Source: Candidatus Lightella neohaematopini
GTDB lineage: Bacteria; Pseudomonadota; Gammaproteobacteria; Enterobacterales; Enterobacteriaceae
Length of the DNA: 64,000 bases
Direction of reading: 5' to 3'
Assembly (NCBI GenBank): GCA_025728535.1
Contig: JAOBJO010000003.1
Span: 1-64,000 of the forward strand
Part shown: piece after piece, positions 1 to 64,000 of the stretch
How the letters are laid out: every line of letters starts with the position of its first letter
How positions within the stretch are numbered: position 1 is the first letter of the stretch
Notes under the pieces: generated by a model
Seen by the model: the letters and a program-made list of their open reading frames with translations, nothing else
Database searches by the model: none
What the model was told of the DNA's origin: nothing
Position numbers and translations under genes: made by a program

Positions 1-35
1 TAACTGATACTAATTACCCGTGAGAATTTAACCTT
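1..35 (+). rRNA. rrl: 23S ribosomal RNA, 3' end (partial)
   Basis: The first 35 bases match the last bases of enterobacterial 23S rRNA, recognisable by the order GATACTAAT, CCGTGAG, TTTAACCTT. The gene enters from outside the window. It is followed after a short spacer by 5S rRNA, the usual 23S-5S order. Confidence 0.85.
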
Positions 36-63
36 ATAACACCTAAGTTGTTTTATAAAGAAA

Positions 64-183
64 AACCTGATAATAATAACGCAATAGACCAACCTGAATC
101 CATACCGAACTCAGAAGTTAAATGTTGTGGTGCCGATGGTAGTGTAGAGTAATTCTATGTGAGAGTAGGAAGTTATCAGGTTT
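64..183 (+). rRNA. rrf: 5S ribosomal RNA
   Basis: This is a 120-nt 5S rRNA. Hallmarks seen directly are CCGAACTCAGAAGTTAAA, GCCGATGGTAGTGT and GAGAGTAGG. The ends pair (AACCTGAT with ATCAGGTT) to form helix I. It lies about 28 bases after the 23S 3' end. Ends were set by alignment from memory to E. coli 5S and may be off by one or two bases. Confidence 0.95.
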
Positions 184-747
184 AATCTTTTATTAATAAA
201 TTTGTTATTTTATCGAAATTAGTTTTTGTATTTTGTTTATTAGGTTATGCTTTAATAAAATAGTTAGCCTTAATTAAATAGTAGTATGTTGAGGTATAAG
301 GAATATATAAGATTATATTTTAGCAAAATATAAGATGATATATAGTTAGATTATATTTAAAACAACTAATGGAGTAATTGATAGTATTGTTGGAATAATA
401 CCTAGATAATAAATAATAATAATTTACTTTTTTAAAGTTTTTTCTTAGTGTACGAATATATATTAATGATTAGAATTATTTATTTTATTGGCCTTATGTG
501 TTATAACTAATATTTAATTTTGTGTTTTGTTATTAGTACTAAAAACCTACTTTTTTTTAGTTCTTTAAATCAACTTATTATATTAAATAATTTTTTTTAA
601 CTTTATCTAAATTAGTGTTCACCAACCCAATCATAAAATAATACAATATGGTATATATTCTAAATTTTATTTTACTAATATAATAGTATTTAACTTCTTG
701 TTAAAATCATTTAGTATTTATTAAATGACCAAATAGTTTTATAAAAA
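184..747. other. Intergenic region, 5S rRNA to ychF
   Basis: About 560 bases with no gene that I can recognise on either strand; no tRNA follows the 5S gene. It lies between the convergent rRNA operon and the ychF operon. An A/T-only hairpin (ACTAAAAA / TTTTTAGT, 538-561) could be a weak terminator for the rRNA transcript. A better one for ychF is listed separately. Confidence 0.5.
707..728 (-). terminator. Candidate terminator downstream of ychF
   Basis: Read on the minus strand, the 7-bp inverted repeat TCATTTA / TAAATGA with an 8-base loop is followed by TTTTAA. It lies about 20 bases after the ychF stop. The stem holds only one G-C pair, so the call is tentative in such AT-rich DNA. Confidence 0.4.
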
Positions 748-1827
748 TTAACGGAAAATAAATTTTAGTATATCTCCATCAATTATACGATAAAATTTAT
801 TATAAAATATGTATGGTATATTTTTTATTAATTCTTGTGACTGACTATCAATTAGTATAAATTTATTATAATTTATTACTTGTACTTTTATAAAACCGCT
901 ACAAATATCAGAATGTATCTTATTAGAAGCTATTAGTGCAGTAGTACCATTTTTTATAATCCAAGATCTTACTTCTTTTTTATTAAATGTAAAAAAAGTA
1001 ATCATATTTAATAAAGTTGTTGTTATTATTAATAATTTTATTGTGTTATATTTATTTAGTAGCGTATTGTATGTTTTAAAATTTACTTTATCAATTATAG
1101 ATTGTTTAATTATATTATTAATATTTTTTTCTTTTAGAAAGTTAATATTCATTATTATTATGTTCTTATCATAACCAATAATATTTTCTACACCTCTTAT
1201 ACTACTAACTTCATCATCACAATTAAAAATATAAATTATTGGTTTTAAAGTAATAAAATTTAAACTATTAATAATATTTTTTTCTTTGTCATTAAATTTT
1301 AGTGTTCTTAACATTTTATTGTTACTTAGATAAGAAATTAATTTTTCATAAATTATTATAGTATCTTTGTTAAAAATATTACATCTTAGTCTATTTAATA
1401 GATTTTCACATTTTATTAAATCATAAAGAATTAATTCTGTATTAATTATATTAATATCATCTATTGGACAAATTCTATTGTACATATGGTGAATATTATC
1501 TTTTTTAAAATTACGTACTACATGATAAATAATATCAACTTTATTTAATTGCTCTAATATTTTTACCCCTAAACCAATACCATTAGCAGCATTCTTAATT
1601 AAACCAGCAGTATCAATTAATTGAATTTTAGAAAATACTATGTCATGTACATTAACGATGCTAGCTATTTTATATAAACGAGAATCATATACATTTACAG
1701 TTCCTATATTGGGATTAATTGTACAAAATGGATAATTATCTATTTTAACTTGATTATTAGTTAATAAACTAAATAAAGTTGACTTACCAACATTAGGTAA
1801 TCCTATAATACCACATTTAATATTCAT
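748..1827 (-). CDS. ychF: Redox/ribosome-associated P-loop ATPase YchF (OLA1 family)
   Basis: A universally conserved Obg-type P-loop protein that in E. coli binds ribosomes and hydrolyses ATP better than GTP. It is 359 aa against 363 in E. coli. The G1 loop GLPNVGKS is at residues 9-16, with IDTAG at 71-75. A C-terminal TGS domain (about 275-355) keeps FFTFNKKEVRSW and IIDGDILKF. The base-specificity motif, NVNE in the family as I recall it, reads NCDD here (202-205). The middle of the protein is very divergent. It is the last gene of a minus-strand run with lolB, ispE, prs and pth; pth ends 9 bases upstream. Confidence 0.95.
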   Translation of the reverse strand: MNIKCGIIGLPNVGKSTLFSLLTNNQVKIDNYPFCTINPNIGTVNVYDSRLYKIASIVNVHDIVFSKIQLIDTAGLIKNAANGIGLGVKILEQLNKVDIIYHVVRNFKKDNIHHMYNRICPIDDINIINTELILYDLIKCENLLNRLRCNIFNKDTIIIYEKLISYLSNNKMLRTLKFNDKEKNIINSLNFITLKPIIYIFNCDDEVSSIRGVENIIGYDKNIIIMNINFLKEKNINNIIKQSIIDKVNFKTYNTLLNKYNTIKLLIITTTLLNMITFFTFNKKEVRSWIIKNGTTALIASNKIHSDICSGFIKVQVINYNKFILIDSQSQELIKNIPYIFYNKFYRIIDGDILKFIFR

Positions 1828-1836
1828 TAAAAAAAT

Positions 1837-2442
1837 TTAGTTAATATTACTCTTAATTAATTGAATTAATTGATTGTGTTTAAAAATTAATTTACTAATA
1901 TTATATTCGTCTAAATAAATAATATGTCTAATATTTTTAATTATTGAATTAAAAGTATATCCTATTATTTTTAGTTCTTTAGTAGACATATTAGATAGTA
2001 AAAAATTAATTACTTTATTCTTATTTCCTGGATGTCCAATACCAATTTTTATTCTGTAAAAATTTTTATTATTAAAAGTTAACACAATGTTTTTTATACC
2101 GTTATGACTAATATTATTTATTTTTTTTTTAAATTTTATTTTACCAAGTGGTAGATCTAACTCATCATGAACAATTAAAATCTCATTTATCTTAATATTA
2201 TAAAAATTAGCTACAGCAAATAATGATTGACTATTCATATTAATATATGTCATTGGTAATAATAAATATATATTAAAATTATCTATTTTAAATTTACTAA
2301 TACAACTAAATAATTTTATATCTTTCCTAAAAATTAAGTTATTATATTTAGCAATAGTATAAATAAATTTAGCTCCAACATTATGTCTGTTATTATTATA
2401 CAATGATCCATAGTTTGATAATCCAATAATTAGTTTAATCAT
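1837..2442 (-). CDS. pth: Peptidyl-tRNA hydrolase
   Basis: Releases tRNA from peptidyl-tRNA that drops off the ribosome, so that the tRNA can be reused. It is 201 aa (E. coli 194). The catalytic set is intact and at E. coli numbering: N10, H20 in RHNVG, D93 in HDELDLPLG, and N114 in HNG. The ATG lies inside the end of prs (ATGA overlap), so translation of the two is probably coupled. In E. coli pth pairs with ychF, as here, but is not joined to prs; loss of intervening genes has fused the two groups. Confidence 0.97.
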
Positions 2443-3389
2443 TTTATTTTAAACATCTCTGATATTGATTCTTCATTATTAATACGTCGGATTGCCTCTG
2501 CTAACATATTAGCTAAAGTTAATGTTTTAATATTAGACAATAATTTTATTGTTGATGTTAATGGTATTGTATCACATACAATTAATTCATCAATTACAGA
2601 ATTTTTAATATTATGATAAGCATTACCAGAAAATACTGGATGTGTAGCATATACAAATATTCTTTTAGCTAGATGTTTTTTTAAAATATTAGCAGCTTCA
2701 CATATAGTACTAGCAGTATCAACCATATCATCAATTATTAAACAATCACGATAAGAAACATCACCAATAACATTCATAACTTGAGCTATATTAGATTTTG
2801 ATCTTCTTTTGTCAATAATAGCAATATCAATATCGTTAAGTAATTTAGCTATAGCACGAGCACGAACAACTCCACCAATATCTGGAGACACAATAATTGG
2901 ATTATATAATGTTTTTTTACGTATATCATCAATTAACACAATACTCCCGAAAACATTATCAACAGGAACTGTAAAAAATCCTTGTATTTGTTCAGTATGT
3001 AAATCAACAGTAAGAATACGATCTACACCAACACTAGATAAAAAATCAGCAATAACTTTAGCAGTAATTGGTACTCTAGATGATCTAACTCTTCTATCTT
3101 GTCTAGCATAACCAAAATATGGTATTACAGCAGTAATTCTTCTAGCAGAAGCCCTTTTTAAAGCATCAATCATTAAAATTAACTCCATAATATTATCATT
3201 TGTCGGAGCACATGTAGATTGAATAATAAAAGTATCATCTCCCCTAACATTTTCATTAATTTGTATATTAATTTCACCATCACTAAAACGTCCTATAAAT
3301 GCATTACTAACATCTAATTTTAAGTTAGCAGCAATATGATATGCTAATTGTGCAGTAGCACTTCCAGAAAATAATTTTATATTAGACAT
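2439..3389 (-). CDS. prs: Ribose-phosphate pyrophosphokinase (PRPP synthetase)
   Basis: Makes PRPP from ribose 5-phosphate and ATP, feeding purine, pyrimidine, NAD, histidine and tryptophan synthesis. Very well conserved: [33 protein letters not shown], the [12 protein letters not shown] stretch and the PRPP loop [12 protein letters not shown] are all present. I place the start at the ATG at 3389 (316 aa, E. coli 315; N-terminus [16 protein letters not shown]). It has GGA 7 bases upstream. A TTG at 3401 would add four residues that the family lacks. The stop is TGA and overlaps the pth start. Confidence 0.97.
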
Positions 3390-3410
3390 ACAAAATTCCA
3401 AATAAAGTAA

Positions 3411-4286
3411 CTAACAATTAAATATTTTTCTATTTTTAAGAACGTTATGCAATGGTGAAATATTTTTACTTTGGGCTACAAAGCCTTTTACCTCACTAGG
3501 TTTATTGAACAAAATGGAATAAGCCGTTTCTTGATTATCACATTCAGCAAATATACATGATCCCGTTCCTGTTAATCTAGCAGGAACATATTGTGACAAC
3601 CATAGTATATATTTTTTTATTATTGGAAATTTTTTAATTACTATGTTTTCAAAATCATTATAATGCTCTTCAGATAATAATTCTTTATGAGTTTTAATTT
3701 TAGAATAATTATTATTACTTATGTAACTAAATATTAATCTTGTAGGAATTTCTATTGGTGGTACTATAATTATATACCACTTCTCCTCTAAAGAAACTGG
3801 AGTATTTATATCTCCTATATCTTCAATTATAGCTGTATGACCATGAATAAATAACGGCACATCAGAACCAAGTAATAACCCTATTTTTGTCAGATCAAAT
3901 AATGTTAGATGGCAATGCCAAATTTTATTTAGAATTAATAGTATTGTAGCCACATTAGATGAAGCACCTCCTAATCCACTACCTATAGGAATAAATTTAT
4001 TTATTTTAATACGTATTCCAAAATACTTATTATTACATTTATTTTTTAGACAAAAATATTTTAATAATTTTATTGCTTTTATAATTAAATTATTCTGTGA
4101 AACTATTTTATTAACATTACTAGATAAACTAATAATGTTATTTTTAGTTAAAGTGAAATTAATTATATCATTATAGTTAATAAATTGTACAACTGTTTGT
4201 AATTTATAGTAACCATTTTTTTTACGACCTACAATATGTAATGATAAATTAATTTTAGCTGGTGATGGTAGATAATAATTAGTCAT
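3411..4286 (-). CDS. ispE: 4-diphosphocytidyl-2-C-methyl-D-erythritol kinase
   Basis: GHMP-family kinase of the methylerythritol phosphate isoprenoid pathway, phosphorylating CDP-ME. It is 291 aa (E. coli 283). The N-terminal PSPAKINLSL with K11, the ATP-binding loop PIGSGLGGASSN (100-111) and GSDVPLF with D142 are all seen, matching the active-site Lys and Asp of the family. It sits 4 bases after lolB and about 20 bases before prs, the E. coli arrangement. IspG of the same pathway is at 23060. Confidence 0.96.
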   Translation of the reverse strand: MTNYYLPSPAKINLSLHIVGRKKNGYYKLQTVVQFINYNDIINFTLTKNNIISLSSNVNKIVSQNNLIIKAIKLLKYFCLKNKCNNKYFGIRIKINKFIPIGSGLGGASSNVATILLILNKIWHCHLTLFDLTKIGLLLGSDVPLFIHGHTAIIEDIGDINTPVSLEEKWYIIIVPPIEIPTRLIFSYISNNNYSKIKTHKELLSEEHYNDFENIVIKKFPIIKKYILWLSQYVPARLTGTGSCIFAECDNQETAYSILFNKPSEVKGFVAQSKNISPLHNVLKNRKIFNC

Positions 4287-4290
4287 TCTA

Positions 4291-4914
4291 TTATATTATC
4301 CAATTGTAAATTTTAATTTTTATATTAGCATCATTACAATACAATTCTATATATTTTGATAATATAATTGTATTATTATGATAATAATGATAATTATTAT
4401 AAATTATATTCCATATATTATTATTGTCACATAATTTAGTTGTATTTAAGTACCCATGTTTGTTCAAAGTAAATTGTTGATTATTATTAATTATACCAAG
4501 AATTATATTATTTAAGTATTTAAAAGGTACATCAATATTAAATAATTTTTTTATAACTAGATCTGGCGATTGCTGATAAAAAAAAGAACTATTATTTATA
4601 ATTAATCTTGTGGTGTTATCTACAACATTCAAACATAACTTAACAGTATTAAATTTATCAGTTAGAATAAACTTATAATTATTTTTATTAATTTGTTGCC
4701 AATAAAAGTTAGCATTAATATTGTATTGTTTTGATATGTAAGTAATTATTCCATTTAATTTATAATGTTTAATATTTGATAATAATTTTTGTTGATGATC
4801 TAGATTATAACTATTATTATTATTTATCTTTACACCATTATTACATGCACTAAACAAACTTAAGTATATAATAATTAATAATTTACTAAAATAGTTTTTA
4901 AAATTTTTATCCAT
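4291..4914 (-). CDS. lolB: Outer-membrane lipoprotein receptor LolB
   Basis: LolB accepts lipoproteins from periplasmic LolA and inserts them in the outer membrane. It is 207 aa, the same length as in E. coli. The N-terminus is a lipoprotein signal: hydrophobic stretch, then LFSAC, with lipidated Cys24. The rest is strongly diverged and Asn-rich, so the identity rests on the signal, the length and the conserved position upstream of ispE-prs. First gene of the minus-strand run. Its usual divergent neighbour hemA is absent; prfA now faces it directly. Confidence 0.85.
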   Translation of the reverse strand: MDKNFKNYFSKLLIIIYLSLFSACNNGVKINNNNSYNLDHQQKLLSNIKHYKLNGIITYISKQYNINANFYWQQINKNNYKFILTDKFNTVKLCLNVVDNTTRLIINNSSFFYQQSPDLVIKKLFNIDVPFKYLNNIILGIINNNQQFTLNKHGYLNTTKLCDNNNIWNIIYNNYHYYHNNTIILSKYIELYCNDANIKIKIYNWII

Positions 4915-5073
4915 TATTTATTTTGTTTATATAATAGTTATTATAATATTACTTTAATTAAAAAAATTAAAACTAATTATACTAATGTAATTTTATCATC
5001 AATTACAATTTTAACAATATGTTAGTCATGATAATTACATGTATTAATTTTAAATTAATATTACAATTTAATT

Positions 5074-6123
5074 ATGAATAAAAATCTAATAACGGTATTA
5101 TACAATAAAAAACATCGTTTTGATGAAGTAGAAATTTTATTAAGCAAAAAAAATATTATTTCTAATAAAAAATTATTTTTAAGACTCTCAAAAGAATATA
5201 ATGAATTACTAAAAATAGTAAAATATTTCAAACAATGGTTAAATATAAATAAAAATATATACAATACTAGAAAATTAGCTAATGTTATTGAGTTAAAAGA
5301 TTTAGTTACTGAGGAATTACAATTATGCAATAAAAATAAATTAGTAATAGAAAATAAAATTATTAATATTCTATCTAAAGAGGAAAGAATTAGTAGATAT
5401 GGTTGTTTTTTAGAAATTAGAGCTGGTACTGGAGGAAATGAAGCTTCGTTATTTGCTAGTGATTTATTACATATGTATATTCAATTCAGTGAAAGTAAAA
5501 ATTGGCGTACAGAAATAATTAATACTAATTATAATCATTTAGGTGGTTATAAGGAAATAATAATTAAAATAAACGATGAATACGCTTATGATTATTTAAT
5601 GTTTGAATCTGGAGGACACAGAGTACAAAGGGTACCTGTTACTGAATCACAAGGTCGTATACATACTTCTACTTGTACAGTTGCTGTTATACCAGTAGCA
5701 CAAGAATCAAAAATATCTATTAATAATAATGATTTAAGAATTGATAGTTTTAGATCTTCTGGAGCAGGAGGACAACATGTTAATACTACAAATTCTGCTA
5801 TCAGAATAACACATATACCAACTGGTTTAACTGTAGAATGTCAAGACGAACGGTCTCAGCATAAAAATAAAGCAAAAGCTATGTCTGTTTTAATAGCAAG
5901 ATTAAATAATTTAAAATTAAAAGAAAAACAAAAAAAAGAAGTTCTTACAAGAAGAACTTTATTAGGTAGTGGAGATCGTTCTGATAGAATAAGAACTTAT
6001 AATTTTCCACAACGTCGTGTAACAGATCATAGGATAAATTTAACTTTATATTGTTTAGAAGATATATTTAATGGTAAATTAGATTTAATTATTCAGCCAT
6101 TAGTTAATTTTTATTTTAAATGA
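5074..6123 (+). CDS. prfA: Peptide chain release factor 1
   Basis: Recognises UAA/UAG in the ribosomal A site and triggers peptidyl-tRNA hydrolysis. It is 349 aa (E. coli 360). The stop-codon recognition tripeptide PVT is at 188-190 (PxT class of RF1) and the catalytic GGQ at 232-234 in SGAGGQHVN. The stop codon TGA overlaps the prmC ATG (ATGA). In E. coli hemA precedes prfA; it is missing here. Confidence 0.98.
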   Translation: MNKNLITVLYNKKHRFDEVEILLSKKNIISNKKLFLRLSKEYNELLKIVKYFKQWLNINKNIYNTRKLANVIELKDLVTEELQLCNKNKLVIENKIINILSKEERISRYGCFLEIRAGTGGNEASLFASDLLHMYIQFSESKNWRTEIINTNYNHLGGYKEIIIKINDEYAYDYLMFESGGHRVQRVPVTESQGRIHTSTCTVAVIPVAQESKISINNNDLRIDSFRSSGAGGQHVNTTNSAIRITHIPTGLTVECQDERSQHKNKAKAMSVLIARLNNLKLKEKQKKEVLTRRTLLGSGDRSDRIRTYNFPQRRVTDHRINLTLYCLEDIFNGKLDLIIQPLVNFYFK

Positions 6124-6971
6124 ATATAAATAATATTAATTATTTTAATTGGTTAAAATATGCTAGTAATAAATTATTATTAGCTGGTGTAGATAATCCT
6201 AAATTAGAAGCTGAAATACTTTTAAGTGAGGTAACTAATAATAATCGTAATAAACTAATCTTGTTAAAAGATAGTAAATTAACATATAAACAATATAATA
6301 AATTAATGCAATTAATATGTAGAAGAATTAACAGAGAACCATTAGCATATATTTTAGGATATCACGAATTTTGGTCTATGAAAATTTATGTATCTTATAA
6401 TACAATGATTCCTAGATCAGACACAGAATGTTTAATAGAACATATTCTTAATTTATCATCTAATAAAACAATGTTAATTTTAGATTTAGGAACTGGTAGT
6501 GGAGTAATATCTTTAGCTTTAGCAAAAGAAAAACCAAAATGGGTAATTACTAGTACTGATTTTTATATTAAAACATTAAACATAGCTAAATATAATGCTA
6601 TGAAATTAAAATTGTATAATATTAATTTTGTTATTAGTAATTGGTTTAATAATATAAAATTTTATAATTATAATATAATTGTTAGTAATCCTCCGTATTT
6701 GAAAAATAATGATTGGTATAATGTTCAACCAGAATTATACTTTGAACCTAAAACATCACTTTTAGCTGGTTCTGATGGATTAATGTATTTAAAATTAATT
6801 TGTTATCAATCAAAGAATTTTTTAGCACATAATGGATGGTTACTATTAGAACATTCTTACCAACAAGGTTCTTTTGTAAGAAGTATTTTAAAAAAAATTG
6901 GATTTAAAAATATAGGTACTGGGTATGATTATAATAATCTTGAAAGATTTAGTTTTGGTCAGTTATTATAA
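6120..6971 (+). CDS. prmC: Release factor glutamine methyltransferase PrmC (HemK)
   Basis: SAM-dependent enzyme that methylates the Gln of the GGQ motif in release factors, which raises termination efficiency. It is 283 aa (E. coli 277). SAM motif LDLGTGSGVISLAL starts at 121 and the catalytic NPPY is at 190-193. It overlaps prfA, its substrate's gene, by 4 bases, so the two are translationally coupled. Confidence 0.97.
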   Translation: MNINNINYFNWLKYASNKLLLAGVDNPKLEAEILLSEVTNNNRNKLILLKDSKLTYKQYNKLMQLICRRINREPLAYILGYHEFWSMKIYVSYNTMIPRSDTECLIEHILNLSSNKTMLILDLGTGSGVISLALAKEKPKWVITSTDFYIKTLNIAKYNAMKLKLYNINFVISNWFNNIKFYNYNIIVSNPPYLKNNDWYNVQPELYFEPKTSLLAGSDGLMYLKLICYQSKNFLAHNGWLLLEHSYQQGSFVRSILKKIGFKNIGTGYDYNNLERFSFGQLL

Positions 6972-6983
6972 TTAATAAAATTT

Positions 6984-7820
6984 ATGCATAATATAACAAT
7001 AGAAGTAAAAAATATTAAAATATCTAACAGTTTACCTTTTGTATTATTCGGTGGTTTAAATGTATTAGAGTCCAGAGATTTAGCTATGTATGTATGTGAA
7101 TATTATAAAAATGTTACCGATAATCTTGGTATTCCTTACATATTTAAGGCATCTTTTGATAAAGCTAATCGAACATCAGTATATTCGTATAGAGGTTTAG
7201 ATTTAGATCATAGTATTAATATTTTTAACGAATTAAAAAGTCAATTTAATGTACCAATTATGACAGATGTACATGAAAGATATCAAGTTGATATTATTAA
7301 GCCTGTAGTTGATATTATTCAATTACCAGCATTTTTAGCTAGACAGACTGATCTTATTTATACTATAGCTAAAACTAAAAAAATAGTTAATATAAAAAAA
7401 CCACAGTTTATCAGTCCGCATCAAATAATTCATATAGTAGACAAATTTCGTAATTTTGGTAATCAAAATATTATTATTTGTGAACGAGGAACTATGTTTG
7501 GTTATAATAATTTAGTAGTTGATATGTTAGGATTTTCTATCATGAAAAACATTTCTAATGGTTGTCCTGTAATTTTTGATGTTACTCATTCATTACAGTG
7601 TCGTAATAATCCATATAACTCAGTTTCTGAAGGAAGAAGTAAACAAACTAATGAACTAGCTAGATCTGGTATTTCCATAGGAATAGCTGGGTTATTTATT
7701 GAATCACATCCAAATCCAGATAAAGCTAAGTGTGACGGTAAATCTGTATTACCAATTAAACAATTAAAAACTCTATTAAGTCAAGTTAAGTCTATAGATG
7801 ATATTATTAAATCATTTTAA
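6984..7820 (+). CDS. kdsA: 3-deoxy-8-phosphooctulonate synthase (Kdo-8-P synthase)
   Basis: Condenses PEP with arabinose 5-phosphate to Kdo-8-phosphate for the lipopolysaccharide inner core. It is 278 aa (E. coli 284) and among the best conserved proteins here: [51 protein letters not shown] and [10 protein letters not shown]. The C-terminal few residues are trimmed. It follows prmC as in E. coli (sirB1/B2 lost) and is convergent with chaA, with only 2 bases between the two stop codons. Its presence implies at least a Kdo-bearing outer membrane. Confidence 0.97.
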
Positions 7821-7822
7821 AA

Positions 7823-8890
7823 TTAATATAATAGGATTGTAATTAGATACATAATAAATAGAGTTAAATGTGTTACCCCGTTTAAAATATTGGTTCTACC
7901 AGTAGATAATGATACTTGACAAACTACTAAGGTAGTTAGTAAAGCTATACATTGTGGTAATGTTAAACTAAAAAATATTTGTTGTTTTGTAATAAATGAT
8001 AATGTAATTACTGCTGGTACAGTTAATGATATTGTTGCAAGAACAGAACCAAATAATAAATTCATTGCTCTTTGTGCTTGATTATTTAGTACTGCACGTA
8101 TTGCTCCTAAACCTTCAGGAGATAAAGTTAATAATGCTATTAAAAATCCTGCAATTTGTTTTGGTGCATTAACTATCGTTAGTAGTTTATTTAATGAGTT
8201 AGCATTAAGCTCAATAATAACAATAACAAATAAAAGATGTATAATTAACCAAAAACTATGCCATAATGATGTGTGTATAGATTTAATATAATTATTAATA
8301 TCTTCATGTTCTTCATAGATAAACCAGCTTTGATGAGTATGTGTTTGTATGAGTAGAAATACCATGTACATTATTATACACAATGTACCAACAATAATAG
8401 TTTGCACAGTATTAAAATTACCATTAGGTAATGTAGAAGGAAAAATAAGAACTATGATAGATAATAATATAATTGCCATTAAGTATTGTTTAATACCAGC
8501 TAAATTTAATGATTGAGTATCAAATTTTCTACCACCTAATAAAAGTGATAACCCAACTAATCCAGTTGTTACAATCATAATAACTGAATATAACGTATCA
8601 CGCATTAGTGTAGATACATTATTATTTGTAATCATTAAAGCTGATATTAAGCTAGCTTCTAGAATAACTACTGATAGTGTTAAAATTAATGAACCAAATG
8701 GTTCACCTAATCTATGAGAAAGAACATCTGCGTGACGTACAGTATTAAAAGTATTAATAATAATAGACAGTACGGTAATTAAGTTACTCATTATTAATAC
8801 TATAATTGAATAATAATTTTTACAAAAATACACTATTAGTATAGTTACTATTGAAATAGTAATACCAAATAATTTATTATTAGTATTCAT
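7823..8890 (-). CDS. chaA: Ca2+(Na+,K+)/H+ antiporter ChaA
   Basis: Inner-membrane cation/proton antiporter of the CaCA superfamily. It is 355 aa (E. coli 366) with about 11 hydrophobic segments. The first alpha-repeat signature reads HRLGEPFGSLILTLSVVILE with its acidic residues, and the second reads LLTLSPEGLGAIRA. Convergent with kdsA, as in E. coli. Retention of an ion antiporter in a reduced genome suggests a need for pH or calcium control in the host cell. Confidence 0.92.
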   Translation of the reverse strand: MNTNNKLFGITISIVTILIVYFCKNYYSIIVLIMSNLITVLSIIINTFNTVRHADVLSHRLGEPFGSLILTLSVVILEASLISALMITNNNVSTLMRDTLYSVIMIVTTGLVGLSLLLGGRKFDTQSLNLAGIKQYLMAIILLSIIVLIFPSTLPNGNFNTVQTIIVGTLCIIMYMVFLLIQTHTHQSWFIYEEHEDINNYIKSIHTSLWHSFWLIIHLLFVIVIIELNANSLNKLLTIVNAPKQIAGFLIALLTLSPEGLGAIRAVLNNQAQRAMNLLFGSVLATISLTVPAVITLSFITKQQIFFSLTLPQCIALLTTLVVCQVSLSTGRTNILNGVTHLTLFIMYLITILLY

Positions 8891-9223
8891 ATTTAGTTTT
8901 ATTAATTTAAAATTATTTATTAAATTATTTAATTAATAGTTTTTAATATAAAGAAAAAATAGTATCTTTAACAAAGACAGCTTCTTATTATCTATCAGTT
9001 ATACTTATACTATAACAGTAATCGTATTTATTTTAGATTATAATTTTTATATATTAAAACTTAATGATGATAAAAGTTAACAAAATATAATTTTTTATTC
9101 ATAATCAAAAAAATTATTACTAATTCTTAATAAGAAGTTATTATAAATGTTTTATTAATTTTACTTACGATAAATTATTATCTTAACGACCAATCTTTTT
9201 TAAGATAAATTTAACAAAAAAAA
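8891..9223. other. Intergenic region, chaA to ssrA
   Basis: About 330 bases without a recognisable gene. It contains upstream sequence for chaA and the 3' flank of tmRNA. The only structure I see is the inverted repeat at 9178-9208, listed separately. Confidence 0.5.
9178..9208 (-). terminator. Inverted repeat downstream of tmRNA, possible terminator
   Basis: A perfect 9-bp inverted repeat, TTATCTTAA / TTAAGATAA, with a 13-base loop, lies 16 bases past the tmRNA 3' end. A run of eight T directly follows the tmRNA acceptor, but the T-richness after the stem itself is poor. The terminator call is therefore weak; processing or chance are alternatives. Confidence 0.35.
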
Positions 9224-9596
9224 TGGAGCTGGCGGGATTCGAACCCGCGTCCAAATTTAATACTTATTGATAGAGTTACATGTTTAGTTCATTTTCTTTT
9301 ATGTTAAATTAATATGAACAAATTAACTTTAACAATTAACTTGAATAATTAACAATATTTTATTGTCAAGTCCAATAAAACATCAATGCCCTAGAATTTA
9401 TAATACTGATACTATTTTATCTAGGAACAAAATAGTACCCATAAACCAAACACCTTAGCAGTAATACACTAAGCAGCTAAAGCAACTGGTTCAAACTTAC
9501 TATTTGCATCTAACAATTTAAGGTTTTTACGTGGTTACCTAATCCTCGACATGAACTATAAATAATCATAAATTTGTCAAATCCATAAACAGCCCC
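9224..9596 (-). ncRNA. ssrA: Transfer-messenger RNA (tmRNA)
   Basis: Rescues stalled ribosomes together with SmpB. The 5' end GGGGCTG...GGATTTGAC and the 3' end GACGCGGGTTCGAATCCCGCCAGCTCCA form the tRNA-Ala-like domain. The tag reading frame runs 9507 down to 9469 and encodes ANSKFEPVALAA, then TAG. The LAA end is the usual signal for ClpXP-type proteases. The coordinates give about 373 nt. No CCA is encoded; the sequence runs straight into T's. The partner smpB lies immediately upstream on the same strand, which is a cohesive unit although the gene order differs slightly from E. coli. Confidence 0.95.
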
Positions 9597-9604
9597 TTAG
9601 AATA

Positions 9605-9632
9605 ATAATACAATAATTAATAATATTTTCAA
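9605..9632 (-). promoter_or_regulatory. Candidate sigma-70 promoter for ssrA
   Basis: On the minus strand TTGAAA (9632-9627), a 16-base spacer and TATTAT (9610-9605) sit just upstream of the mature tmRNA 5' end at 9596. The distance fits a start at or near that base. It overlaps the end of smpB, so tmRNA can be made apart from smpB. A+T-rich context makes chance matches common. Confidence 0.5.
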
Positions 9633-9636
9633 TACT

Positions 9637-10092
9637 TTATATGAATTTTTTTATATTTCTGGATTTAGTTATTAACCATTCTCGACGCTTTATATCCATT
9701 CTTTTATCATAATTTTTCTTACCTTTTGCTACACCAATTTTAATTTTTACTAAATATTTCTTCCAAAACATTATTAATGGTATAACTGTATACCCTTTTT
9801 GTTTAATATAATTAGATAATATGTATAACTCTTGTTTTTTTAATAACAATTTTCTATTTCTCTTTACATTAACAAGATTAATATTTGAAGTTGTTAATGG
9901 TTGAAACTCAGAATTAATTAAATATGCTTCTCCGTCTATTACAGATACATAACTGTATTTAATATTTACTTTATATTTTCTTAATGATTTAATTTCCCAT
10001 CCATTAAGAATAATTCCAGCCTCAATTTCTTTATATAAATTGTAATTAACAGAAATATTTTTTTTTGTGCAAATTATATTATTTTTATACAC
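9637..10092 (-). CDS. smpB: SsrA-binding protein SmpB
   Basis: Binds the tRNA-like end of tmRNA and carries it into the stalled ribosome. It is 151 aa (E. coli 160). Family blocks EAGIILNGWEIKSLR, VSVIDGEAYLINS, RKLLLKKQEL and KIGVAKGKKNYDKR are present. The C-terminal tail, which enters the decoding centre, is KRREWLITKSRNIKKFI. The start is GTG at 10092; an in-frame stop lies about 26 bases upstream, so no earlier ATG is possible. It lies 41 bases upstream of tmRNA. Confidence 0.95.
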   Translation of the reverse strand: MYKNNIICTKKNISVNYNLYKEIEAGIILNGWEIKSLRKYKVNIKYSYVSVIDGEAYLINSEFQPLTTSNINLVNVKRNRKLLLKKQELYILSNYIKQKGYTVIPLIMFWKKYLVKIKIGVAKGKKNYDKRMDIKRREWLITKSRNIKKFI

Positions 10093-10133
10093 TTTGATTA
10101 TTACAAATTTTAAATACTACGACAATAGTAATA

Positions 10134-10444
10134 TTACTTTATTATGAAATCTATAACTATATTATTATTAAATTTAATTACTAACATTCTCTGAATAACT
10201 AATAATCCACCATTAAATTCTTTTCTATAAATATAAAACCATATATTATTACTATTGATATTATTATTTAATAAAGGCATTCCGAATAATACTAAAATTT
10301 CTTTTTTTGTCATACCTAACTTAATTAAACTAAAATTGGTAATATAATTACCATAAGTAATATTTTGTGATTTTATTATTTTGTTAAAAAAAAACAACCA
10401 TTATTAAATATAATGAAAAATAATATTAATAATAATCTTAGCAT
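10134..10444 (-). CDS. bamE: Outer-membrane assembly lipoprotein BamE (SmpA/OmlA), frameshifted at a poly-T run
   Basis: Small lipoprotein of the BAM beta-barrel assembly complex. The body reads ITYGNYITNFSLIKLGMTKK, then the GMP and WFYIYR blocks of BamE, ending at 10134. Alone it starts only at a TTG (10397) and has no signal. Just upstream, ATG at 10444 opens a good lipoprotein signal, MLRLLLILFFIIFNNGC. That frame stops soon after the Cys because a run of nine T (minus strand, 10394-10386) puts it one base out. With a tenth T the two join, and the Cys-to-GNY spacing becomes 14 residues, exactly that of E. coli BamE. Options are slippage rescue, a new pseudogene, or a homopolymer sequencing error. 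Neighbours: smpB downstream, nadK upstream; recN lost. Confidence 0.85.
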
Positions 10445-10526
10445 ATTTTTTAATTAATCTTGAATTTTTTTTATTAACTTATAATTTTTTATTAAAATTA
10501 CATAATTTTATTATTTATTAGTAACG

Positions 10527-11420
10527 TTAATATTTATTATAATTTTTATAATTCTTTAGCCAAAAGAATTTTTTTCTTAACAAACTAAAATAATTATATT
10601 TCATTGGATGTATTAAGTTAAAATATCTGCTACTACTACTTATGTAAATACTTTTTTTTGTATCTAATATAAAATCTACTTGGTTATCACAACTAATCTT
10701 TACATCCCTATTATTTTTAGAAAATAGTAATTTTATAATACTAGTATTTCTAATGATTATTGGTCTAGACGATAATGTATGAGGAAATATTGGTAATAAC
10801 ATAATAGCTTTAACTAATGGTGTAATAATTGGTCCACCAATTGATAATGAATAAGCTGTTGATCCAGTTGGTGTAGAAATTATTAAACCATCAGCATAAT
10901 TCAAGAAAGCAAATTTATCATCTATGTATACACGAATGTTTATCATAGATTTAATATTATTAGATCTTAATAAGATTTCGTTAATTGCATTACTAATTAT
11001 TTTCTTTTTACCATTAATAATATAATATGCTTCTAATAAAAATCTCTTTTCTACTATATAATTACCAGATAATATTTCTGATAGTTGTTTTAATAATAAA
11101 CGATAATTTATATCAGTTAAAAATCCTAAATTACCACAATTTATACCTATAATTTTAATTCTATAATATGCTAGAGTACGTATAGCACCTAACATATTAC
11201 CATCTCCTCCAATGACAATAGCTAAATCTGCCTGTTTTCCTATATAATTAACATCACCATTATTTATTTTATTGATGGATAAATTATCAGTAATTCTATC
11301 ATCTACTATAATATTATATCCATTATTATTTAACCAATAGTATAGTTTTTTACATACAAAAATAATTTTTTTATAACAAGAGTAACCAATAATACCTATT
11401 GTATTAAAATTATTAATCAT
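10527..11420 (-). CDS. nadK: NAD kinase
   Basis: Phosphorylates NAD to NADP. It is 297 aa (E. coli 292). The GGDGN motif is at 71-75, NEILLR follows at about 147, and the second signature reads DGLIISTPTGSTAYSLSIGGP-like near residue 176. Divergent from grpE, as in E. coli. The C-terminus is Lys/Asn-rich and poorly conserved. Confidence 0.96.
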   Translation of the reverse strand: MINNFNTIGIIGYSCYKKIIFVCKKLYYWLNNNGYNIIVDDRITDNLSINKINNGDVNYIGKQADLAIVIGGDGNMLGAIRTLAYYRIKIIGINCGNLGFLTDINYRLLLKQLSEILSGNYIVEKRFLLEAYYIINGKKKIISNAINEILLRSNNIKSMINIRVYIDDKFAFLNYADGLIISTPTGSTAYSLSIGGPIITPLVKAIMLLPIFPHTLSSRPIIIRNTSIIKLLFSKNNRDVKISCDNQVDFILDTKKSIYISSSSRYFNLIHPMKYNYFSLLRKKFFWLKNYKNYNKY

Positions 11421-11464
11421 AATAATTATGTATCCTTATTATCCATTTGTATTAGTATAATTTA

Positions 11465-11491
11465 CTTGAAATATTTATTATTAATCCCCAT
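11465..11491 (+). promoter_or_regulatory. Heat-shock (sigma-32) promoter of grpE
   Basis: CTTGAAA (11465-11471), 14 bases, then CCCCAT (11486-11491) matches the sigma-32 consensus as I know it (CTTGAAA, about 13-15 bases, CCCCAT). CCCC is striking in DNA this AT-rich. It lies 42 bases upstream of the grpE ATG, and grpE is a classical sigma-32 target. It implies that rpoH is retained elsewhere. Confidence 0.85.
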
Positions 11492-11533
11492 TAATATTTT
11501 TAGTTATTATTATTAATAGATAATGGAGAACTA

Positions 11534-12118
11534 ATGGAAATTAGTAAAGAACAAAGTACTTGTGATAAAAAAGATTTAGAAAGTAAAAAAAATATTAATA
11601 ATCATGAATTTTTAAATGATTCTGATTTAGAACAATCTACTAAATTAGATATTAGAGATCAACGTATAAATGAATTAGAATTATCTCTAGTAGAATTAAA
11701 ACAAAAAGAACGTGATTATATATTAAGAGCAAAAGCTGAAATTGAAAATATTCGTCGGCGTAGCATGCAAGATATTGAAAAAGCTCATAAATTTGCTCTA
11801 GAAAATTTTATGATTGAATTATTGCCAGTCATTGATAATCTTGAAAGAGCATTAACTACAATAAATAAGAATGATTTATTATCTTCTACAAAAGAAGGTA
11901 TTGAATTAACTTTACAATCTTTAATTACTGTTATGTGTAAATTTGGATTAGGTTTTATAGATAAGAATTTAGTTCAGTTTGATCCATCTATACACCAAGC
12001 AATTAATATAGATAAATCTGGTAAATATGAACCTAATAAAGTAATTTGTGTAGTACAAAAAGGATATACTTTAAACAAAAGATTAATAAGACCTGCTATA
12101 GTCACAGTATCTAGATAA
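11534..12118 (+). CDS. grpE: Nucleotide exchange factor GrpE
   Basis: Co-chaperone that drives ADP release from DnaK. It is 194 aa (E. coli 197). An acidic, flexible N-terminus (1-50) leads into a long coiled coil (about 55-90, with YILRAKAEIENIRRRS). The C-terminal beta domain has NLVQFDPSIHQAI and VVQKGYTLNKRLIRPA. A good ribosome site (ATGGAGA) lies 7 bases before the ATG. Transcribed from the sigma-32 promoter listed above; divergent from nadK. Confidence 0.97.
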   Translation: MEISKEQSTCDKKDLESKKNINNHEFLNDSDLEQSTKLDIRDQRINELELSLVELKQKERDYILRAKAEIENIRRRSMQDIEKAHKFALENFMIELLPVIDNLERALTTINKNDLLSSTKEGIELTLQSLITVMCKFGLGFIDKNLVQFDPSIHQAINIDKSGKYEPNKVICVVQKGYTLNKRLIRPAIVTVSR

Positions 12119-12133
12119 ACAAATAATAATTAT

Positions 12134-12811
12134 TTATTGATGGTTTAATAACCAATTTATTGGTGTTTTGTTATGCTTAATAAGAATATTATTAGCTATG
12201 GTAAAGTGTTTACATCCAAAAAATCCTAAATTTACAGAATACGATGATGGATGTGGTGCTGTTAGCACAAAATGTTTATTTTTATCTATGTATTTAATCT
12301 TCTTTTTTGCGAAATTACCCCACAATAAAAATATTAGTCCTTTATGATAATAATTTAGTATTTTTATAATTTTGTCAGTAAATAATTCCCATCCTATTTG
12401 GGAATGAGATAGTGGTTTATTTTTTTCTACTGTAAGTATAGAGTTAAGCAATAATACCCCCTGTTTAGCCCAACTATATAAATTTCCATGATTTGGAATA
12501 ATAAAATTATTAAAATTATTTTTTAGTTCCCTAAAAATATTAAATAATGATGGTGGTATTTTTATACCATTATTCACAGAGAATGCTAAACCATCTGCTT
12601 GTTTAGGATTATGATAAGGGTCCTGTCCTATTATAACAATTTTAACTTCATTGAATTTTGTTGTATTTAGAGCATAAAATATTCTACTGCTATTCGGATA
12701 TATTATATATCCACTAGATTTTCTATGTTTTAGAAATTTTATTATTTTTATAAAATAATCTTTTTTTAACTCATCCTCTAATAAATTATTCCAATTAATT
12801 ATATTAATCAT
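12134..12811 (-). CDS. ung: Uracil-DNA glycosylase
   Basis: Removes uracil from DNA produced by cytosine deamination. I start it at the ATG at 12811 (225 aa, E. coli 229). This places the catalytic Asp of GQDPYH at residue 64, the same number as in E. coli. A longer reading frame to 12949 would overlap lepA and adds unrelated residues. HPSSYS near the C-terminus carries the catalytic His, and LLWGNFAKKK is also typical. Convergent with grpE and divergent from lepA. Retaining Ung matters in a genome under strong C-to-T pressure. Confidence 0.96.
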   Translation of the reverse strand: MINIINWNNLLEDELKKDYFIKIIKFLKHRKSSGYIIYPNSSRIFYALNTTKFNEVKIVIIGQDPYHNPKQADGLAFSVNNGIKIPPSLFNIFRELKNNFNNFIIPNHGNLYSWAKQGVLLLNSILTVEKNKPLSHSQIGWELFTDKIIKILNYYHKGLIFLLWGNFAKKKIKYIDKNKHFVLTAPHPSSYSVNLGFFGCKHFTIANNILIKHNKTPINWLLNHQ

Positions 12812-12895
12812 AAATAAATATATTAATGTTGAATATCTTTTTATTATAAATATAATACTACATAAATTAATTTTTTTAATAAAGAATAACGTTTT

Positions 12896-14680
12896 ATGTT
12901 TAAAATAAATAATATTCGTAATTTTTCTATCGTTGCTCATATTGATCATGGTAAATCAACATTATCTAATTGTTTAATTAAGTTCTGTAATAGTCAAAAT
13001 TATTTAAATAATATAAATGTTATAGATAATATTTATTTAGAACAAGAAAGAGGTATTACAATAAAAGCACAAAGTGTTAACTTAAATTATAACTTTTTTG
13101 GAATTAATTATAAATTAAATTTAATTGATACTCCAGGACATATAGATTTTTCTTATGAAGTAATTCGGGCATTATCAGCATGTGAAGGTGTATTATTATT
13201 AGTGGATGCTATACAAGGAATTGAAGCACAAACTATAAATAATTTTTATATGGCAAGAAATATGAATTTATTCATTATAATAGTAATAAATAAAATAGAC
13301 TTATTAGAATCTAAACCAATTAATCTTATTAATCAAATAAAAAATATTTTAGATAAAAATCTAATTATTACATGTTGTTCTGCAAAAAAATCAATAGGTA
13401 TTAATAAATTAATTAAAAATATAATAAATTTTATTCCTCCACCTGATAATAATTATAGTAATAAATTACAAGCAATAATTATTGATGCTCAATTCGATAA
13501 ATATTTTGGGGTTATATTATTAATAAAAATAAAATCTGGTTTTATTTCAAAAAAAGATAAGGTTAAATTAGTTAGTATTAACAATATATATGTTATAGAA
13601 AAAATATGGTTAGTTACACCAAAAATAGAAGAATGTTCAATACTAAATTGTGGTGAAGTTGGTTGGATTTCATGTAATATAAAAATTTTTAAACAACCAA
13701 TAGTTGGTAATATTATTACTTCAGTAGAAGTTACTAATAACATAATATTACCATTAAAAAAAATTAATCCACAAATTTTTGTTAGTTTATTTTTATTAAA
13801 TAATAGTCATTATACTACATTTAGTAATGCTTTAGCTAAACTTAGTTTGAGTGATGCTTCATTATCATATACACCAGAATTTTCTAGCACTTTCGGTAGT
13901 GGATTTAGATGTGGGTTTTTAGGGTTATTACATATGGATATAATAAAAACTCGCTTAGAACGAGAATATAATTTAGAGTTAGTTATTACATTACCAACAG
14001 TTAAGTATGAAGTATTAACTAGTGATAATAAAGTTATTTATATTGATAAACCTAATCAATTATTAAATTTAAATAAAATTAAGGAATTACGTGAACCAAT
14101 TACTGAATGCTTAATAGTAACACCAAAAATTTATGTTAATAAAATAATAAAACTATGTATTAAAAAAAGAGGAATACAAGTAAATATTTTATATTTTAAT
14201 GATCAGGCGAAAATTATTTATCTTATACCATTAACAGAAGTAATACTAGATTTATCTACGATGATTAAATCTGTTTCTCATGGATATGCATCTTTAGATT
14301 ATAATTTTAAATATTTTAAAAAATCTAAATTATCATGTGTAAGTATTTATATAAATAAAAAATTAATACCAGAATTATCTATTATATTACATAATAATGA
14401 TATTAAATATAAAACAAATTTAATAATTAATAAATTATCTAAAATCATACCTAAACATCAGTTCAATGTAATTATACAGGTAGTTGTAAATAATAAAGTT
14501 ATTGCTCGTGCTACTATAAAAAGATTATATAAAAGAGTTACAGATAAATGTTATGGTGGTGATATAAGTAGAAAAAAAAAGTTAATAAATAAACAACGAA
14601 ATGGTAAAAAAAAATTACAAATATTAGGAAAAGTTAATATTCCTAAAAAAATATTTTTTTCATTACTTAAAATTAATTAG
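12896..14680 (+). CDS. lepA: Elongation factor 4 (LepA), ribosome-associated GTPase
   Basis: Translational GTPase related to EF-G, implicated in ribosome assembly and back-translocation. It is 594 aa (E. coli 599). G1 is AHIDHGKS at 14-21, with DTPGHIDF, NKIDLL and the LepA-specific C-terminal domain (KCYGGDISRKKKL). First gene of the lepA-lepB-rnc-era-recO-pdxJ-acpS-tadA block; lepB follows as in E. coli. Confidence 0.97.
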   Translation: MFKINNIRNFSIVAHIDHGKSTLSNCLIKFCNSQNYLNNINVIDNIYLEQERGITIKAQSVNLNYNFFGINYKLNLIDTPGHIDFSYEVIRALSACEGVLLLVDAIQGIEAQTINNFYMARNMNLFIIIVINKIDLLESKPINLINQIKNILDKNLIITCCSAKKSIGINKLIKNIINFIPPPDNNYSNKLQAIIIDAQFDKYFGVILLIKIKSGFISKKDKVKLVSINNIYVIEKIWLVTPKIEECSILNCGEVGWISCNIKIFKQPIVGNIITSVEVTNNIILPLKKINPQIFVSLFLLNNSHYTTFSNALAKLSLSDASLSYTPEFSSTFGSGFRCGFLGLLHMDIIKTRLEREYNLELVITLPTVKYEVLTSDNKVIYIDKPNQLLNLNKIKELREPITECLIVTPKIYVNKIIKLCIKKRGIQVNILYFNDQAKIIYLIPLTEVILDLSTMIKSVSHGYASLDYNFKYFKKSKLSCVSIYINKKLIPELSIILHNNDIKYKTNLIINKLSKIIPKHQFNVIIQVVVNNKVIARATIKRLYKRVTDKCYGGDISRKKKLINKQRNGKKKLQILGKVNIPKKIFFSLLKIN

Positions 14681-14708
14681 AATATTATGATTACTGCGAA
14701 TATAGATT

Positions 14709-15656
14709 ATGATTAGTGATATTAATAGATTATTATTTATAATAATTATAGTTATTTTTTTAATATGGATATCGAATTTTATCTTAATAAGATATAATCA
14801 AAAATCTAAAAAAAATAAATTAACGATTATTAACTATGATGGTATTTTTAATACTAATATACTAAACTATGTTAATAAGTTTATTAGTTCTGTTTTTCCT
14901 ACATTGATTATATTACTTTTAATTCGATTAGCATTAATAGAACCGTTTAATATACTATCTGGATCTATGATACCAAATTTATTACAAGGAGATTTTATTT
15001 TTGTAGAAAAAATTTCTTATGGCATAAAAAATCCTATATCAAATAATTATTTTTTAAAATTTCATGTTCCAAATAGAGGTGATTTAATTGTTTTTTCTTA
15101 TCCTAACGATAAGAATATTAAATATATTAAAAGAATAATTGGCATTCCTGGAGATAAAATAATTTATGATTATATTAATAAGGAAATATCTATTTATCCT
15201 AATTATATTAAATCATTGAATAATAAAATTACTATTAAATATAGTGATTTAGTATTTAGTAATTTTAAACAAGTATTTTATTTTAGGGACAATAAAATTA
15301 TTAGTTGCTATACAACTAATAAGTTAAGCAACAAAGAACATTATATTAAATTATTAGAAAAAAAAGAATCGTTATCTAAATTATCTTATAATATATTAAT
15401 TAATCCAGAACAATATGATCAAATAGATTATTATTTTAGACAAAATAAAAACATTATATCAGAGTGGATAGTACCAGCTAATAAATATTTTGTTATGGGT
15501 GATAATCGTGATAATAGTTTTGATAGTCGTTATTGGGGATTTGTGTCAGATAATAATATTATTGGTAGAGCTATATTTATATGGTTTAGTATAGATAAAC
15601 ATAGTGACAGTATTTTTAATAAGTTTAGATTAAGTAGATTAGGTTTTATACAGTAA
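14709..15656 (+). CDS. lepB: Signal peptidase I
   Basis: Inner-membrane serine protease that removes signal peptides from exported proteins. It is 315 aa (E. coli 324). Two membrane segments (about 8-26 and 62-78) come first. The catalytic Ser is S86 in LSGSM and the general-base Lys is K141 in YIKRIIGIPGD. The conserved box GDNRDNSFDSRYWGFV is near the C-terminus. One base separates its stop from the rnc start. Confidence 0.97.
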   Translation: MISDINRLLFIIIIVIFLIWISNFILIRYNQKSKKNKLTIINYDGIFNTNILNYVNKFISSVFPTLIILLLIRLALIEPFNILSGSMIPNLLQGDFIFVEKISYGIKNPISNNYFLKFHVPNRGDLIVFSYPNDKNIKYIKRIIGIPGDKIIYDYINKEISIYPNYIKSLNNKITIKYSDLVFSNFKQVFYFRDNKIISCYTTNKLSNKEHYIKLLEKKESLSKLSYNILINPEQYDQIDYYFRQNKNIISEWIVPANKYFVMGDNRDNSFDSRYWGFVSDNNIIGRAIFIWFSIDKHSDSIFNKFRLSRLGFIQ

Positions 15657-15657
15657 A

Positions 15658-16341
15658 ATGAGTAGAAATATTAATGATTTACAATATAAGTTAGGATATT
15701 ATTTTAGTCAGTTAAATTTACTTATACAAGCTCTTACTCATCGTAGTGCTGGTGTAGTAAATAATGAACGTTTTGAATTTTTAGGTGATGCTATATTAAA
15801 TTATGTTATTAGTAAGACTATTTATAATAAATTTATAGACCTTAATGAAGGTAGTTTAAGTCAAATTAGATCTGTACTAGTTTGTAGTAATACATTAGTA
15901 GAAATAGCTAATAAATTAAAACTAAGTAATTATTTATATCTTGGATTAGGTGAAATTAAAAATAACGGATTTAATAGAATATCTATATTAGAAAATACAC
16001 TAGAAGCTATTATTGGTAGTATACTGTTAGATAGTAATAATATAAATATTGTAGAAAATGTAATTCTAAATTTATTTAAAAATAAAATTAATAACATTAA
16101 TCCATATAGTAAAGAAAAAGATTCAAAAACTATGTTGCAGGAATATTTACAAAGTCAACATTTACCATTACCTACCTATAAAATAATTAAAATATTAGGT
16201 AGCGCTCATAAACAAAATTTTATTGTGCATTGTCAAACTAATTTATTAAGTAATCCTACTGTAGGTAATGGTAGTAGTCGCCGTAAGGCGGAACAAGAAG
16301 CAGCTAAACAAACGTTAGCATTGATTAATATATCTATTTAA
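15658..16341 (+). CDS. rnc: Ribonuclease III
   Basis: Double-strand RNA endonuclease that processes rRNA precursors and some mRNAs. It is 227 aa (E. coli 226). The signature ERFEFLGDAILNYVIS carries the metal ligands, and NTLEAIIGSILLD supplies the second acidic cluster. A dsRNA-binding domain occupies about 155-225 (SRRKAEQEAAKQTL). Flanked by lepB (1-base gap) and era (5-base gap), the E. coli order. Confidence 0.98.
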   Translation: MSRNINDLQYKLGYYFSQLNLLIQALTHRSAGVVNNERFEFLGDAILNYVISKTIYNKFIDLNEGSLSQIRSVLVCSNTLVEIANKLKLSNYLYLGLGEIKNNGFNRISILENTLEAIIGSILLDSNNINIVENVILNLFKNKINNINPYSKEKDSKTMLQEYLQSQHLPLPTYKIIKILGSAHKQNFIVHCQTNLLSNPTVGNGSSRRKAEQEAAKQTLALINISI

Positions 16342-16346
16342 ATATT

Positions 16347-17168
16347 ATGTATTATGGTGTTGTTGTTATCATCGGTAGAGTAAATGTAGGTAAATCAACG
16401 ATACTAAATAAATTTATAAGAAAAAAGTTATCAATTACATCTCATAAAATATGTACTACCAAAACTAATATTGTTGGTATTTATAATACCAGTAATTGTC
16501 AAATAGTATTTATAGATACTCCAGGTGTAAATACTAAAATGATTAATACTAATTATGTTTATAAGTATTATAATAATATACATAATGTAGATATAATTTT
16601 ACTGGTTGTAAGTAATTATTGGACTAAATATGAAGAATTAATTTTAAACTATCTAAAAAAAGTAAATAAACCAATTTTATTAGTTATAAATAAAATTGAT
16701 TTTTTTAAAAAAAAAAGTAACTTATTACCATATTTATCATATTTAAACAAAAAACATAAATTTGTTGATATTGTTCCAATCTGTGCTAGGAAAAATCATG
16801 ATGTTAATATATTATTAAAGGTTATACATAATTATATACCATATGGAAAACCTAGATTTCCTAGTTATATTATAACTAATCAATCATATAAATTTATTTT
16901 GTCTGAATTAATACGTGAAAAAATAATAAGTTTCTTGAATAAAGAGTTACCATATACCATTAAAGTAAAAATTCTCTATATTAATAAATTACGGAATATT
17001 TATAATATATCTGCGGTAATATATGTGAAGAATAATAGTCAAAAAAATATTATTATTGGTAATAATGGTTTTTTAATTAAAAAAATTAATTTCTATGCTA
17101 CAAGAAATATAGAGATGTTTCTTAATAAGAAAGTAAATTTAATTTTGTCAATAAAATTTAATTATTAG
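16347..17168 (+). CDS. era: GTPase Era, short C-terminus
   Basis: GTPase that binds the 3' end of 16S rRNA during 30S assembly. It is 273 aa against 301 in E. coli. G1 reads GRVNVGKS (10-17; Pro replaced by Val), with IDTPGV and VINKID present. The KH domain keeps LPYTIKVKI and IIGNNGFLIKKI (235-246). The protein then ends at ILSIKFNY and lacks the roughly 25-residue family tail after the KH domain. Position between rnc and recO confirms the identity. Confidence 0.95.
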   Translation: MYYGVVVIIGRVNVGKSTILNKFIRKKLSITSHKICTTKTNIVGIYNTSNCQIVFIDTPGVNTKMINTNYVYKYYNNIHNVDIILLVVSNYWTKYEELILNYLKKVNKPILLVINKIDFFKKKSNLLPYLSYLNKKHKFVDIVPICARKNHDVNILLKVIHNYIPYGKPRFPSYIITNQSYKFILSELIREKIISFLNKELPYTIKVKILYINKLRNIYNISAVIYVKNNSQKNIIIGNNGFLIKKINFYATRNIEMFLNKKVNLILSIKFNY

Positions 17169-17176
17169 GATAATTT

Positions 17177-17860
17177 ATGAGGATAAAACAAAATGCATTT
17201 GTTTTACATCGTTATTTATATAAAGAAACTAGTTTAATTATAGTTTGTTTTACTGAATATTACGGTTTAGTAAAATTAGTAGCTAATGGTGCTAGATCAT
17301 CTCGTAGTAATTTTAGAGGAATATTACAACCGTTTATACCATTAATAATTTATTATGGTGGAAAAGGTAATATGAAAACTTTATATAAAGCTGAACAGAT
17401 TTCTATTATTATACCAATAACTGGTAAAATGATATATGGTGGGCTATATTTTAATGAGTTAATATTAAAATTAATAACATATGATTGTAATCACTTAGTA
17501 TGGTTTCATAAGTATCTATATTTTTTAAAAATTTTAGCTAATACAAATAATTCATTAAAGTATATTGTCTGTTGTTTTGAATTATCATTATTAAAGTACT
17601 TAGGTTGTGATATTAATTTAATGTTTAAATTTAATAATGCAATACAAGATAAAAATCTATATAGATATCAAGTAGATAACAGTTTTGTAATTACTAATAA
17701 ACTAGATTATTTTAGTTTTTCATATTATGAACTACTTAATATTGCTAATTATAATTTTAAGAATGATAAAATGTTAAATGTAGCTAGAAGATTTACAAAA
17801 ATAATGCTGACTTATTATTTTGGTTTAAAAAATATTAAGAGTTATATGTTTATAGATTAA
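17177..17860 (+). CDS. recO: DNA repair protein RecO
   Basis: Loads RecA at gaps with RecR in the RecFOR pathway. It is 227 aa (E. coli 242). The N-terminal OB fold shows AFVLHRYLYKETSLI, LVANGARSSRSNFRGILQPF and YGGKGNMKTL. The helical C-terminal part has YFNELILKL and ends early. Follows era as in E. coli. RecO is often lost in small endosymbiont genomes, so its retention is worth noting. Confidence 0.95.
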   Translation: MRIKQNAFVLHRYLYKETSLIIVCFTEYYGLVKLVANGARSSRSNFRGILQPFIPLIIYYGGKGNMKTLYKAEQISIIIPITGKMIYGGLYFNELILKLITYDCNHLVWFHKYLYFLKILANTNNSLKYIVCCFELSLLKYLGCDINLMFKFNNAIQDKNLYRYQVDNSFVITNKLDYFSFSYYELLNIANYNFKNDKMLNVARRFTKIMLTYYFGLKNIKSYMFID

Positions 17861-17935
17861 ATAAAAAACATATTAATATTTATTTTATAAAAATATTAAT
17901 ATATATTCATATTGTTAATTATATTAGGGATTCAC

Positions 17936-18667
17936 ATGGCAAATACTTTATTAAATGTAAATATTGATCATATTGCTACTATACGTAATGTAAGAAATAC
18001 CATATTTCCAGATCCGGTACAAGCTGCATTTATTGCCGAACAGGCTGGAGCTAGTGGTATTACTGTTCATTTAAGAGAAAATCATAGACATATTAATGAA
18101 CGTGATATTAAAATTTTACGTCAAACAATTCAAACTAATTTAAATCTAGAAGTTGCGGCAAATGAGATAATGGTAAATACTGCTTGTTTATTAAAACCAG
18201 ATTATTGTTGTTTAGTACCAGAAAATCGTATAGAAATAACAACAGAACATGGAATAAATTTAGTTACAGAATATAATAAAATAGACAAATTAGTTAATAT
18301 TTTACATAATAATAATATTAAAGTATCACTACTCATTGATCCATTAATTGAACAAGTAGAAATGGCAGCAAAATTAAACACTGATTACATAGAGTTAAAT
18401 ACTAGTACTTATACTACATTAAGTAAACATCGCAATGATGAATTTTATATTGAATTAGATAATATTAAACAAGCAGTATCATTTGCTACATCATTAGGTT
18501 TATTAATTAATGTTGGTCATGGACTTAATTATCATAATATTACTCCAATTATTAAATTGAACCAGATAAAAGTATTGCATATTGGGCATTCTATTATTAG
18601 CCAAGCTGTTATTTATGGATTAGAATATGCTGTTAAACAAATGCTACAAATAATTAAAATATCATAG
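17936..18667 (+). CDS. pdxJ: Pyridoxine 5'-phosphate synthase
   Basis: Condenses 1-deoxyxylulose 5-phosphate with the PdxA product to form pyridoxine 5'-phosphate (vitamin B6). I start at ATG 17936: AGGGA lies 5 bases upstream, and the result is 243 aa, exactly the E. coli length. An earlier start at 17912 adds eight unmatched residues. Family blocks VNIDHIATIRN, DPVQAAFIAEQAGASGITVHLRE (first half), CCLVPE and GHGLNYHN are intact. acpS starts 3 bases after its stop. Confidence 0.97.
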   Translation: MANTLLNVNIDHIATIRNVRNTIFPDPVQAAFIAEQAGASGITVHLRENHRHINERDIKILRQTIQTNLNLEVAANEIMVNTACLLKPDYCCLVPENRIEITTEHGINLVTEYNKIDKLVNILHNNNIKVSLLIDPLIEQVEMAAKLNTDYIELNTSTYTTLSKHRNDEFYIELDNIKQAVSFATSLGLLINVGHGLNYHNITPIIKLNQIKVLHIGHSIISQAVIYGLEYAVKQMLQIIKIS

Positions 18668-18670
18668 AAT

Positions 18671-19075
18671 ATGCAAATTGTTGGTGTTGGTATAGATATT
18701 ATAAAAGTAAAAAGAATAGAAATAATCTTACTTAGGAAAGGTAATCGCTTTCCTATTAAAATATTACACAAAAATGAGTTATTAAGATACTATAAGAATA
18801 ATAATCCTGTAAGATTTTTAGCTACTAGATTCGCTATTAAGGAAGCAGCTTTGAAAGCATTTGGTACTGGTATGTATAACGGATTATATTTTAATCAATT
18901 TGAAGTAATTAATAATAATTATGGTAAACCATTATTAATGTTGTTTGGACAAGCTAAAATACTTGCAAAAAATATTAATGTTAATAACATACATGTATCA
19001 TTAACAGACGAGAAAAATTATGCTTGTGCTTTAGTAATATTAGAAAGTAATAACATTAACAAAAGAATAGATTAA
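18671..19075 (+). CDS. acpS: Holo-[acyl-carrier-protein] synthase
   Basis: Transfers phosphopantetheine from CoA to acyl carrier protein. It is 134 aa (E. coli 126). GVGIDIIKVKRIE near the N-terminus and the second signature ATRFAIKEAALKAFGTG are clear. It directly follows pdxJ (3-base gap), as in E. coli. Confidence 0.96.
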   Translation: MQIVGVGIDIIKVKRIEIILLRKGNRFPIKILHKNELLRYYKNNNPVRFLATRFAIKEAALKAFGTGMYNGLYFNQFEVINNNYGKPLLMLFGQAKILAKNINVNNIHVSLTDEKNYACALVILESNNINKRID

Positions 19076-19093
19076 TTAATTATTTTGATAGAT

Positions 19094-19579
19094 ATGCAGA
19101 TAGTTAAATATAGTAACTTAAGTAATGATATAAAATGGATGTATTATTGTATACTATTAGCTGAACATGCAAGAAAACAAGGTGAGGTACCTGTTGGTGC
19201 TATTTTAATTAGTAATAATAACATAATAGGTATGGGATATAATAATGTTATTAAATCTAATGATCCTACAGCTCATGCTGAAGTTATTGCTATCCGACAA
19301 GGTGGTAGTAGAATAGGTAATTATCGTTTATTAAATTCTATTTTATATGTAACACTAAAACCATGCTTAATGTGTATTGGTACTATACTTAATGCTAGAA
19401 TTAAAAAATTAGTTTTTGGCACAGAATATACTAATATTAATATATTGAGCCAATTAGCCAATATAATTTATAATAATTACTACATTAATAGTTTTATTAA
19501 TTCTGTAAATAATGTATTTTCTAAAATTTGTTCTATTCAATTAAAATATTTTTTTTATTGTAAAAGAAATAAAAATTAA
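19094..19579 (+). CDS. tadA: tRNA-specific adenosine deaminase TadA
   Basis: Converts A34 to inosine in tRNA-Arg(ACG). The zinc site is seen as HAE followed by PCLMC, with the catalytic Glu of HAE. Counted from the ATG at 19094 it is 161 aa (E. coli 167). A TTG at 19085 could add three residues and I cannot exclude it. The usual EPC motif reads KPC here. The C-terminal third is diverged. In E. coli tadA is close to acpS, as here. Confidence 0.94.
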   Translation: MQIVKYSNLSNDIKWMYYCILLAEHARKQGEVPVGAILISNNNIIGMGYNNVIKSNDPTAHAEVIAIRQGGSRIGNYRLLNSILYVTLKPCLMCIGTILNARIKKLVFGTEYTNINILSQLANIIYNNYYINSFINSVNNVFSKICSIQLKYFFYCKRNKN

Positions 19580-19619
19580 TAATTAATTATATTAAATTAC
19601 TAATTATTAGTAGGATTGA

Positions 19620-20870
19620 ATGTTAAATAATTATTTTATTAAGTATAATGATTGTGATTTAAATAATATTCTAAAACTAGAAATATCTAGACAGGAAAAA
19701 TGTATAAATTTAATAGCATCAGAAAATTATGCTAGCAATTTAGTTATGAGATTACAAGGATCACAATTAACAAATAAATATGCTGAAGGATATCCTAATA
19801 AGCGTTATTATGGTGGTTGTAAGTATGTTGATATGATAGAAAAATTAGCTATTTATAGAGCTAAAAGATTATTTAACGCAGATTATGCTAATGTACAACC
19901 CCATTCTGGATCACAAGCTAATTTTGCTGTTTATGCAGCGTTATTAAAACCAGGAGATACTATTTTAGGTATGAAATTATCACATGGTGGTCATTTAACT
20001 CATGGATCAAAAGTTAATTTATCAGGAATAGTATATAATGCTGTTTTTTACGAATTAGATAATTTTGGAAACATTAATTACCTTCAATTAGAAGAATTAG
20101 CTAGTAAATATAAACCAAAAATTATTATTGGTGGATTTTCTTCATATTCAGGTTTAATAGATTGGAAAAAAATGAGAGTAATTGCTGATCAAGTCAATGC
20201 TTATTTATTAGCTGATATAGCTCATGTTGCTGGACTAGTTGTTACTAATTTATATCCTAATCCAATTAATTATGCTCACGTAGTAACTACCACTACTCAT
20301 AAAACACTTGCTGGACCAAGAGGTGGTATGATTTTATCAAAAATGGGTGATAATAAATTTTACAAAAAATTAGATTGTGGAGTGTTTCCTCGTACTCAGG
20401 GGGGTCCTCTAATGCACGTTATTGCCGCTAAAGCAGCTGCTTTAAAAGAAGCTATGCATATATCATTTAAACTATATCAACAACAGATATTATTAAATAC
20501 TAAAGTAATGGTAAAAATTTTTATTTTAAACAAATTTAAAATAGTATCTAATGATATTAATAATCATCTATTTATTATTGATTTAACTAATATTAAATTA
20601 TCAGGTATTGAAGCAACAAAGTTATTGGATTCTGTTAATATTATTGTTAACAAAAATGTTATTCCTAATGATAAGAATGGATCAAATATTACTTCTGGTA
20701 TAAGAATTGGTACAGCTGCTGTAACTAGAAGAGGTTTTAAGGAAGAAGATGTATGTAGTGTTGCTAATTGGATATGTGATATTTTATTAAATACTAATAA
20801 TAAAAAACTTTTTCTAAGTATAAAAGATAAAGTATCTATTTTATGTAAAAAATACCCGATATATAGATAA
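19620..20870 (+). CDS. glyA: Serine hydroxymethyltransferase
   Basis: Interconverts serine and glycine and loads one-carbon units on tetrahydrofolate. It is 416 aa (E. coli 417). The PLP lysine is K228 in [13 protein letters not shown], and [16 protein letters not shown] and [16 protein letters not shown] are typical. The ribosome site TAGGA precedes the ATG. Last gene of the long plus-strand block; convergent with suhB. It works with folP (49066) for folate metabolism. Confidence 0.98.
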
Positions 20871-20887
20871 TAAATAATAATATAACT

Positions 20888-21655
20888 TTAGTTATTAATG
20901 ATTTCTAATATCAAATTAGTAATTTTAGCATTCCCTATTAATAAATTACTAGATTTACTATAATTAGTATTTCCATTATGATCAAAAATTAGATTACCAG
21001 ATTCAATCGCTAAAAGTATTCCACTAATATAATAATTAATGTTACTTATTTTATATAAAAATATACCGTCTATTCTACTAGCAGCTAAGTATGCTAAATC
21101 TAATACATTAGTTCCATGACATCTAAGATCTACCTTAGCCATTATTAATTTTTTTAAAAAAGATAATTTTTTATTTATATCGTTTATATTATCAGTTATT
21201 AAATTAGTAGTAATAATACTATTACTTAGTATCTTATTACTATTAGTTCTTAATCTTCTATTATTTAATTGAGCTCCTTGTCCTCTTATTGCAGTAAATA
21301 ATTCATTATTTATTAATTCATATATTATTGCAATTTCAGTACGATTATTTATTTGAATAGCCATTGAAATAGTACAGTAAGGAAGTTTTTTAATTATATT
21401 AATATTACTTTCAAAATTAATAATCCAGTTAACATTATTATTATAAACATAATAATTTTTAGTAGTGTAAGAATGCTGGGGGTAATACTTTTTAATTAAA
21501 TTAATTATATATTGTTCTGCGTATTTGTTTAAATTATTTAATATAATTTCATTACTTTTATAATTATGTTTAATATTAATATGTTCATACTTTTTAAGTA
21601 GTACAAAACCAACTTGTCTAATAATTCTAGTAGCTATATTTAATATAGAATTCAT
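20888..21655 (-). CDS. suhB: SuhB-like inositol monophosphatase family protein, catalytic motifs lost
   Basis: It is 255 aa (E. coli SuhB 267) and collinear with it: KYYPQHS, KLPYCTISMAIQINNRTEIA, the block NELFTAIRGQGAQLN, LDLAYLAASRIDG and LLIGNAKI. Yet every metal or phosphate motif is gone. Asp44 aligns with N43. The Glu pair of TEES is KN (66-67). DPLDGT is replaced by NFESN (80-84). The Trp-Asp of RPWDF is NYY (207-209). It cannot be a working phosphatase of the known mechanism. In E. coli SuhB also belongs to the rRNA antitermination complex with NusA, a role reported not to need catalysis. I infer that this role is what is kept. Location near glyA and ndk matches E. coli. Confidence 0.88.
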   Translation of the reverse strand: MNSILNIATRIIRQVGFVLLKKYEHINIKHNYKSNEIILNNLNKYAEQYIINLIKKYYPQHSYTTKNYYVYNNNVNWIINFESNINIIKKLPYCTISMAIQINNRTEIAIIYELINNELFTAIRGQGAQLNNRRLRTNSNKILSNSIITTNLITDNINDINKKLSFLKKLIMAKVDLRCHGTNVLDLAYLAASRIDGIFLYKISNINYYISGILLAIESGNLIFDHNGNTNYSKSSNLLIGNAKITNLILEIINN

Positions 21656-22547
21656 TAATATTATTTACTGTATTTAACACTGAATTTATACTTAGTAATA
21701 AAAAAACAACAATTTATTTTAATTAAATTATTTAAAACGACTATTATTATTAATAATATTAAATTAATTAGTCTAAAAGTTTAACTATAATTTTTTAATA
21801 TTATTTAATTGTATCAAGAAATAAAACAAATACTGAACTTTTTTAATAATACTAATATCTTATAGACAACATACAACTTAATTAAATTAATAGTATATCA
21901 TTAATAATAATTAATGTATATAATTAGATTAATTTATAATAATTATTATTAGTCTTAGTAAAAAATATATTAATTTATAACTAAAATTTATTATTTTTCT
22001 TAATAATTTTTACTTTTAAAATAAAATATTGTTCGATTCTTAAATAAAGTATAATACATAATTATTTGTCGTAACTAAATAGAATTATAGTGCTATTAAT
22101 TTACTTTTTAATAAATTAAAATAATATGTTAAAATATTAAAATTAAAATATTTTTATACATAAATATTATAAATAATTATAGTTTAATATTAACTGAATA
22201 TTTTAGTTTTATAAGTTATTTACCAATAACGTGTGATTGATGTGTAATTTATATAAATAAATTATATGTTATAATTCTAGTGGATTAATTAATAATTTAT
22301 GGTTATTAATTTTTTTTATTTTATTAAATAATGTTATTAACATAATTAAAATATTTTAAGATAAATAAATCTTAAATTATTATATAATTAAATTCTTAGT
22401 TCTATTTAAAATTTATGCTAATGTAGAGTTTACTTATTAAGTTAAAATTAATTATTAAATATATTGATATACAAGTAAATTTATTCTATCTAAGCTATAT
22501 TTTATATTAATTTACATTTGTTGTTTGAATAATTAATGGTAATATTT
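21656..22547. other. Intergenic region, suhB to ndk
   Basis: About 890 bases with no recognisable gene, tRNA or repeat. In E. coli this interval holds the isc/hsc iron-sulfur cluster genes among others. No protein remnant could be read here by eye. Confidence 0.5.
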
Positions 22548-22976
22548 ATGATATTAGAACGTACTTTATCAATTATTAAACCTAATGCAATTAATAAACA
22601 TGTTATTGGTAATATTATTAAACGTTTTGAAGATAATAGTTTATTTGTAGTTGGATTAAAAATGATAAAATTAAATTATCATCAAGTATCGTTTATATAT
22701 AGTGAGCATAAAAATAAATTATTTTTTAATGAATTACTAGAGTTTATGACTTCTAGTGCAATAGTATTATTAGTTTTAGAGGGTCATAATGCTATTAATC
22801 GTAATAGATTAATTATCGGACATACTAATCCTGCATATGCAAATATTGGTACGATTAGAAAAGATTATGCTGATAGTATTACTAAAAATGCAATACATGG
22901 ATCTGCTTCACAAGAGGCAGCTAATAGAGAGATATATTATTTTTTTAAAAAGAATGAAATATATAGTACATTATAA
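22548..22976 (+). CDS. ndk: Nucleoside diphosphate kinase
   Basis: Transfers the gamma phosphate between nucleoside triphosphates and diphosphates. The start at ATG 22548 gives MILERTLSIIKPNA and 142 aa (E. coli 143), and places the phosphorylated His at 117 (AIHGSAS), the E. coli number. An upstream ATG at 22536 would add four residues. ispG follows with rlmN, bamW-like and rodZ genes of E. coli missing between. Confidence 0.97.
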   Translation: MILERTLSIIKPNAINKHVIGNIIKRFEDNSLFVVGLKMIKLNYHQVSFIYSEHKNKLFFNELLEFMTSSAIVLLVLEGHNAINRNRLIIGHTNPAYANIGTIRKDYADSITKNAIHGSASQEAANREIYYFFKKNEIYSTL

Positions 22977-23059
22977 TAATGTAAATACTTTTAAACTTTT
23001 GTTTTTTTAAATAAAAGATAGTTAAATAGTAATGTATAAAATAATTAATTTAAGTAGTA

Positions 23060-24151
23060 ATGAATAAATTTTTTAATAAAAGAAGGAAATCTAACTGTAT
23101 TTACGTAGGTAATATTCCAATTGGTGGTGATTATCCTATTTCAGTACAATCTATGACTAATACTAATACCATTGATGTTGAACAAACAGTTAATCAAATC
23201 AATACATTAAGTCTTAATGGAGCTGATATTATACGTATATCTATTCCAAATATGGATGCTGCTGAATCTTTTAAAAAAATTAGATCTAATACTAAGAATA
23301 TACCGTTGGTAGCAGATGTACATTTTGATTACCGAATTGCTTTAAAAGTAGCAGAATATGGTGTTGATTGTATACGTATTAATCCAGGTAATATTGGTAA
23401 TATTAGACGAATTAAAATGTTAGTAGATTGTGCTAAATATTATAATATTCCTATTAGGATTGGGGTTAATTCTGGTTCTTTAGAAAAAGAATTAAGAGAT
23501 AAATATAATAAAATTGTTTCAGCAAAAGTATTATTCGAATCGGTTATGCGTCAAGTTAGTATTTTTGATAAATTAAATTTTAACTATTTTAAAGTTAGTG
23601 TTAAATCATCTGATGTATTAACTACTATTCAAGCTTATAAATTAATTGCAAAATCAATTGATCAACCATTACATATTGGAGTAACCGAAGCAGGAACTAC
23701 TCGTATTGGTATTACTAAGTCAGCAATTGGAATTGGATCATTATTAATGATGGGTATAGGTGATACTATAAGAGTATCACTTACTGCTAATCCTGTAGAA
23801 GAAGTAAAAGTAGCATTTGATATTTTAAGATCATTACATTTACGTTATCGAGGTATAAATTTTATTACTTGTCCAACGTGTGCTAGACAGGAATTTGATG
23901 TTATTAATACTACTAATAATTTAGAAAAAAAATTACAGGATGTTATTAAACCAATTAATATTTCTATTATTGGTTGTGTAGTTAATGGATTAGGAGAAGC
24001 TTTAAGATCAGATATTGGAGTAGTAGGAGGAAAAGAAAATAGTAGTCTGTATATTAATGGAATAAGACAAGCTAACAAAATAAAAAATAATAATATTGTT
24101 AATTATTTAGAATTTATAGTTCGTAATAAAACTAATACCTATACAAAGTAA
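23060..24151 (+). CDS. ispG: 4-hydroxy-3-methylbut-2-en-1-yl diphosphate synthase IspG (GcpE)
   Basis: [4Fe-4S] enzyme of the methylerythritol phosphate pathway making HMBPP. It is 363 aa (E. coli 372). The cluster ligands are C271 and C274 (TCPTCAR), C306 (GCVVNG) and E313, one residue off the E. coli positions. [13 protein letters not shown] and RINPGNIG are conserved. It needs Fe-S assembly from elsewhere; the isc genes are not in this window. Followed 6 bases later by hisS. Confidence 0.97.
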
Positions 24152-24157
24152 TTTTAT

Positions 24158-25426
24158 ATGAAAATTATTAATTCAGTTAAAGGTATGCATGATCTTTTAC
24201 CCAAAGATAGTATTATTTGGCAACAAGTTGAGTATGTAATAAAAGATACTTTATTAAAATATGGGTATAAAGAGATTCGTTTTCCTATAGTTGAAAAAAC
24301 TAAATTATTTAATCAAACTATTGGCCATAGTAACTTAATTGTAAACAAAGAAATGTATAGTTTTTATGATCGTAATGGTTGTAGTTTATCATTGAGACCA
24401 GAAGGTACTACTAGTTGCGTACGAGCAATTATTGAGAATGGTTTACTATATAATAAACAAAGATTATGGTACTATGGTCCTATGTTCCGTTATGAAAGAC
24501 CACAGATGGGTAGACTTAGACAATTTCATCAAGTTGGTATAGAAGTATTTGGTTATACAGATATTTATATTGATATTGAATTAATTTTATTAACATTTAG
24601 AATATGGAAATTATTGGGATTAAGTAAGTATTTATCATTAGAAATTAATTCTCTTGGTTGTTTAAATACACGTAAGCTTTATTGTAAAGAATTAATTACG
24701 TTTTTTAAAAAAAATAAATTATTAAATAATATTAACAATAATATTATTAATAATCCTATGAGATTATTAGAAAAATATAAAACTCTATCAATATTGAAGA
24801 AAGCTCCACTAATCACAAGTTATTTAGACAGTAGTTCTTACGATAGATTTTTAATTTTACAACAATCATTAAATAATATGAATATACCTTATAATATTAA
24901 TCCTTATTTAGTTAGGGGATTAGATTATTATAATGATACAGTATTTGAATGGACTACTAATATTTTAGGATCACAGAATGCTATTTGTGGTGGTGGCAGG
25001 TATGATTTATTAGTTAATAATTTTAATTGTAATCATTCTATTCCTGCTATTGGTTGTGCAATTGGTGTAGAACGATTAATTATTTTAATTAATAAATATA
25101 ATTTGCTGTTAAAAAATAAATTTTTAATTGATGTATTTTTAGTAAATGTAGATAATAATTTAAAGAACTCAATAATTAATTTATCTGAGTATTTACGAGA
25201 TTCAATACCATCATTGAAATTAGTTGTTGACTTTTATTGTAACAAAATAAGTAAATATCGTAAACAAGCTTATCAATTAAAAGCAAAAGTATTAGTAATT
25301 ATGGGAGATAATACATTATTATCTAATCAATTAATATTAGAAAATTTAATTATTAACGAAAAAGAAATAATTGAAAAGTCTTATATTTTATCTAAATTAC
25401 TATCAATATTATCTAATAATAATTAA
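24158..25426 (+). CDS. hisS: Histidyl-tRNA synthetase
   Basis: Class II aminoacyl-tRNA synthetase charging tRNA-His. It is 422 aa (E. coli 424). KGMHDLLP, the motif 2 segment YGPMFRYERPQMGRLRQFHQ (residues about 107-126), LVRGLDYYNDTVFEW and GGGRYDLL are in order, with motif 3 GCAIGVERL and a C-terminal anticodon domain. Sits between ispG and bamB as in E. coli, without yfgM. Confidence 0.98.
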   Translation: MKIINSVKGMHDLLPKDSIIWQQVEYVIKDTLLKYGYKEIRFPIVEKTKLFNQTIGHSNLIVNKEMYSFYDRNGCSLSLRPEGTTSCVRAIIENGLLYNKQRLWYYGPMFRYERPQMGRLRQFHQVGIEVFGYTDIYIDIELILLTFRIWKLLGLSKYLSLEINSLGCLNTRKLYCKELITFFKKNKLLNNINNNIINNPMRLLEKYKTLSILKKAPLITSYLDSSSYDRFLILQQSLNNMNIPYNINPYLVRGLDYYNDTVFEWTTNILGSQNAICGGGRYDLLVNNFNCNHSIPAIGCAIGVERLIILINKYNLLLKNKFLIDVFLVNVDNNLKNSIINLSEYLRDSIPSLKLVVDFYCNKISKYRKQAYQLKAKVLVIMGDNTLLSNQLILENLIINEKEIIEKSYILSKLLSILSNNN

Positions 25427-25493
25427 TTATTTTATAATACCATAGTAACTTAGATATGTTAACTTTTGAGATATTTTCTATACTATTAAAGTA

Positions 25494-26654
25494 ATGATTA
25501 AACATAATGTAAATGTGTTTATTTTAACAAAATATTTTATACTGTTGGTTAGTATTTTAGTATTTGATAATTGTACAATTAGTAATAAATCTAATAAAGA
25601 ATATTTAACTAATAGTTGTAATTATTTTATTAAGTGGAAGATAATTTTTTCTCATAATAAAAAAAATTTAAGTGTTATTAGTAATAGTAAATACGTAATT
25701 ATAACTAATAATAAAATTATTCAAGTAATAGATATTAATAATGGTAAAAAAATTTGGAGTAGAAATTTTCTTTATTATACGCATTATAAATCGTTTAATA
25801 ATTTAAGGTTAATTAGAATATATCTAGTTAATAATAGTATTTATTTATTTACTAGTAGGGCAGAAATTTATGCAGTTAATGTACATAATGGTAATTTAAT
25901 ATGGTATACAAAAACTGTTGCTCCTATTACATCTAAATTAATATTGGCTAATCATTTATTAATAATATATAGTGATAATATATTACAAGCTATCAATGAG
26001 AATAATGGTATTACTAAATGGATGACTAGTTTTTATAGTAATATAATATCATCATATAATGCCATTACCCCAGTGTCATTTTTTGGAATAATTGTTATTT
26101 TTGGTAGTGATGGTGTTATTAGTGCTGTATCTTTAGATCAAGGTAATATAATTTGGCAATGTTATATAACAGCTATTAAAAATAAGATAGTAGATATAAT
26201 TTGTAATCAGATTGAACCAATTATTATAGGTAGTACAATCTATAGTATTGATATTAATAATAACTTAATAGCACTAAATTTATATTCTGGTAAAATATTA
26301 TGGACTACTAAAATTTATGTAATAAGTAATTTGTTATATTATAACGATTATATTTATTGTATTGATGATAAACATAATTTAACATCAATAAATGTATTTA
26401 CCGGTAAAGTTATTCTACTAAAAAATAAAATATATTTATATAATACCACTGTTTTTTTAATTTATAAATATTTTTTAATAATTGGTAATTGTGATGGTTA
26501 TATTTATATTTTTAATATACTAAAATGTAGTGTGGTTTGTTGTATGCAAATAAATAATTTTATTATTAATAAAATATTTTTACTTAAAAAAGATAATTTT
26601 CTTGTACTATTAGATAGTCAAATAATAAATATTATTGTTAACACTAAGTATTAA
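25494..26654 (+). CDS. bamB: Outer-membrane assembly lipoprotein BamB
   Basis: Beta-propeller lipoprotein of the BAM complex that helps insert outer-membrane proteins. It is 386 aa (E. coli 392). A hydrophobic signal ends in VFDNC, with lipidated Cys27. Repeated propeller blades show NGKKIWSRN, NGNLIWYT, NNGITKW, QGNIIWQ and SGKILWTT. Divergent and Asn-rich. Position between hisS and der supports the call. Confidence 0.92.
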   Translation: MIKHNVNVFILTKYFILLVSILVFDNCTISNKSNKEYLTNSCNYFIKWKIIFSHNKKNLSVISNSKYVIITNNKIIQVIDINNGKKIWSRNFLYYTHYKSFNNLRLIRIYLVNNSIYLFTSRAEIYAVNVHNGNLIWYTKTVAPITSKLILANHLLIIYSDNILQAINENNGITKWMTSFYSNIISSYNAITPVSFFGIIVIFGSDGVISAVSLDQGNIIWQCYITAIKNKIVDIICNQIEPIIIGSTIYSIDINNNLIALNLYSGKILWTTKIYVISNLLYYNDYIYCIDDKHNLTSINVFTGKVILLKNKIYLYNTTVFLIYKYFLIIGNCDGYIYIFNILKCSVVCCMQINNFIINKIFLLKKDNFLVLLDSQIINIIVNTKY

Positions 26655-26669
26655 GATAATTTAAATTAT

Positions 26670-27992
26670 ATGATAACTTTGATAGGGCGTAACAATGTTG
26701 GTAAATCTACATTATTTAATATTCTAGTAAATAAAAAGTTATCGTTAGTTAATAATTATGCTGGTTTTACTAGCGATTATATTTATGATTATATTAAAAT
26801 TAATAATATTACTACTATGGTAGTTGATACTGGTGGTATATATAATACTAATCATACTAATAGTTTAGAATATAAAATTACACAACAATCAATATCATTA
26901 TTAAAATGTACTACAATAATTTTATTTGTTGTTGATGGAACAGTAGAAATAACTAATGATGATATTTACATTGCTAAAATAATTAAATCTCTTAAAAAAG
27001 AAGTAATAATAGTAGTTAATAAAATTGATATCAGTAGTAATATTTTAGTAAACAAATTTTATTCTTTGGGGGTAAGTAGTATATTATGTAAAATATCTGC
27101 TATTAATAAAAACATAGAATCATTATTATCAATATTAGTACTAATAGTTAACAGATATAAAAATAAATTAACATTATGCCTAGAAAATAATAATAGTATT
27201 AATAAAATTAAAATATTTATTTTTGGACAACCTAATGTTGGTAAATCTACGTTAGCAAATAAATTATTAAATAAATATCGTATTTTGGTATCTAATATAC
27301 CAGGAACAACAAGAAACAATATCACTAGTAGTACTGTTTATAATAATCAAAATTATGAAATTACCGATAGTATAGGAATAAATAAAAATAATTTTTCAAA
27401 AGATAAAAAATATTTAAATATACATAATATAACTAATACTGTATTGAGTAAAATTAAGTATACAAATATAGTATTACATGTTATATGTTTAATAGATAAA
27501 AGGATTAGTCATTACGATTTATCGTTGATTCGATTAATAGTAAAAAAAAATACACCAATAATAATTGTTATTAACAAGTGTGATATTTACGGTAATCTAA
27601 ATGAAATTAAATTTAATGTTATTAATCAGTTAAGTTGTCTTAAATTCATTAAAATTATATTTGTTTCTGCTTTATATGATCAGAAATTTAATAGTTTATT
27701 TAAACTAATTAATAGGATTAATAAATTAAATAATTTAAAATTTAAGACTAAATATATTAATAGTATATTAAATAATGCAGTTAAAAAATATCCTCCAACT
27801 TATAAAAATAGATTAATAAAATTAAAATATGCTTATATTAGTAATTATAATCCTATAGTTATTAATATACATGGAACTAATGTATTATATTTAAATAAAT
27901 CATATAAAAAATACCTAAAAAACTTTTTTCAACGTACTTTAAATATTCTAGGAATTTCAATTTATATTAAAATTATTAATAAAAATAGATAA
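26670..27992 (+). CDS. der: GTPase Der (EngA), double GTPase
   Basis: Two-domain GTPase needed for 50S assembly. It is 440 aa (E. coli 490). Domain 1: GRNNVGKS (6-13), VDTGG (52-56), NKID. Domain 2: GQPNVGKS (186-193), NKCD. The second G3 motif, normally DTAG, reads DSIG (233-236). A KH-like C-terminal domain follows and is short at its end. Both P-loops are intact, so it is probably active. Confidence 0.96.
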   Translation: MITLIGRNNVGKSTLFNILVNKKLSLVNNYAGFTSDYIYDYIKINNITTMVVDTGGIYNTNHTNSLEYKITQQSISLLKCTTIILFVVDGTVEITNDDIYIAKIIKSLKKEVIIVVNKIDISSNILVNKFYSLGVSSILCKISAINKNIESLLSILVLIVNRYKNKLTLCLENNNSINKIKIFIFGQPNVGKSTLANKLLNKYRILVSNIPGTTRNNITSSTVYNNQNYEITDSIGINKNNFSKDKKYLNIHNITNTVLSKIKYTNIVLHVICLIDKRISHYDLSLIRLIVKKNTPIIIVINKCDIYGNLNEIKFNVINQLSCLKFIKIIFVSALYDQKFNSLFKLINRINKLNNLKFKTKYINSILNNAVKKYPPTYKNRLIKLKYAYISNYNPIVINIHGTNVLYLNKSYKKYLKNFFQRTLNILGISIYIKIINKNR

Positions 27993-28008
27993 ATAAAAAA
28001 ATATTATT

Positions 28009-29406
28009 TTATTTTGGTGAAAAAATTAGTTTTAATTTGTTTTTCCAATGTTTTTGATAAAAATCATAATTTTTAAACATTACTTCTAATAATTTTAGTG
28101 CTAATGATACTGAGGTTGATGCTCCTGGTGAAGCTCCTAATACAGCTGTTAATGAATAATTTGAAGAATGAACTATTTCATTACCAAATACTAGTTCACT
28201 ATGGTTAGTATTATTTTTTATAATTTGAACCCGTTTACCAGCTTGAATAAGACTCCAATCATTAGGATTAACTTTGGGGTAATAATATTTTAATAAATTA
28301 ATTTTGTGAGATTTTAACATTAGCGATTGATACAATAAATATTTTATTAAATGAATATTATTTACTCCGGCACGGAAAATTAGTTTCATATTATTTATTC
28401 CAATTGATTTAAACCAATCAAAAACAGAACCATAATTTAGAAATTTAGTATTTAAAATAGCAAATGGTCCAAATAGTAAAAATTTTTCCCCATCAACTAT
28501 TCTTGTATCCATATGAGGTATTGACATGGGAATATAATTATTTATTGTTGTACTATATACTTTTGCCCAATGTTGATCAACAATATTATGATTTTTACTT
28601 AATAAAAATTGACTACCGATAGAAAAGGCTGCATACTTATTTTTATTTATTACATTTGCTTTTTGCAATAAAAGTAATGTTGCTCCACCACAACCAATAA
28701 ATACATACTTAGTAGGAATTATATAGGTATGATTAAAGTTATTATTTTTAATATAAATATTCCAGTAATAATTTTTATTAATGATATTAATAACAGTATG
28801 TTTTAAATGTAAATAAAAATTATTTTTTTTTCTTAAAAAATTTACTATTTGTTTAGTAATTCCACTAAAATTAATATCAGTTCCATTATCTATTTTTGTT
28901 GCAGCAACTTTTTGTAATTTATTTCTTCCATCCATGATTAATGGAATCCATTTACTTAATTCATTAAATTCATTAGAATACTGCATGTTATTAAATGACT
29001 TGTGCTTAACTAGTTTATTAAATCTCTTATAAAGAAAATTAATATTATGATTACCTACAACAAAACTAATATGCGGTATAACATGAATTAAATTATTATA
29101 ATTTAATATATTTTTTTTAGCTAAAAATGACCAAAATTTTATAGATATACTAAATAATTTATTAATTCTTAGTGCAGTTGAAATATCAATATCGTTATTG
29201 GATAACTTAGGGGTATAATTTAATTCACAATAACCAGCATGACCAGTACCAGAATTATGCCAGACATTAGTACTCTCACATGCCACATCAGGTAATTTTT
29301 CATACATATGTATTACCCATTTTGGTTCTAATAGATGAATTAATATAGCTAATGATGTACTAACAATACCGCTACCAATCAATACTATATCTACTAATCC
29401 AGACAT
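28009..29406 (-). CDS. mqo: Malate:quinone oxidoreductase
   Basis: Peripheral membrane flavoprotein oxidising malate to oxaloacetate with quinone as acceptor. It is 465 aa; E. coli Mqo is 548 with an N-terminal extension and a long C-terminal tail, and both are missing here. The FAD loop reads VLIGSGIVSTSLAI. NSGTGHAGYCELNYTP, KVAATKIDNGTDINF, FIGCGGA and VLGASPGASTSVSLAL are conserved. It ends shortly after the last block. Divergent from guaA across 149 bases. With PutA it feeds electrons into the quinone pool. Confidence 0.95.
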   Translation of the reverse strand: MSGLVDIVLIGSGIVSTSLAILIHLLEPKWVIHMYEKLPDVACESTNVWHNSGTGHAGYCELNYTPKLSNNDIDISTALRINKLFSISIKFWSFLAKKNILNYNNLIHVIPHISFVVGNHNINFLYKRFNKLVKHKSFNNMQYSNEFNELSKWIPLIMDGRNKLQKVAATKIDNGTDINFSGITKQIVNFLRKKNNFYLHLKHTVINIINKNYYWNIYIKNNNFNHTYIIPTKYVFIGCGGATLLLLQKANVINKNKYAAFSIGSQFLLSKNHNIVDQHWAKVYSTTINNYIPMSIPHMDTRIVDGEKFLLFGPFAILNTKFLNYGSVFDWFKSIGINNMKLIFRAGVNNIHLIKYLLYQSLMLKSHKINLLKYYYPKVNPNDWSLIQAGKRVQIIKNNTNHSELVFGNEIVHSSNYSLTAVLGASPGASTSVSLALKLLEVMFKNYDFYQKHWKNKLKLIFSPK

Positions 29407-29555
29407 TTTTTATAAATATATTTCAACCATAGTTATATAAATTTATAAAAAACTAATATATTGTTATTATTAATACATATGATAATATACTATTGTAATA
29501 ACTTAATTAGCTATTATTATAGTATAATAACACACTATAAGATTTATTTAAAGAT

Positions 29556-31106
29556 ATGAAAAATAATAATTGTATTATTATAATTGATTTTAATTCACAA
29601 TATACTATGTTAATATTTAAGATGTTAAGAAAATTAAAAGTATATTGTGAAATACATAACTATAGTGACATATCTGTAAATAAAATACTTAATATTAATC
29701 CTAATGGTATTATTTTATCTGGTAGTTCACATAGTGTATTAAATAATGGTCCTTTAATATCTAATAAAATTTTTAATATTAATATACCAATATTAGGAAT
29801 ATGTTATGGCATGCAACTCATAGTTAAAATATTAGGAGGAGATGTAGAAAATATTTATGATTGTCAAGAATTTGGATTATCTCGTATTTTAGTTAAAAAA
29901 TATAGTAAATTAACAAATAATATTTATGACAGAGTTGATAGTAAAGGTTATTTGTTTTTAGATGTTTGGATGAGTCATAGTGATGTTGTTACTAAAATTC
30001 CAGATAATTTTTCTGTTATTGCTAGTAGTGATAAATGTAAAAATGCTATCATTGCAAATGAAAAAAATAGAATATATGGATTACAATTTCATCCAGAAGT
30101 ATCACATACTAAATGTGGTACTAACTTAATTAAGAGATTTGCATTTAATATATGTAACTGTATTCCTAATTGGAATATTACTAATATTAGTACTATTATT
30201 AATAATAATATTAATAATTTAGTAAAAAATAATGATAAAGTAATTTTAGGATTATCTGGAGGAATAGATTCATTAGTAACAGCTATTATGATAAATAACG
30301 TTATTGGTAAAAGATTAATTTGTGTGTTTATCGATAATGGTTTATTAAGATTACATGAATATGAATTAGTAATACAACTAAGTAAAAGTTTTAATTTAAA
30401 TATAATTTTTGTTGATGCAAAGAATAAATTTCTTAATGCTTTATCTAATATTTATGATGCAGAAGAGAAACGAATAGTTATTGGAAAAATATTTATAGAT
30501 ATATTTTTAGAACAGGCTAATAATTTTAGTAATGTTAAATGGTTTGCTCAAGGTACAATTTATTCAGATGTTGTTGAATCTAAAAATAAAATAAAATCTC
30601 ATCATAATGTTAGTGGTTTACCGAAAAATATTAGCTTAAAGTTATTAGAACCAATAAAAAAACTCTTTAAGGATGAAGTACGTGAGTTGGGATTAAAAAT
30701 GAATATACCGTATGATATTTTATATCGTTATCCATTTCCAGGTCCTGGATTAGCTATACGTATTATAGGTAAAGTTAAAGATAGTTTGTGTAAATTATTA
30801 AGATTAGCAGACAAAATATTTATTGAAGAGTTAAAAAATAGTAATTTCTATTATAGAATTGACCAAGCATTTACTGTATTATTACCAATTAAATCTGTTG
30901 GTGTAGTTGGTGATTGTCGTAAGTATGATTTAGTATTAGCTTTACGAGCAATAAATACTAGTAATTTTATGACAGCTAAGTGGGTGAAAATACCATATAA
31001 TTTATTACATAAGATATCTAGTAGAATACTTAATGAAATTAGTGAAATATCTAGAGTTGTATATGATATATCTGACAAACCGCCATCTACCATAGAATGG
31101 GAATAA
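29556..31106 (+). CDS. guaA: GMP synthase (glutamine-hydrolysing)
   Basis: Makes GMP from XMP using glutamine. It is 516 aa (E. coli 525). The class I amidotransferase domain has nucleophile C83 in GICYGMQ and FHPEVSH. The PP-loop LSGGIDS starts the ATP pyrophosphatase domain. The C-terminal dimerisation domain ends KPPSTIEWE, typical of GuaA. guaB, its usual operon partner, is not adjacent. Confidence 0.98.
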   Translation: MKNNNCIIIIDFNSQYTMLIFKMLRKLKVYCEIHNYSDISVNKILNINPNGIILSGSSHSVLNNGPLISNKIFNINIPILGICYGMQLIVKILGGDVENIYDCQEFGLSRILVKKYSKLTNNIYDRVDSKGYLFLDVWMSHSDVVTKIPDNFSVIASSDKCKNAIIANEKNRIYGLQFHPEVSHTKCGTNLIKRFAFNICNCIPNWNITNISTIINNNINNLVKNNDKVILGLSGGIDSLVTAIMINNVIGKRLICVFIDNGLLRLHEYELVIQLSKSFNLNIIFVDAKNKFLNALSNIYDAEEKRIVIGKIFIDIFLEQANNFSNVKWFAQGTIYSDVVESKNKIKSHHNVSGLPKNISLKLLEPIKKLFKDEVRELGLKMNIPYDILYRYPFPGPGLAIRIIGKVKDSLCKLLRLADKIFIEELKNSNFYYRIDQAFTVLLPIKSVGVVGDCRKYDLVLALRAINTSNFMTAKWVKIPYNLLHKISSRILNEISEISRVVYDISDKPPSTIEWE

Positions 31107-31960
31107 TTACTTTTAATTTATCTAACTTAATAAACTAGTTTCATAGCAAGATATTAATTTACAAATCTTATTTTTTACAGCATCAATTTTAATATTAAAA
31201 AAATACTAGATAGTATTTCTTTTAGTATCTATAAGATAACAATATTATTTTATTCTAAATTTTTTTTAAGTTAGTATCTAATTTATTTTTATAAAAATAT
31301 TTTTTTCCTTTACTAAAGCTAAAATAACAAGTAAAATTATACCTAAATTAAAAAATGAAATACATGAGGAACTAATAGAAAATAATATATTTTATAATAT
31401 TTATAATATTTTTACCGTCACAAAAATTATTATAGAAATAATCATCAATATTATTTTAATTAGCAGTAATAGAATTTTATAGTATTTATTATTACTTGTA
31501 ATAATAATAAAATTATTAATTTTAATAACTGCATAACATAATATTACGTACAAGAGAATATTTACTTATTATTATTTTATATTATTTCTAAATATAGAAA
31601 CTTATTTTTAGTGGACTACAGTAATAATTATACTGTTACCGTATTTATGTAAGTAACTTTTTTTTTAATTAAAAAAATTTAGTAGGTTTTATATAAGATA
31701 TTTTTATCTCTAGATAACAAAACATATTTTTATTAATACTTATAATTTATATTTAAAGATATTATTTTTTTAAGTAAGCTATGATTGGAATTATATTTAC
31801 TGGTATAAGTTAAAAAAAGTTAATATCTATTATATTATTATTATTTCTATATCATTTATTGTTAAAAAAAAGAACAGTGTTTTACTAATTCTAGTATTAT
31901 TACTATTTTTATTAATCAAATAAAATTATCAATTCTTAAAATTAAGAATAATTATTCTTA
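31107..31960. other. Intergenic region, guaA to sppA
   Basis: About 850 bases between two converging genes with no recognisable gene on either strand. It contains a short hairpin (listed) and several A/T-only inverted repeats. Probably the remains of deleted genes. Confidence 0.5.
31201..31218 (+). terminator. Candidate terminator downstream of guaA
   Basis: AAATACT / AGTATTT with a 4-base loop AGAT is followed by CTTTT and preceded by a run of A. The layout fits an intrinsic terminator about 95 bases after the guaA stop, possibly working in both directions. The stem has one G-C pair, so confidence is limited. Confidence 0.4.
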
Positions 31961-33757
31961 TTATACCATAGAATAATTATATTGTAGACATAAAGCATAA
32001 TAATTTTTATCTATAGAATTTATATTAGTATCATTTATAATACTATAATTTGGTAAATATTTTACTATTATTCTTGTAAAGATATTATGTATACTATCGG
32101 ATAATATATCTATTAAATTATTACTACTATTTGTAAACCACTTTAGTTGAAAATCTTTTATTTTTGCTAGACTAGCTGCTTTGTTAATAGCATCATCAAA
32201 ATCTCCTATTTGATCTACTAAACCATATTTCATAGCATCATAACCACACCATACGTGTCCTTGACTAATATAATTAATCTCATTTAATGATTTATGTCTT
32301 GATTTTGCTACTAAACTAACAAATTTATTATATATAAATTGCGTATTGATTCTTATTAATTTAATTATTTCCAATGGTAATTTTTTACTTAATGACATAT
32401 CAGCCAATAATGAATTTGATACACCATCTTTATGTATGCCAATATAATCTAATAAATTTTCTATAGTATTAATGACACTAAAAACACCAATAGATCCTGT
32501 TATAGTATTAGAATCAGCAATAATATAATCAGCAGCTGTAGATATCCAATAACCACCAGAAGCATCAACGTTTCCCATAGAAACAATAATTGGTTTACTA
32601 GTAGTTAAGTGTACTCGTTCTAATGCAGATCTAATTAACTCTGATATATAGACACTACCTCCAGGACTATTAATTCTTAATATTATTGATTTTATGTTAT
32701 TATCTAAGCGTGCACAATCAATATGCTTAATTATATTATTATAAGATGATATTTTATCATTAATTAAAACATTATTAATAAAAATCACTGCAATTTTATT
32801 ATCTATTTTCTTTACTTTATTATTTATATGATAATCATATATACTAATATAATTATAAGTTTTACTTTTTTTGTTATAACCAAAAATATTAATCATTAAT
32901 TTTTCAAATTCATCGTACGATAAAATGTTATCTACTAATTTATGTCTTAATGCAAATTTAGATAAATCGTTATCTTTTTCTAGTTCTAGTATAGTGCTAT
33001 TAATACTAGGGTATAATTGCACCTCGCTAACATTTCTATTATTTGATATATCCTTTAAATAAATCTTCCAAATACTATCAATTAAATTTTTGTTAATACT
33101 TTTAGTATCATCTGACATTCTATTTCTAAAAAATGGCTCTACAGCTGATTTATATTTACCTACTCTAAATATATAACTATTAACTTTTATTTTATTAAGT
33201 AATGACTTGTAATAATAGTTATTTATAGAAATACCATGGATATTGACAAATCCACCATTAATGAGATAAATTTTATTTGCAAAACTAGCAAGATAATATT
33301 GTATTTGATTATAACTGTTACCAATTGCATATATTGGTTTTCCTGTGTTAGAAAATTCTTTTAAAATTTTACCTAAATATCTTAATGATGATAAATCAAT
33401 ATTAACTAAATTATTTAAATCCAATATTAAACCGCTAATATCGTTATCTTGCTTTGCTTGACGAATAATATTAGTAATATCATATAAAGAATTAATTTTA
33501 TCATTACCAACAATTATATTTTTAATATTGTTATAATTACTAATTTTTATTGGTTTATCAATAATATCCCCCTTTAAATTAATTACCAATGCCCCTTTAT
33601 ATCGATCTAAAAATAGATTATTAACGTTACAGTATGTTATTATCCCACAAATAATCAAAAACAAAATAAATATGTTAAACACAAAATTTCTAATAAAATT
33701 TAACGTACCCCAAATAATTTTAATTGGATAAAGAAACATTAATTTTAGTAAGTACAT
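31961..33757 (-). CDS. sppA: Signal peptide peptidase SppA (protease IV, long form)
   Basis: Inner-membrane serine/lysine protease degrading cleaved signal peptides. It is 598 aa (E. coli 618), the long two-domain form. One membrane helix is near 25-42. The catalytic Lys is K203 in GKYKSAVEPF in the N-terminal half. The catalytic Ser lies in DASGGYWIS in the C-terminal half, with NSPGGSV and GSIGVF nearby. Both catalytic residues are kept, so the enzyme should work downstream of LepB. Confidence 0.96.
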   Translation of the reverse strand: MYLLKLMFLYPIKIIWGTLNFIRNFVFNIFILFLIICGIITYCNVNNLFLDRYKGALVINLKGDIIDKPIKISNYNNIKNIIVGNDKINSLYDITNIIRQAKQDNDISGLILDLNNLVNIDLSSLRYLGKILKEFSNTGKPIYAIGNSYNQIQYYLASFANKIYLINGGFVNIHGISINNYYYKSLLNKIKVNSYIFRVGKYKSAVEPFFRNRMSDDTKSINKNLIDSIWKIYLKDISNNRNVSEVQLYPSINSTILELEKDNDLSKFALRHKLVDNILSYDEFEKLMINIFGYNKKSKTYNYISIYDYHINNKVKKIDNKIAVIFINNVLINDKISSYNNIIKHIDCARLDNNIKSIILRINSPGGSVYISELIRSALERVHLTTSKPIIVSMGNVDASGGYWISTAADYIIADSNTITGSIGVFSVINTIENLLDYIGIHKDGVSNSLLADMSLSKKLPLEIIKLIRINTQFIYNKFVSLVAKSRHKSLNEINYISQGHVWCGYDAMKYGLVDQIGDFDDAINKAASLAKIKDFQLKWFTNSSNNLIDILSDSIHNIFTRIIVKYLPNYSIINDTNINSIDKNYYALCLQYNYSMV

Positions 33758-33850
33758 ATATTAAACTATCAATTTATATTTTATTTAAATTAGAATTAAA
33801 AGATTAACATTAAACATTAAATTTATTATTAAAATATTCACTATATATTT

Positions 33851-33932
33851 TGGTGGGGGAAGGATTCGAACCTTCGAAGTCAAAGACGACAGATTTACAG
33901 TCTGCTCCCTTTAGCCGCTCGGGAACCCCACC
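33851..33932 (-). tRNA. tRNA-Tyr (GTA)
   Basis: An 82-nt class II tRNA. Acceptor strand GGTGGGG pairs with CCCCACC, discriminator A. The anticodon stem-loop is CAGACTGTAAATCTG, with anticodon GTA at 33898-33896. It has a long variable arm and T-arm GGTTCGAATCC. Very close to E. coli tRNA-Tyr. CCA is not encoded. Confidence 0.96.
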
Positions 33933-34055
33933 ATACAAAATCTAATAAATTATGCCCATATAATATATACGATTTGCATTATAGATATTAAAAATATTTT
34001 GTAAATATAAAGTTAACTATTTTTGTACTTTTTTATAAAAAAGTATAATTTAATT

Positions 34056-35504
34056 TTATAGTAGTGGACTAAAAAGATAAAATAATTTTTCTATAATACG
34101 TTTCCAAAATGGTCTATTTATCCATTCTGATGTTTTTATTAAAAATGAATTTGTTATATATGTTTTTTGTATTTTTAATAATTGTTTGTTAAATTTATTA
34201 TCATCAATAATTAATATTAATTCTGAATTTAATTTTAAACTTCTAATATCTAAATTTACTGTACCTATTATACTTATGCTATTATCAATGATAATACTTT
34301 TAGTATGTAAAAAACCACCTTTAAATTGATTAATTTTAACTCCAGCATTTAATAATTCAGTAAAAAATACTCTACTAGCCCAATTTACTAAAATAGAATC
34401 ACTTTTAATTGGTATAATGATATCTACTTTTACTCCTCTATTAGCTGCATTACAAATTGCTTTAAGAAGATCATTACTAGGTATTAAATATGGTGTTGTT
34501 ATAACTAATTTTTTACGTGCTGCATAGATAGAGGTTATTAGTACTTGACTAATAATATTTTTAGAAAAAATTAAGTTAGATGATATTACTTGTACAGTAG
34601 CACTGTTAGATATTATATTTAAATTTTTTTTTGGAAATGATGGTAAAATTAATTCATTAGTTTCTATTTTCCATTCGCAAGAAAATATTATACTCATAAT
34701 ATTAGCTATACATCCTTCCATTCTAACCATAATATCAATTAACTTACCTAAGTTTGTTCTATAATAGTTTGGATCTATCATATTCATACTACCAGTATAA
34801 GTAATATTATGATCAATAATAATTACCTTTTTATGCTGACGAAGATCTATTCTATTAACAAAAATATGAAAGATACTAATTTTAAAAGCTTCAACTATTA
34901 CAATACCTGCTGTACGTAATTTTTTATGATAATTACTACGAAAAAATTTTAAACTACCAACCGAATCCAAAATTATTCTACAACTAACTCCTCTTTTAGC
35001 AGCTATGATCAATGCTTGTATTACTTGTTTTATTAACCCATCAGTATTCCATATATAAAAAATAATATCTATGTTGTTCTTAGCTAAATTAATATCATTT
35101 ATAATACTTATTATGACATCATTACTATTTGTAAATAATTTAATTTTTTTAACTTTTACTTCATTTATTCTATGTTGATATTTATATAATTTAAACAAAG
35201 ATCTTGCAGTTTTACTACCATTACTACCTAAATATTTCTTATATTTACTATTGAATGTATTAAGCCAGTAATGTACTGGTGTTAATAATGTTTTTCCTCT
35301 ATTGACTCTTATTTTACTAATATTAATTTCGCCAAATAATAAATATATAACTATACCAATAATTGGTAATATATAAATTATTGTTATCCAAGCTATAATA
35401 GATGATACATCATGATTGTATAATATAATTCTTATAGAAATAAAAATTATGAACATCCAGTATATTATAATTAAAAACCAATTTTTTATAATAAAAATTA
35501 TCAT
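34056..35504 (-). CDS. cls: Cardiolipin synthase A
   Basis: Phospholipase D-superfamily enzyme joining two phosphatidylglycerols into cardiolipin. It is 482 aa (E. coli ClsA 486). Two N-terminal membrane helices are at about 8-27 and 37-57. Two HKD motifs are intact: H224/K226/D231 and H400/K402/D407. In E. coli cls lies in the same region as yciC, its neighbour here. Confidence 0.96.
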   Translation of the reverse strand: MIIFIIKNWFLIIIYWMFIIFISIRIILYNHDVSSIIAWITIIYILPIIGIVIYLLFGEINISKIRVNRGKTLLTPVHYWLNTFNSKYKKYLGSNGSKTARSLFKLYKYQHRINEVKVKKIKLFTNSNDVIISIINDINLAKNNIDIIFYIWNTDGLIKQVIQALIIAAKRGVSCRIILDSVGSLKFFRSNYHKKLRTAGIVIVEAFKISIFHIFVNRIDLRQHKKVIIIDHNITYTGSMNMIDPNYYRTNLGKLIDIMVRMEGCIANIMSIIFSCEWKIETNELILPSFPKKNLNIISNSATVQVISSNLIFSKNIISQVLITSIYAARKKLVITTPYLIPSNDLLKAICNAANRGVKVDIIIPIKSDSILVNWASRVFFTELLNAGVKINQFKGGFLHTKSIIIDNSISIIGTVNLDIRSLKLNSELILIIDDNKFNKQLLKIQKTYITNSFLIKTSEWINRPFWKRIIEKLFYLFSPLL

Positions 35505-35621
35505 ATTAAGTTATTTATATAATATTTTAAAAAAAACTAATATATATAATTTCATAAATAAATATACATAAAAGCGATATAATTAATGTTTCTATATAGA
35601 AAAGGAGGAATAATAAATTTA

Positions 35622-36368
35622 TTACTTAATTAAAAATAAATATAATCTAAATATATAAACAATTAATATTGATAGTAGTAGATTATTTATACTATTTAAT
35701 AGTATGTTAGTGGTTATTGGAATAATAAAAAATAATTTATTTATTATTACTAATAATACCATCTTGATTATACACCATAAAAGTATTATTGGATATACTA
35801 GTTTAAAGTTATTTGTACTAACAATTATACTATTATATATTGATTTACTTATACTAATTTTATTAATGAATAATATAACTGGAGAAAATACTAATACTAT
35901 CATTAATATAATACCAGGTACTACTAATAATAATAATCCAAATTGTATAATTATAGTCAATAAAAAAATTAAGACAGATAATTTTGGTAATTTTTTTACC
36001 AGAAAAAAGATTAACATTTTTATCATTTGTTCTTTTTTACTATATTTTAAAATATTTATTATTACTAACATGCCACTAATCACAAAAATATTATTTATGA
36101 GATTCGTTATAGTATTAACGATAGATACTTTTAAAAGTAAATGCTGTTGTTCAGAAGATAATTGTTGTGCAAATTGATGTAAACTTAAATTACCATGTTC
36201 AATAATAATATTATTTAATAATAACTTTTCGTTAAAAGAAATTAAAATATGGTTAATTAGTGCATTTAATATAGACGCCATTAATACTAACATCATAATG
36301 TTATAAAATTGGCTACGTACAAAATTAACTACATCAAAATAAATATTACGTAATATATTAATTGACAT
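35622..36368 (-). CDS. yciC: YciC family inner-membrane protein (UPF0259)
   Basis: Membrane protein of unknown molecular function. It is 248 aa (E. coli YciC 247) with about six hydrophobic segments. Start and end match: MSINILRNIYFD..., LSSEQQHLLL, a central QFGLLLLVVPGIILMI, and IVYIFRLYLFLIK at the end. The E. coli neighbours yciB and yciA are absent, while cls and ribA lie on either side. Retention in a reduced genome suggests a membrane role that this lineage still needs. Confidence 0.88.
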   Translation of the reverse strand: MSINILRNIYFDVVNFVRSQFYNIMMLVLMASILNALINHILISFNEKLLLNNIIIEHGNLSLHQFAQQLSSEQQHLLLKVSIVNTITNLINNIFVISGMLVIINILKYSKKEQMIKMLIFFLVKKLPKLSVLIFLLTIIIQFGLLLLVVPGIILMIVLVFSPVILFINKISISKSIYNSIIVSTNNFKLVYPIILLWCIIKMVLLVIINKLFFIIPITTNILLNSINNLLLSILIVYIFRLYLFLIK

Positions 36369-36478
36369 TAACGTATCCCAGATACAGTTTATATTACTAT
36401 CTGTTATATGATTAGCACTATAAATATAAATGAAATATAATTACTAGCAATAATACTATGTTATTCATAATATATGAA

Positions 36479-36503
36479 GTGGATTATTTAAAATAAAATC
36501 CAC
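36479..36503. repeat. GC-containing inverted repeat between ribA and yciC
   Basis: GTGGATT / AATCCAC, 7 bp perfect, with an 11-base A/T loop. Three G-C pairs are unusual in this spacer. It lies 74 bases after the ribA stop and about 110 bases before the yciC start, both on the minus strand. There is no T-run after it on either strand. It could be a processing hairpin, an operator, or a decayed terminator. Confidence 0.35.
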
Positions 36504-36576
36504 CCATATTATATTCTACTAATAAATACAACAATTAATAAAATCAGGTTTAATTTTTTAACAGAATCTTACAAAA

Positions 36577-37158
36577 TTATAACATGTGCCCCATTTTGTT
36601 TGCTTTAGTATCTAAATAATAAGCATTATTAATATTACGACCAACAATAAGTGGTACTCTTTCAGTAATACTAATTCCAAATTTTAATAAAATTTCTATT
36701 TTTTTTGGATTATTAGTAAGTAATTTTACTTTCTTTATTCCAAGTAATTTTAATATATCAGCGCATAAAGAAAAATCTCTCTCATCAGCAGCAAATCCTA
36801 ATTTATTATTTGCTTCCACAGTATCAGCACCATTATCTTGCAAAGAATATGCACGAATCTTATTAATTAAACCAATATTTCTCCCTTCTTGTCTATGATA
36901 TATTAATATTCCATTACCTTCTTTAACAATTTGAATAATTGCAGATTGTAATTGAAAACCACAATCACATCTTAAACTAAATAACGCATCTCCAGTTAAA
37001 CATTCTGAATGAATTCTTGTTAATATTGCATCATTTTTAATATCACCATAAATTAATGCTATATGATTTTTTTTAGTTAAAACTTCTTCAAATCCAAATA
37101 ACAAAAAATTACCCCATTTTGTTGGTAGTTTAGATTTTGCTTCAAGTTTAACTTTCAT
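36577..37158 (-). CDS. ribA: GTP cyclohydrolase II
   Basis: First committed step from GTP to riboflavin. I start at the ATG at 37158, which has GGGGA 6 bases upstream and gives 193 aa (E. coli 196). Zinc ligands are C53, C64 and C66 ([18 protein letters not shown]). [18 protein letters not shown] carries the GTP site, and LLTNNP and the C-terminal DTKANKMGH follow. A monofunctional enzyme without a RibB domain. Relevant for vitamin supply. Confidence 0.97.
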
Positions 37159-37641
37159 ATCATTCCCCAAAAAAAAATAATATAACATACAAATTAATTA
37201 CATTAAATAATACTTATAGCGTTTAGAAATGTTAAATTATTATATAAATAAATATTTTAGCAATAATTAAAATTATAAGTTGATTAAATAAAGTATATTA
37301 TAAGATGATTATTTTAAAATATTATGTTTTTACTAAGAACTTATAACATTACTATAAAAAAATTTTAAATAAAACTATCATATTTATACAATCGTATTTT
37401 TATATCTCATATGTAAGATATTCGTTAATATAAAAAAACACACTAATTTTATGATAGTATAACTTATTTAAAAAACTATTTTAATTTATAAAATAAAATA
37501 TTTTATGTTTTACTTAACAAACATTTAAATTTATTTCCATAAAATTAATTAATATAGTATATTAGCTATCTTGTTAAATATAATCTATAAATATTAAAAA
37601 AATAAAATTTGTTAATTAAGTTTTAGCCTAATTTAATTAAT
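37159..37641. other. Intergenic region, ribA to miaA (divergent)
   Basis: About 480 bases between divergent genes. It must hold promoters for both, but in DNA this A/T-rich I cannot single out a credible pair of boxes. I see no FMN riboswitch features and no gene remnants. Confidence 0.5.
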
Positions 37642-38592
37642 ATGTTTAATATAATAAAAAAAGTTAAATATCCATACATCATCTTAATAATGGGTCCTAC
37701 TGCTTCTGGTAAAAGTAAATTTGCAATTAAATTAAGAAATTATATTCCTGTAGATATTATTAGCGTTGATTCAGTTTTAATATATAAAGGAATGGATATA
37801 GGAACTGCAAAACCATCAAAAAAAATATTAGATAACATACCACATAAATTAATTAATATACGTAATCCAAGTGAACCATATTCAGTAGGTGATTTTTATT
37901 ATGATGCAATTAATGAAATAAATCTTATATTAAGAAATAATCGTATACCATTACTTGTTGGTGGTAGTATGTTTTATTTCAAAACATTAATTGATGGACT
38001 TCCGTTATTACCAAAAAGTAATTTTTTTTTAAGAGAACATATTAATGATTTAATAAATAAATTTGGTTTTGAATTAATAAGTTGTCTGTTTAATAAGATT
38101 AACTGTACTATCGTTAATGGTGTTAATAATAATGACGTTCAAAGATTAACTCGTTCCATAGAAGTATTTTTACTATCCAAAAAAACTATTTATGAATTAA
38201 CTAATAAACAAAAAATAACGAGATTACCTTATCACATATATAAATTTTGTTTAATGCCTGATAATAAATTTATATTGAATAAACGTATTAAATATCGTTT
38301 TTATAAAATGTTATCCTTAGGTTTTGAAAATGAAGTAAATACATTATTTAATAACAATAAATTAACACTTAATATGCAATCTTCTAAATGTGTTGGATAC
38401 AAACAAATGTTATTATATATTATAGGAAAGATTAATTATCAAGATATGATTAGACAATCAATAATTGCTACTAAGAAATTAGCTAAAAAACAAATTACTT
38501 GGATTAGAAATAGCTATACTGACATATATTGGTTAAATAGTAATAATTATGATAAATCAATCAAAGATTTAATTCATATTATTTCTTATTAA
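37642..38592 (+). CDS. miaA: tRNA dimethylallyltransferase
   Basis: Adds dimethylallyl to N6 of A37 in tRNAs reading codons that start with U. It is 316 aa, the same as in E. coli. P-loop GPTASGKS at 18-25. SVDSVLIYKGMDIGTAKPS, HKLINIRNPSEPYS and LVGGSMFYFKTLIDG are typical. First gene of the E. coli-like miaA-hflK-hflC-rlmB cluster; hfq and hflX are absent. Its substrate comes from the IspE/IspG pathway. Confidence 0.98.
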   Translation: MFNIIKKVKYPYIILIMGPTASGKSKFAIKLRNYIPVDIISVDSVLIYKGMDIGTAKPSKKILDNIPHKLINIRNPSEPYSVGDFYYDAINEINLILRNNRIPLLVGGSMFYFKTLIDGLPLLPKSNFFLREHINDLINKFGFELISCLFNKINCTIVNGVNNNDVQRLTRSIEVFLLSKKTIYELTNKQKITRLPYHIYKFCLMPDNKFILNKRIKYRFYKMLSLGFENEVNTLFNNNKLTLNMQSSKCVGYKQMLLYIIGKINYQDMIRQSIIATKKLAKKQITWIRNSYTDIYWLNSNNYDKSIKDLIHIISY

Positions 38593-38645
38593 GATAGAAA
38601 TTCTAATTAATATTATTAAATAAGTTTTAAACGTACGGAGTTATT

Positions 38646-39713
38646 ATGTTTTTAAAAAATATTTTAAAAAAAAATTATCAGGAGTGGAAAAAAAGAATTA
38701 GTTATGAGCAAGGACCTCCAAATTTAGACGAAATATTTATTAATTTTTTTAGAAGAGTAAGTAAAATTTTTAGTTTTAATCCAATAAGAAAACCTAGTAA
38801 TAATAAGTTTTTTTTAGTATTGTTTATTTTATTATGTATTACTATTTGGTTTTTTAGTGGTTTTTATACTATTAAAGAAGCTGAAAGGGGACTAATTTTA
38901 CGTCTTGGTAAATTTAGTCATATTGTTTATCCAGGATTAAATTGGAAACCAACATTTATAGATAAATTAATTACTGTTAATGTAGAATCAGTCAAAGAAC
39001 TAGCTGCATCCGGTATTATGTTAACAGCAGATGAAAACGTGGTTCGTGTTGAAATGAATGTTCAATATAAAATTACTAATCCAAAGCTATATTTGTTTAG
39101 TGTTGTAAATGCTGATGATAGTTTAAAACAGGCAACAGATAGTGCTTTACGTGAAGTAATTGGTAAATATGACATGGATCGTATTTTAACTGAAGGAAGA
39201 ACATTAATACGTAACGATACATATCAAGCTATTGAAGATACTATTAAACCCTATAATATGGGTATTACTGTGTTGGATGTAAATTTTCAAACAGCCCGCC
39301 CTCCAGAAGAAGTAAAAGCAGCTTTTGATGATGCTATTGCTGCTAGAGAAAATGAACAACAATATATTCGTGAGGCAGAAGCTTATGCTAATGAAGTACA
39401 ACCTAATGCTTATGGGCGAGCTCAAAGGATTCTTGAAGAAGGTAGATCTTATAGTATAAAAAAGATATTAGCAGCTCAAGGAGAAGTATTAAAATTTAAT
39501 AAATTTTTATCAGAGTATAAAATCTTTTCTAAAATTACTAAATTAAGATTATATTTAGATACTGTAGAAAAAGTATTTAAAAATACAAAAAAAGTATTAT
39601 TAAACAATAATAATTGTAATAATATATTACTTTCACTAAATAAAAATTTTGATATGGATCATAATATTAATTATAATGATTTAAATTTTAGTGATAAGGT
39701 AAACAAAAAATAA
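38646..39713 (+). CDS. hflK: FtsH modulator HflK
   Basis: SPFH/band 7 protein that with HflC forms a large periplasmic cage around FtsH. It is 355 aa (E. coli 419). A Pro/Gly-containing N-terminal segment (YEQGPPNLDEIF), one membrane helix near 56-75, then the SPFH domain with ERGLILRLGK and LTADENVVRVEMNVQYKI. RILEEGRSYSIKKILAAQGE is the helical arm. The disordered C-terminal tail is shortened. GGAG lies 6 bases before the ATG. Confidence 0.96.
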   Translation: MFLKNILKKNYQEWKKRISYEQGPPNLDEIFINFFRRVSKIFSFNPIRKPSNNKFFLVLFILLCITIWFFSGFYTIKEAERGLILRLGKFSHIVYPGLNWKPTFIDKLITVNVESVKELAASGIMLTADENVVRVEMNVQYKITNPKLYLFSVVNADDSLKQATDSALREVIGKYDMDRILTEGRTLIRNDTYQAIEDTIKPYNMGITVLDVNFQTARPPEEVKAAFDDAIAARENEQQYIREAEAYANEVQPNAYGRAQRILEEGRSYSIKKILAAQGEVLKFNKFLSEYKIFSKITKLRLYLDTVEKVFKNTKKVLLNNNNCNNILLSLNKNFDMDHNINYNDLNFSDKVNKK

Positions 39714-39752
39714 TATAAAATAAAAGATATAAGGGAAATTAAATTTTTATAA

Positions 39753-40676
39753 ATGTATAAAAGTATTATTATAATAGTATTACTATTAATAACATTTATT
39801 TATTCATCATTATTCTTTGTGCAAGAAGGACAAAATGGAATAGTTTTACGTTTTGGTAAAGTTATTCGTTCTAATAATGATAATCCATTAATTTATAATC
39901 CAGGAGTACATTGGAAAATACCATTCATTGAAGATGTAAAAATTATAGATACAAGAATTAATACCACAGAAAATCAGGCTGATCGTTTTGTAACTATGGA
40001 AAAAAAGGATTTGATTATTGATTCTTATATCAAATGGCGTGTTAATAATTTAAGTAGATATTATCTATCTACTGGAGGAAATATAACACAAGCAGAAATC
40101 TTAATAAAAAGAAAATTTTCTGATCGTTTACGATCAGAATTAGGTAAATTAGATGTAAGAAGTATTGTGACAGATTTTAGAAATAAGCTAATGAATAATG
40201 TAAAAAATTCATTAAATTATGGAATAATAAGTAACTCTTATAGTATAAGAGGAGTGAAAACTAATAGTAGTAGTATGAGTATGTTAGGTATAGAAATTAT
40301 TGATGTAAGAATAAAACAAATTAATTTACCTATAGAAGTGTTTGATGCAATATATAAACGTATGAGAGCTGAAAGAGAATCAGTTGCTCGTAGACATAGA
40401 TCTCAGGGTAAAGAAGAGGCAGAAAAAATAAGAGCTATAGCTGATTATCAAGTAACCCGTATTCTTTCAGAAGCAAGAAAGCAATCTTCTATAATTAAAG
40501 GTATTGCTGATGCTAAAACAATTAGAATATATGCTCAATCCTTTAGTAAGGATCCTGATTTTTATAATTTTATAAAAAAATTAAAAATATACAAAAATAG
40601 TTTTAGGAATAATAAAAATATAATGATTTTAAATACTCAAAATGAGTTTTTTAAATTTATTAATGAATTTAAATAA
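39753..40676 (+). CDS. hflC: FtsH modulator HflC
   Basis: Partner of HflK in the inner-membrane complex that regulates FtsH. It is 307 aa (E. coli 334). An N-terminal membrane anchor (3-20) leads to FVQEGQNGIVLRFGKV, PGVHWKIPFIEDVKIID and MRAERESVARRHRSQGKEEA. SPFH domain plus long helix. It lies 39 bases after hflK. ftsH is at 47210 in the same orientation. Confidence 0.96.
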   Translation: MYKSIIIIVLLLITFIYSSLFFVQEGQNGIVLRFGKVIRSNNDNPLIYNPGVHWKIPFIEDVKIIDTRINTTENQADRFVTMEKKDLIIDSYIKWRVNNLSRYYLSTGGNITQAEILIKRKFSDRLRSELGKLDVRSIVTDFRNKLMNNVKNSLNYGIISNSYSIRGVKTNSSSMSMLGIEIIDVRIKQINLPIEVFDAIYKRMRAERESVARRHRSQGKEEAEKIRAIADYQVTRILSEARKQSSIIKGIADAKTIRIYAQSFSKDPDFYNFIKKLKIYKNSFRNNKNIMILNTQNEFFKFINEFK

Positions 40677-40718
40677 TATCAGAATACTAATTTCTTTGTA
40701 TAAAATTTAAAAAATTAA

Positions 40719-41450
40719 ATGTATATTATTTATGGAATAAATACTATTCAAACTTTATTAAATTATAATTACAAGTGTTTTAGTAATGTTTTAGTTTGTA
40801 AAAAAGATAATGAAAGAATTAAAATTATTATTAGTAAATTAAATTACTTTAAAATAAAAATAAATTTTGTTGACGACACAGTAATAAGAAAAGTAGTTGG
40901 TAATGTTGTTCATCAAGGAATATTAGCTTATATAAACAAAAAAAAATATGTTAATAGATTATTTTTAACTAATCTTATAAATAAAAAAAATAAGTTATTA
41001 ATATTAGTTTTAGATAGTATTGTTGATCCTCATAACTTAGGATCATGTTTAAGATCAGCTTGTGCTACTAATGTTGACTTAGTTATTATACCTAAGTATA
41101 ATTCTGTAAAACTTAATAGTACTGTTTATAAAGTATCTAGTGGTGCTGCAGGTATTGTACCAATAATGAAAGTTAGTAATTTAAATAATGTAATAAGAAT
41201 ATTAAAAAATAAAGGTATTAAGGTTATAGGTACTGATGATAAATCAAATAATATACTTTATAAAAGTAATTTAAATAAATCTTTAGTATTAATTATTGGT
41301 TCAGAAAAATATGGTATGCGTAATTTAATACGTCGTAGTTGTGACGAAATAATTAGTATTCCTACTAATAATAACATGACATCAATAAATCTGTCTGTTG
41401 CTACCGGAATAATATTATTTGAAATAATTAGACAACGTAATTTATTTTAA
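40719..41450 (+). CDS. rlmB: 23S rRNA (guanosine-2'-O-)-methyltransferase RlmB
   Basis: SpoU/TrmH-family enzyme methylating G2251 of 23S rRNA. It is 243 aa, equal to E. coli. The N-terminal substrate domain starts YIIYGINTIQTLL. The SPOUT knot shows LDSIVDPHNLGSCLRSA (motif 1), IIGSEKYGMR (motif 2) and NMTSINLSVATGIILFE (motif 3). In E. coli nsrR and rnr lie between hflC and rlmB; both are absent. Confidence 0.97.
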   Translation: MYIIYGINTIQTLLNYNYKCFSNVLVCKKDNERIKIIISKLNYFKIKINFVDDTVIRKVVGNVVHQGILAYINKKKYVNRLFLTNLINKKNKLLILVLDSIVDPHNLGSCLRSACATNVDLVIIPKYNSVKLNSTVYKVSSGAAGIVPIMKVSNLNNVIRILKNKGIKVIGTDDKSNNILYKSNLNKSLVLIIGSEKYGMRNLIRRSCDEIISIPTNNNMTSINLSVATGIILFEIIRQRNLF

Positions 41451-41530
41451 TTAATTGTTAAGTAGTTAAATAATTCTTAACTGTAGAAATATTTTAATAC
41501 TAAAATAGCTTATTAAACTTGGAAGATTTT

Positions 41531-41809
41531 ATGCGAAATTATGAAATAATAATATTAATTAGTAATACAGATGATAAAGTAGATGAAATAATAAATTTTT
41601 ATAAAAATATTATAATTAATAACAAAGGTATTATTTCTAAAATAGAAAATTATGGTATTAGACCATTATCTTATAATATTAACAAATTTAAAAAAGCATA
41701 TTATATTACTATGAATATTACAGTATCAATTAATATATTAAAAAAAATAGAGAATCATTTAAAATTAAATAATAGTATTATTCGCAGTTTAATTACTAGA
41801 ATAAAATAG
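41531..41809 (+). CDS. rpsF: 30S ribosomal protein S6
   Basis: Small-subunit platform protein that binds S18. It is 92 aa from the ATG at 41531 (MRNYEIIILIS), which has GGAAG 5 bases upstream; a TTG at 41519 is less likely. The acidic C-terminal tail of E. coli S6 (131 aa, target of RimK) is absent; it ends at SLITRIK. rpsR follows, without priB. Confidence 0.96.
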   Translation: MRNYEIIILISNTDDKVDEIINFYKNIIINNKGIISKIENYGIRPLSYNINKFKKAYYITMNITVSINILKKIENHLKLNNSIIRSLITRIK

Positions 41810-41895
41810 TGATGATTATATTGTAAAAATATATTAAAAGTGTTATTTTAAAGATGATTAGTTAATTTAAACAATTTAATATTAGTTAATTAAAA

Positions 41896-42111
41896 ATGTA
41901 TAACAATAAACAAAAGTTATTCCTAAAAAAGAATTATATATCACAAATAGATTATAAAAATGTAGATATTTTAAAAAATTACATTAGTGAAAGTGGAAAA
42001 ATAATACCTAGTAGAATTACTGGAGTCAGTGCAAAACAACAACGTATAATATCGCGTGCTATTAAAAAGGCTAGGTATCTATCACTTATACCATATATTG
42101 ATCATCATTAA
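41896..42111 (+). CDS. rpsR: 30S ribosomal protein S18
   Basis: Platform protein partnering S6. It is 71 aa (E. coli 75). [32 protein letters not shown] and [12 protein letters not shown] are conserved. The basic N-terminus is shortened. Between rpsF and rplI, the E. coli order. Confidence 0.97.
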
Positions 42112-42132
42112 AAAATATTTTATAGTTAAATT

Positions 42133-42588
42133 ATGATAATTATATTGTTATGTAAAATCGATAAACTTGGCGATATTGGTGATAAGGTAGTAGTTAAGGA
42201 TGGTTATGCTAGAAATTTTCTAATACCTAATAATAAGGCTCTAGTTGCTAACAAAAGTAATTTGTTACTATTTAATAGTAGAAAGTTACAGTTAGAACAA
42301 GAATTAAATTATCGTAAATCACAAACAATAGATAGAATTAATAAAATTAAAAAATTAAATAGTATTACTATTTTAGCTAAAGTTGGTAGAAATAATAAAA
42401 TTTTTGGGTCTATTAATAGTAATCATATAATCAAATATATGAAAGATCAAGGTATACACCTTAAAAGTAGAGAAATTAGTTTACCAACAAAAAGTATTAG
42501 AAAAATTGGTACTTATGATATAAAAATATTGATAGAAAAAAGGTTAGTAACCAAGCTTTCTCTTAAAGTAGAGAGTTACAAAAAATAA
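42133..42588 (+). CDS. rplI: 50S ribosomal protein L9
   Basis: Two-domain protein near the L1 stalk. It is 151 aa (E. coli 149). N-terminal domain has LLCKIDKLGDIGDKVVVKDG and YARNFLIP, then a long connecting helix and the C-terminal domain (FGSINSNHI). Last gene of the miaA to rplI cluster; convergent with ppa. Confidence 0.97.
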   Translation: MIIILLCKIDKLGDIGDKVVVKDGYARNFLIPNNKALVANKSNLLLFNSRKLQLEQELNYRKSQTIDRINKIKKLNSITILAKVGRNNKIFGSINSNHIIKYMKDQGIHLKSREISLPTKSIRKIGTYDIKILIEKRLVTKLSLKVESYKK

Positions 42589-42599
42589 ACATGATCTTA

Positions 42600-43127
42600 T
42601 TATTTTTTATATCTATTTAAGGCTTTTAACATCTCATATTTTGCTTCTTCTTTGTTGGACCAACCATTAATTTTTGTCCACTTGTTTGGTTCTAATTTTT
42701 TATAATTCTCGAAAAAGTTAGCAATCTTTAGTCTTAAAGATTGTGATATATCATTGATATCATTAATGTTATTGTATTCATTACATATTTTATTACTAGG
42801 CAACATAACTAATTTTATATCTTGACCTGATTCATCAGTGGTTTTTAGTAAACCTATTGGTCTACATAATATTATTGTACCAATATTTAATGGATATGGA
42901 GTAATTACTAATGCATCAATTGGATCACCATCTAGTGATAAAGTATTATTAATATAACCATAATTACATGGATAAAAAACTGGACTAGGTATAAATCTAT
43001 CTACAAAAATTAAATTATTATTTTTATTAATTTCATACTTTACAGGGTTAGAATTACATGAAATCTCAATAATTACATATGTTTCTTCAGGAAAATTATC
43101 GTTAGTTGGTAATTTATTAAAATTCAT
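42600..43127 (-). CDS. ppa: Inorganic pyrophosphatase
   Basis: Hydrolyses pyrophosphate and drives biosynthetic reactions. It is 175 aa from the ATG at 43127 (AGGA nine bases upstream; E. coli 176). A longer frame to 43220 adds unrelated residues. The signature DGDPIDALV carries the metal ligands, and YPCNYGYI, VIIEISCNSNPVKYE and the GWSNKEEA end are typical. Confidence 0.97.
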   Translation of the reverse strand: MNFNKLPTNDNFPEETYVIIEISCNSNPVKYEINKNNNLIFVDRFIPSPVFYPCNYGYINNTLSLDGDPIDALVITPYPLNIGTIILCRPIGLLKTTDESGQDIKLVMLPSNKICNEYNNINDINDISQSLRLKIANFFENYKKLEPNKWTKINGWSNKEEAKYEMLKALNRYKK

Positions 43128-44252
43128 ATTATCATCCTTAATTTTAATAATTTTATGTTTAATGATAACATATATTAAATTTTTTAATACTTGTGTATTA
43201 GATTTAAATAATCTAAACATGATACAGCTTTTTTTTTACTTTTACTAGAATTAATTTTTTTTATATACTTAATATAGTTTATTAATTTATTGTATTGATA
43301 ATTTTAGTAATTAATTTACTATCTTTATTAAAATTTATTTTTGTTAACTTAGCATAATTAAAATTATTGTAATACATAACATTTAATAATAGTAAAGGAA
43401 ACTTATCATTAATTAGATCATTTCCTATTTTTTATAATTTTTTTGTTTAGTATATAATTAATTGAATTATTCATAGTCTAAAATATAATACTTAAGTATC
43501 TTCTATAATAACATAATAATAATTCTTAATATTTATTTACTTTAGCTAATATTACTAAAATTTCAGACAATAATTTGAATAAATAAGGTATTTTCTATAT
43601 ATTATATATATGTATCTTCTTATAGAAGTATTAAAGTTTTATCTATTGATTAGATAATTTTATTTTTAATAATATTATTGATAATATAAAATATTAGTCA
43701 CTAATATTTTTAATGAGTTTATTTTGTTTATTATTTTAAATTAACTAACATAAACAACATTATCTACAGAATATTAATAGTGTTATTAAATATTATATTG
43801 GTTAGTAGTTTCTTTTTTTACGTAATATTAATTTGTTAATAACATCATTGTGTAGTCAAGTTACATTATATATAAATTTAATTATGGTAGTGATAATAGA
43901 TGTTTCACATTATTTAATTTTATAATAGTTATTAATGTAATTATTATTGATCTAATTTTTTTTCCGCTAATATTAATTATATAAACTAATTTGTCTAATT
44001 AAATTAATCTTAAAATTTAATTATTTTATGATTTTATTATTAGCTATTTTATATATTTGATAGTTAGTTTATTAATGTTTTTAAAATTCATTACCTTAAT
44101 TTAATATTATTGATAATGTTTTAAAATAAATGTTTTAATTATTATATATTAATAATTATAAAAAACATTATTAATATTTTATAATTACTGGTAATGTAAC
44201 ATGTTAAAATTATTATATTATATAAACATTATTTAAGATATTTGGAGTTTTT
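43128..44252. other. Long intergenic region, ppa to rplU (divergent)
   Basis: About 1.1 kb, the longest non-coding stretch here. I find no gene, tRNA or ordered repeat. In E. coli ispB is divergent from rplU, and this may be where it was lost. The last 100 bases must hold the rplU promoter. One TTATCTACA at about 43760 resembles a DnaA box, but it is alone. Confidence 0.5.
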
Positions 44253-44564
44253 ATGCATGTATTATTTGATAATGGGGGTAAACAATATTTAGTTAGTAAG
44301 GGAGATATAATAAATGTTGAGAAAATTAATAAATTAATTGGTACAACTATCGAAGTAGATAATATTTTAATGTATTGTAAAAATAATATTTATAAATTTG
44401 GTAACCCATATATTAAAAACATTTGTGTAATAGCAAAAATAATTAATCATAATCGTAGTAAAAAAATAAAAATTATTAAATTTATTCGTAGAAAACATTA
44501 TCGGAGAAATTACGGTCATAGACAATGGTTCACACAAATTAAAATTATTGATATTATACTATAA
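44253..44564 (+). CDS. rplU: 50S ribosomal protein L21
   Basis: Large-subunit protein binding 23S rRNA next to L20. It is 103 aa, equal to E. coli. FDNGGKQYLVSKGDIINVEK at the N-terminus and the basic IKFIRRKHYRRNYGHRQWFT end are diagnostic. GGAG lies 6 bases before the ATG. Starts the rplU-rpmA-obgE-greA unit. Confidence 0.98.
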   Translation: MHVLFDNGGKQYLVSKGDIINVEKINKLIGTTIEVDNILMYCKNNIYKFGNPYIKNICVIAKIINHNRSKKIKIIKFIRRKHYRRNYGHRQWFTQIKIIDIIL

Positions 44565-44610
44565 TATTTAATATATAAATACTTATTAAATCTAATATGA
44601 GGTAAAGTAG

Positions 44611-44871
44611 ATGGCACATAAAAAAGCTGGTGGTTCGACTAGAAATGGTCGTGATTCTATAGGAAAAAGGTTAGGTATTAAATGTTTTGGTGGACAAATA
44701 GTTTCAGCTGGTAATATTATATTACGTCAGAGAGGTACTACTTTTCATCCTGGTAATTATGTTGGTATGGGAAAAGATTACACTTTATTTGCCTTAACTA
44801 AAGGACAAGTTAATTTTACTAAAGGTGGAAAAAATAGACACAAATTAGTTTATTTAGTACCAAAAAAATAA
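44611..44871 (+). CDS. rpmA: 50S ribosomal protein L27
   Basis: Its N-terminus reaches the peptidyl transferase centre. It is 86 aa (E. coli 85). [20 protein letters not shown] and [10 protein letters not shown] are nearly identical to E. coli. Follows rplU and precedes obgE, as usual. Confidence 0.99.
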
Positions 44872-44919
44872 AATTAGATCATCATCTGTTCATTTTGTTG
44901 TGTAATAAAATCATTTAGT

Positions 44920-45933
44920 ATGAAATTTATTGATGAAGTTACTATTGTAGTAAAAGCTGGTAACGGAGGTAATGGATGTATTAGTTTTCGTAGAGAAAAA
45001 TACATACCTCGGGGTGGACCTAATGGAGGTAATGGTGGTTACGGCGGTAATGTAATTGTAGTAGCTGACAAAAATAAAAATAATCTTTTAGATTTTCATC
45101 ATAAAAAAAAGTTTATAGCTGGTAATGGTCATCATGGTAAGGGATATAATTGCACAGGTAAAAATGGTAAAGATAAAATTATTACTGTTCCGATAGGAAC
45201 TAGAATACTAGATATAAATAGTAATCTAATAGTAGATATACTTTATAATAAACAAAATATCATAATAGCAAAAGGTGGATCACCAGGACTTGGTAATATA
45301 AATTTTAAATCTTCTATTAATAGAACTCCTAGAATTAGAACTAATGGTGGTTGCGGAGAAGAACGAGTAGTTAAATTAGAGCTAATTTTACTAGCTGATG
45401 TTGGTCTTATAGGGTTACCTAATTCCGGTAAATCATCATTATTATGTGCTGTATCTTCAGCAAAATCAAAAATAGCAAATTATCCTTTTACTACTTTAAT
45501 ACCTAAACTTGGTGTAGTACAAACAAATAATACTAGTTTTGTTATAGCCGATATTCCAGGAATTATTTATGGAGCTTCTAACGGTACTGGCTTAGGTATA
45601 CGTTTTTTGAAACATATTAAAAGATGTACTATATTGTTACATATAGTTGATTTGACAGATGAAAATTTATTGAATAGTATTAGTATTGTTCGAAATGAAA
45701 TATATTTTTACGATAAAAAGTTAAAAAATAAACCATTATGGTTAATATTTAATAAAGTGGATTTAGTACCTAAAAATAAGTTACATACTATTATACATAG
45801 TACAATTAAAAATATCAATTATCATACAAATTATTATATTATTTCTGCGGTTAGTAAAAGTGGTTTAAATAAATTATGTTACGATTTATCAAAATTCATA
45901 ATAAATTATAAAAAATTTAATAATGTTAAATAA
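44920..45933 (+). CDS. obgE: GTPase ObgE/CgtA
   Basis: Ribosome-assembly GTPase, essential in E. coli. It is 337 aa (E. coli 390). The Gly-rich Obg fold (1-158) has GGNGCISFRREKYIPRGGPN. G1 is GLPNSGKS (165-172), with DIPGI and NKVDLV. The acidic C-terminal tail of E. coli ObgE is missing, common in reduced genomes. E. coli yhbE, usually between rpmA and obgE, is absent. Confidence 0.97.
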   Translation: MKFIDEVTIVVKAGNGGNGCISFRREKYIPRGGPNGGNGGYGGNVIVVADKNKNNLLDFHHKKKFIAGNGHHGKGYNCTGKNGKDKIITVPIGTRILDINSNLIVDILYNKQNIIIAKGGSPGLGNINFKSSINRTPRIRTNGGCGEERVVKLELILLADVGLIGLPNSGKSSLLCAVSSAKSKIANYPFTTLIPKLGVVQTNNTSFVIADIPGIIYGASNGTGLGIRFLKHIKRCTILLHIVDLTDENLLNSISIVRNEIYFYDKKLKNKPLWLIFNKVDLVPKNKLHTIIHSTIKNINYHTNYYIISAVSKSGLNKLCYDLSKFIINYKKFNNVK

Positions 45934-46021
45934 TTAGTAAATTAATTTTTATATTAGTTATTCTTTTGTTTATAATTTATTAATCGGTAACTGTGTAATG
46001 GTTGATATAGGAGAATTATTT

Positions 46022-46498
46022 GTGAGTAAAGTTCCTATGACAATAAATGGTGTTGTTAAATTAAAAAATGAATTAAATTATTTAAAAAATGTACGTAGAC
46101 CAGATATAATCAAAGCTATATCTGATGCTAGATCACATGGTGATTTAAAAGAAAATGCTGAATATCATGCAGCTAAAGAGCAACAAATTTTTTGTGAAAA
46201 GAGAATATATGAAATAGAGCTAAAACTAGCTAATGCACACATTATTGATGTTACTAAAATAATTAATAATAATTATGTTGTTTTCGGTGCTACTGTTAGT
46301 TTAAAAAATATTAAAACTAATGAAATACAAAAATATTGTATTGTTGGTGATGATGAAGCTAATATAAAGAACAACTTAATTTCTATACATTCACCTATAG
46401 CAAGAAGTATTATTAGAAAAAAAGTATCTGATATAGTTATTGTAAATACTCCAAAAGGTAAAATAAAGTATGAAATTATTAAAATAGAATATTTATAA
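46022..46498 (+). CDS. greA: Transcription elongation factor GreA
   Basis: Rescues backtracked RNA polymerase by stimulating transcript cleavage. From the GTG at 46022 it is 158 aa, exactly as in E. coli; AGGAGA lies upstream at a good distance. A start at 45998 would add eight unmatched residues. The coiled-coil tip reads [20 protein letters not shown] with its two acidic residues, and SPIARSII and IKIEYL close the protein. rlmE follows at once. Confidence 0.97.
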
Positions 46499-46553
46499 TT
46501 TTTTGATAAAAAAATTTGTATTTAAAAACATAATTAATAAATTTCATTTTCAT

Positions 46554-47156
46554 ATGATTAATAATTGGTTAAAAGTTAATTTTAATGATTTTTTTACTAA
46601 AAAAGCAAAACAAAATAAATTTCGATCACGATCTTGGTTTAAATTAGATGAAATAAATCGTAAGTATAATTTACTTAAGCCTGGTATTAGTGTGATAGAT
46701 TTAGGTTCTTCTCCAGGTAGTTGGTCACAATATACTATTAGTAAGATTAAACCTAATGGTAAAGTTATTGCTTGCGATATTTTATTTATGTATCCTATCA
46801 ACGGAGTTAAATTTATACAAGGAAATTTCTGTGATGACGAAATATTCTATAAATTAACAACGGTAAGTAAAAATAAAATGCAGTTAATATTATCTGATGC
46901 TGCACCTAATATTAGTGGTATATCTTTAATAGACAATAAAAATTTTTATAATTTATTAACTAAAATAATATTATTATGTAGAAAGGTATTAGCAAAAAAT
47001 GGTAATCTAGTTATGAAAATTTTTTATAATGGGGAAATGAATAGATATATGAAAATAATTAGTTTATTATTTAATGATATAAAAATTAATAAACCAGTTG
47101 CTTCTAAATCAAAATCAAAAGAAGTATATATTATAGCGATTAAATATAAGTTTTAG
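46554..47156 (+). CDS. rlmE: 23S rRNA (uridine-2'-O-)-methyltransferase RlmE (RrmJ/FtsJ)
   Basis: Methylates U2552 of 23S rRNA in the A loop. From the ATG at 46554 it is 200 aa (E. coli 209). A TTG at 46503, only 4 bases after greA, would give 217 aa and cannot be excluded. SAM motif VIDLGSSPGSWSQY, LSDAAPNISG, NLVMKIF and SKSKEVYIIA contain the catalytic K-D-K-E set. Paired with ftsH as in E. coli. Confidence 0.95.
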   Translation: MINNWLKVNFNDFFTKKAKQNKFRSRSWFKLDEINRKYNLLKPGISVIDLGSSPGSWSQYTISKIKPNGKVIACDILFMYPINGVKFIQGNFCDDEIFYKLTTVSKNKMQLILSDAAPNISGISLIDNKNFYNLLTKIILLCRKVLAKNGNLVMKIFYNGEMNRYMKIISLLFNDIKINKPVASKSKSKEVYIIAIKYKF

Positions 47157-47209
47157 ATTTTAAATAAAAAAGAACTAATTTTTTAAAAATATTAGGTGAG
47201 GCTAGTTTC

Positions 47210-49057
<1,848 letters not shown>

Positions 49058-49065
49058 GTACTAAA

Positions 49066-49899
49066 ATGAATATAATTATTAATAATCGTACTTTAGATTT
49101 TTCTAATCCTCATGTTATGGGTATATTAAATGTTACCCCTGATTCATTTTTTGATGGTGGTCGATATAATACTATCAATAAAATTATTAATCATGTTTCT
49201 AGTATGATTAATGATGGTGCTAGTATAATAGATATTGGAGGAGAATCAACTAGACCAGGCTCTGATCATATCAGTGTTAATGATGAATTAGATAGAGTAA
49301 TACCAGTAATAATAGAATTACAAAAACGATTTGATACTATTATATCTGTAAATACTTCAAAAACTGAAGTTATTAAAGAAAGTATATTAACTGGTGTTAA
49401 TATGATTAATAGTATTTACCCATTAGATGGAGAAATATTAAAATTAATTACTGATAGTAATTTATTAGTTTGTCTTATGCATATTCAAGGTACACCAAAA
49501 AATATGCAAGTTTCTCCATATTATTCTAATTTATTGTTAGAAATTAGTGAATATTTTAATAATCAAATTAAAAAATATGAAAAATATGGTATTAAACGTA
49601 ACAGAATAATATTAGATCCTGGTTTTGGTTTTGGTAAAAGTTTATCTCATAATTATACTATATTATCAAAACTAAGTACCTTTAGTAAATTTAGATTACC
49701 ATTATTAGTAGGTATATCACATAAATCTATGATAACCAAATTAATTGGTGCTGCTAAATCATTATATGGTAGTATTACTTGTGCAGCAATTGCTGCAATA
49801 AATGGAGCAAATATTATCCGTGTACATGACGTTGCACAAACTGTTGCTGCCTTAAAAATAGTAAAAGCTACTTTAGCTGCTGAAAAATTAAATTATTAA
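49066..49899 (+). CDS. folP: Dihydropteroate synthase
   Basis: Joins p-aminobenzoate with dihydropterin diphosphate in folate synthesis. It is 277 aa (E. coli 282). MGILNVTPDSFFDGG (N22), GGESTRPGS (59-66), ILDPGFGFGK and IIRVHDV are intact. It lies 8 bases after ftsH, as in E. coli; the next E. coli gene, glmM, is missing. Confidence 0.98.
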   Translation: MNIIINNRTLDFSNPHVMGILNVTPDSFFDGGRYNTINKIINHVSSMINDGASIIDIGGESTRPGSDHISVNDELDRVIPVIIELQKRFDTIISVNTSKTEVIKESILTGVNMINSIYPLDGEILKLITDSNLLVCLMHIQGTPKNMQVSPYYSNLLLEISEYFNNQIKKYEKYGIKRNRIILDPGFGFGKSLSHNYTILSKLSTFSKFRLPLLVGISHKSMITKLIGAAKSLYGSITCAAIAAINGANIIRVHDVAQTVAALKIVKATLAAEKLNY

Positions 49900-50144
49900 T
49901 ATTTTAGTATAAAATTAATTTATAGTATGCAATAGTTACTATCTACTATATTAGTTTACATAATTTGTATATTAATATACAATGGTCAACTTATATTATC
50001 TTATTAGCTTTATAGCTTATTATTTAAATAATTATAAGCGTAATCTTTATTGGTTAACATTATAAATTTAAATGATTTTGATTTAAAATTAATTTTTATT
50101 TAAATTTGTATTACCTAAGCATTTCATATTTTAGGACAAAGAGT

Positions 50145-50444
50145 ATGTATAAAATATCACTAATTATATTTTTACTAATATCAATTATTTTAATTATAGT
50201 TATAATGTTACAAAACAAAAAATACGATGTTGGATTAACATTTAGTACACATAATTTGCCTAATATATTATCTAATTCAATTAGTACTGGTAGTACCATG
50301 ATTAAGATTACTATAATACTAGCAATACTATTTTTTTTGTTTAGTTTATTGTTAGCTAATTTAACTAAAAATATTAAAAATCAAAATAATATTTGGCAAA
50401 CATCAAAATGTCTTAAATGTTTAAAACAAAATATTAATAAGTAA
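50145..50444 (+). CDS. secG: Protein translocase subunit SecG
   Basis: Small membrane subunit of the SecYEG channel. From the ATG at 50145 (AAAGAG just upstream) it is 99 aa (E. coli 110). Two membrane helices, about 1-22 and 52-73, are joined by a Gly/Ser-poor loop. MLQNKKYDVGLTF corresponds to the E. coli MLQQGKGADMGASF. The tail is diverged. Upstream of tRNA-Leu as in E. coli. Confidence 0.92.
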   Translation: MYKISLIIFLLISIILIIVIMLQNKKYDVGLTFSTHNLPNILSNSISTGSTMIKITIILAILFFLFSLLLANLTKNIKNQNNIWQTSKCLKCLKQNINK

Positions 50445-50483
50445 TACTTAATTATTATTTTAGTTTAAGTATTTTATTTTTTT

Positions 50484-50568
50484 ACCGAGGTGGTGAAATA
50501 GGTAAACACGCTACTTTGAGGTGGTAGTACCATTGTTTGGTTTACGGGTTCAAGTCCCGTCCTCGGTA
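50484..50568 (+). tRNA. leuU: tRNA-Leu (GAG)
   Basis: An 85-nt class II tRNA. Acceptor ACCGAGG pairs with CCTCGGT, discriminator A. Anticodon GAG is at 50518-50520 within CTACTTTGAGGTGGTAG. T-arm ACGGGTTCAAGTCCCGT. Close to E. coli leuU and in the same place, between secG and nusA. CCA is not encoded. E. coli metY, which follows leuU, is absent. Confidence 0.96.
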
Positions 50569-50878
50569 TTTTATTAATTGATTTACTAATATTTATATTA
50601 TTTTGTAATGAGTACATTAATAACTTAAAAAAAACTTAAATACATGTAATAAAATAATAAATATTAAATATAAATTGTTTAATAATATGATTTTAATAGA
50701 TATAATAATTTTATAATTACTGTATTAAACAATATTGTTTATAGTTATTTTAAGTAATAAGAATTGTAGATATATAGTAACGTATTTAAATTACATTAAA
50801 TAAAAAATTTATAATTATATCTATAAATTATAATCTAATAACTATCTATAATGTTGTAATTAATTTGAGATAATTAGA
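50569..50878. other. Intergenic region, tRNA-Leu to nusA
   Basis: About 310 bases where E. coli has metY and rimP. Neither can be recognised. No tRNA cloverleaf or reading frame of note is seen. Confidence 0.5.
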
Positions 50879-52357
50879 ATGAATAAAGAAATTTTAGCTG
50901 TTGTAGAAGCAGTTTCGAATGAAAAATTGGTTACGAGAGAAAAGATTTTTGAAACATTAGAACTTGCTATTGCTGTAGCAACAAAGAAAAAATATACACA
51001 TGATATAGAAGTTCGTGTTAGCATAGATCGAAGATCTGGTAATTTTAGTACTTTTAGACGTTGGTTGGTGGTATATGAAGTTACACAACCAACAAAAGAA
51101 ATTACTATTGATGCTGCTTTATTAGATAAGCAAGATGTTAAAATTGGTGATTACATAGAAGATGAAATTGAATCAGTTAATTTTGATAGAATAACTACCC
51201 AAATTGCTAAGCAAGTAATAATACAAAAAGTTCGTGAAGCAGAACGAGCAACAATGTTAGAACATTTTATAAATCGTAAAGGAAAAATAATTACTGGTAT
51301 TGTTAAAAGAATTAATAGAGACGGTATAAATGTTGACGTTGGTAATAATGCTGATGCTATAATTTTAAGAGAAGATATGTTACCCAGAGATAATTTTCGT
51401 ATAGGTGATAGAGTAAAAGGTATACTATATGCGGTAAAACCAGAAAATAAAGGGGCACAATTATTTATTAGTAGAGTAAAACCAGCTCTATTAATAGAAT
51501 TGTTTCGTATAGAAGTACCAGAAATTAATGAAGAGATTATTGAAATTAAAGCAGTGGTTAGAGATCCTGGGTTAAGAGCAAAAATAGCTGTTAAAACTAA
51601 TGACAAAAGAATCGATCCTATTGGTGCTTGTGTAGGTATGCGAGGAGCTAGAGTACAAGCAGTATCTAACGAATTAGGTGGTGAACGAATTGATATTATT
51701 TTATGGGCCGATAATCCAGCACAATTTGTGATTAATGCTATAACATCAGCGGATGTATCATCAATTATAGTAGATGAAGATAAACATACTATGGATATTG
51801 CAGTAGAAGAGAATAATTTAGCACAAGTTATTGGTCGTAATGGACAAAATATTAAATTAGCATCTCAATTAAGTGGTTGGGAATTAAATGTTATGACTTC
51901 TGCTATGTTAGAAGCTAAGCATAAAGCTGAAGAACAAACTGTATTAAATAATTTTACAAAAAAGTTATTAATTAATTTGTCTACAGCTAAAATATTAGTA
52001 GATCATGGTTTCTCGTCTATTGAGGAATTAGCGTATATTTCCAAAAATGAATTATTAGAAATAAAGTCAATAGATCAAAATGAAATATTATTAATTCAAG
52101 AAAAAGCAAAAAGTATAATTGGTTTTAATCTTAAAAACAAAAATTATAACCAATTAACTACTAATGTGTTATCGCAGTTGCCTGGAGTAGATGAAAATAT
52201 ATTGACAAAATTAATATCACATAATATTTCTACATTAGAAAAATTAGCGGAACAAAGTATTGATGATTTAATAGACATTAAAGGATTAGATAGTAAAAAA
52301 GCAGGAGAATTAATTATGGCAGCACGTGACTTATGTTGGTTTAATAAGTCAAGTTAA
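50879..52357 (+). CDS. nusA: Transcription termination/antitermination protein NusA
   Basis: Binds RNA polymerase and nascent RNA in pausing, termination and antitermination. It is 492 aa (E. coli 495), so full length. Order: N-terminal polymerase-binding domain (1-130), S1 (about 135-200), two KH domains ([18 protein letters not shown] and [12 protein letters not shown]), then two acidic repeats (about 360-490). Retention of the acidic repeats fits with a kept SuhB, which in E. coli contacts this region. Confidence 0.98.
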
Positions 52358-52430
52358 CAAATATATTATACTTAAAGTAATATAAAATTGGTTAAGTATT
52401 TTAATTGTTTACAGTTACTAATATATAACA

Positions 52431-54659
52431 ATGAATAAATTAATTTTACAAAGAAAAAAGAGAAGTACATTAAATATCCTTGATAATCAAGGTAAAAATA
52501 AATCAATAAAAATTGAGATACGTAAAAAAACTAGTGTTTGCAAAAAAAAAATATTTTTAGACAAAAATAAATACATCGATAATGATATCGATATTAGTGA
52601 TAATCAACTACAATTATCTAAAAAAATAAATAATATTAAATCTAATAATAAAAGTGTTTATTATAAAAATAATATAGATGATTCTCCTAGAAGGAAATAC
52701 ACAAAATCAAAAAATAAGAATACTATTTTTCTTAGTAAGAAATATAAGGAACGTAACAATCTTAATGATTCATTAGTATTAAATGAATATACTAAAAATA
52801 GTAAATCTATAATAAAATCTAAACTTTCATTTGATAAAAAACTAAATAATAAATTGGATAATATTAAAGTATGTAATGTAAAACAATCTATACTAATGCA
52901 TAAATTTAATAAACCGCAACATAACATTAGCCGTAATATAGTAATTAATAAAATTTTAACAGTAACAGAATTAGCTAATAAAATATCGGTAAAATCATCA
53001 AAGATAATTAATCTAATGGCTAAATTAGGAAGTATAGTTAATCATAATGATATCCTTAATCAGGAAGCTATACAATTAATATTAGAAGATATGGGTCATA
53101 AAGTAATTTTTTATGACGAAAATAAACTAGAAAATGATTTAATTAATAATTCTAATAAAAACCCAGTATTTAAATATAGACCACCAATTATTACTATTGC
53201 TGGTCATGTTGATCATGGAAAAACATCGTTGTTAGACTATATAAAATCAACTAAATTAGTTGATCAGGAAATTGGTGGTATTACTCAAACTATTAAAGCT
53301 TATCAAATAAATCAGGATAATAAAATAATTACCTTTATAGACACTCCGGGACATGGAGCATTTATCAATATGAGAATCAGAGGAATAAAAATTACTGATG
53401 TTATTGTCTTAATTATAGCAGCAGATGACGGTGTTATGCCTCAAACTATTGAAATTATTAAACAAGCAAAATTGTATCAAATACCAGTAATTGTTGCAAT
53501 TAATAAGATAGATAAACCTAACTCTAATATAGATAAAATTAAACGTGACTTAACTAAACATAACATTATATCCACAGAATGGGGTGGAGAAAATAAGTTT
53601 GTTTATATATCAGCTAAATTAGGTATTGGTATTAATGAATTAATAGAAGTAATACTCTTACAAACAAAATTAATGAATTTAAAAACAGTATTTAATGGAC
53701 CAGTTAAAGGAACAGTAATAGAATCATATTTAGATAAAAAACGTGGCCCAATAGTAGTTATTTTAATACATGAGGGTACACTAAAAATAGGTGATTTTAT
53801 ATTGTGTGGATTAGCTTATGGGCGAGTACGTGCTATGTATAATGATAATAAACATCGTATTACTCAAGCATTACCATCAACTCCAGTTGAAGTGTTAGGT
53901 TTATCTAGTCTACCTAATTCTGGTGATTTATTAATTTCACTAAACAATGAAAAACATATCAAGAATATTATAAATTATAGAAAACGAAAAGTACATGAAT
54001 TAAGGATTAACAATGATAAGAAAAAAGAGATAAACATTAATGATATGTTTAATATTAAAGAACAAGTAAATGAGTTAAATTTTTTAGTAAAAACTGATAC
54101 TTATGGAATTAATGAAGTAATAGTTAGCACATTAACTAAATTATCAAACGATAGAATACAAATAAAAATTGTAAGTTCTAGCATTGGTGTTATTAACGAA
54201 ACTGATATTACATTAGCTAGTTCATTTAAAGCAATAATTATTGGTTTCAATGTAAAAATTAGTAATTATATACGTAAAATTAGTATTAATAGTGGTGTAT
54301 GTATTAAATGTTACTCAGTAATTTATGATTTAATTCATGATATGAAACAGATAATTGATAATATAATTAATCAATATCAAGTTCCAGCAAAACAATTATC
54401 TGGTATAGCTGAAATTCGTAATATATTCAAATTTAAGAATTATACTATTGCTGGTTGTATGGTAATTAATGGTAATATTAAACAACATGCTAATATTAAT
54501 ATACTTAGAAATAATAAAATTATATTCAGTAGTACTATTGAATCATTAAAAAGATTTAAAGATAATGTTAGTGAAGTACGTAGTGGTATGGATTGTGGTA
54601 TAATTGTAAAAAATTATAGTGATTTATTAGTTGGTGATATTATTAAAGCATTTAATTAA
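52431..54659 (+). CDS. infB: Translation initiation factor IF-2
   Basis: GTPase that brings initiator tRNA to the 30S subunit. It is 742 aa (E. coli 890); the shortening is in the N-terminal region, which here is a Lys/Asn/Ser-rich linker (1-170). G1 is AGHVDHGKT (257-265), then GGITQTIKAYQI, DTPGHGAF and NKIDKP, followed by the C-terminal initiator-tRNA binding domains. Follows nusA as in E. coli. Confidence 0.98.
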   Translation: MNKLILQRKKRSTLNILDNQGKNKSIKIEIRKKTSVCKKKIFLDKNKYIDNDIDISDNQLQLSKKINNIKSNNKSVYYKNNIDDSPRRKYTKSKNKNTIFLSKKYKERNNLNDSLVLNEYTKNSKSIIKSKLSFDKKLNNKLDNIKVCNVKQSILMHKFNKPQHNISRNIVINKILTVTELANKISVKSSKIINLMAKLGSIVNHNDILNQEAIQLILEDMGHKVIFYDENKLENDLINNSNKNPVFKYRPPIITIAGHVDHGKTSLLDYIKSTKLVDQEIGGITQTIKAYQINQDNKIITFIDTPGHGAFINMRIRGIKITDVIVLIIAADDGVMPQTIEIIKQAKLYQIPVIVAINKIDKPNSNIDKIKRDLTKHNIISTEWGGENKFVYISAKLGIGINELIEVILLQTKLMNLKTVFNGPVKGTVIESYLDKKRGPIVVILIHEGTLKIGDFILCGLAYGRVRAMYNDNKHRITQALPSTPVEVLGLSSLPNSGDLLISLNNEKHIKNIINYRKRKVHELRINNDKKKEININDMFNIKEQVNELNFLVKTDTYGINEVIVSTLTKLSNDRIQIKIVSSSIGVINETDITLASSFKAIIIGFNVKISNYIRKISINSGVCIKCYSVIYDLIHDMKQIIDNIINQYQVPAKQLSGIAEIRNIFKFKNYTIAGCMVINGNIKQHANINILRNNKIIFSSTIESLKRFKDNVSEVRSGMDCGIIVKNYSDLLVGDIIKAFN

Positions 54660-54682
54660 AAGATAAATTAGAATATACTATT

Positions 54683-55039
54683 ATGTTCGTACAAAAAAAT
54701 TATAGAATACAGCGTATTGCTAAAATTTTATACAAAGAAATTACAAAGATAATATTATATAAATTAAATAATCCTAATATTGGAATTATTACTATTTCTA
54801 AAGTATTAATTTCTAATGATCTACATTATGTTAAAGTATTTATTACTTCCTTAAATAAAAATAATATAAATCAAATAAATTTTAGTATTAAACCACTAAC
54901 ACAAGCTACTAACTACATTAAATACCATATAAATAAACATGTATTATTAAAAAAGGTACGACATATAATATTTTTATCTGATAATACTTTATTAAAAAGT
55001 ATAAAGGTTATTAACTTAATTAATAATATTAAATACTAA
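54683..55039 (+). CDS. rbfA: Ribosome-binding factor A
   Basis: 30S maturation factor with a KH-like fold. It is 118 aa (E. coli 133). RIQRIAKILYKEITKII, GIITISKVLISNDLHYVKVF and LLKKVRHIIFLSDNTL match the family. The C-terminal tail is trimmed. In E. coli truB comes next, before rpsO; it is missing here. Confidence 0.95.
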   Translation: MFVQKNYRIQRIAKILYKEITKIILYKLNNPNIGIITISKVLISNDLHYVKVFITSLNKNNINQINFSIKPLTQATNYIKYHINKHVLLKKVRHIIFLSDNTLLKSIKVINLINNIKY

Positions 55040-55094
55040 ATTTATTTACAGTAAACTATAGATAATAGTTTATAACTATATTATGGGATTTATT

Positions 55095-55358
55095 ATGAAT
55101 TCATATTGTCAAAAAAAGAAAATAATTATTAGTTTTGGTAAATCTGAACAAAATAGTGGTATGACGGAGGTACAAGTTGCACTTCTTAGTCAGAGAATTA
55201 ATAAACTTAAACAACATTTTTTAAAACATAAAAAGGATTATCATAGTAAACGTGGATTATTAAGTATGGTAAATAAGCGTAGGAAATTACTAAATTACTT
55301 GAAAAGAATTGATATATTAAGATATAATAACTTAGTTAATTTGTTAAAATTACGTTAA
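55095..55358 (+). CDS. rpsO: 30S ribosomal protein S15
   Basis: Primary 16S rRNA-binding protein of the platform. From the ATG at 55095 it is 87 aa (E. coli 89); GGGA lies 7 bases upstream. An ATG at 55083 would add four residues. TEVQVALLSQRINKL, HKKDYHSKRGLLSMV and RRKLLNYLKR are near identical to E. coli. Followed by pnp as in E. coli. Confidence 0.97.
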   Translation: MNSYCQKKKIIISFGKSEQNSGMTEVQVALLSQRINKLKQHFLKHKKDYHSKRGLLSMVNKRRKLLNYLKRIDILRYNNLVNLLKLR

Positions 55359-55436
55359 TATAAGTTCAAAGTAATATTTATCAGTTTATATCTTTAAATT
55401 ATTTATTACTAATTTAAATTAAAATAAGGAATGGTT

Positions 55437-57515
55437 TTGCAAAATATAGTTTCTCAAAAATTTAATTATGGTAACAATAGTGTAATTATTGAAACTGGCA
55501 GAATTGCTAGGCAAGCCACTTCGTCAGTAATTGTTAATATTGATGACACTGTAGTTCTAGTTACTATGGTATATGTTAAACAACCAGAGATAAATAGTAT
55601 ATTTTTACCATTAATAGTTAATTATCAAGAACGTACCTATGCTGCTGGACGTTTTCCTGGTGGTTTTTTTAGAAGAGAAGGTCGTCCTACAGAAAATGAA
55701 ATATTAATTTCTAGACTAATAGATCGTGCTATTCGTCCATTGTTCCCTGATGATTTTTATTACTCTGTACAAATTACAATTACTGTAATGTCAGTAAATC
55801 CACAAGTTTATCCTGATATTGCAGCTGTTATTGGTGTATCTGCGGTTATTTCTATATCTGATATTCCCTTTTTGGGACCAATTGGTGTAGCTAGAGTAGG
55901 ATATATGAATGAAAATTATTATTTAAACCCATCTATTTCTGATATTAATAATAACAGTTTAGATCTAATAGTTGTTAGTACGTCGCAAGCAATTGTTATG
56001 ATTGAAGGTGCTGCTAAATTAATTAATGAATATCAGATGTTAAATGCAATTAAATTTGGTTATGAACAACAACAAGTTGTAATAGATAATATTAACTTAT
56101 TAGTAGATAAATTAAATGTTAATAAATCTACAATTCCAGTAATAGATACTACTAATTTAATTAACCATATTTGTATTTTATTAAAGAATAATCTATGTAA
56201 TATATATCCTTTAAAAATTAATAAGCGTGAGCGCGTTAGTATAATCGATGATATAAAAAATAATATTATGCAATCATTAATATTAAAATATGATGATATT
56301 AATCAAAATGAATTGTCTATCTTAATATCTAGAGCTGAAAAAATAGTTATGCGTGATTTTATTATTAATGATGGTATTCGTATTGATGGACGTAAATTTA
56401 ATGATATTCGTGATATTAATATTGTTTTAGGTATTCTACCCAGAACTCATGGATCAGCATTGTTTTCTCGTGGGGAAACACAAACATTAGTTAGTACTAC
56501 ATTAGGAACAGAACGTAATGCTCAAAATGTTGACGAATTACTAGGTGAACGAATAGATAAGTTTTTATTACATTATAATTTTTTGCCATATTGTGTGGGT
56601 GAAATAGGAATAATTAGTTCTCCTAAGCGTAGAGAGATTGGTCATGGTTATTTAGCGAAACGTGCAATTATTCCTGTGTTACCATATAATAATACATTTT
56701 CTTATACTATACGTTTAGTATCTGAAGTAACAGAATCAGATGGTTCATCATCTATGGCTTCGGTGTGTGGTGCGTCTTTATCATTAATGGATGCTGGTGT
56801 TCCTATAAAAACAGCTGTTGCTGGCGTTGCCATGGGATTAATTAAAAATAACAATAATTTTGTTATACTTAGCGATATTGTTAGTAATGAAGATTATTTT
56901 GGAGATATGGATTGCAAAATTGCTGGTAGTTACCAGGGTATTACTGCAATACAAATGGATATTAAAACTAAAGGTATTACATTTGATATGATTAAAAATA
57001 CTTTGTTTTCAAGTAAGGAGGCACGTATACAGGTTTTAGATATTATGTCTAGTAATATTAATAAACCTAGAGCTGATATTTCTAAATTTGCTCCCCGTAT
57101 TTATACTATTGCAATTGACCCAAATAAAATTAAGACTATTATTGGTAAAGGTGGGCTAGTGATTAAATCATTAACAGAAGCAACAAATACTAACATAGAT
57201 ATAAATGATGACGGTACTATTAAAATTGCTGCATATAATTATGATCAAGCTGATATGGCAATAAAACGTATTTATGATCTTATTAAGGATATAGAAGTTG
57301 GTCAAGTATATACTGGTATTGTAATACGTATTGTTAGTTTTGGTATAATTTTTAATATAAAAGGAAAAGAAGGTTTGGTTCACATATCTCAAATTACTGA
57401 TAAACATGTAAAAAATATTAGTGATTTTGTTAAAGTAGGACAGAAGATACCAGTGAAAGTATTAGAAGTAGATCGTGGTGGACGTATTCGTTTAAGTATG
57501 AAAGCTGTTAATTAA
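55437..57515 (+). CDS. pnp: Polyribonucleotide nucleotidyltransferase (PNPase)
   Basis: 3'-5' phosphorolytic exoribonuclease of mRNA decay. It has two RNase PH domains (YQERTYAAGRFPGGFFRREG; LLHYNFLPYCVGEIG-type block near 380), a KH domain (TIIGKGGLVIKSL) and an S1 domain (GLVHISQI) at the end. I prefer the TTG at 55437: AAGGA lies 6 bases upstream, and the N-terminus then aligns residue for residue with E. coli, whose pnp also starts with UUG as I recall. The ATG at 55431 directly abuts AAGGA and leaves no spacing. It is 692 aa (E. coli 711). Confidence 0.97.
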   Translation: MQNIVSQKFNYGNNSVIIETGRIARQATSSVIVNIDDTVVLVTMVYVKQPEINSIFLPLIVNYQERTYAAGRFPGGFFRREGRPTENEILISRLIDRAIRPLFPDDFYYSVQITITVMSVNPQVYPDIAAVIGVSAVISISDIPFLGPIGVARVGYMNENYYLNPSISDINNNSLDLIVVSTSQAIVMIEGAAKLINEYQMLNAIKFGYEQQQVVIDNINLLVDKLNVNKSTIPVIDTTNLINHICILLKNNLCNIYPLKINKRERVSIIDDIKNNIMQSLILKYDDINQNELSILISRAEKIVMRDFIINDGIRIDGRKFNDIRDINIVLGILPRTHGSALFSRGETQTLVSTTLGTERNAQNVDELLGERIDKFLLHYNFLPYCVGEIGIISSPKRREIGHGYLAKRAIIPVLPYNNTFSYTIRLVSEVTESDGSSSMASVCGASLSLMDAGVPIKTAVAGVAMGLIKNNNNFVILSDIVSNEDYFGDMDCKIAGSYQGITAIQMDIKTKGITFDMIKNTLFSSKEARIQVLDIMSSNINKPRADISKFAPRIYTIAIDPNKIKTIIGKGGLVIKSLTEATNTNIDINDDGTIKIAAYNYDQADMAIKRIYDLIKDIEVGQVYTGIVIRIVSFGIIFNIKGKEGLVHISQITDKHVKNISDFVKVGQKIPVKVLEVDRGGRIRLSMKAVN

Positions 57516-57598
57516 TATTTTAGTGTAACTAATTAGTATAATTTAGTTATAAGTTACATTTATTTTTTTATAAATTGTTAATATTATAAATATTATTT

Positions 57599-58807
57599 AT
57601 GAAACGTTTATTCTTAATTATTATTGATTCATTGGGTATTGGTTCAGCACATGATGCAAGTAAATTTGGTGACATTGGTGCTAATACACTAGGACATATT
57701 GCTGAACATTATTATTATATTAAACATAAAATTTTAAAGATACCTAATTTAACATCTTTAGGTTTGGTTAAGACTATTCAGTATGCTACTAACTATTGTC
57801 CTGTTGGTATGAACTTAAAAACAAATATTATTGGTGGTTATGCTTATGCTAGTTCATTAGCTTCTGGTAAAGATACAATATCTGGGCATTGGGAAATAGC
57901 TGGTGTGTTAGTTCCAAATTGGTATTATTTTAGTAACTTAAAAAATAGTATTCCAGACAATTTATTGAATATAATTTGTAAAGTGAATAATTTATCTGGA
58001 TTTTTAGGTAACTGTCATTCATCAGGTACTGAAATAATTAAAAAATTTGGAGAGGAACATATTACTACTGGTAAGCCAATTATTTATACTTCAGCAGATT
58101 CTGTATGCCAAATAGCCTGTCATGAACATATATTTGGGTTGTCTAATTTATATAATTTATGTATTAGTATAAGAAATATATTGAATAATAGTGCCTACTG
58201 TAATGTTGCTCGGGTAATAGCTAGACCGTTTGTTGGGAATAATGCTAGTAATTTTAAAAGAACTAAAAATCGTTGTGATTTATCATTAGTTCCGCCATCA
58301 ATTACTGTATTTCAAAAACTTATTAAAGAAAAAAATGGTACTGTTGTGTCAATTGGCAAGGTTGCAGATATATATTCTCATGTAGGTATAAATAAACATA
58401 TAAAAGTTTGTGGTATAGATAATTTATTTAATACGATGATATCAGAAATTAATATAGCTAAAAATAATACTGTTATATTTACTAATTTTGTTGACTTTGA
58501 CGAATTATATGGTCATAGAAGAGATATTCTTGGTTATGCTTTAGCTTTAGAATTCTTTGATTATAGATTACCGGAAATAATATCTAAAATGAAGGATAAT
58601 GATATATTAATTATTACAGCTGATCATGGTTGTGATCCTACCTGGAATGGTACTGATCATACTAGAGAATTTGTGCCTATATTAATTTACGGTCCTAGAA
58701 TTAAACCTAAGTATTATGGTTATCGTAATTCTTTTGCTGATATTGGACAAACAATAGTGAAATATTTTAATTTGTCACCAATGAATTACGGTACATCAAT
58801 TTTATAA
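57599..58807 (+). CDS. deoB: Phosphopentomutase
   Basis: Interconverts ribose/deoxyribose 1- and 5-phosphates in nucleoside salvage. It is 402 aa (E. coli 407). Alkaline-phosphatase superfamily metal sites: [16 protein letters not shown] (N-terminus), [11 protein letters not shown] (nucleophile Thr), [10 protein letters not shown] and [12 protein letters not shown]. Forms an operon with deoD; deoC and deoA are absent. Confidence 0.97.
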
Positions 58808-58826
58808 AAATTATGAAGGAAGTTGT

Positions 58827-59540
58827 ATGACAACAACACATATTAATGCAAAATATGGTGATTTTGCTGATGTTATATTAATGCCTGGTGATCCTATGAG
58901 GGCAAAGTATATAGCAAAAAAATTTTTTACTAATTTTCGTGAAGTAAATAATGTTAGAGGTATGTTAGGTTATACTGGTTATTACAAAAATAGAGTTATG
59001 TCAGTTATGGGACACGGTATAGGTATACCATCTTGTTCTATTTATGTTAGAGAATTAATAGTAGATTTTGGTGTAAAAAAAATTATTCGTGTTGGTTCAT
59101 GTGGTGCTGTAAAACAAGAATTAAATCTAAGAGATATTATTGTTGGTATAGCTGCTAGTACAAATTCTAAGGTTAATCGTATACGTTTTATGGATAATGA
59201 TTTTTCTGCTGTAGCTGATTTTAATATGATTTGTAATGTAGTAAATGTTGCTAGTATTCTTAATATTAACATTCACGTTGGTAGTATTTTTTCTACTGAT
59301 TTGTTCTATACCCCACAACATAGTAAAAAATTACTAAGTATATTAATTAAATATGGTATTTTAGGAATAGAGATGGAAGCAGCTGGAATATATAGTATTG
59401 CAGCTGAATTAGGAGCTAAAGCGTTAGTAATATGTACTGTTTCAGATCATGTCTTAAAAAAGACTAGTCTTAGTGTGTTAGAAAGACAAAATTCTTTTGA
59501 TGATATGATTATTTTAGCGTTAGAATCACTATTAATTTAA
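58827..59540 (+). CDS. deoD: Purine nucleoside phosphorylase DeoD
   Basis: Cleaves purine (deoxy)nucleosides with phosphate; its sugar-phosphate product goes to DeoB. It is 237 aa (E. coli 239). [33 protein letters not shown] and TVSDHV with D207 are intact. GAAGGA lies 6 bases before the ATG. The stop codon is directly followed by tRNA-Ser(CGA). Confidence 0.97.
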
Positions 59541-59630
59541 GGAGAGGTGCCAGAGATAGGTTTAATGGGGCGAATTCGAAATTCGTTAAGAAATAAAAAT
59601 TCTTCCAGGGTTCGAATCCCTGTCTCTCCT
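59541..59630 (+). tRNA. tRNA-Ser (CGA)
   Basis: A 90-nt class II tRNA. Acceptor GGAGAGG pairs with TCTCTCC (last pair G-T). Anticodon stem GCGAA / TTCGT, loop TTCGAAA, anticodon CGA at 59577-59579, reading UCG. Long variable arm (AAGAA..TTCTT) and T-arm CAGGGTTCGAATCCCTG. The base in the discriminator position is T, where enterobacterial tRNA-Ser has G. No CCA is encoded. Its first base follows the deoD stop with no gap, so it is probably cut from the deo transcript. Confidence 0.92.
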
Positions 59631-59641
59631 TATTTTTTAAT

Positions 59642-62600
59642 TTATTGAGTAATTAATGTTGTATTACCCCCAACAGCTGTTGTATTAATACTAATAGTAC
59701 GTTCTAACAATAATTTATCTAATGATATTTTATGATCGCCTAATTTATAATTTTGTATATTTATTAATGGTTCGTCATCTTTAGATTTACTAATAAATCT
59801 TATTAAATTATTTAGACCTAAATCATTACTATGAATTATAATAGTATCAATAGTTATTGATTTAGATAGCCAATCATTAATTAATAAAATATTACTTCTG
59901 ATTATTTTTGGTAATAGTGCTAATATTTTACATGATTTTAAATTTGATATTAATACTGGACGTGAACCAATACAAAATACAGCAACTAGTTGAATTATTA
60001 AATCAATTTCCTGATCAGCTATACACAAAATATACTTACGGGGTAATAATTTATATTTATTTAATTCACCTGTAGGGCCATCTAATAAGTAACTAGTACC
60101 ACTACAAGATATTTTGTCATACTCATTACACAAATTAATAATACTTGGATATTTATCTTTTATCCAATCAAATAAAATATTATATACATACCTAGTACCT
60201 TCACTATTAGAATCTATTTTATTTAATGATTTTAAAATATTAGGTGTAGCAAGATTATTTTTTTTATTTACTAAACGATATAAATATAGAGGGCCACCAG
60301 CTTTTGGCCCAGTACCAGATAATTTTTCACCACCAAATGGTTGAACACCAACTACTGCTCCAATAATATTTCTATTTATATAAATATTACCAGAATTAAT
60401 GTGTTTTACTACATTATTATTAGTATATTCTATTCTTGTTTGTAAACCGAACGTTAATCCATAACCATTATTATTTATTTGTTTAATTATATTATTTAAC
60501 TCATTTTTATCATACCTAATAATATGTAAAACCGGACCAAATACCTCTTTATTTAATTGATTAATATTATCTAATTCAATAATTGTTGGCGTAATAAATG
60601 AACCACCATCATTACAATAATTATTATTTTGCCATACTGCATGACCATTTTTCCTCATACTATCAATGTAATTATTAATTAATAATTTTGATTCTTTACT
60701 AATTACTGGGCCAATATCAGTTGATAAATTACTAGGATCACCAACTTTATACTCTAATACTGCTCCTTTTAACATAGATAGAGCATAATCAGCAATATCG
60801 TTTTGTAAACATAGTAATCTTAATGCAGAACAACGTTGTCCAGCACTATCAAACGCTGACTGTATAATATCTAATACAGCTTGTTCTATTAAAGCTGATG
60901 AATCAATAATCATTGTGTTTATACCACCTGTTTCAGCAATAATAGGTACAATTTTATCTTTAACTCTAGAAAATAAAATATTTTGTAAAAATTTAGCTAC
61001 TTTAGTAGATCCAGTAAACATAACACCATTGATAGAATCATTTTTTATTAAAGCAGGTCCAATAATTTTTCCTTTTCCTGGTAATAATTGCAATACTCCA
61101 TCAGGAACGCCTGCATCAAGCATAATTTTAACTACTTTACTTGCAATAATTGGAGTTTGTTCTGCCGGTTTAGCTATTACTGTATTACCAACTACTAAAG
61201 CAGCAGCTATTTGTCCAATAAAAATAGCTAATGGAAAATTCCAAGGACTAATACAAACTACTATTCCTAGTGGATAATAATTATTATCAAAGTAATTATT
61301 AGCTTGATAAGCATAATATCTTAAAAAATCTATGGCTTCTCTAATTTCTGATATAGCATTTGTAATAGTCTTTCCTGCTTCACGAATTAATAATCCAATA
61401 AAACTATACATATCTTTTTCTATTAAATCAGCAGCTTTATTTAATATCATAGCACGTTCATGATAAGTTTTTTTAATCCAACATTTAGTACTATATTTAC
61501 TAATATCAATTGATTTATTTACATCATCCAACGATGATTCCTGACATATTCCAACAATATCATTATTATTCGCAGGATTTGTAATTTTGTATGTTATACC
61601 ATTAGAAACATATTCAGAATTAATTATTGGTTTTACTTGATAAAATAAATTATTTTCATTTAATAAATTAACAATAATATTAGTTAATGTTTGTTCATTA
61701 TTTATATCTAATCCTAATGAATTTACTCTAGTCATATTATATAAATTTTTTGGTAAAGGTATTTTAGGATTTGATAAACCAATCTTGCCCTCTATTTTTT
61801 TTAATGACACTATTTTTTCAATTGGATCTACAATTAAATTTTCTATAGGAATAGAATTATCAGCTACCTGATTAATAAAAGATGTATTAGCACCATTTTC
61901 TAATAATCTTCTTACTAAATAAGATAATAAAGTATTATATGAACCAACCGGGGCATAAATACGACACGGCCTATTTAACTTATTAGACTGATTACCAACA
62001 ACATTATTATATAATGTTTCACCCATACCATGTAAACACTGAAATTCATACTGTCCTTCATAATAATTTTGACCAGCAAAATAATAAATTGATGACAAAG
62101 TATGAGCATTATGTGTAGCAAATTGGGGATATATGTACTGTGGTACAGATAATAATTTTTTTGCACAAGCTAAATATGATAAATCAGTATATATCTTTCT
62201 AGTAAAAACTGGATAATCACTTAATCCATAAACTTGAGCGTTTTTTATTTCACTGTCCCAATAGGCACCTTTAACTAATCTAATCATAAGACGGCGTTTA
62301 GTATTTTTTGCTAATTGTATTAATTCATCAATAACCTTAATTGATCTTTTTTGATATGCTTGGACAACAAAACCAATACCGTTCCAACCAACTAATTTAG
62401 GTTCATAACATAATTTAATTAGTAAATCTAAAGAAATCTCTAATCTATTTGATTCTTCTGCGTCAATATTTAAACCAATATCATATTTTTTAGCTAATAA
62501 TGTCAATAGTAATAAACGAGAATATAATTCCGTCATTACTGATTTGTATTGTAAGCGACAATATCTAGGATATAAGGCTGATAATTTTATTGATATACCT

Positions 62601-63598
62601 GGTCCATTATAAATACCTAAACCATTAGAATATTTACCAATTACATGAATTGCTTTTTGGTAAGCATTAGTATATGATAATGCGTCATCATTTGTTAAAG
62701 CAGCTTCTCCTAATATGTCATATGAATAACGAAATCCATTTTTTTCTAATTTACTAGCGGTTTTTATTGCCGAATCTATATTTTTACCAGTAACAAACTG
62801 TTTTCCTATTAATTGCATAATAATATTTACTACTTTTCTTATTAAGAAATTAATATTTTTATTTAAAAAATTTTTGCCAAAAATTTTTCTATTTTTTTCA
62901 TTGTATTGATTTGATATTAGTTTATTAACTATAATTAGTCCCCTTGTAGCAAAATTAACTAATATTGATTTATTTCCTAGATGATTAGACCAATTTTTGT
63001 TACAAATTTTATCATATATTAACAAATCTTTAGTACTATTATCAGGTATTCTTAGTAAAGCTTCTGCTAAACACATTAAAGCAATACCTTCATTTGAAGA
63101 TAAAGAAAATTCTTGTAGTAAATTTTGTACTAAATTAACTTTATTATTTATATTTTTCTTATTACTTAATCTTATTTTTTTAGTCAACTTAGTTGCTAAT
63201 ATATTAATATTATTTGATATTTCTGATGAAATATGTATCTGTTCTAGTAAATAAGGTACAATTATTTCTTCTTCACAATACCAAAAATTTGTTACATTAT
63301 TACGTATTATAGATTGAGAAGTTATACTACTAGATAATCCAATAAATGGGTGATTTGGTTTAATATTAGATATATTAATTGATGTTTTCATATCTAAATG
63401 AAGTTTATTTAATGATTCTATAGGAATAGGTAATTCTAATTCATTATTTTTTTTATTATTAAAATTAATTTTTTCTAGATAAGAGTATATAAATTCGTTA
63501 CATAATTCATCCACGGTGCAGTTACGTTGTGTAGATAATTGTTGTACACGGTTCTTTATTATATCATTTAATTTTATATGCATATTATTTACCCGCAT
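59642..63598 (-). CDS. putA: Trifunctional PutA: proline dehydrogenase / glutamate-semialdehyde dehydrogenase with N-terminal ribbon-helix-helix
   Basis: Oxidises proline to glutamate in two steps, passing electrons to quinone (FAD) and NAD. It is 1318 aa (E. coli 1320), full length. Ribbon-helix-helix region 1-47. The PRODH barrel contains GPGISIKLSALYPRY, NIDAEESNRLEISLDLL, MIRLVKGAYWDSEI and FATHNAHT. The ALDH domain has CISPWNFPLAIF, FTGSTKVA, ETGGIN and the catalytic Cys in SAGQRCSALR. The C-terminus also matches. In the DNA-binding part K9 is kept, but E. coli T5, G7 and H30 are N, H and D. putP is not upstream. The enzyme should work; the repressor role is doubtful. Confidence 0.97.
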   Translation of the reverse strand: MRVNNMHIKLNDIIKNRVQQLSTQRNCTVDELCNEFIYSYLEKINFNNKKNNELELPIPIESLNKLHLDMKTSINISNIKPNHPFIGLSSSITSQSIIRNNVTNFWYCEEEIIVPYLLEQIHISSEISNNINILATKLTKKIRLSNKKNINNKVNLVQNLLQEFSLSSNEGIALMCLAEALLRIPDNSTKDLLIYDKICNKNWSNHLGNKSILVNFATRGLIIVNKLISNQYNEKNRKIFGKNFLNKNINFLIRKVVNIIMQLIGKQFVTGKNIDSAIKTASKLEKNGFRYSYDILGEAALTNDDALSYTNAYQKAIHVIGKYSNGLGIYNGPGISIKLSALYPRYCRLQYKSVMTELYSRLLLLTLLAKKYDIGLNIDAEESNRLEISLDLLIKLCYEPKLVGWNGIGFVVQAYQKRSIKVIDELIQLAKNTKRRLMIRLVKGAYWDSEIKNAQVYGLSDYPVFTRKIYTDLSYLACAKKLLSVPQYIYPQFATHNAHTLSSIYYFAGQNYYEGQYEFQCLHGMGETLYNNVVGNQSNKLNRPCRIYAPVGSYNTLLSYLVRRLLENGANTSFINQVADNSIPIENLIVDPIEKIVSLKKIEGKIGLSNPKIPLPKNLYNMTRVNSLGLDINNEQTLTNIIVNLLNENNLFYQVKPIINSEYVSNGITYKITNPANNNDIVGICQESSLDDVNKSIDISKYSTKCWIKKTYHERAMILNKAADLIEKDMYSFIGLLIREAGKTITNAISEIREAIDFLRYYAYQANNYFDNNYYPLGIVVCISPWNFPLAIFIGQIAAALVVGNTVIAKPAEQTPIIASKVVKIMLDAGVPDGVLQLLPGKGKIIGPALIKNDSINGVMFTGSTKVAKFLQNILFSRVKDKIVPIIAETGGINTMIIDSSALIEQAVLDIIQSAFDSAGQRCSALRLLCLQNDIADYALSMLKGAVLEYKVGDPSNLSTDIGPVISKESKLLINNYIDSMRKNGHAVWQNNNYCNDGGSFITPTIIELDNINQLNKEVFGPVLHIIRYDKNELNNIIKQINNNGYGLTFGLQTRIEYTNNNVVKHINSGNIYINRNIIGAVVGVQPFGGEKLSGTGPKAGGPLYLYRLVNKKNNLATPNILKSLNKIDSNSEGTRYVYNILFDWIKDKYPSIINLCNEYDKISCSGTSYLLDGPTGELNKYKLLPRKYILCIADQEIDLIIQLVAVFCIGSRPVLISNLKSCKILALLPKIIRSNILLINDWLSKSITIDTIIIHSNDLGLNNLIRFISKSKDDEPLINIQNYKLGDHKISLDKLLLERTISINTTAVGGNTTLITQ

Positions 63599-63763
63599 TA
63601 TTAAAATACTAACATTATCAAAATTACTTTGAATTTTGATAAAAAATTTTAAGTTAACAATTATATATTTATTTTGTTAATATAGTAACATAAAAGTATT
63701 AATTTACATTATACAAACCTAGATTTTTAATTAAAAATTTTTATTTAAATTATTTAATTTATT

Positions 63764-63849
63764 CGGTGAGAGAGGGATTCGAACCCTCGATACTTACTTT
63801 GTATACATGCTTTCCAGGCATGCTCCTTAAGCCACTCGGACACCTCACC
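63764..63849 (-). tRNA. tRNA-Ser (GGA)
   Basis: An 86-nt class II tRNA. Acceptor GGTGAGG pairs with CTCTCACC-side bases, discriminator G. Anticodon GGA (63815-63813) in GCCTGGAAAGC; long variable arm TATACAAAGTAAGTATC; T-arm GAGGGTTCGAATCCCTC. Close to E. coli tRNA-Ser(GGA). CCA is not encoded. It lies upstream of putA on the same strand. Confidence 0.95.
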
Positions 63850-64000
63850 GTAATTATTTAAATTATTATTTATTACTAAAATAATTAGTTAACTATATCA
63901 TAGTATAATATAATGTAGTATTTAATTTAATTTAACTATTTAATCATATTCTGTTATTTTATTAACTATGCAATATTAATTAAAGTATTTACAATATTTT

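Follow-up and report, generated by a model that had tools for sequence, protein, structure and literature searches.

Recurrent loss of the catalytic site of SuhB in 'Candidatus Lightella neohaematopini' and other reduced Enterobacterales symbionts, and its probable retention as a Nus factor

The suhB gene of Lightella and its catalytic motifs

The chipmunk-louse endosymbiont 'Candidatus Lightella neohaematopini' has a strongly reduced, AT-rich genome of 22% GC (PMC9376444); the genome that carries the window (the whole stretch of 64,000 nucleotides analysed here) comprises 461,635 bp in six contigs. On the reverse strand of the window, at 20888..21655, lies suhB, which starts with ATG, has no internal stop codon and encodes an inositol-monophosphatase family protein of 255 amino acids without catalytic residues, as judged from the open reading frame, profile matches, intact orthologues in six further Lightella genomes and omega values of 0.07-0.27. 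The SuhB equivalog model PRK10757 is the best NCBIfam match, covering the full length of the protein at 177 bits (below the curated cut-off of 332 bits), versus 63.6 and 35.4 bits for the next-best models (CysQ/HisN comparison), and Pfam Inositol_P matches at 78.6 bits (cut-off 27). In the PDB its nearest relatives are structures of E. coli SuhB (2qfl and 6ib7/6tqn), aligned over residues 1-250 with E ~1e-44, and identity to SuhB of E. coli K-12 is 35%. The first-pass annotation had described an almost end-to-end alignment with E. coli SuhB, which the NCBIfam and PDB matches bear out, and the non-catalytic stretches TAIRGQGAQLN and LDLAYLAASRIDG, both of which are found in the protein. On these matches the frame is an orthologue of SuhB, with a fold that is inferred from the full-length alignment to solved SuhB; AlphaFold2, given the window protein with one relative, yielded no usable structure (pLDDT 35.5, pTM 0.29). 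Lightella has only this one member of the inositol-monophosphatase family, CysQ not having been found.

The same annotation had claimed that every inositol-monophosphatase motif was gone, and residue by residue this proved correct for D44, E67/E68, DPLDGT and WD. In E. coli numbering, the alignment gives the changes D44N, E67K, E68N, D84N, deletion of P85, D87E, G88S and T89N. The codon for N43, which stands for the active-site aspartate D44, is at 21527..21529, on the reverse strand like the others; those for K66-N67, in place of E67-E68 (of which E67 is a metal ligand), are at 21455..21460; and NFESN, at 21404..21418, replaces the DPLDGT of E. coli residues 84-89 with its metal ligands D84 and D87. 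At 21032..21040, I-N-Y occupies the place of W211-D212, D212 being a further metal ligand; because of a one-residue insertion the register here is ambiguous, W211/D212 corresponding to either I/N or N/Y, and WD is gone in both registers. The protein thus lacks the features by which a catalytic, Li-sensitive and Mg-dependent inositol monophosphatase is recognised (ligands E67, D84, D87 and D212; motifs DPLDGT and WDxAAG).

The suhB frame is uninterrupted in all seven genomes of the genus, the other six proteins being 80-84% identical to that of the window. Pairwise dN/dS is 0.09-0.27 across all Lightella pairs (NG86). Comparison of the window with L. neohaematopini L469, its sole close relative found in the contig collection, gives suhB an omega of 0.22 (NG86) or 0.074 (GY94, F3x4), within the range of ten neighbouring genes (0.13-0.47 by NG86, 0.02-0.20 by GY94), and omega = 1 is rejected for suhB (2dlnL = 88, GY94). 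A dN/dS near 1, which had been named at the outset as the sign of simple decay, is therefore not what is seen. Since its frames are intact in seven genomes and omega is far below 1, Lightella suhB is not a pseudogene and is under purifying selection. In the absence of activity data, and with the fold inferred from alignment, the sequence is that of a pseudoenzyme, in which catalytic motifs have been lost and selection has been kept.

An AT-rich stretch of 880 nucleotides without a listed gene (21656-22535) separates suhB from ndk. The enterobacterial suhB leader carries an autoregulatory boxA (PMC5725501). The boxA consensus is absent from the suhB leader of Lightella, so that this autoregulation seems to have been lost.

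Erosion of the catalytic site among reduced symbionts

Comparison with related endosymbionts, as proposed in the first-pass annotation, extended an observation made in Lightella only to about 50 genera that share the loss of the site. SuhB was sought in 392 genomes of the bacterial family, of which 73 reduced or odd ones were chosen, and small genomes from an initial search were added; the resulting set of reduced Enterobacterales symbionts contributes 87 SuhBs of 52 genera, and a reference set of 25 SuhBs from genomes of at least 2.0 Mb defines 54 invariant sites. Of the four metal-ligand acids (E67, D84, D87, D212), all are lost in 24 of the 87 symbiont proteins and all are kept in a single one; one acid remains in 40, two in 19 and three in 3. 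The active site is intact in all 25 reference SuhBs, and in all but one of 17 further genomes of 2.0-3.8 Mb.

The exception, a 3.1-Mb genome (G176), has a suhB gene (C1:2336025-2336800) whose frame is interrupted by one TGA and lies in overlapping pieces; its active site is eroded, and the genome has perhaps been caught during loss of the gene.

There are 82 distinct seven-residue catalytic patterns among the 87 symbiont SuhBs. Loss of the site has been repeated, because genus g71 has both a member of 3.6 Mb with an intact SuhB (G354) and members of 0.7-0.9 Mb that are eroded, each differently (G076, G209, G409). A SuhB tree built without the catalytic columns requires no fewer than 8 changes of state (intact or eroded), 3 of them forced by well supported branches. 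Eight is probably an underestimate, because long symbiont branches attract, and the joining of G056, of another family, with other symbionts in the tree is probably an artefact.

Outside Enterobacterales, most of the other small genomes examined keep the SuhB site, and one ligand is changed in G588. Small size or AT-richness alone was considered as the cause of site loss and rejected on account of three small AT-rich genomes outside the order that are intact (G455, G701, G695). Eroded SuhB-like sites were also noted in small gammaproteobacterial genomes outside Enterobacterales, namely G557 and G765 (family f166) and G697 (family f197).

Twelve of the invariant sites are presumed to be catalytic (metal, substrate and neighbouring motif residues), having been placed by homology with human IMPase. 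Their mean retention over the symbiont genera is 31%, versus 81% for the other 42 invariant sites (p = 2e-10 in a comparison paired by genus); in 100,000 random draws of 12 sites, no set was as poorly kept (0.31 versus an expected mean of 0.70), and 51 of the 52 genera retain the ligands less well than the remaining invariant sites. The worst-kept sites include E67 (0.16), A188, R184, D44, E68, T89, D84, E205 and D212 (0.25), and the best-kept, found in 0.98-1.0 of genera, include N91, E222, Y194, N136, F125, R141, R139, P97 and Y59. CysQ conserves these nine poorly or not at all, and the catalytic sites common to SuhB and CysQ are retained at 0.16-0.56 in symbiont SuhBs. A simple division of the invariant sites into those shared with CysQ and those of SuhB only gives retention of just 0.63 versus 0.68, since symbionts also keep the glycines and hydrophobic residues common to both proteins; the contrast lies in the catalytic subset. 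The near-invariant residues of these dead SuhBs are candidates for positions that serve the fold, the dimer or Nus contacts, although the SuhB-only residues retained may be merely fold or dimer residues.

In the 16 symbiont genomes that have both genes, CysQ keeps all four ligands in every case and SuhB in one (p = 6e-8). The preservation of the CysQ site beside an eroded SuhB indicates that AT-bias alone is not the cause of the SuhB loss.

Nus factors, boxA and the NusA contact

SuhB is the hub of the E. coli rrnTAC, where it touches NusA, S10 and NusG (PMC10250234). It is required for boxA-mediated antitermination and 30S maturation, and the cold sensitivity or growth defect of suhB mutants is not due to loss of IMPase (PMC4807359). 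In the window, nusA (50879..52357, forward strand) encodes a protein of 492 amino acids that aligns with residues 1-492 of E. coli NusA and, as had been observed, keeps both C-terminal acidic repeats, AR1 and AR2, as two HHH_5 matches; AR2, the presumed SuhB-binding domain, is assigned by profile match and E. coli NusA alignment to residues 431-484 (52169..52330, forward strand). NusB and Rho were also found in Lightella. A boxA upstream of the rRNA, which the first reading had suggested looking for, is present as GTTCTTTAACA, 118 nt before the 16S rRNA in the window genome, and exactly matches the gammaproteobacterial consensus GYTCTTTAANA (PMC5725501); it is followed by GTGTAGGCACTC, which resembles boxC. 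The identical boxA occurs in two other Lightella, whose surrounding leaders differ.

An rrn boxA was found in all 16 of the SuhB-bearing symbiont genera examined (in one with a mismatch) versus 3 of 6 genera with SuhB-lacking genomes (p = 0.013), and a whole NusB in 51 of 52 SuhB-bearing genera versus 3 of 7 without SuhB (by genus, p = 4e-4). SuhB loss accompanies NusB loss and, weakly, boxA loss among the symbionts. The p values count related genera as independent, and the associations are partly confounded by extreme reduction (genera g101 and g53); the three SuhB-lacking genera that keep boxA and the three that keep NusB are evidence against a Nus role.

The contact of SuhB with NusA AR2 is carried in E. 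coli by K251 and L254, and a double alanine mutant loses affinity by over three orders of magnitude, compared with 94 nM for the E. coli pair (PMC6614801). By alignment, the corresponding helix of the Lightella protein is at 20906..20917 on the reverse strand, with N247 for K251 and L250 for L254, so that of the only published mutated contact pair L254 is kept and K251 is replaced by N in the Lightella examined. Position 251 is K or R in 50 of 61 symbiont SuhBs that stand beside an AR2-bearing NusA, and SuhB is present with an AR2-less NusA in eight symbionts. Covariation of positions 251 and 254 with AR2 is weak (p = 0.34 for K/R at 251, p = 0.03 for both residues, phylogeny uncorrected). In one genus (G152, G254) the C-terminal helix of SuhB has become unrecognisable as well as AR2 being lost. 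The eight AR2-less symbionts and the K251N change of Lightella imply that retention of suhB does not rest on the AR2 contact in every lineage, and that this contact is not the core of selection.

Loss of NusA AR2, in some cases with AR1, was noted repeatedly in symbionts of 200-750 kb (G160, G215, G081, G210, G121, G152, G254, G290, G088, G131, G226).

A dead phosphatase might instead be kept for a different non-catalytic role, for example as a general RNA chaperone, as an antagonist of RNase III or as a partner that binds RNA polymerase holoenzyme. The eight symbionts without AR2, the K251 loss in Lightella and the three SuhB-lacking genera with boxA would all suit such a role. The AR2-less symbionts do not contradict a Nus role, because entry of SuhB into the E. 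coli rrnTAC can do without AR2 binding (PMC6614801); moreover, the presence of SuhB tracks that of NusB and boxA, and in a genome of 1.2 Mb (G124) SuhB is found only as a weak paralogue-like match and broken pieces, and the NusB-like stretch is full of stops. A role outside the Nus complex is accordingly judged unlikely.

Transcription of rRNA without boxA can be suspected in a 500-kb genome (G161; assembly contamination of 8%), which has a full-length NusA and NusB, with no SuhB match and no rrn boxA.

The selected role of SuhB and the cause of site loss

It is very probable that Lightella SuhB is no longer a metal-dependent phosphatase and is maintained as a protein-only Nus factor, its inactivity and its Nus role being inferences made without biochemistry. 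The original suggestion that only the non-enzymatic role survives stands insofar as the site is lost, suhB is selected and the Nus partners and boxA are present; the absence of phosphatase activity and the Nus role as the selected role remain inferences from conservation and co-occurrence. In the mechanism proposed, the SuhB dimer would be a hub that holds NusA, NusB/NusE, NusG and the boxA-boxC leader RNA on RNA polymerase during rRNA transcription, in a complex that would shield the polymerase from Rho and help 16S folding. The phosphatase would be useless in a host-restricted cell, selection on it would be relaxed and its residues would drift through mostly G-to-A replacements, while a continuing need for the transcription role would keep the rest of the protein.

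Loss of the metal site could itself have been adaptive, if binding of metal or substrate competes with the transcription role and an empty site locks SuhB in that role. Almost every reduced Enterobacterales symbiont in the sample has an eroded site, and erosion is found even in some genomes still 1.4-3.3 Mb in size and in GC-rich genes (G056, G109), as adaptive loss would allow. However, the replacements in symbiont SuhBs are mostly single G-to-A steps (D to N, as AAT; E to K, as AAA), as AT-biased drift predicts, and the site is kept in most of the small AT-rich genomes beyond Enterobacterales; adaptive loss is judged unlikely. Equally tentative is the related idea that an intact site, by binding metal or phosphate, would compete with the transcription role, its loss being favoured in host-restricted bacteria, while free-living bacteria keep it to regulate SuhB, and hence rRNA synthesis, through a small molecule bound there.

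Conversion of the site to another reaction or set of metals, leaving SuhB an enzyme, is very improbable: D87 is kept in 56% of symbiont genera, so that some acidic residue often remains, but the replacements are lineage-specific (the 82 patterns above), with Lys among those at the E67 ligand, the lost residues have no newly conserved substitute, and at the substrate positions A188 and E205 loss likewise prevails. Ordinary pseudogene decay, with suhB dying in Lightella and its catalytic residues going first by chance, can draw on the strong reduction and 22% GC of the genome (PMC9376444) and on the loss or breakage of suhB in some symbionts (G340, G176), but it is practically excluded by intact frames in 7/7 Lightella, omega far below 1 and 81% retention of non-catalytic invariant sites across 52 genera.

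As a probable Nus factor without catalytic site, Lightella SuhB can be set beside several known systems. It resembles E. coli SuhB in its similar length, full-length alignment, retained L254 and the presence of Nus partners and boxA in the genome, but differs in having changes at all four ligand acids and at the substrate residues, N in place of K251, and a suhB gene that adjoins glyA and whose own leader lacks boxA. CysQ, a 3'(2'),5'-bisphosphate nucleotidase of the same Pfam family that in other symbionts shares the genome and mutation bias of SuhB, keeps EE, DPLDGT and WDTAAG in the symbionts examined and is by sequence a working enzyme, not a Nus factor. In laboratory variants of E. coli SuhB without IMPase, the growth function likewise survives loss of the phosphatase (PMC4807359 and PMC6614801, citing older references), whereas the symbionts have lost the whole site naturally and repeatedly. 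Fungal Dis3/RNase II pseudonucleases also lost catalysis repeatedly and kept a binding function (PMC8097288); unlike them, SuhB is a single-copy orthologue of a bifunctional protein, in bacteria of host-restricted life, and no duplication is involved.

The separability of the phosphatase and transcription roles of E. coli SuhB is already known. No report of active-site loss in symbiont SuhB was found in the literature searched, which left subscription journals and preprints mostly uncovered, and the new element, although priority is not certain, is a naturally recurrent pseudoenzyme form of this Nus factor. It amounts to a natural separation-of-function experiment repeated over about 50 genera which, independently of laboratory mutants, argues that in obligate symbionts SuhB is selected for its non-catalytic role. 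It also argues that free-living bacteria have a use for the phosphatase, as yet unidentified in E. coli, that vanishes inside the host. Where symbiont genomes and metabolic models carry the label 'inositol-1-monophosphatase', this is probably mistaken. Elsewhere in the window, a long PutA-like frame of 1318 amino acids (59642-63598), which by eye we take to encode proline dehydrogenase and P5C dehydrogenase, is kept in this 461-kb genome.
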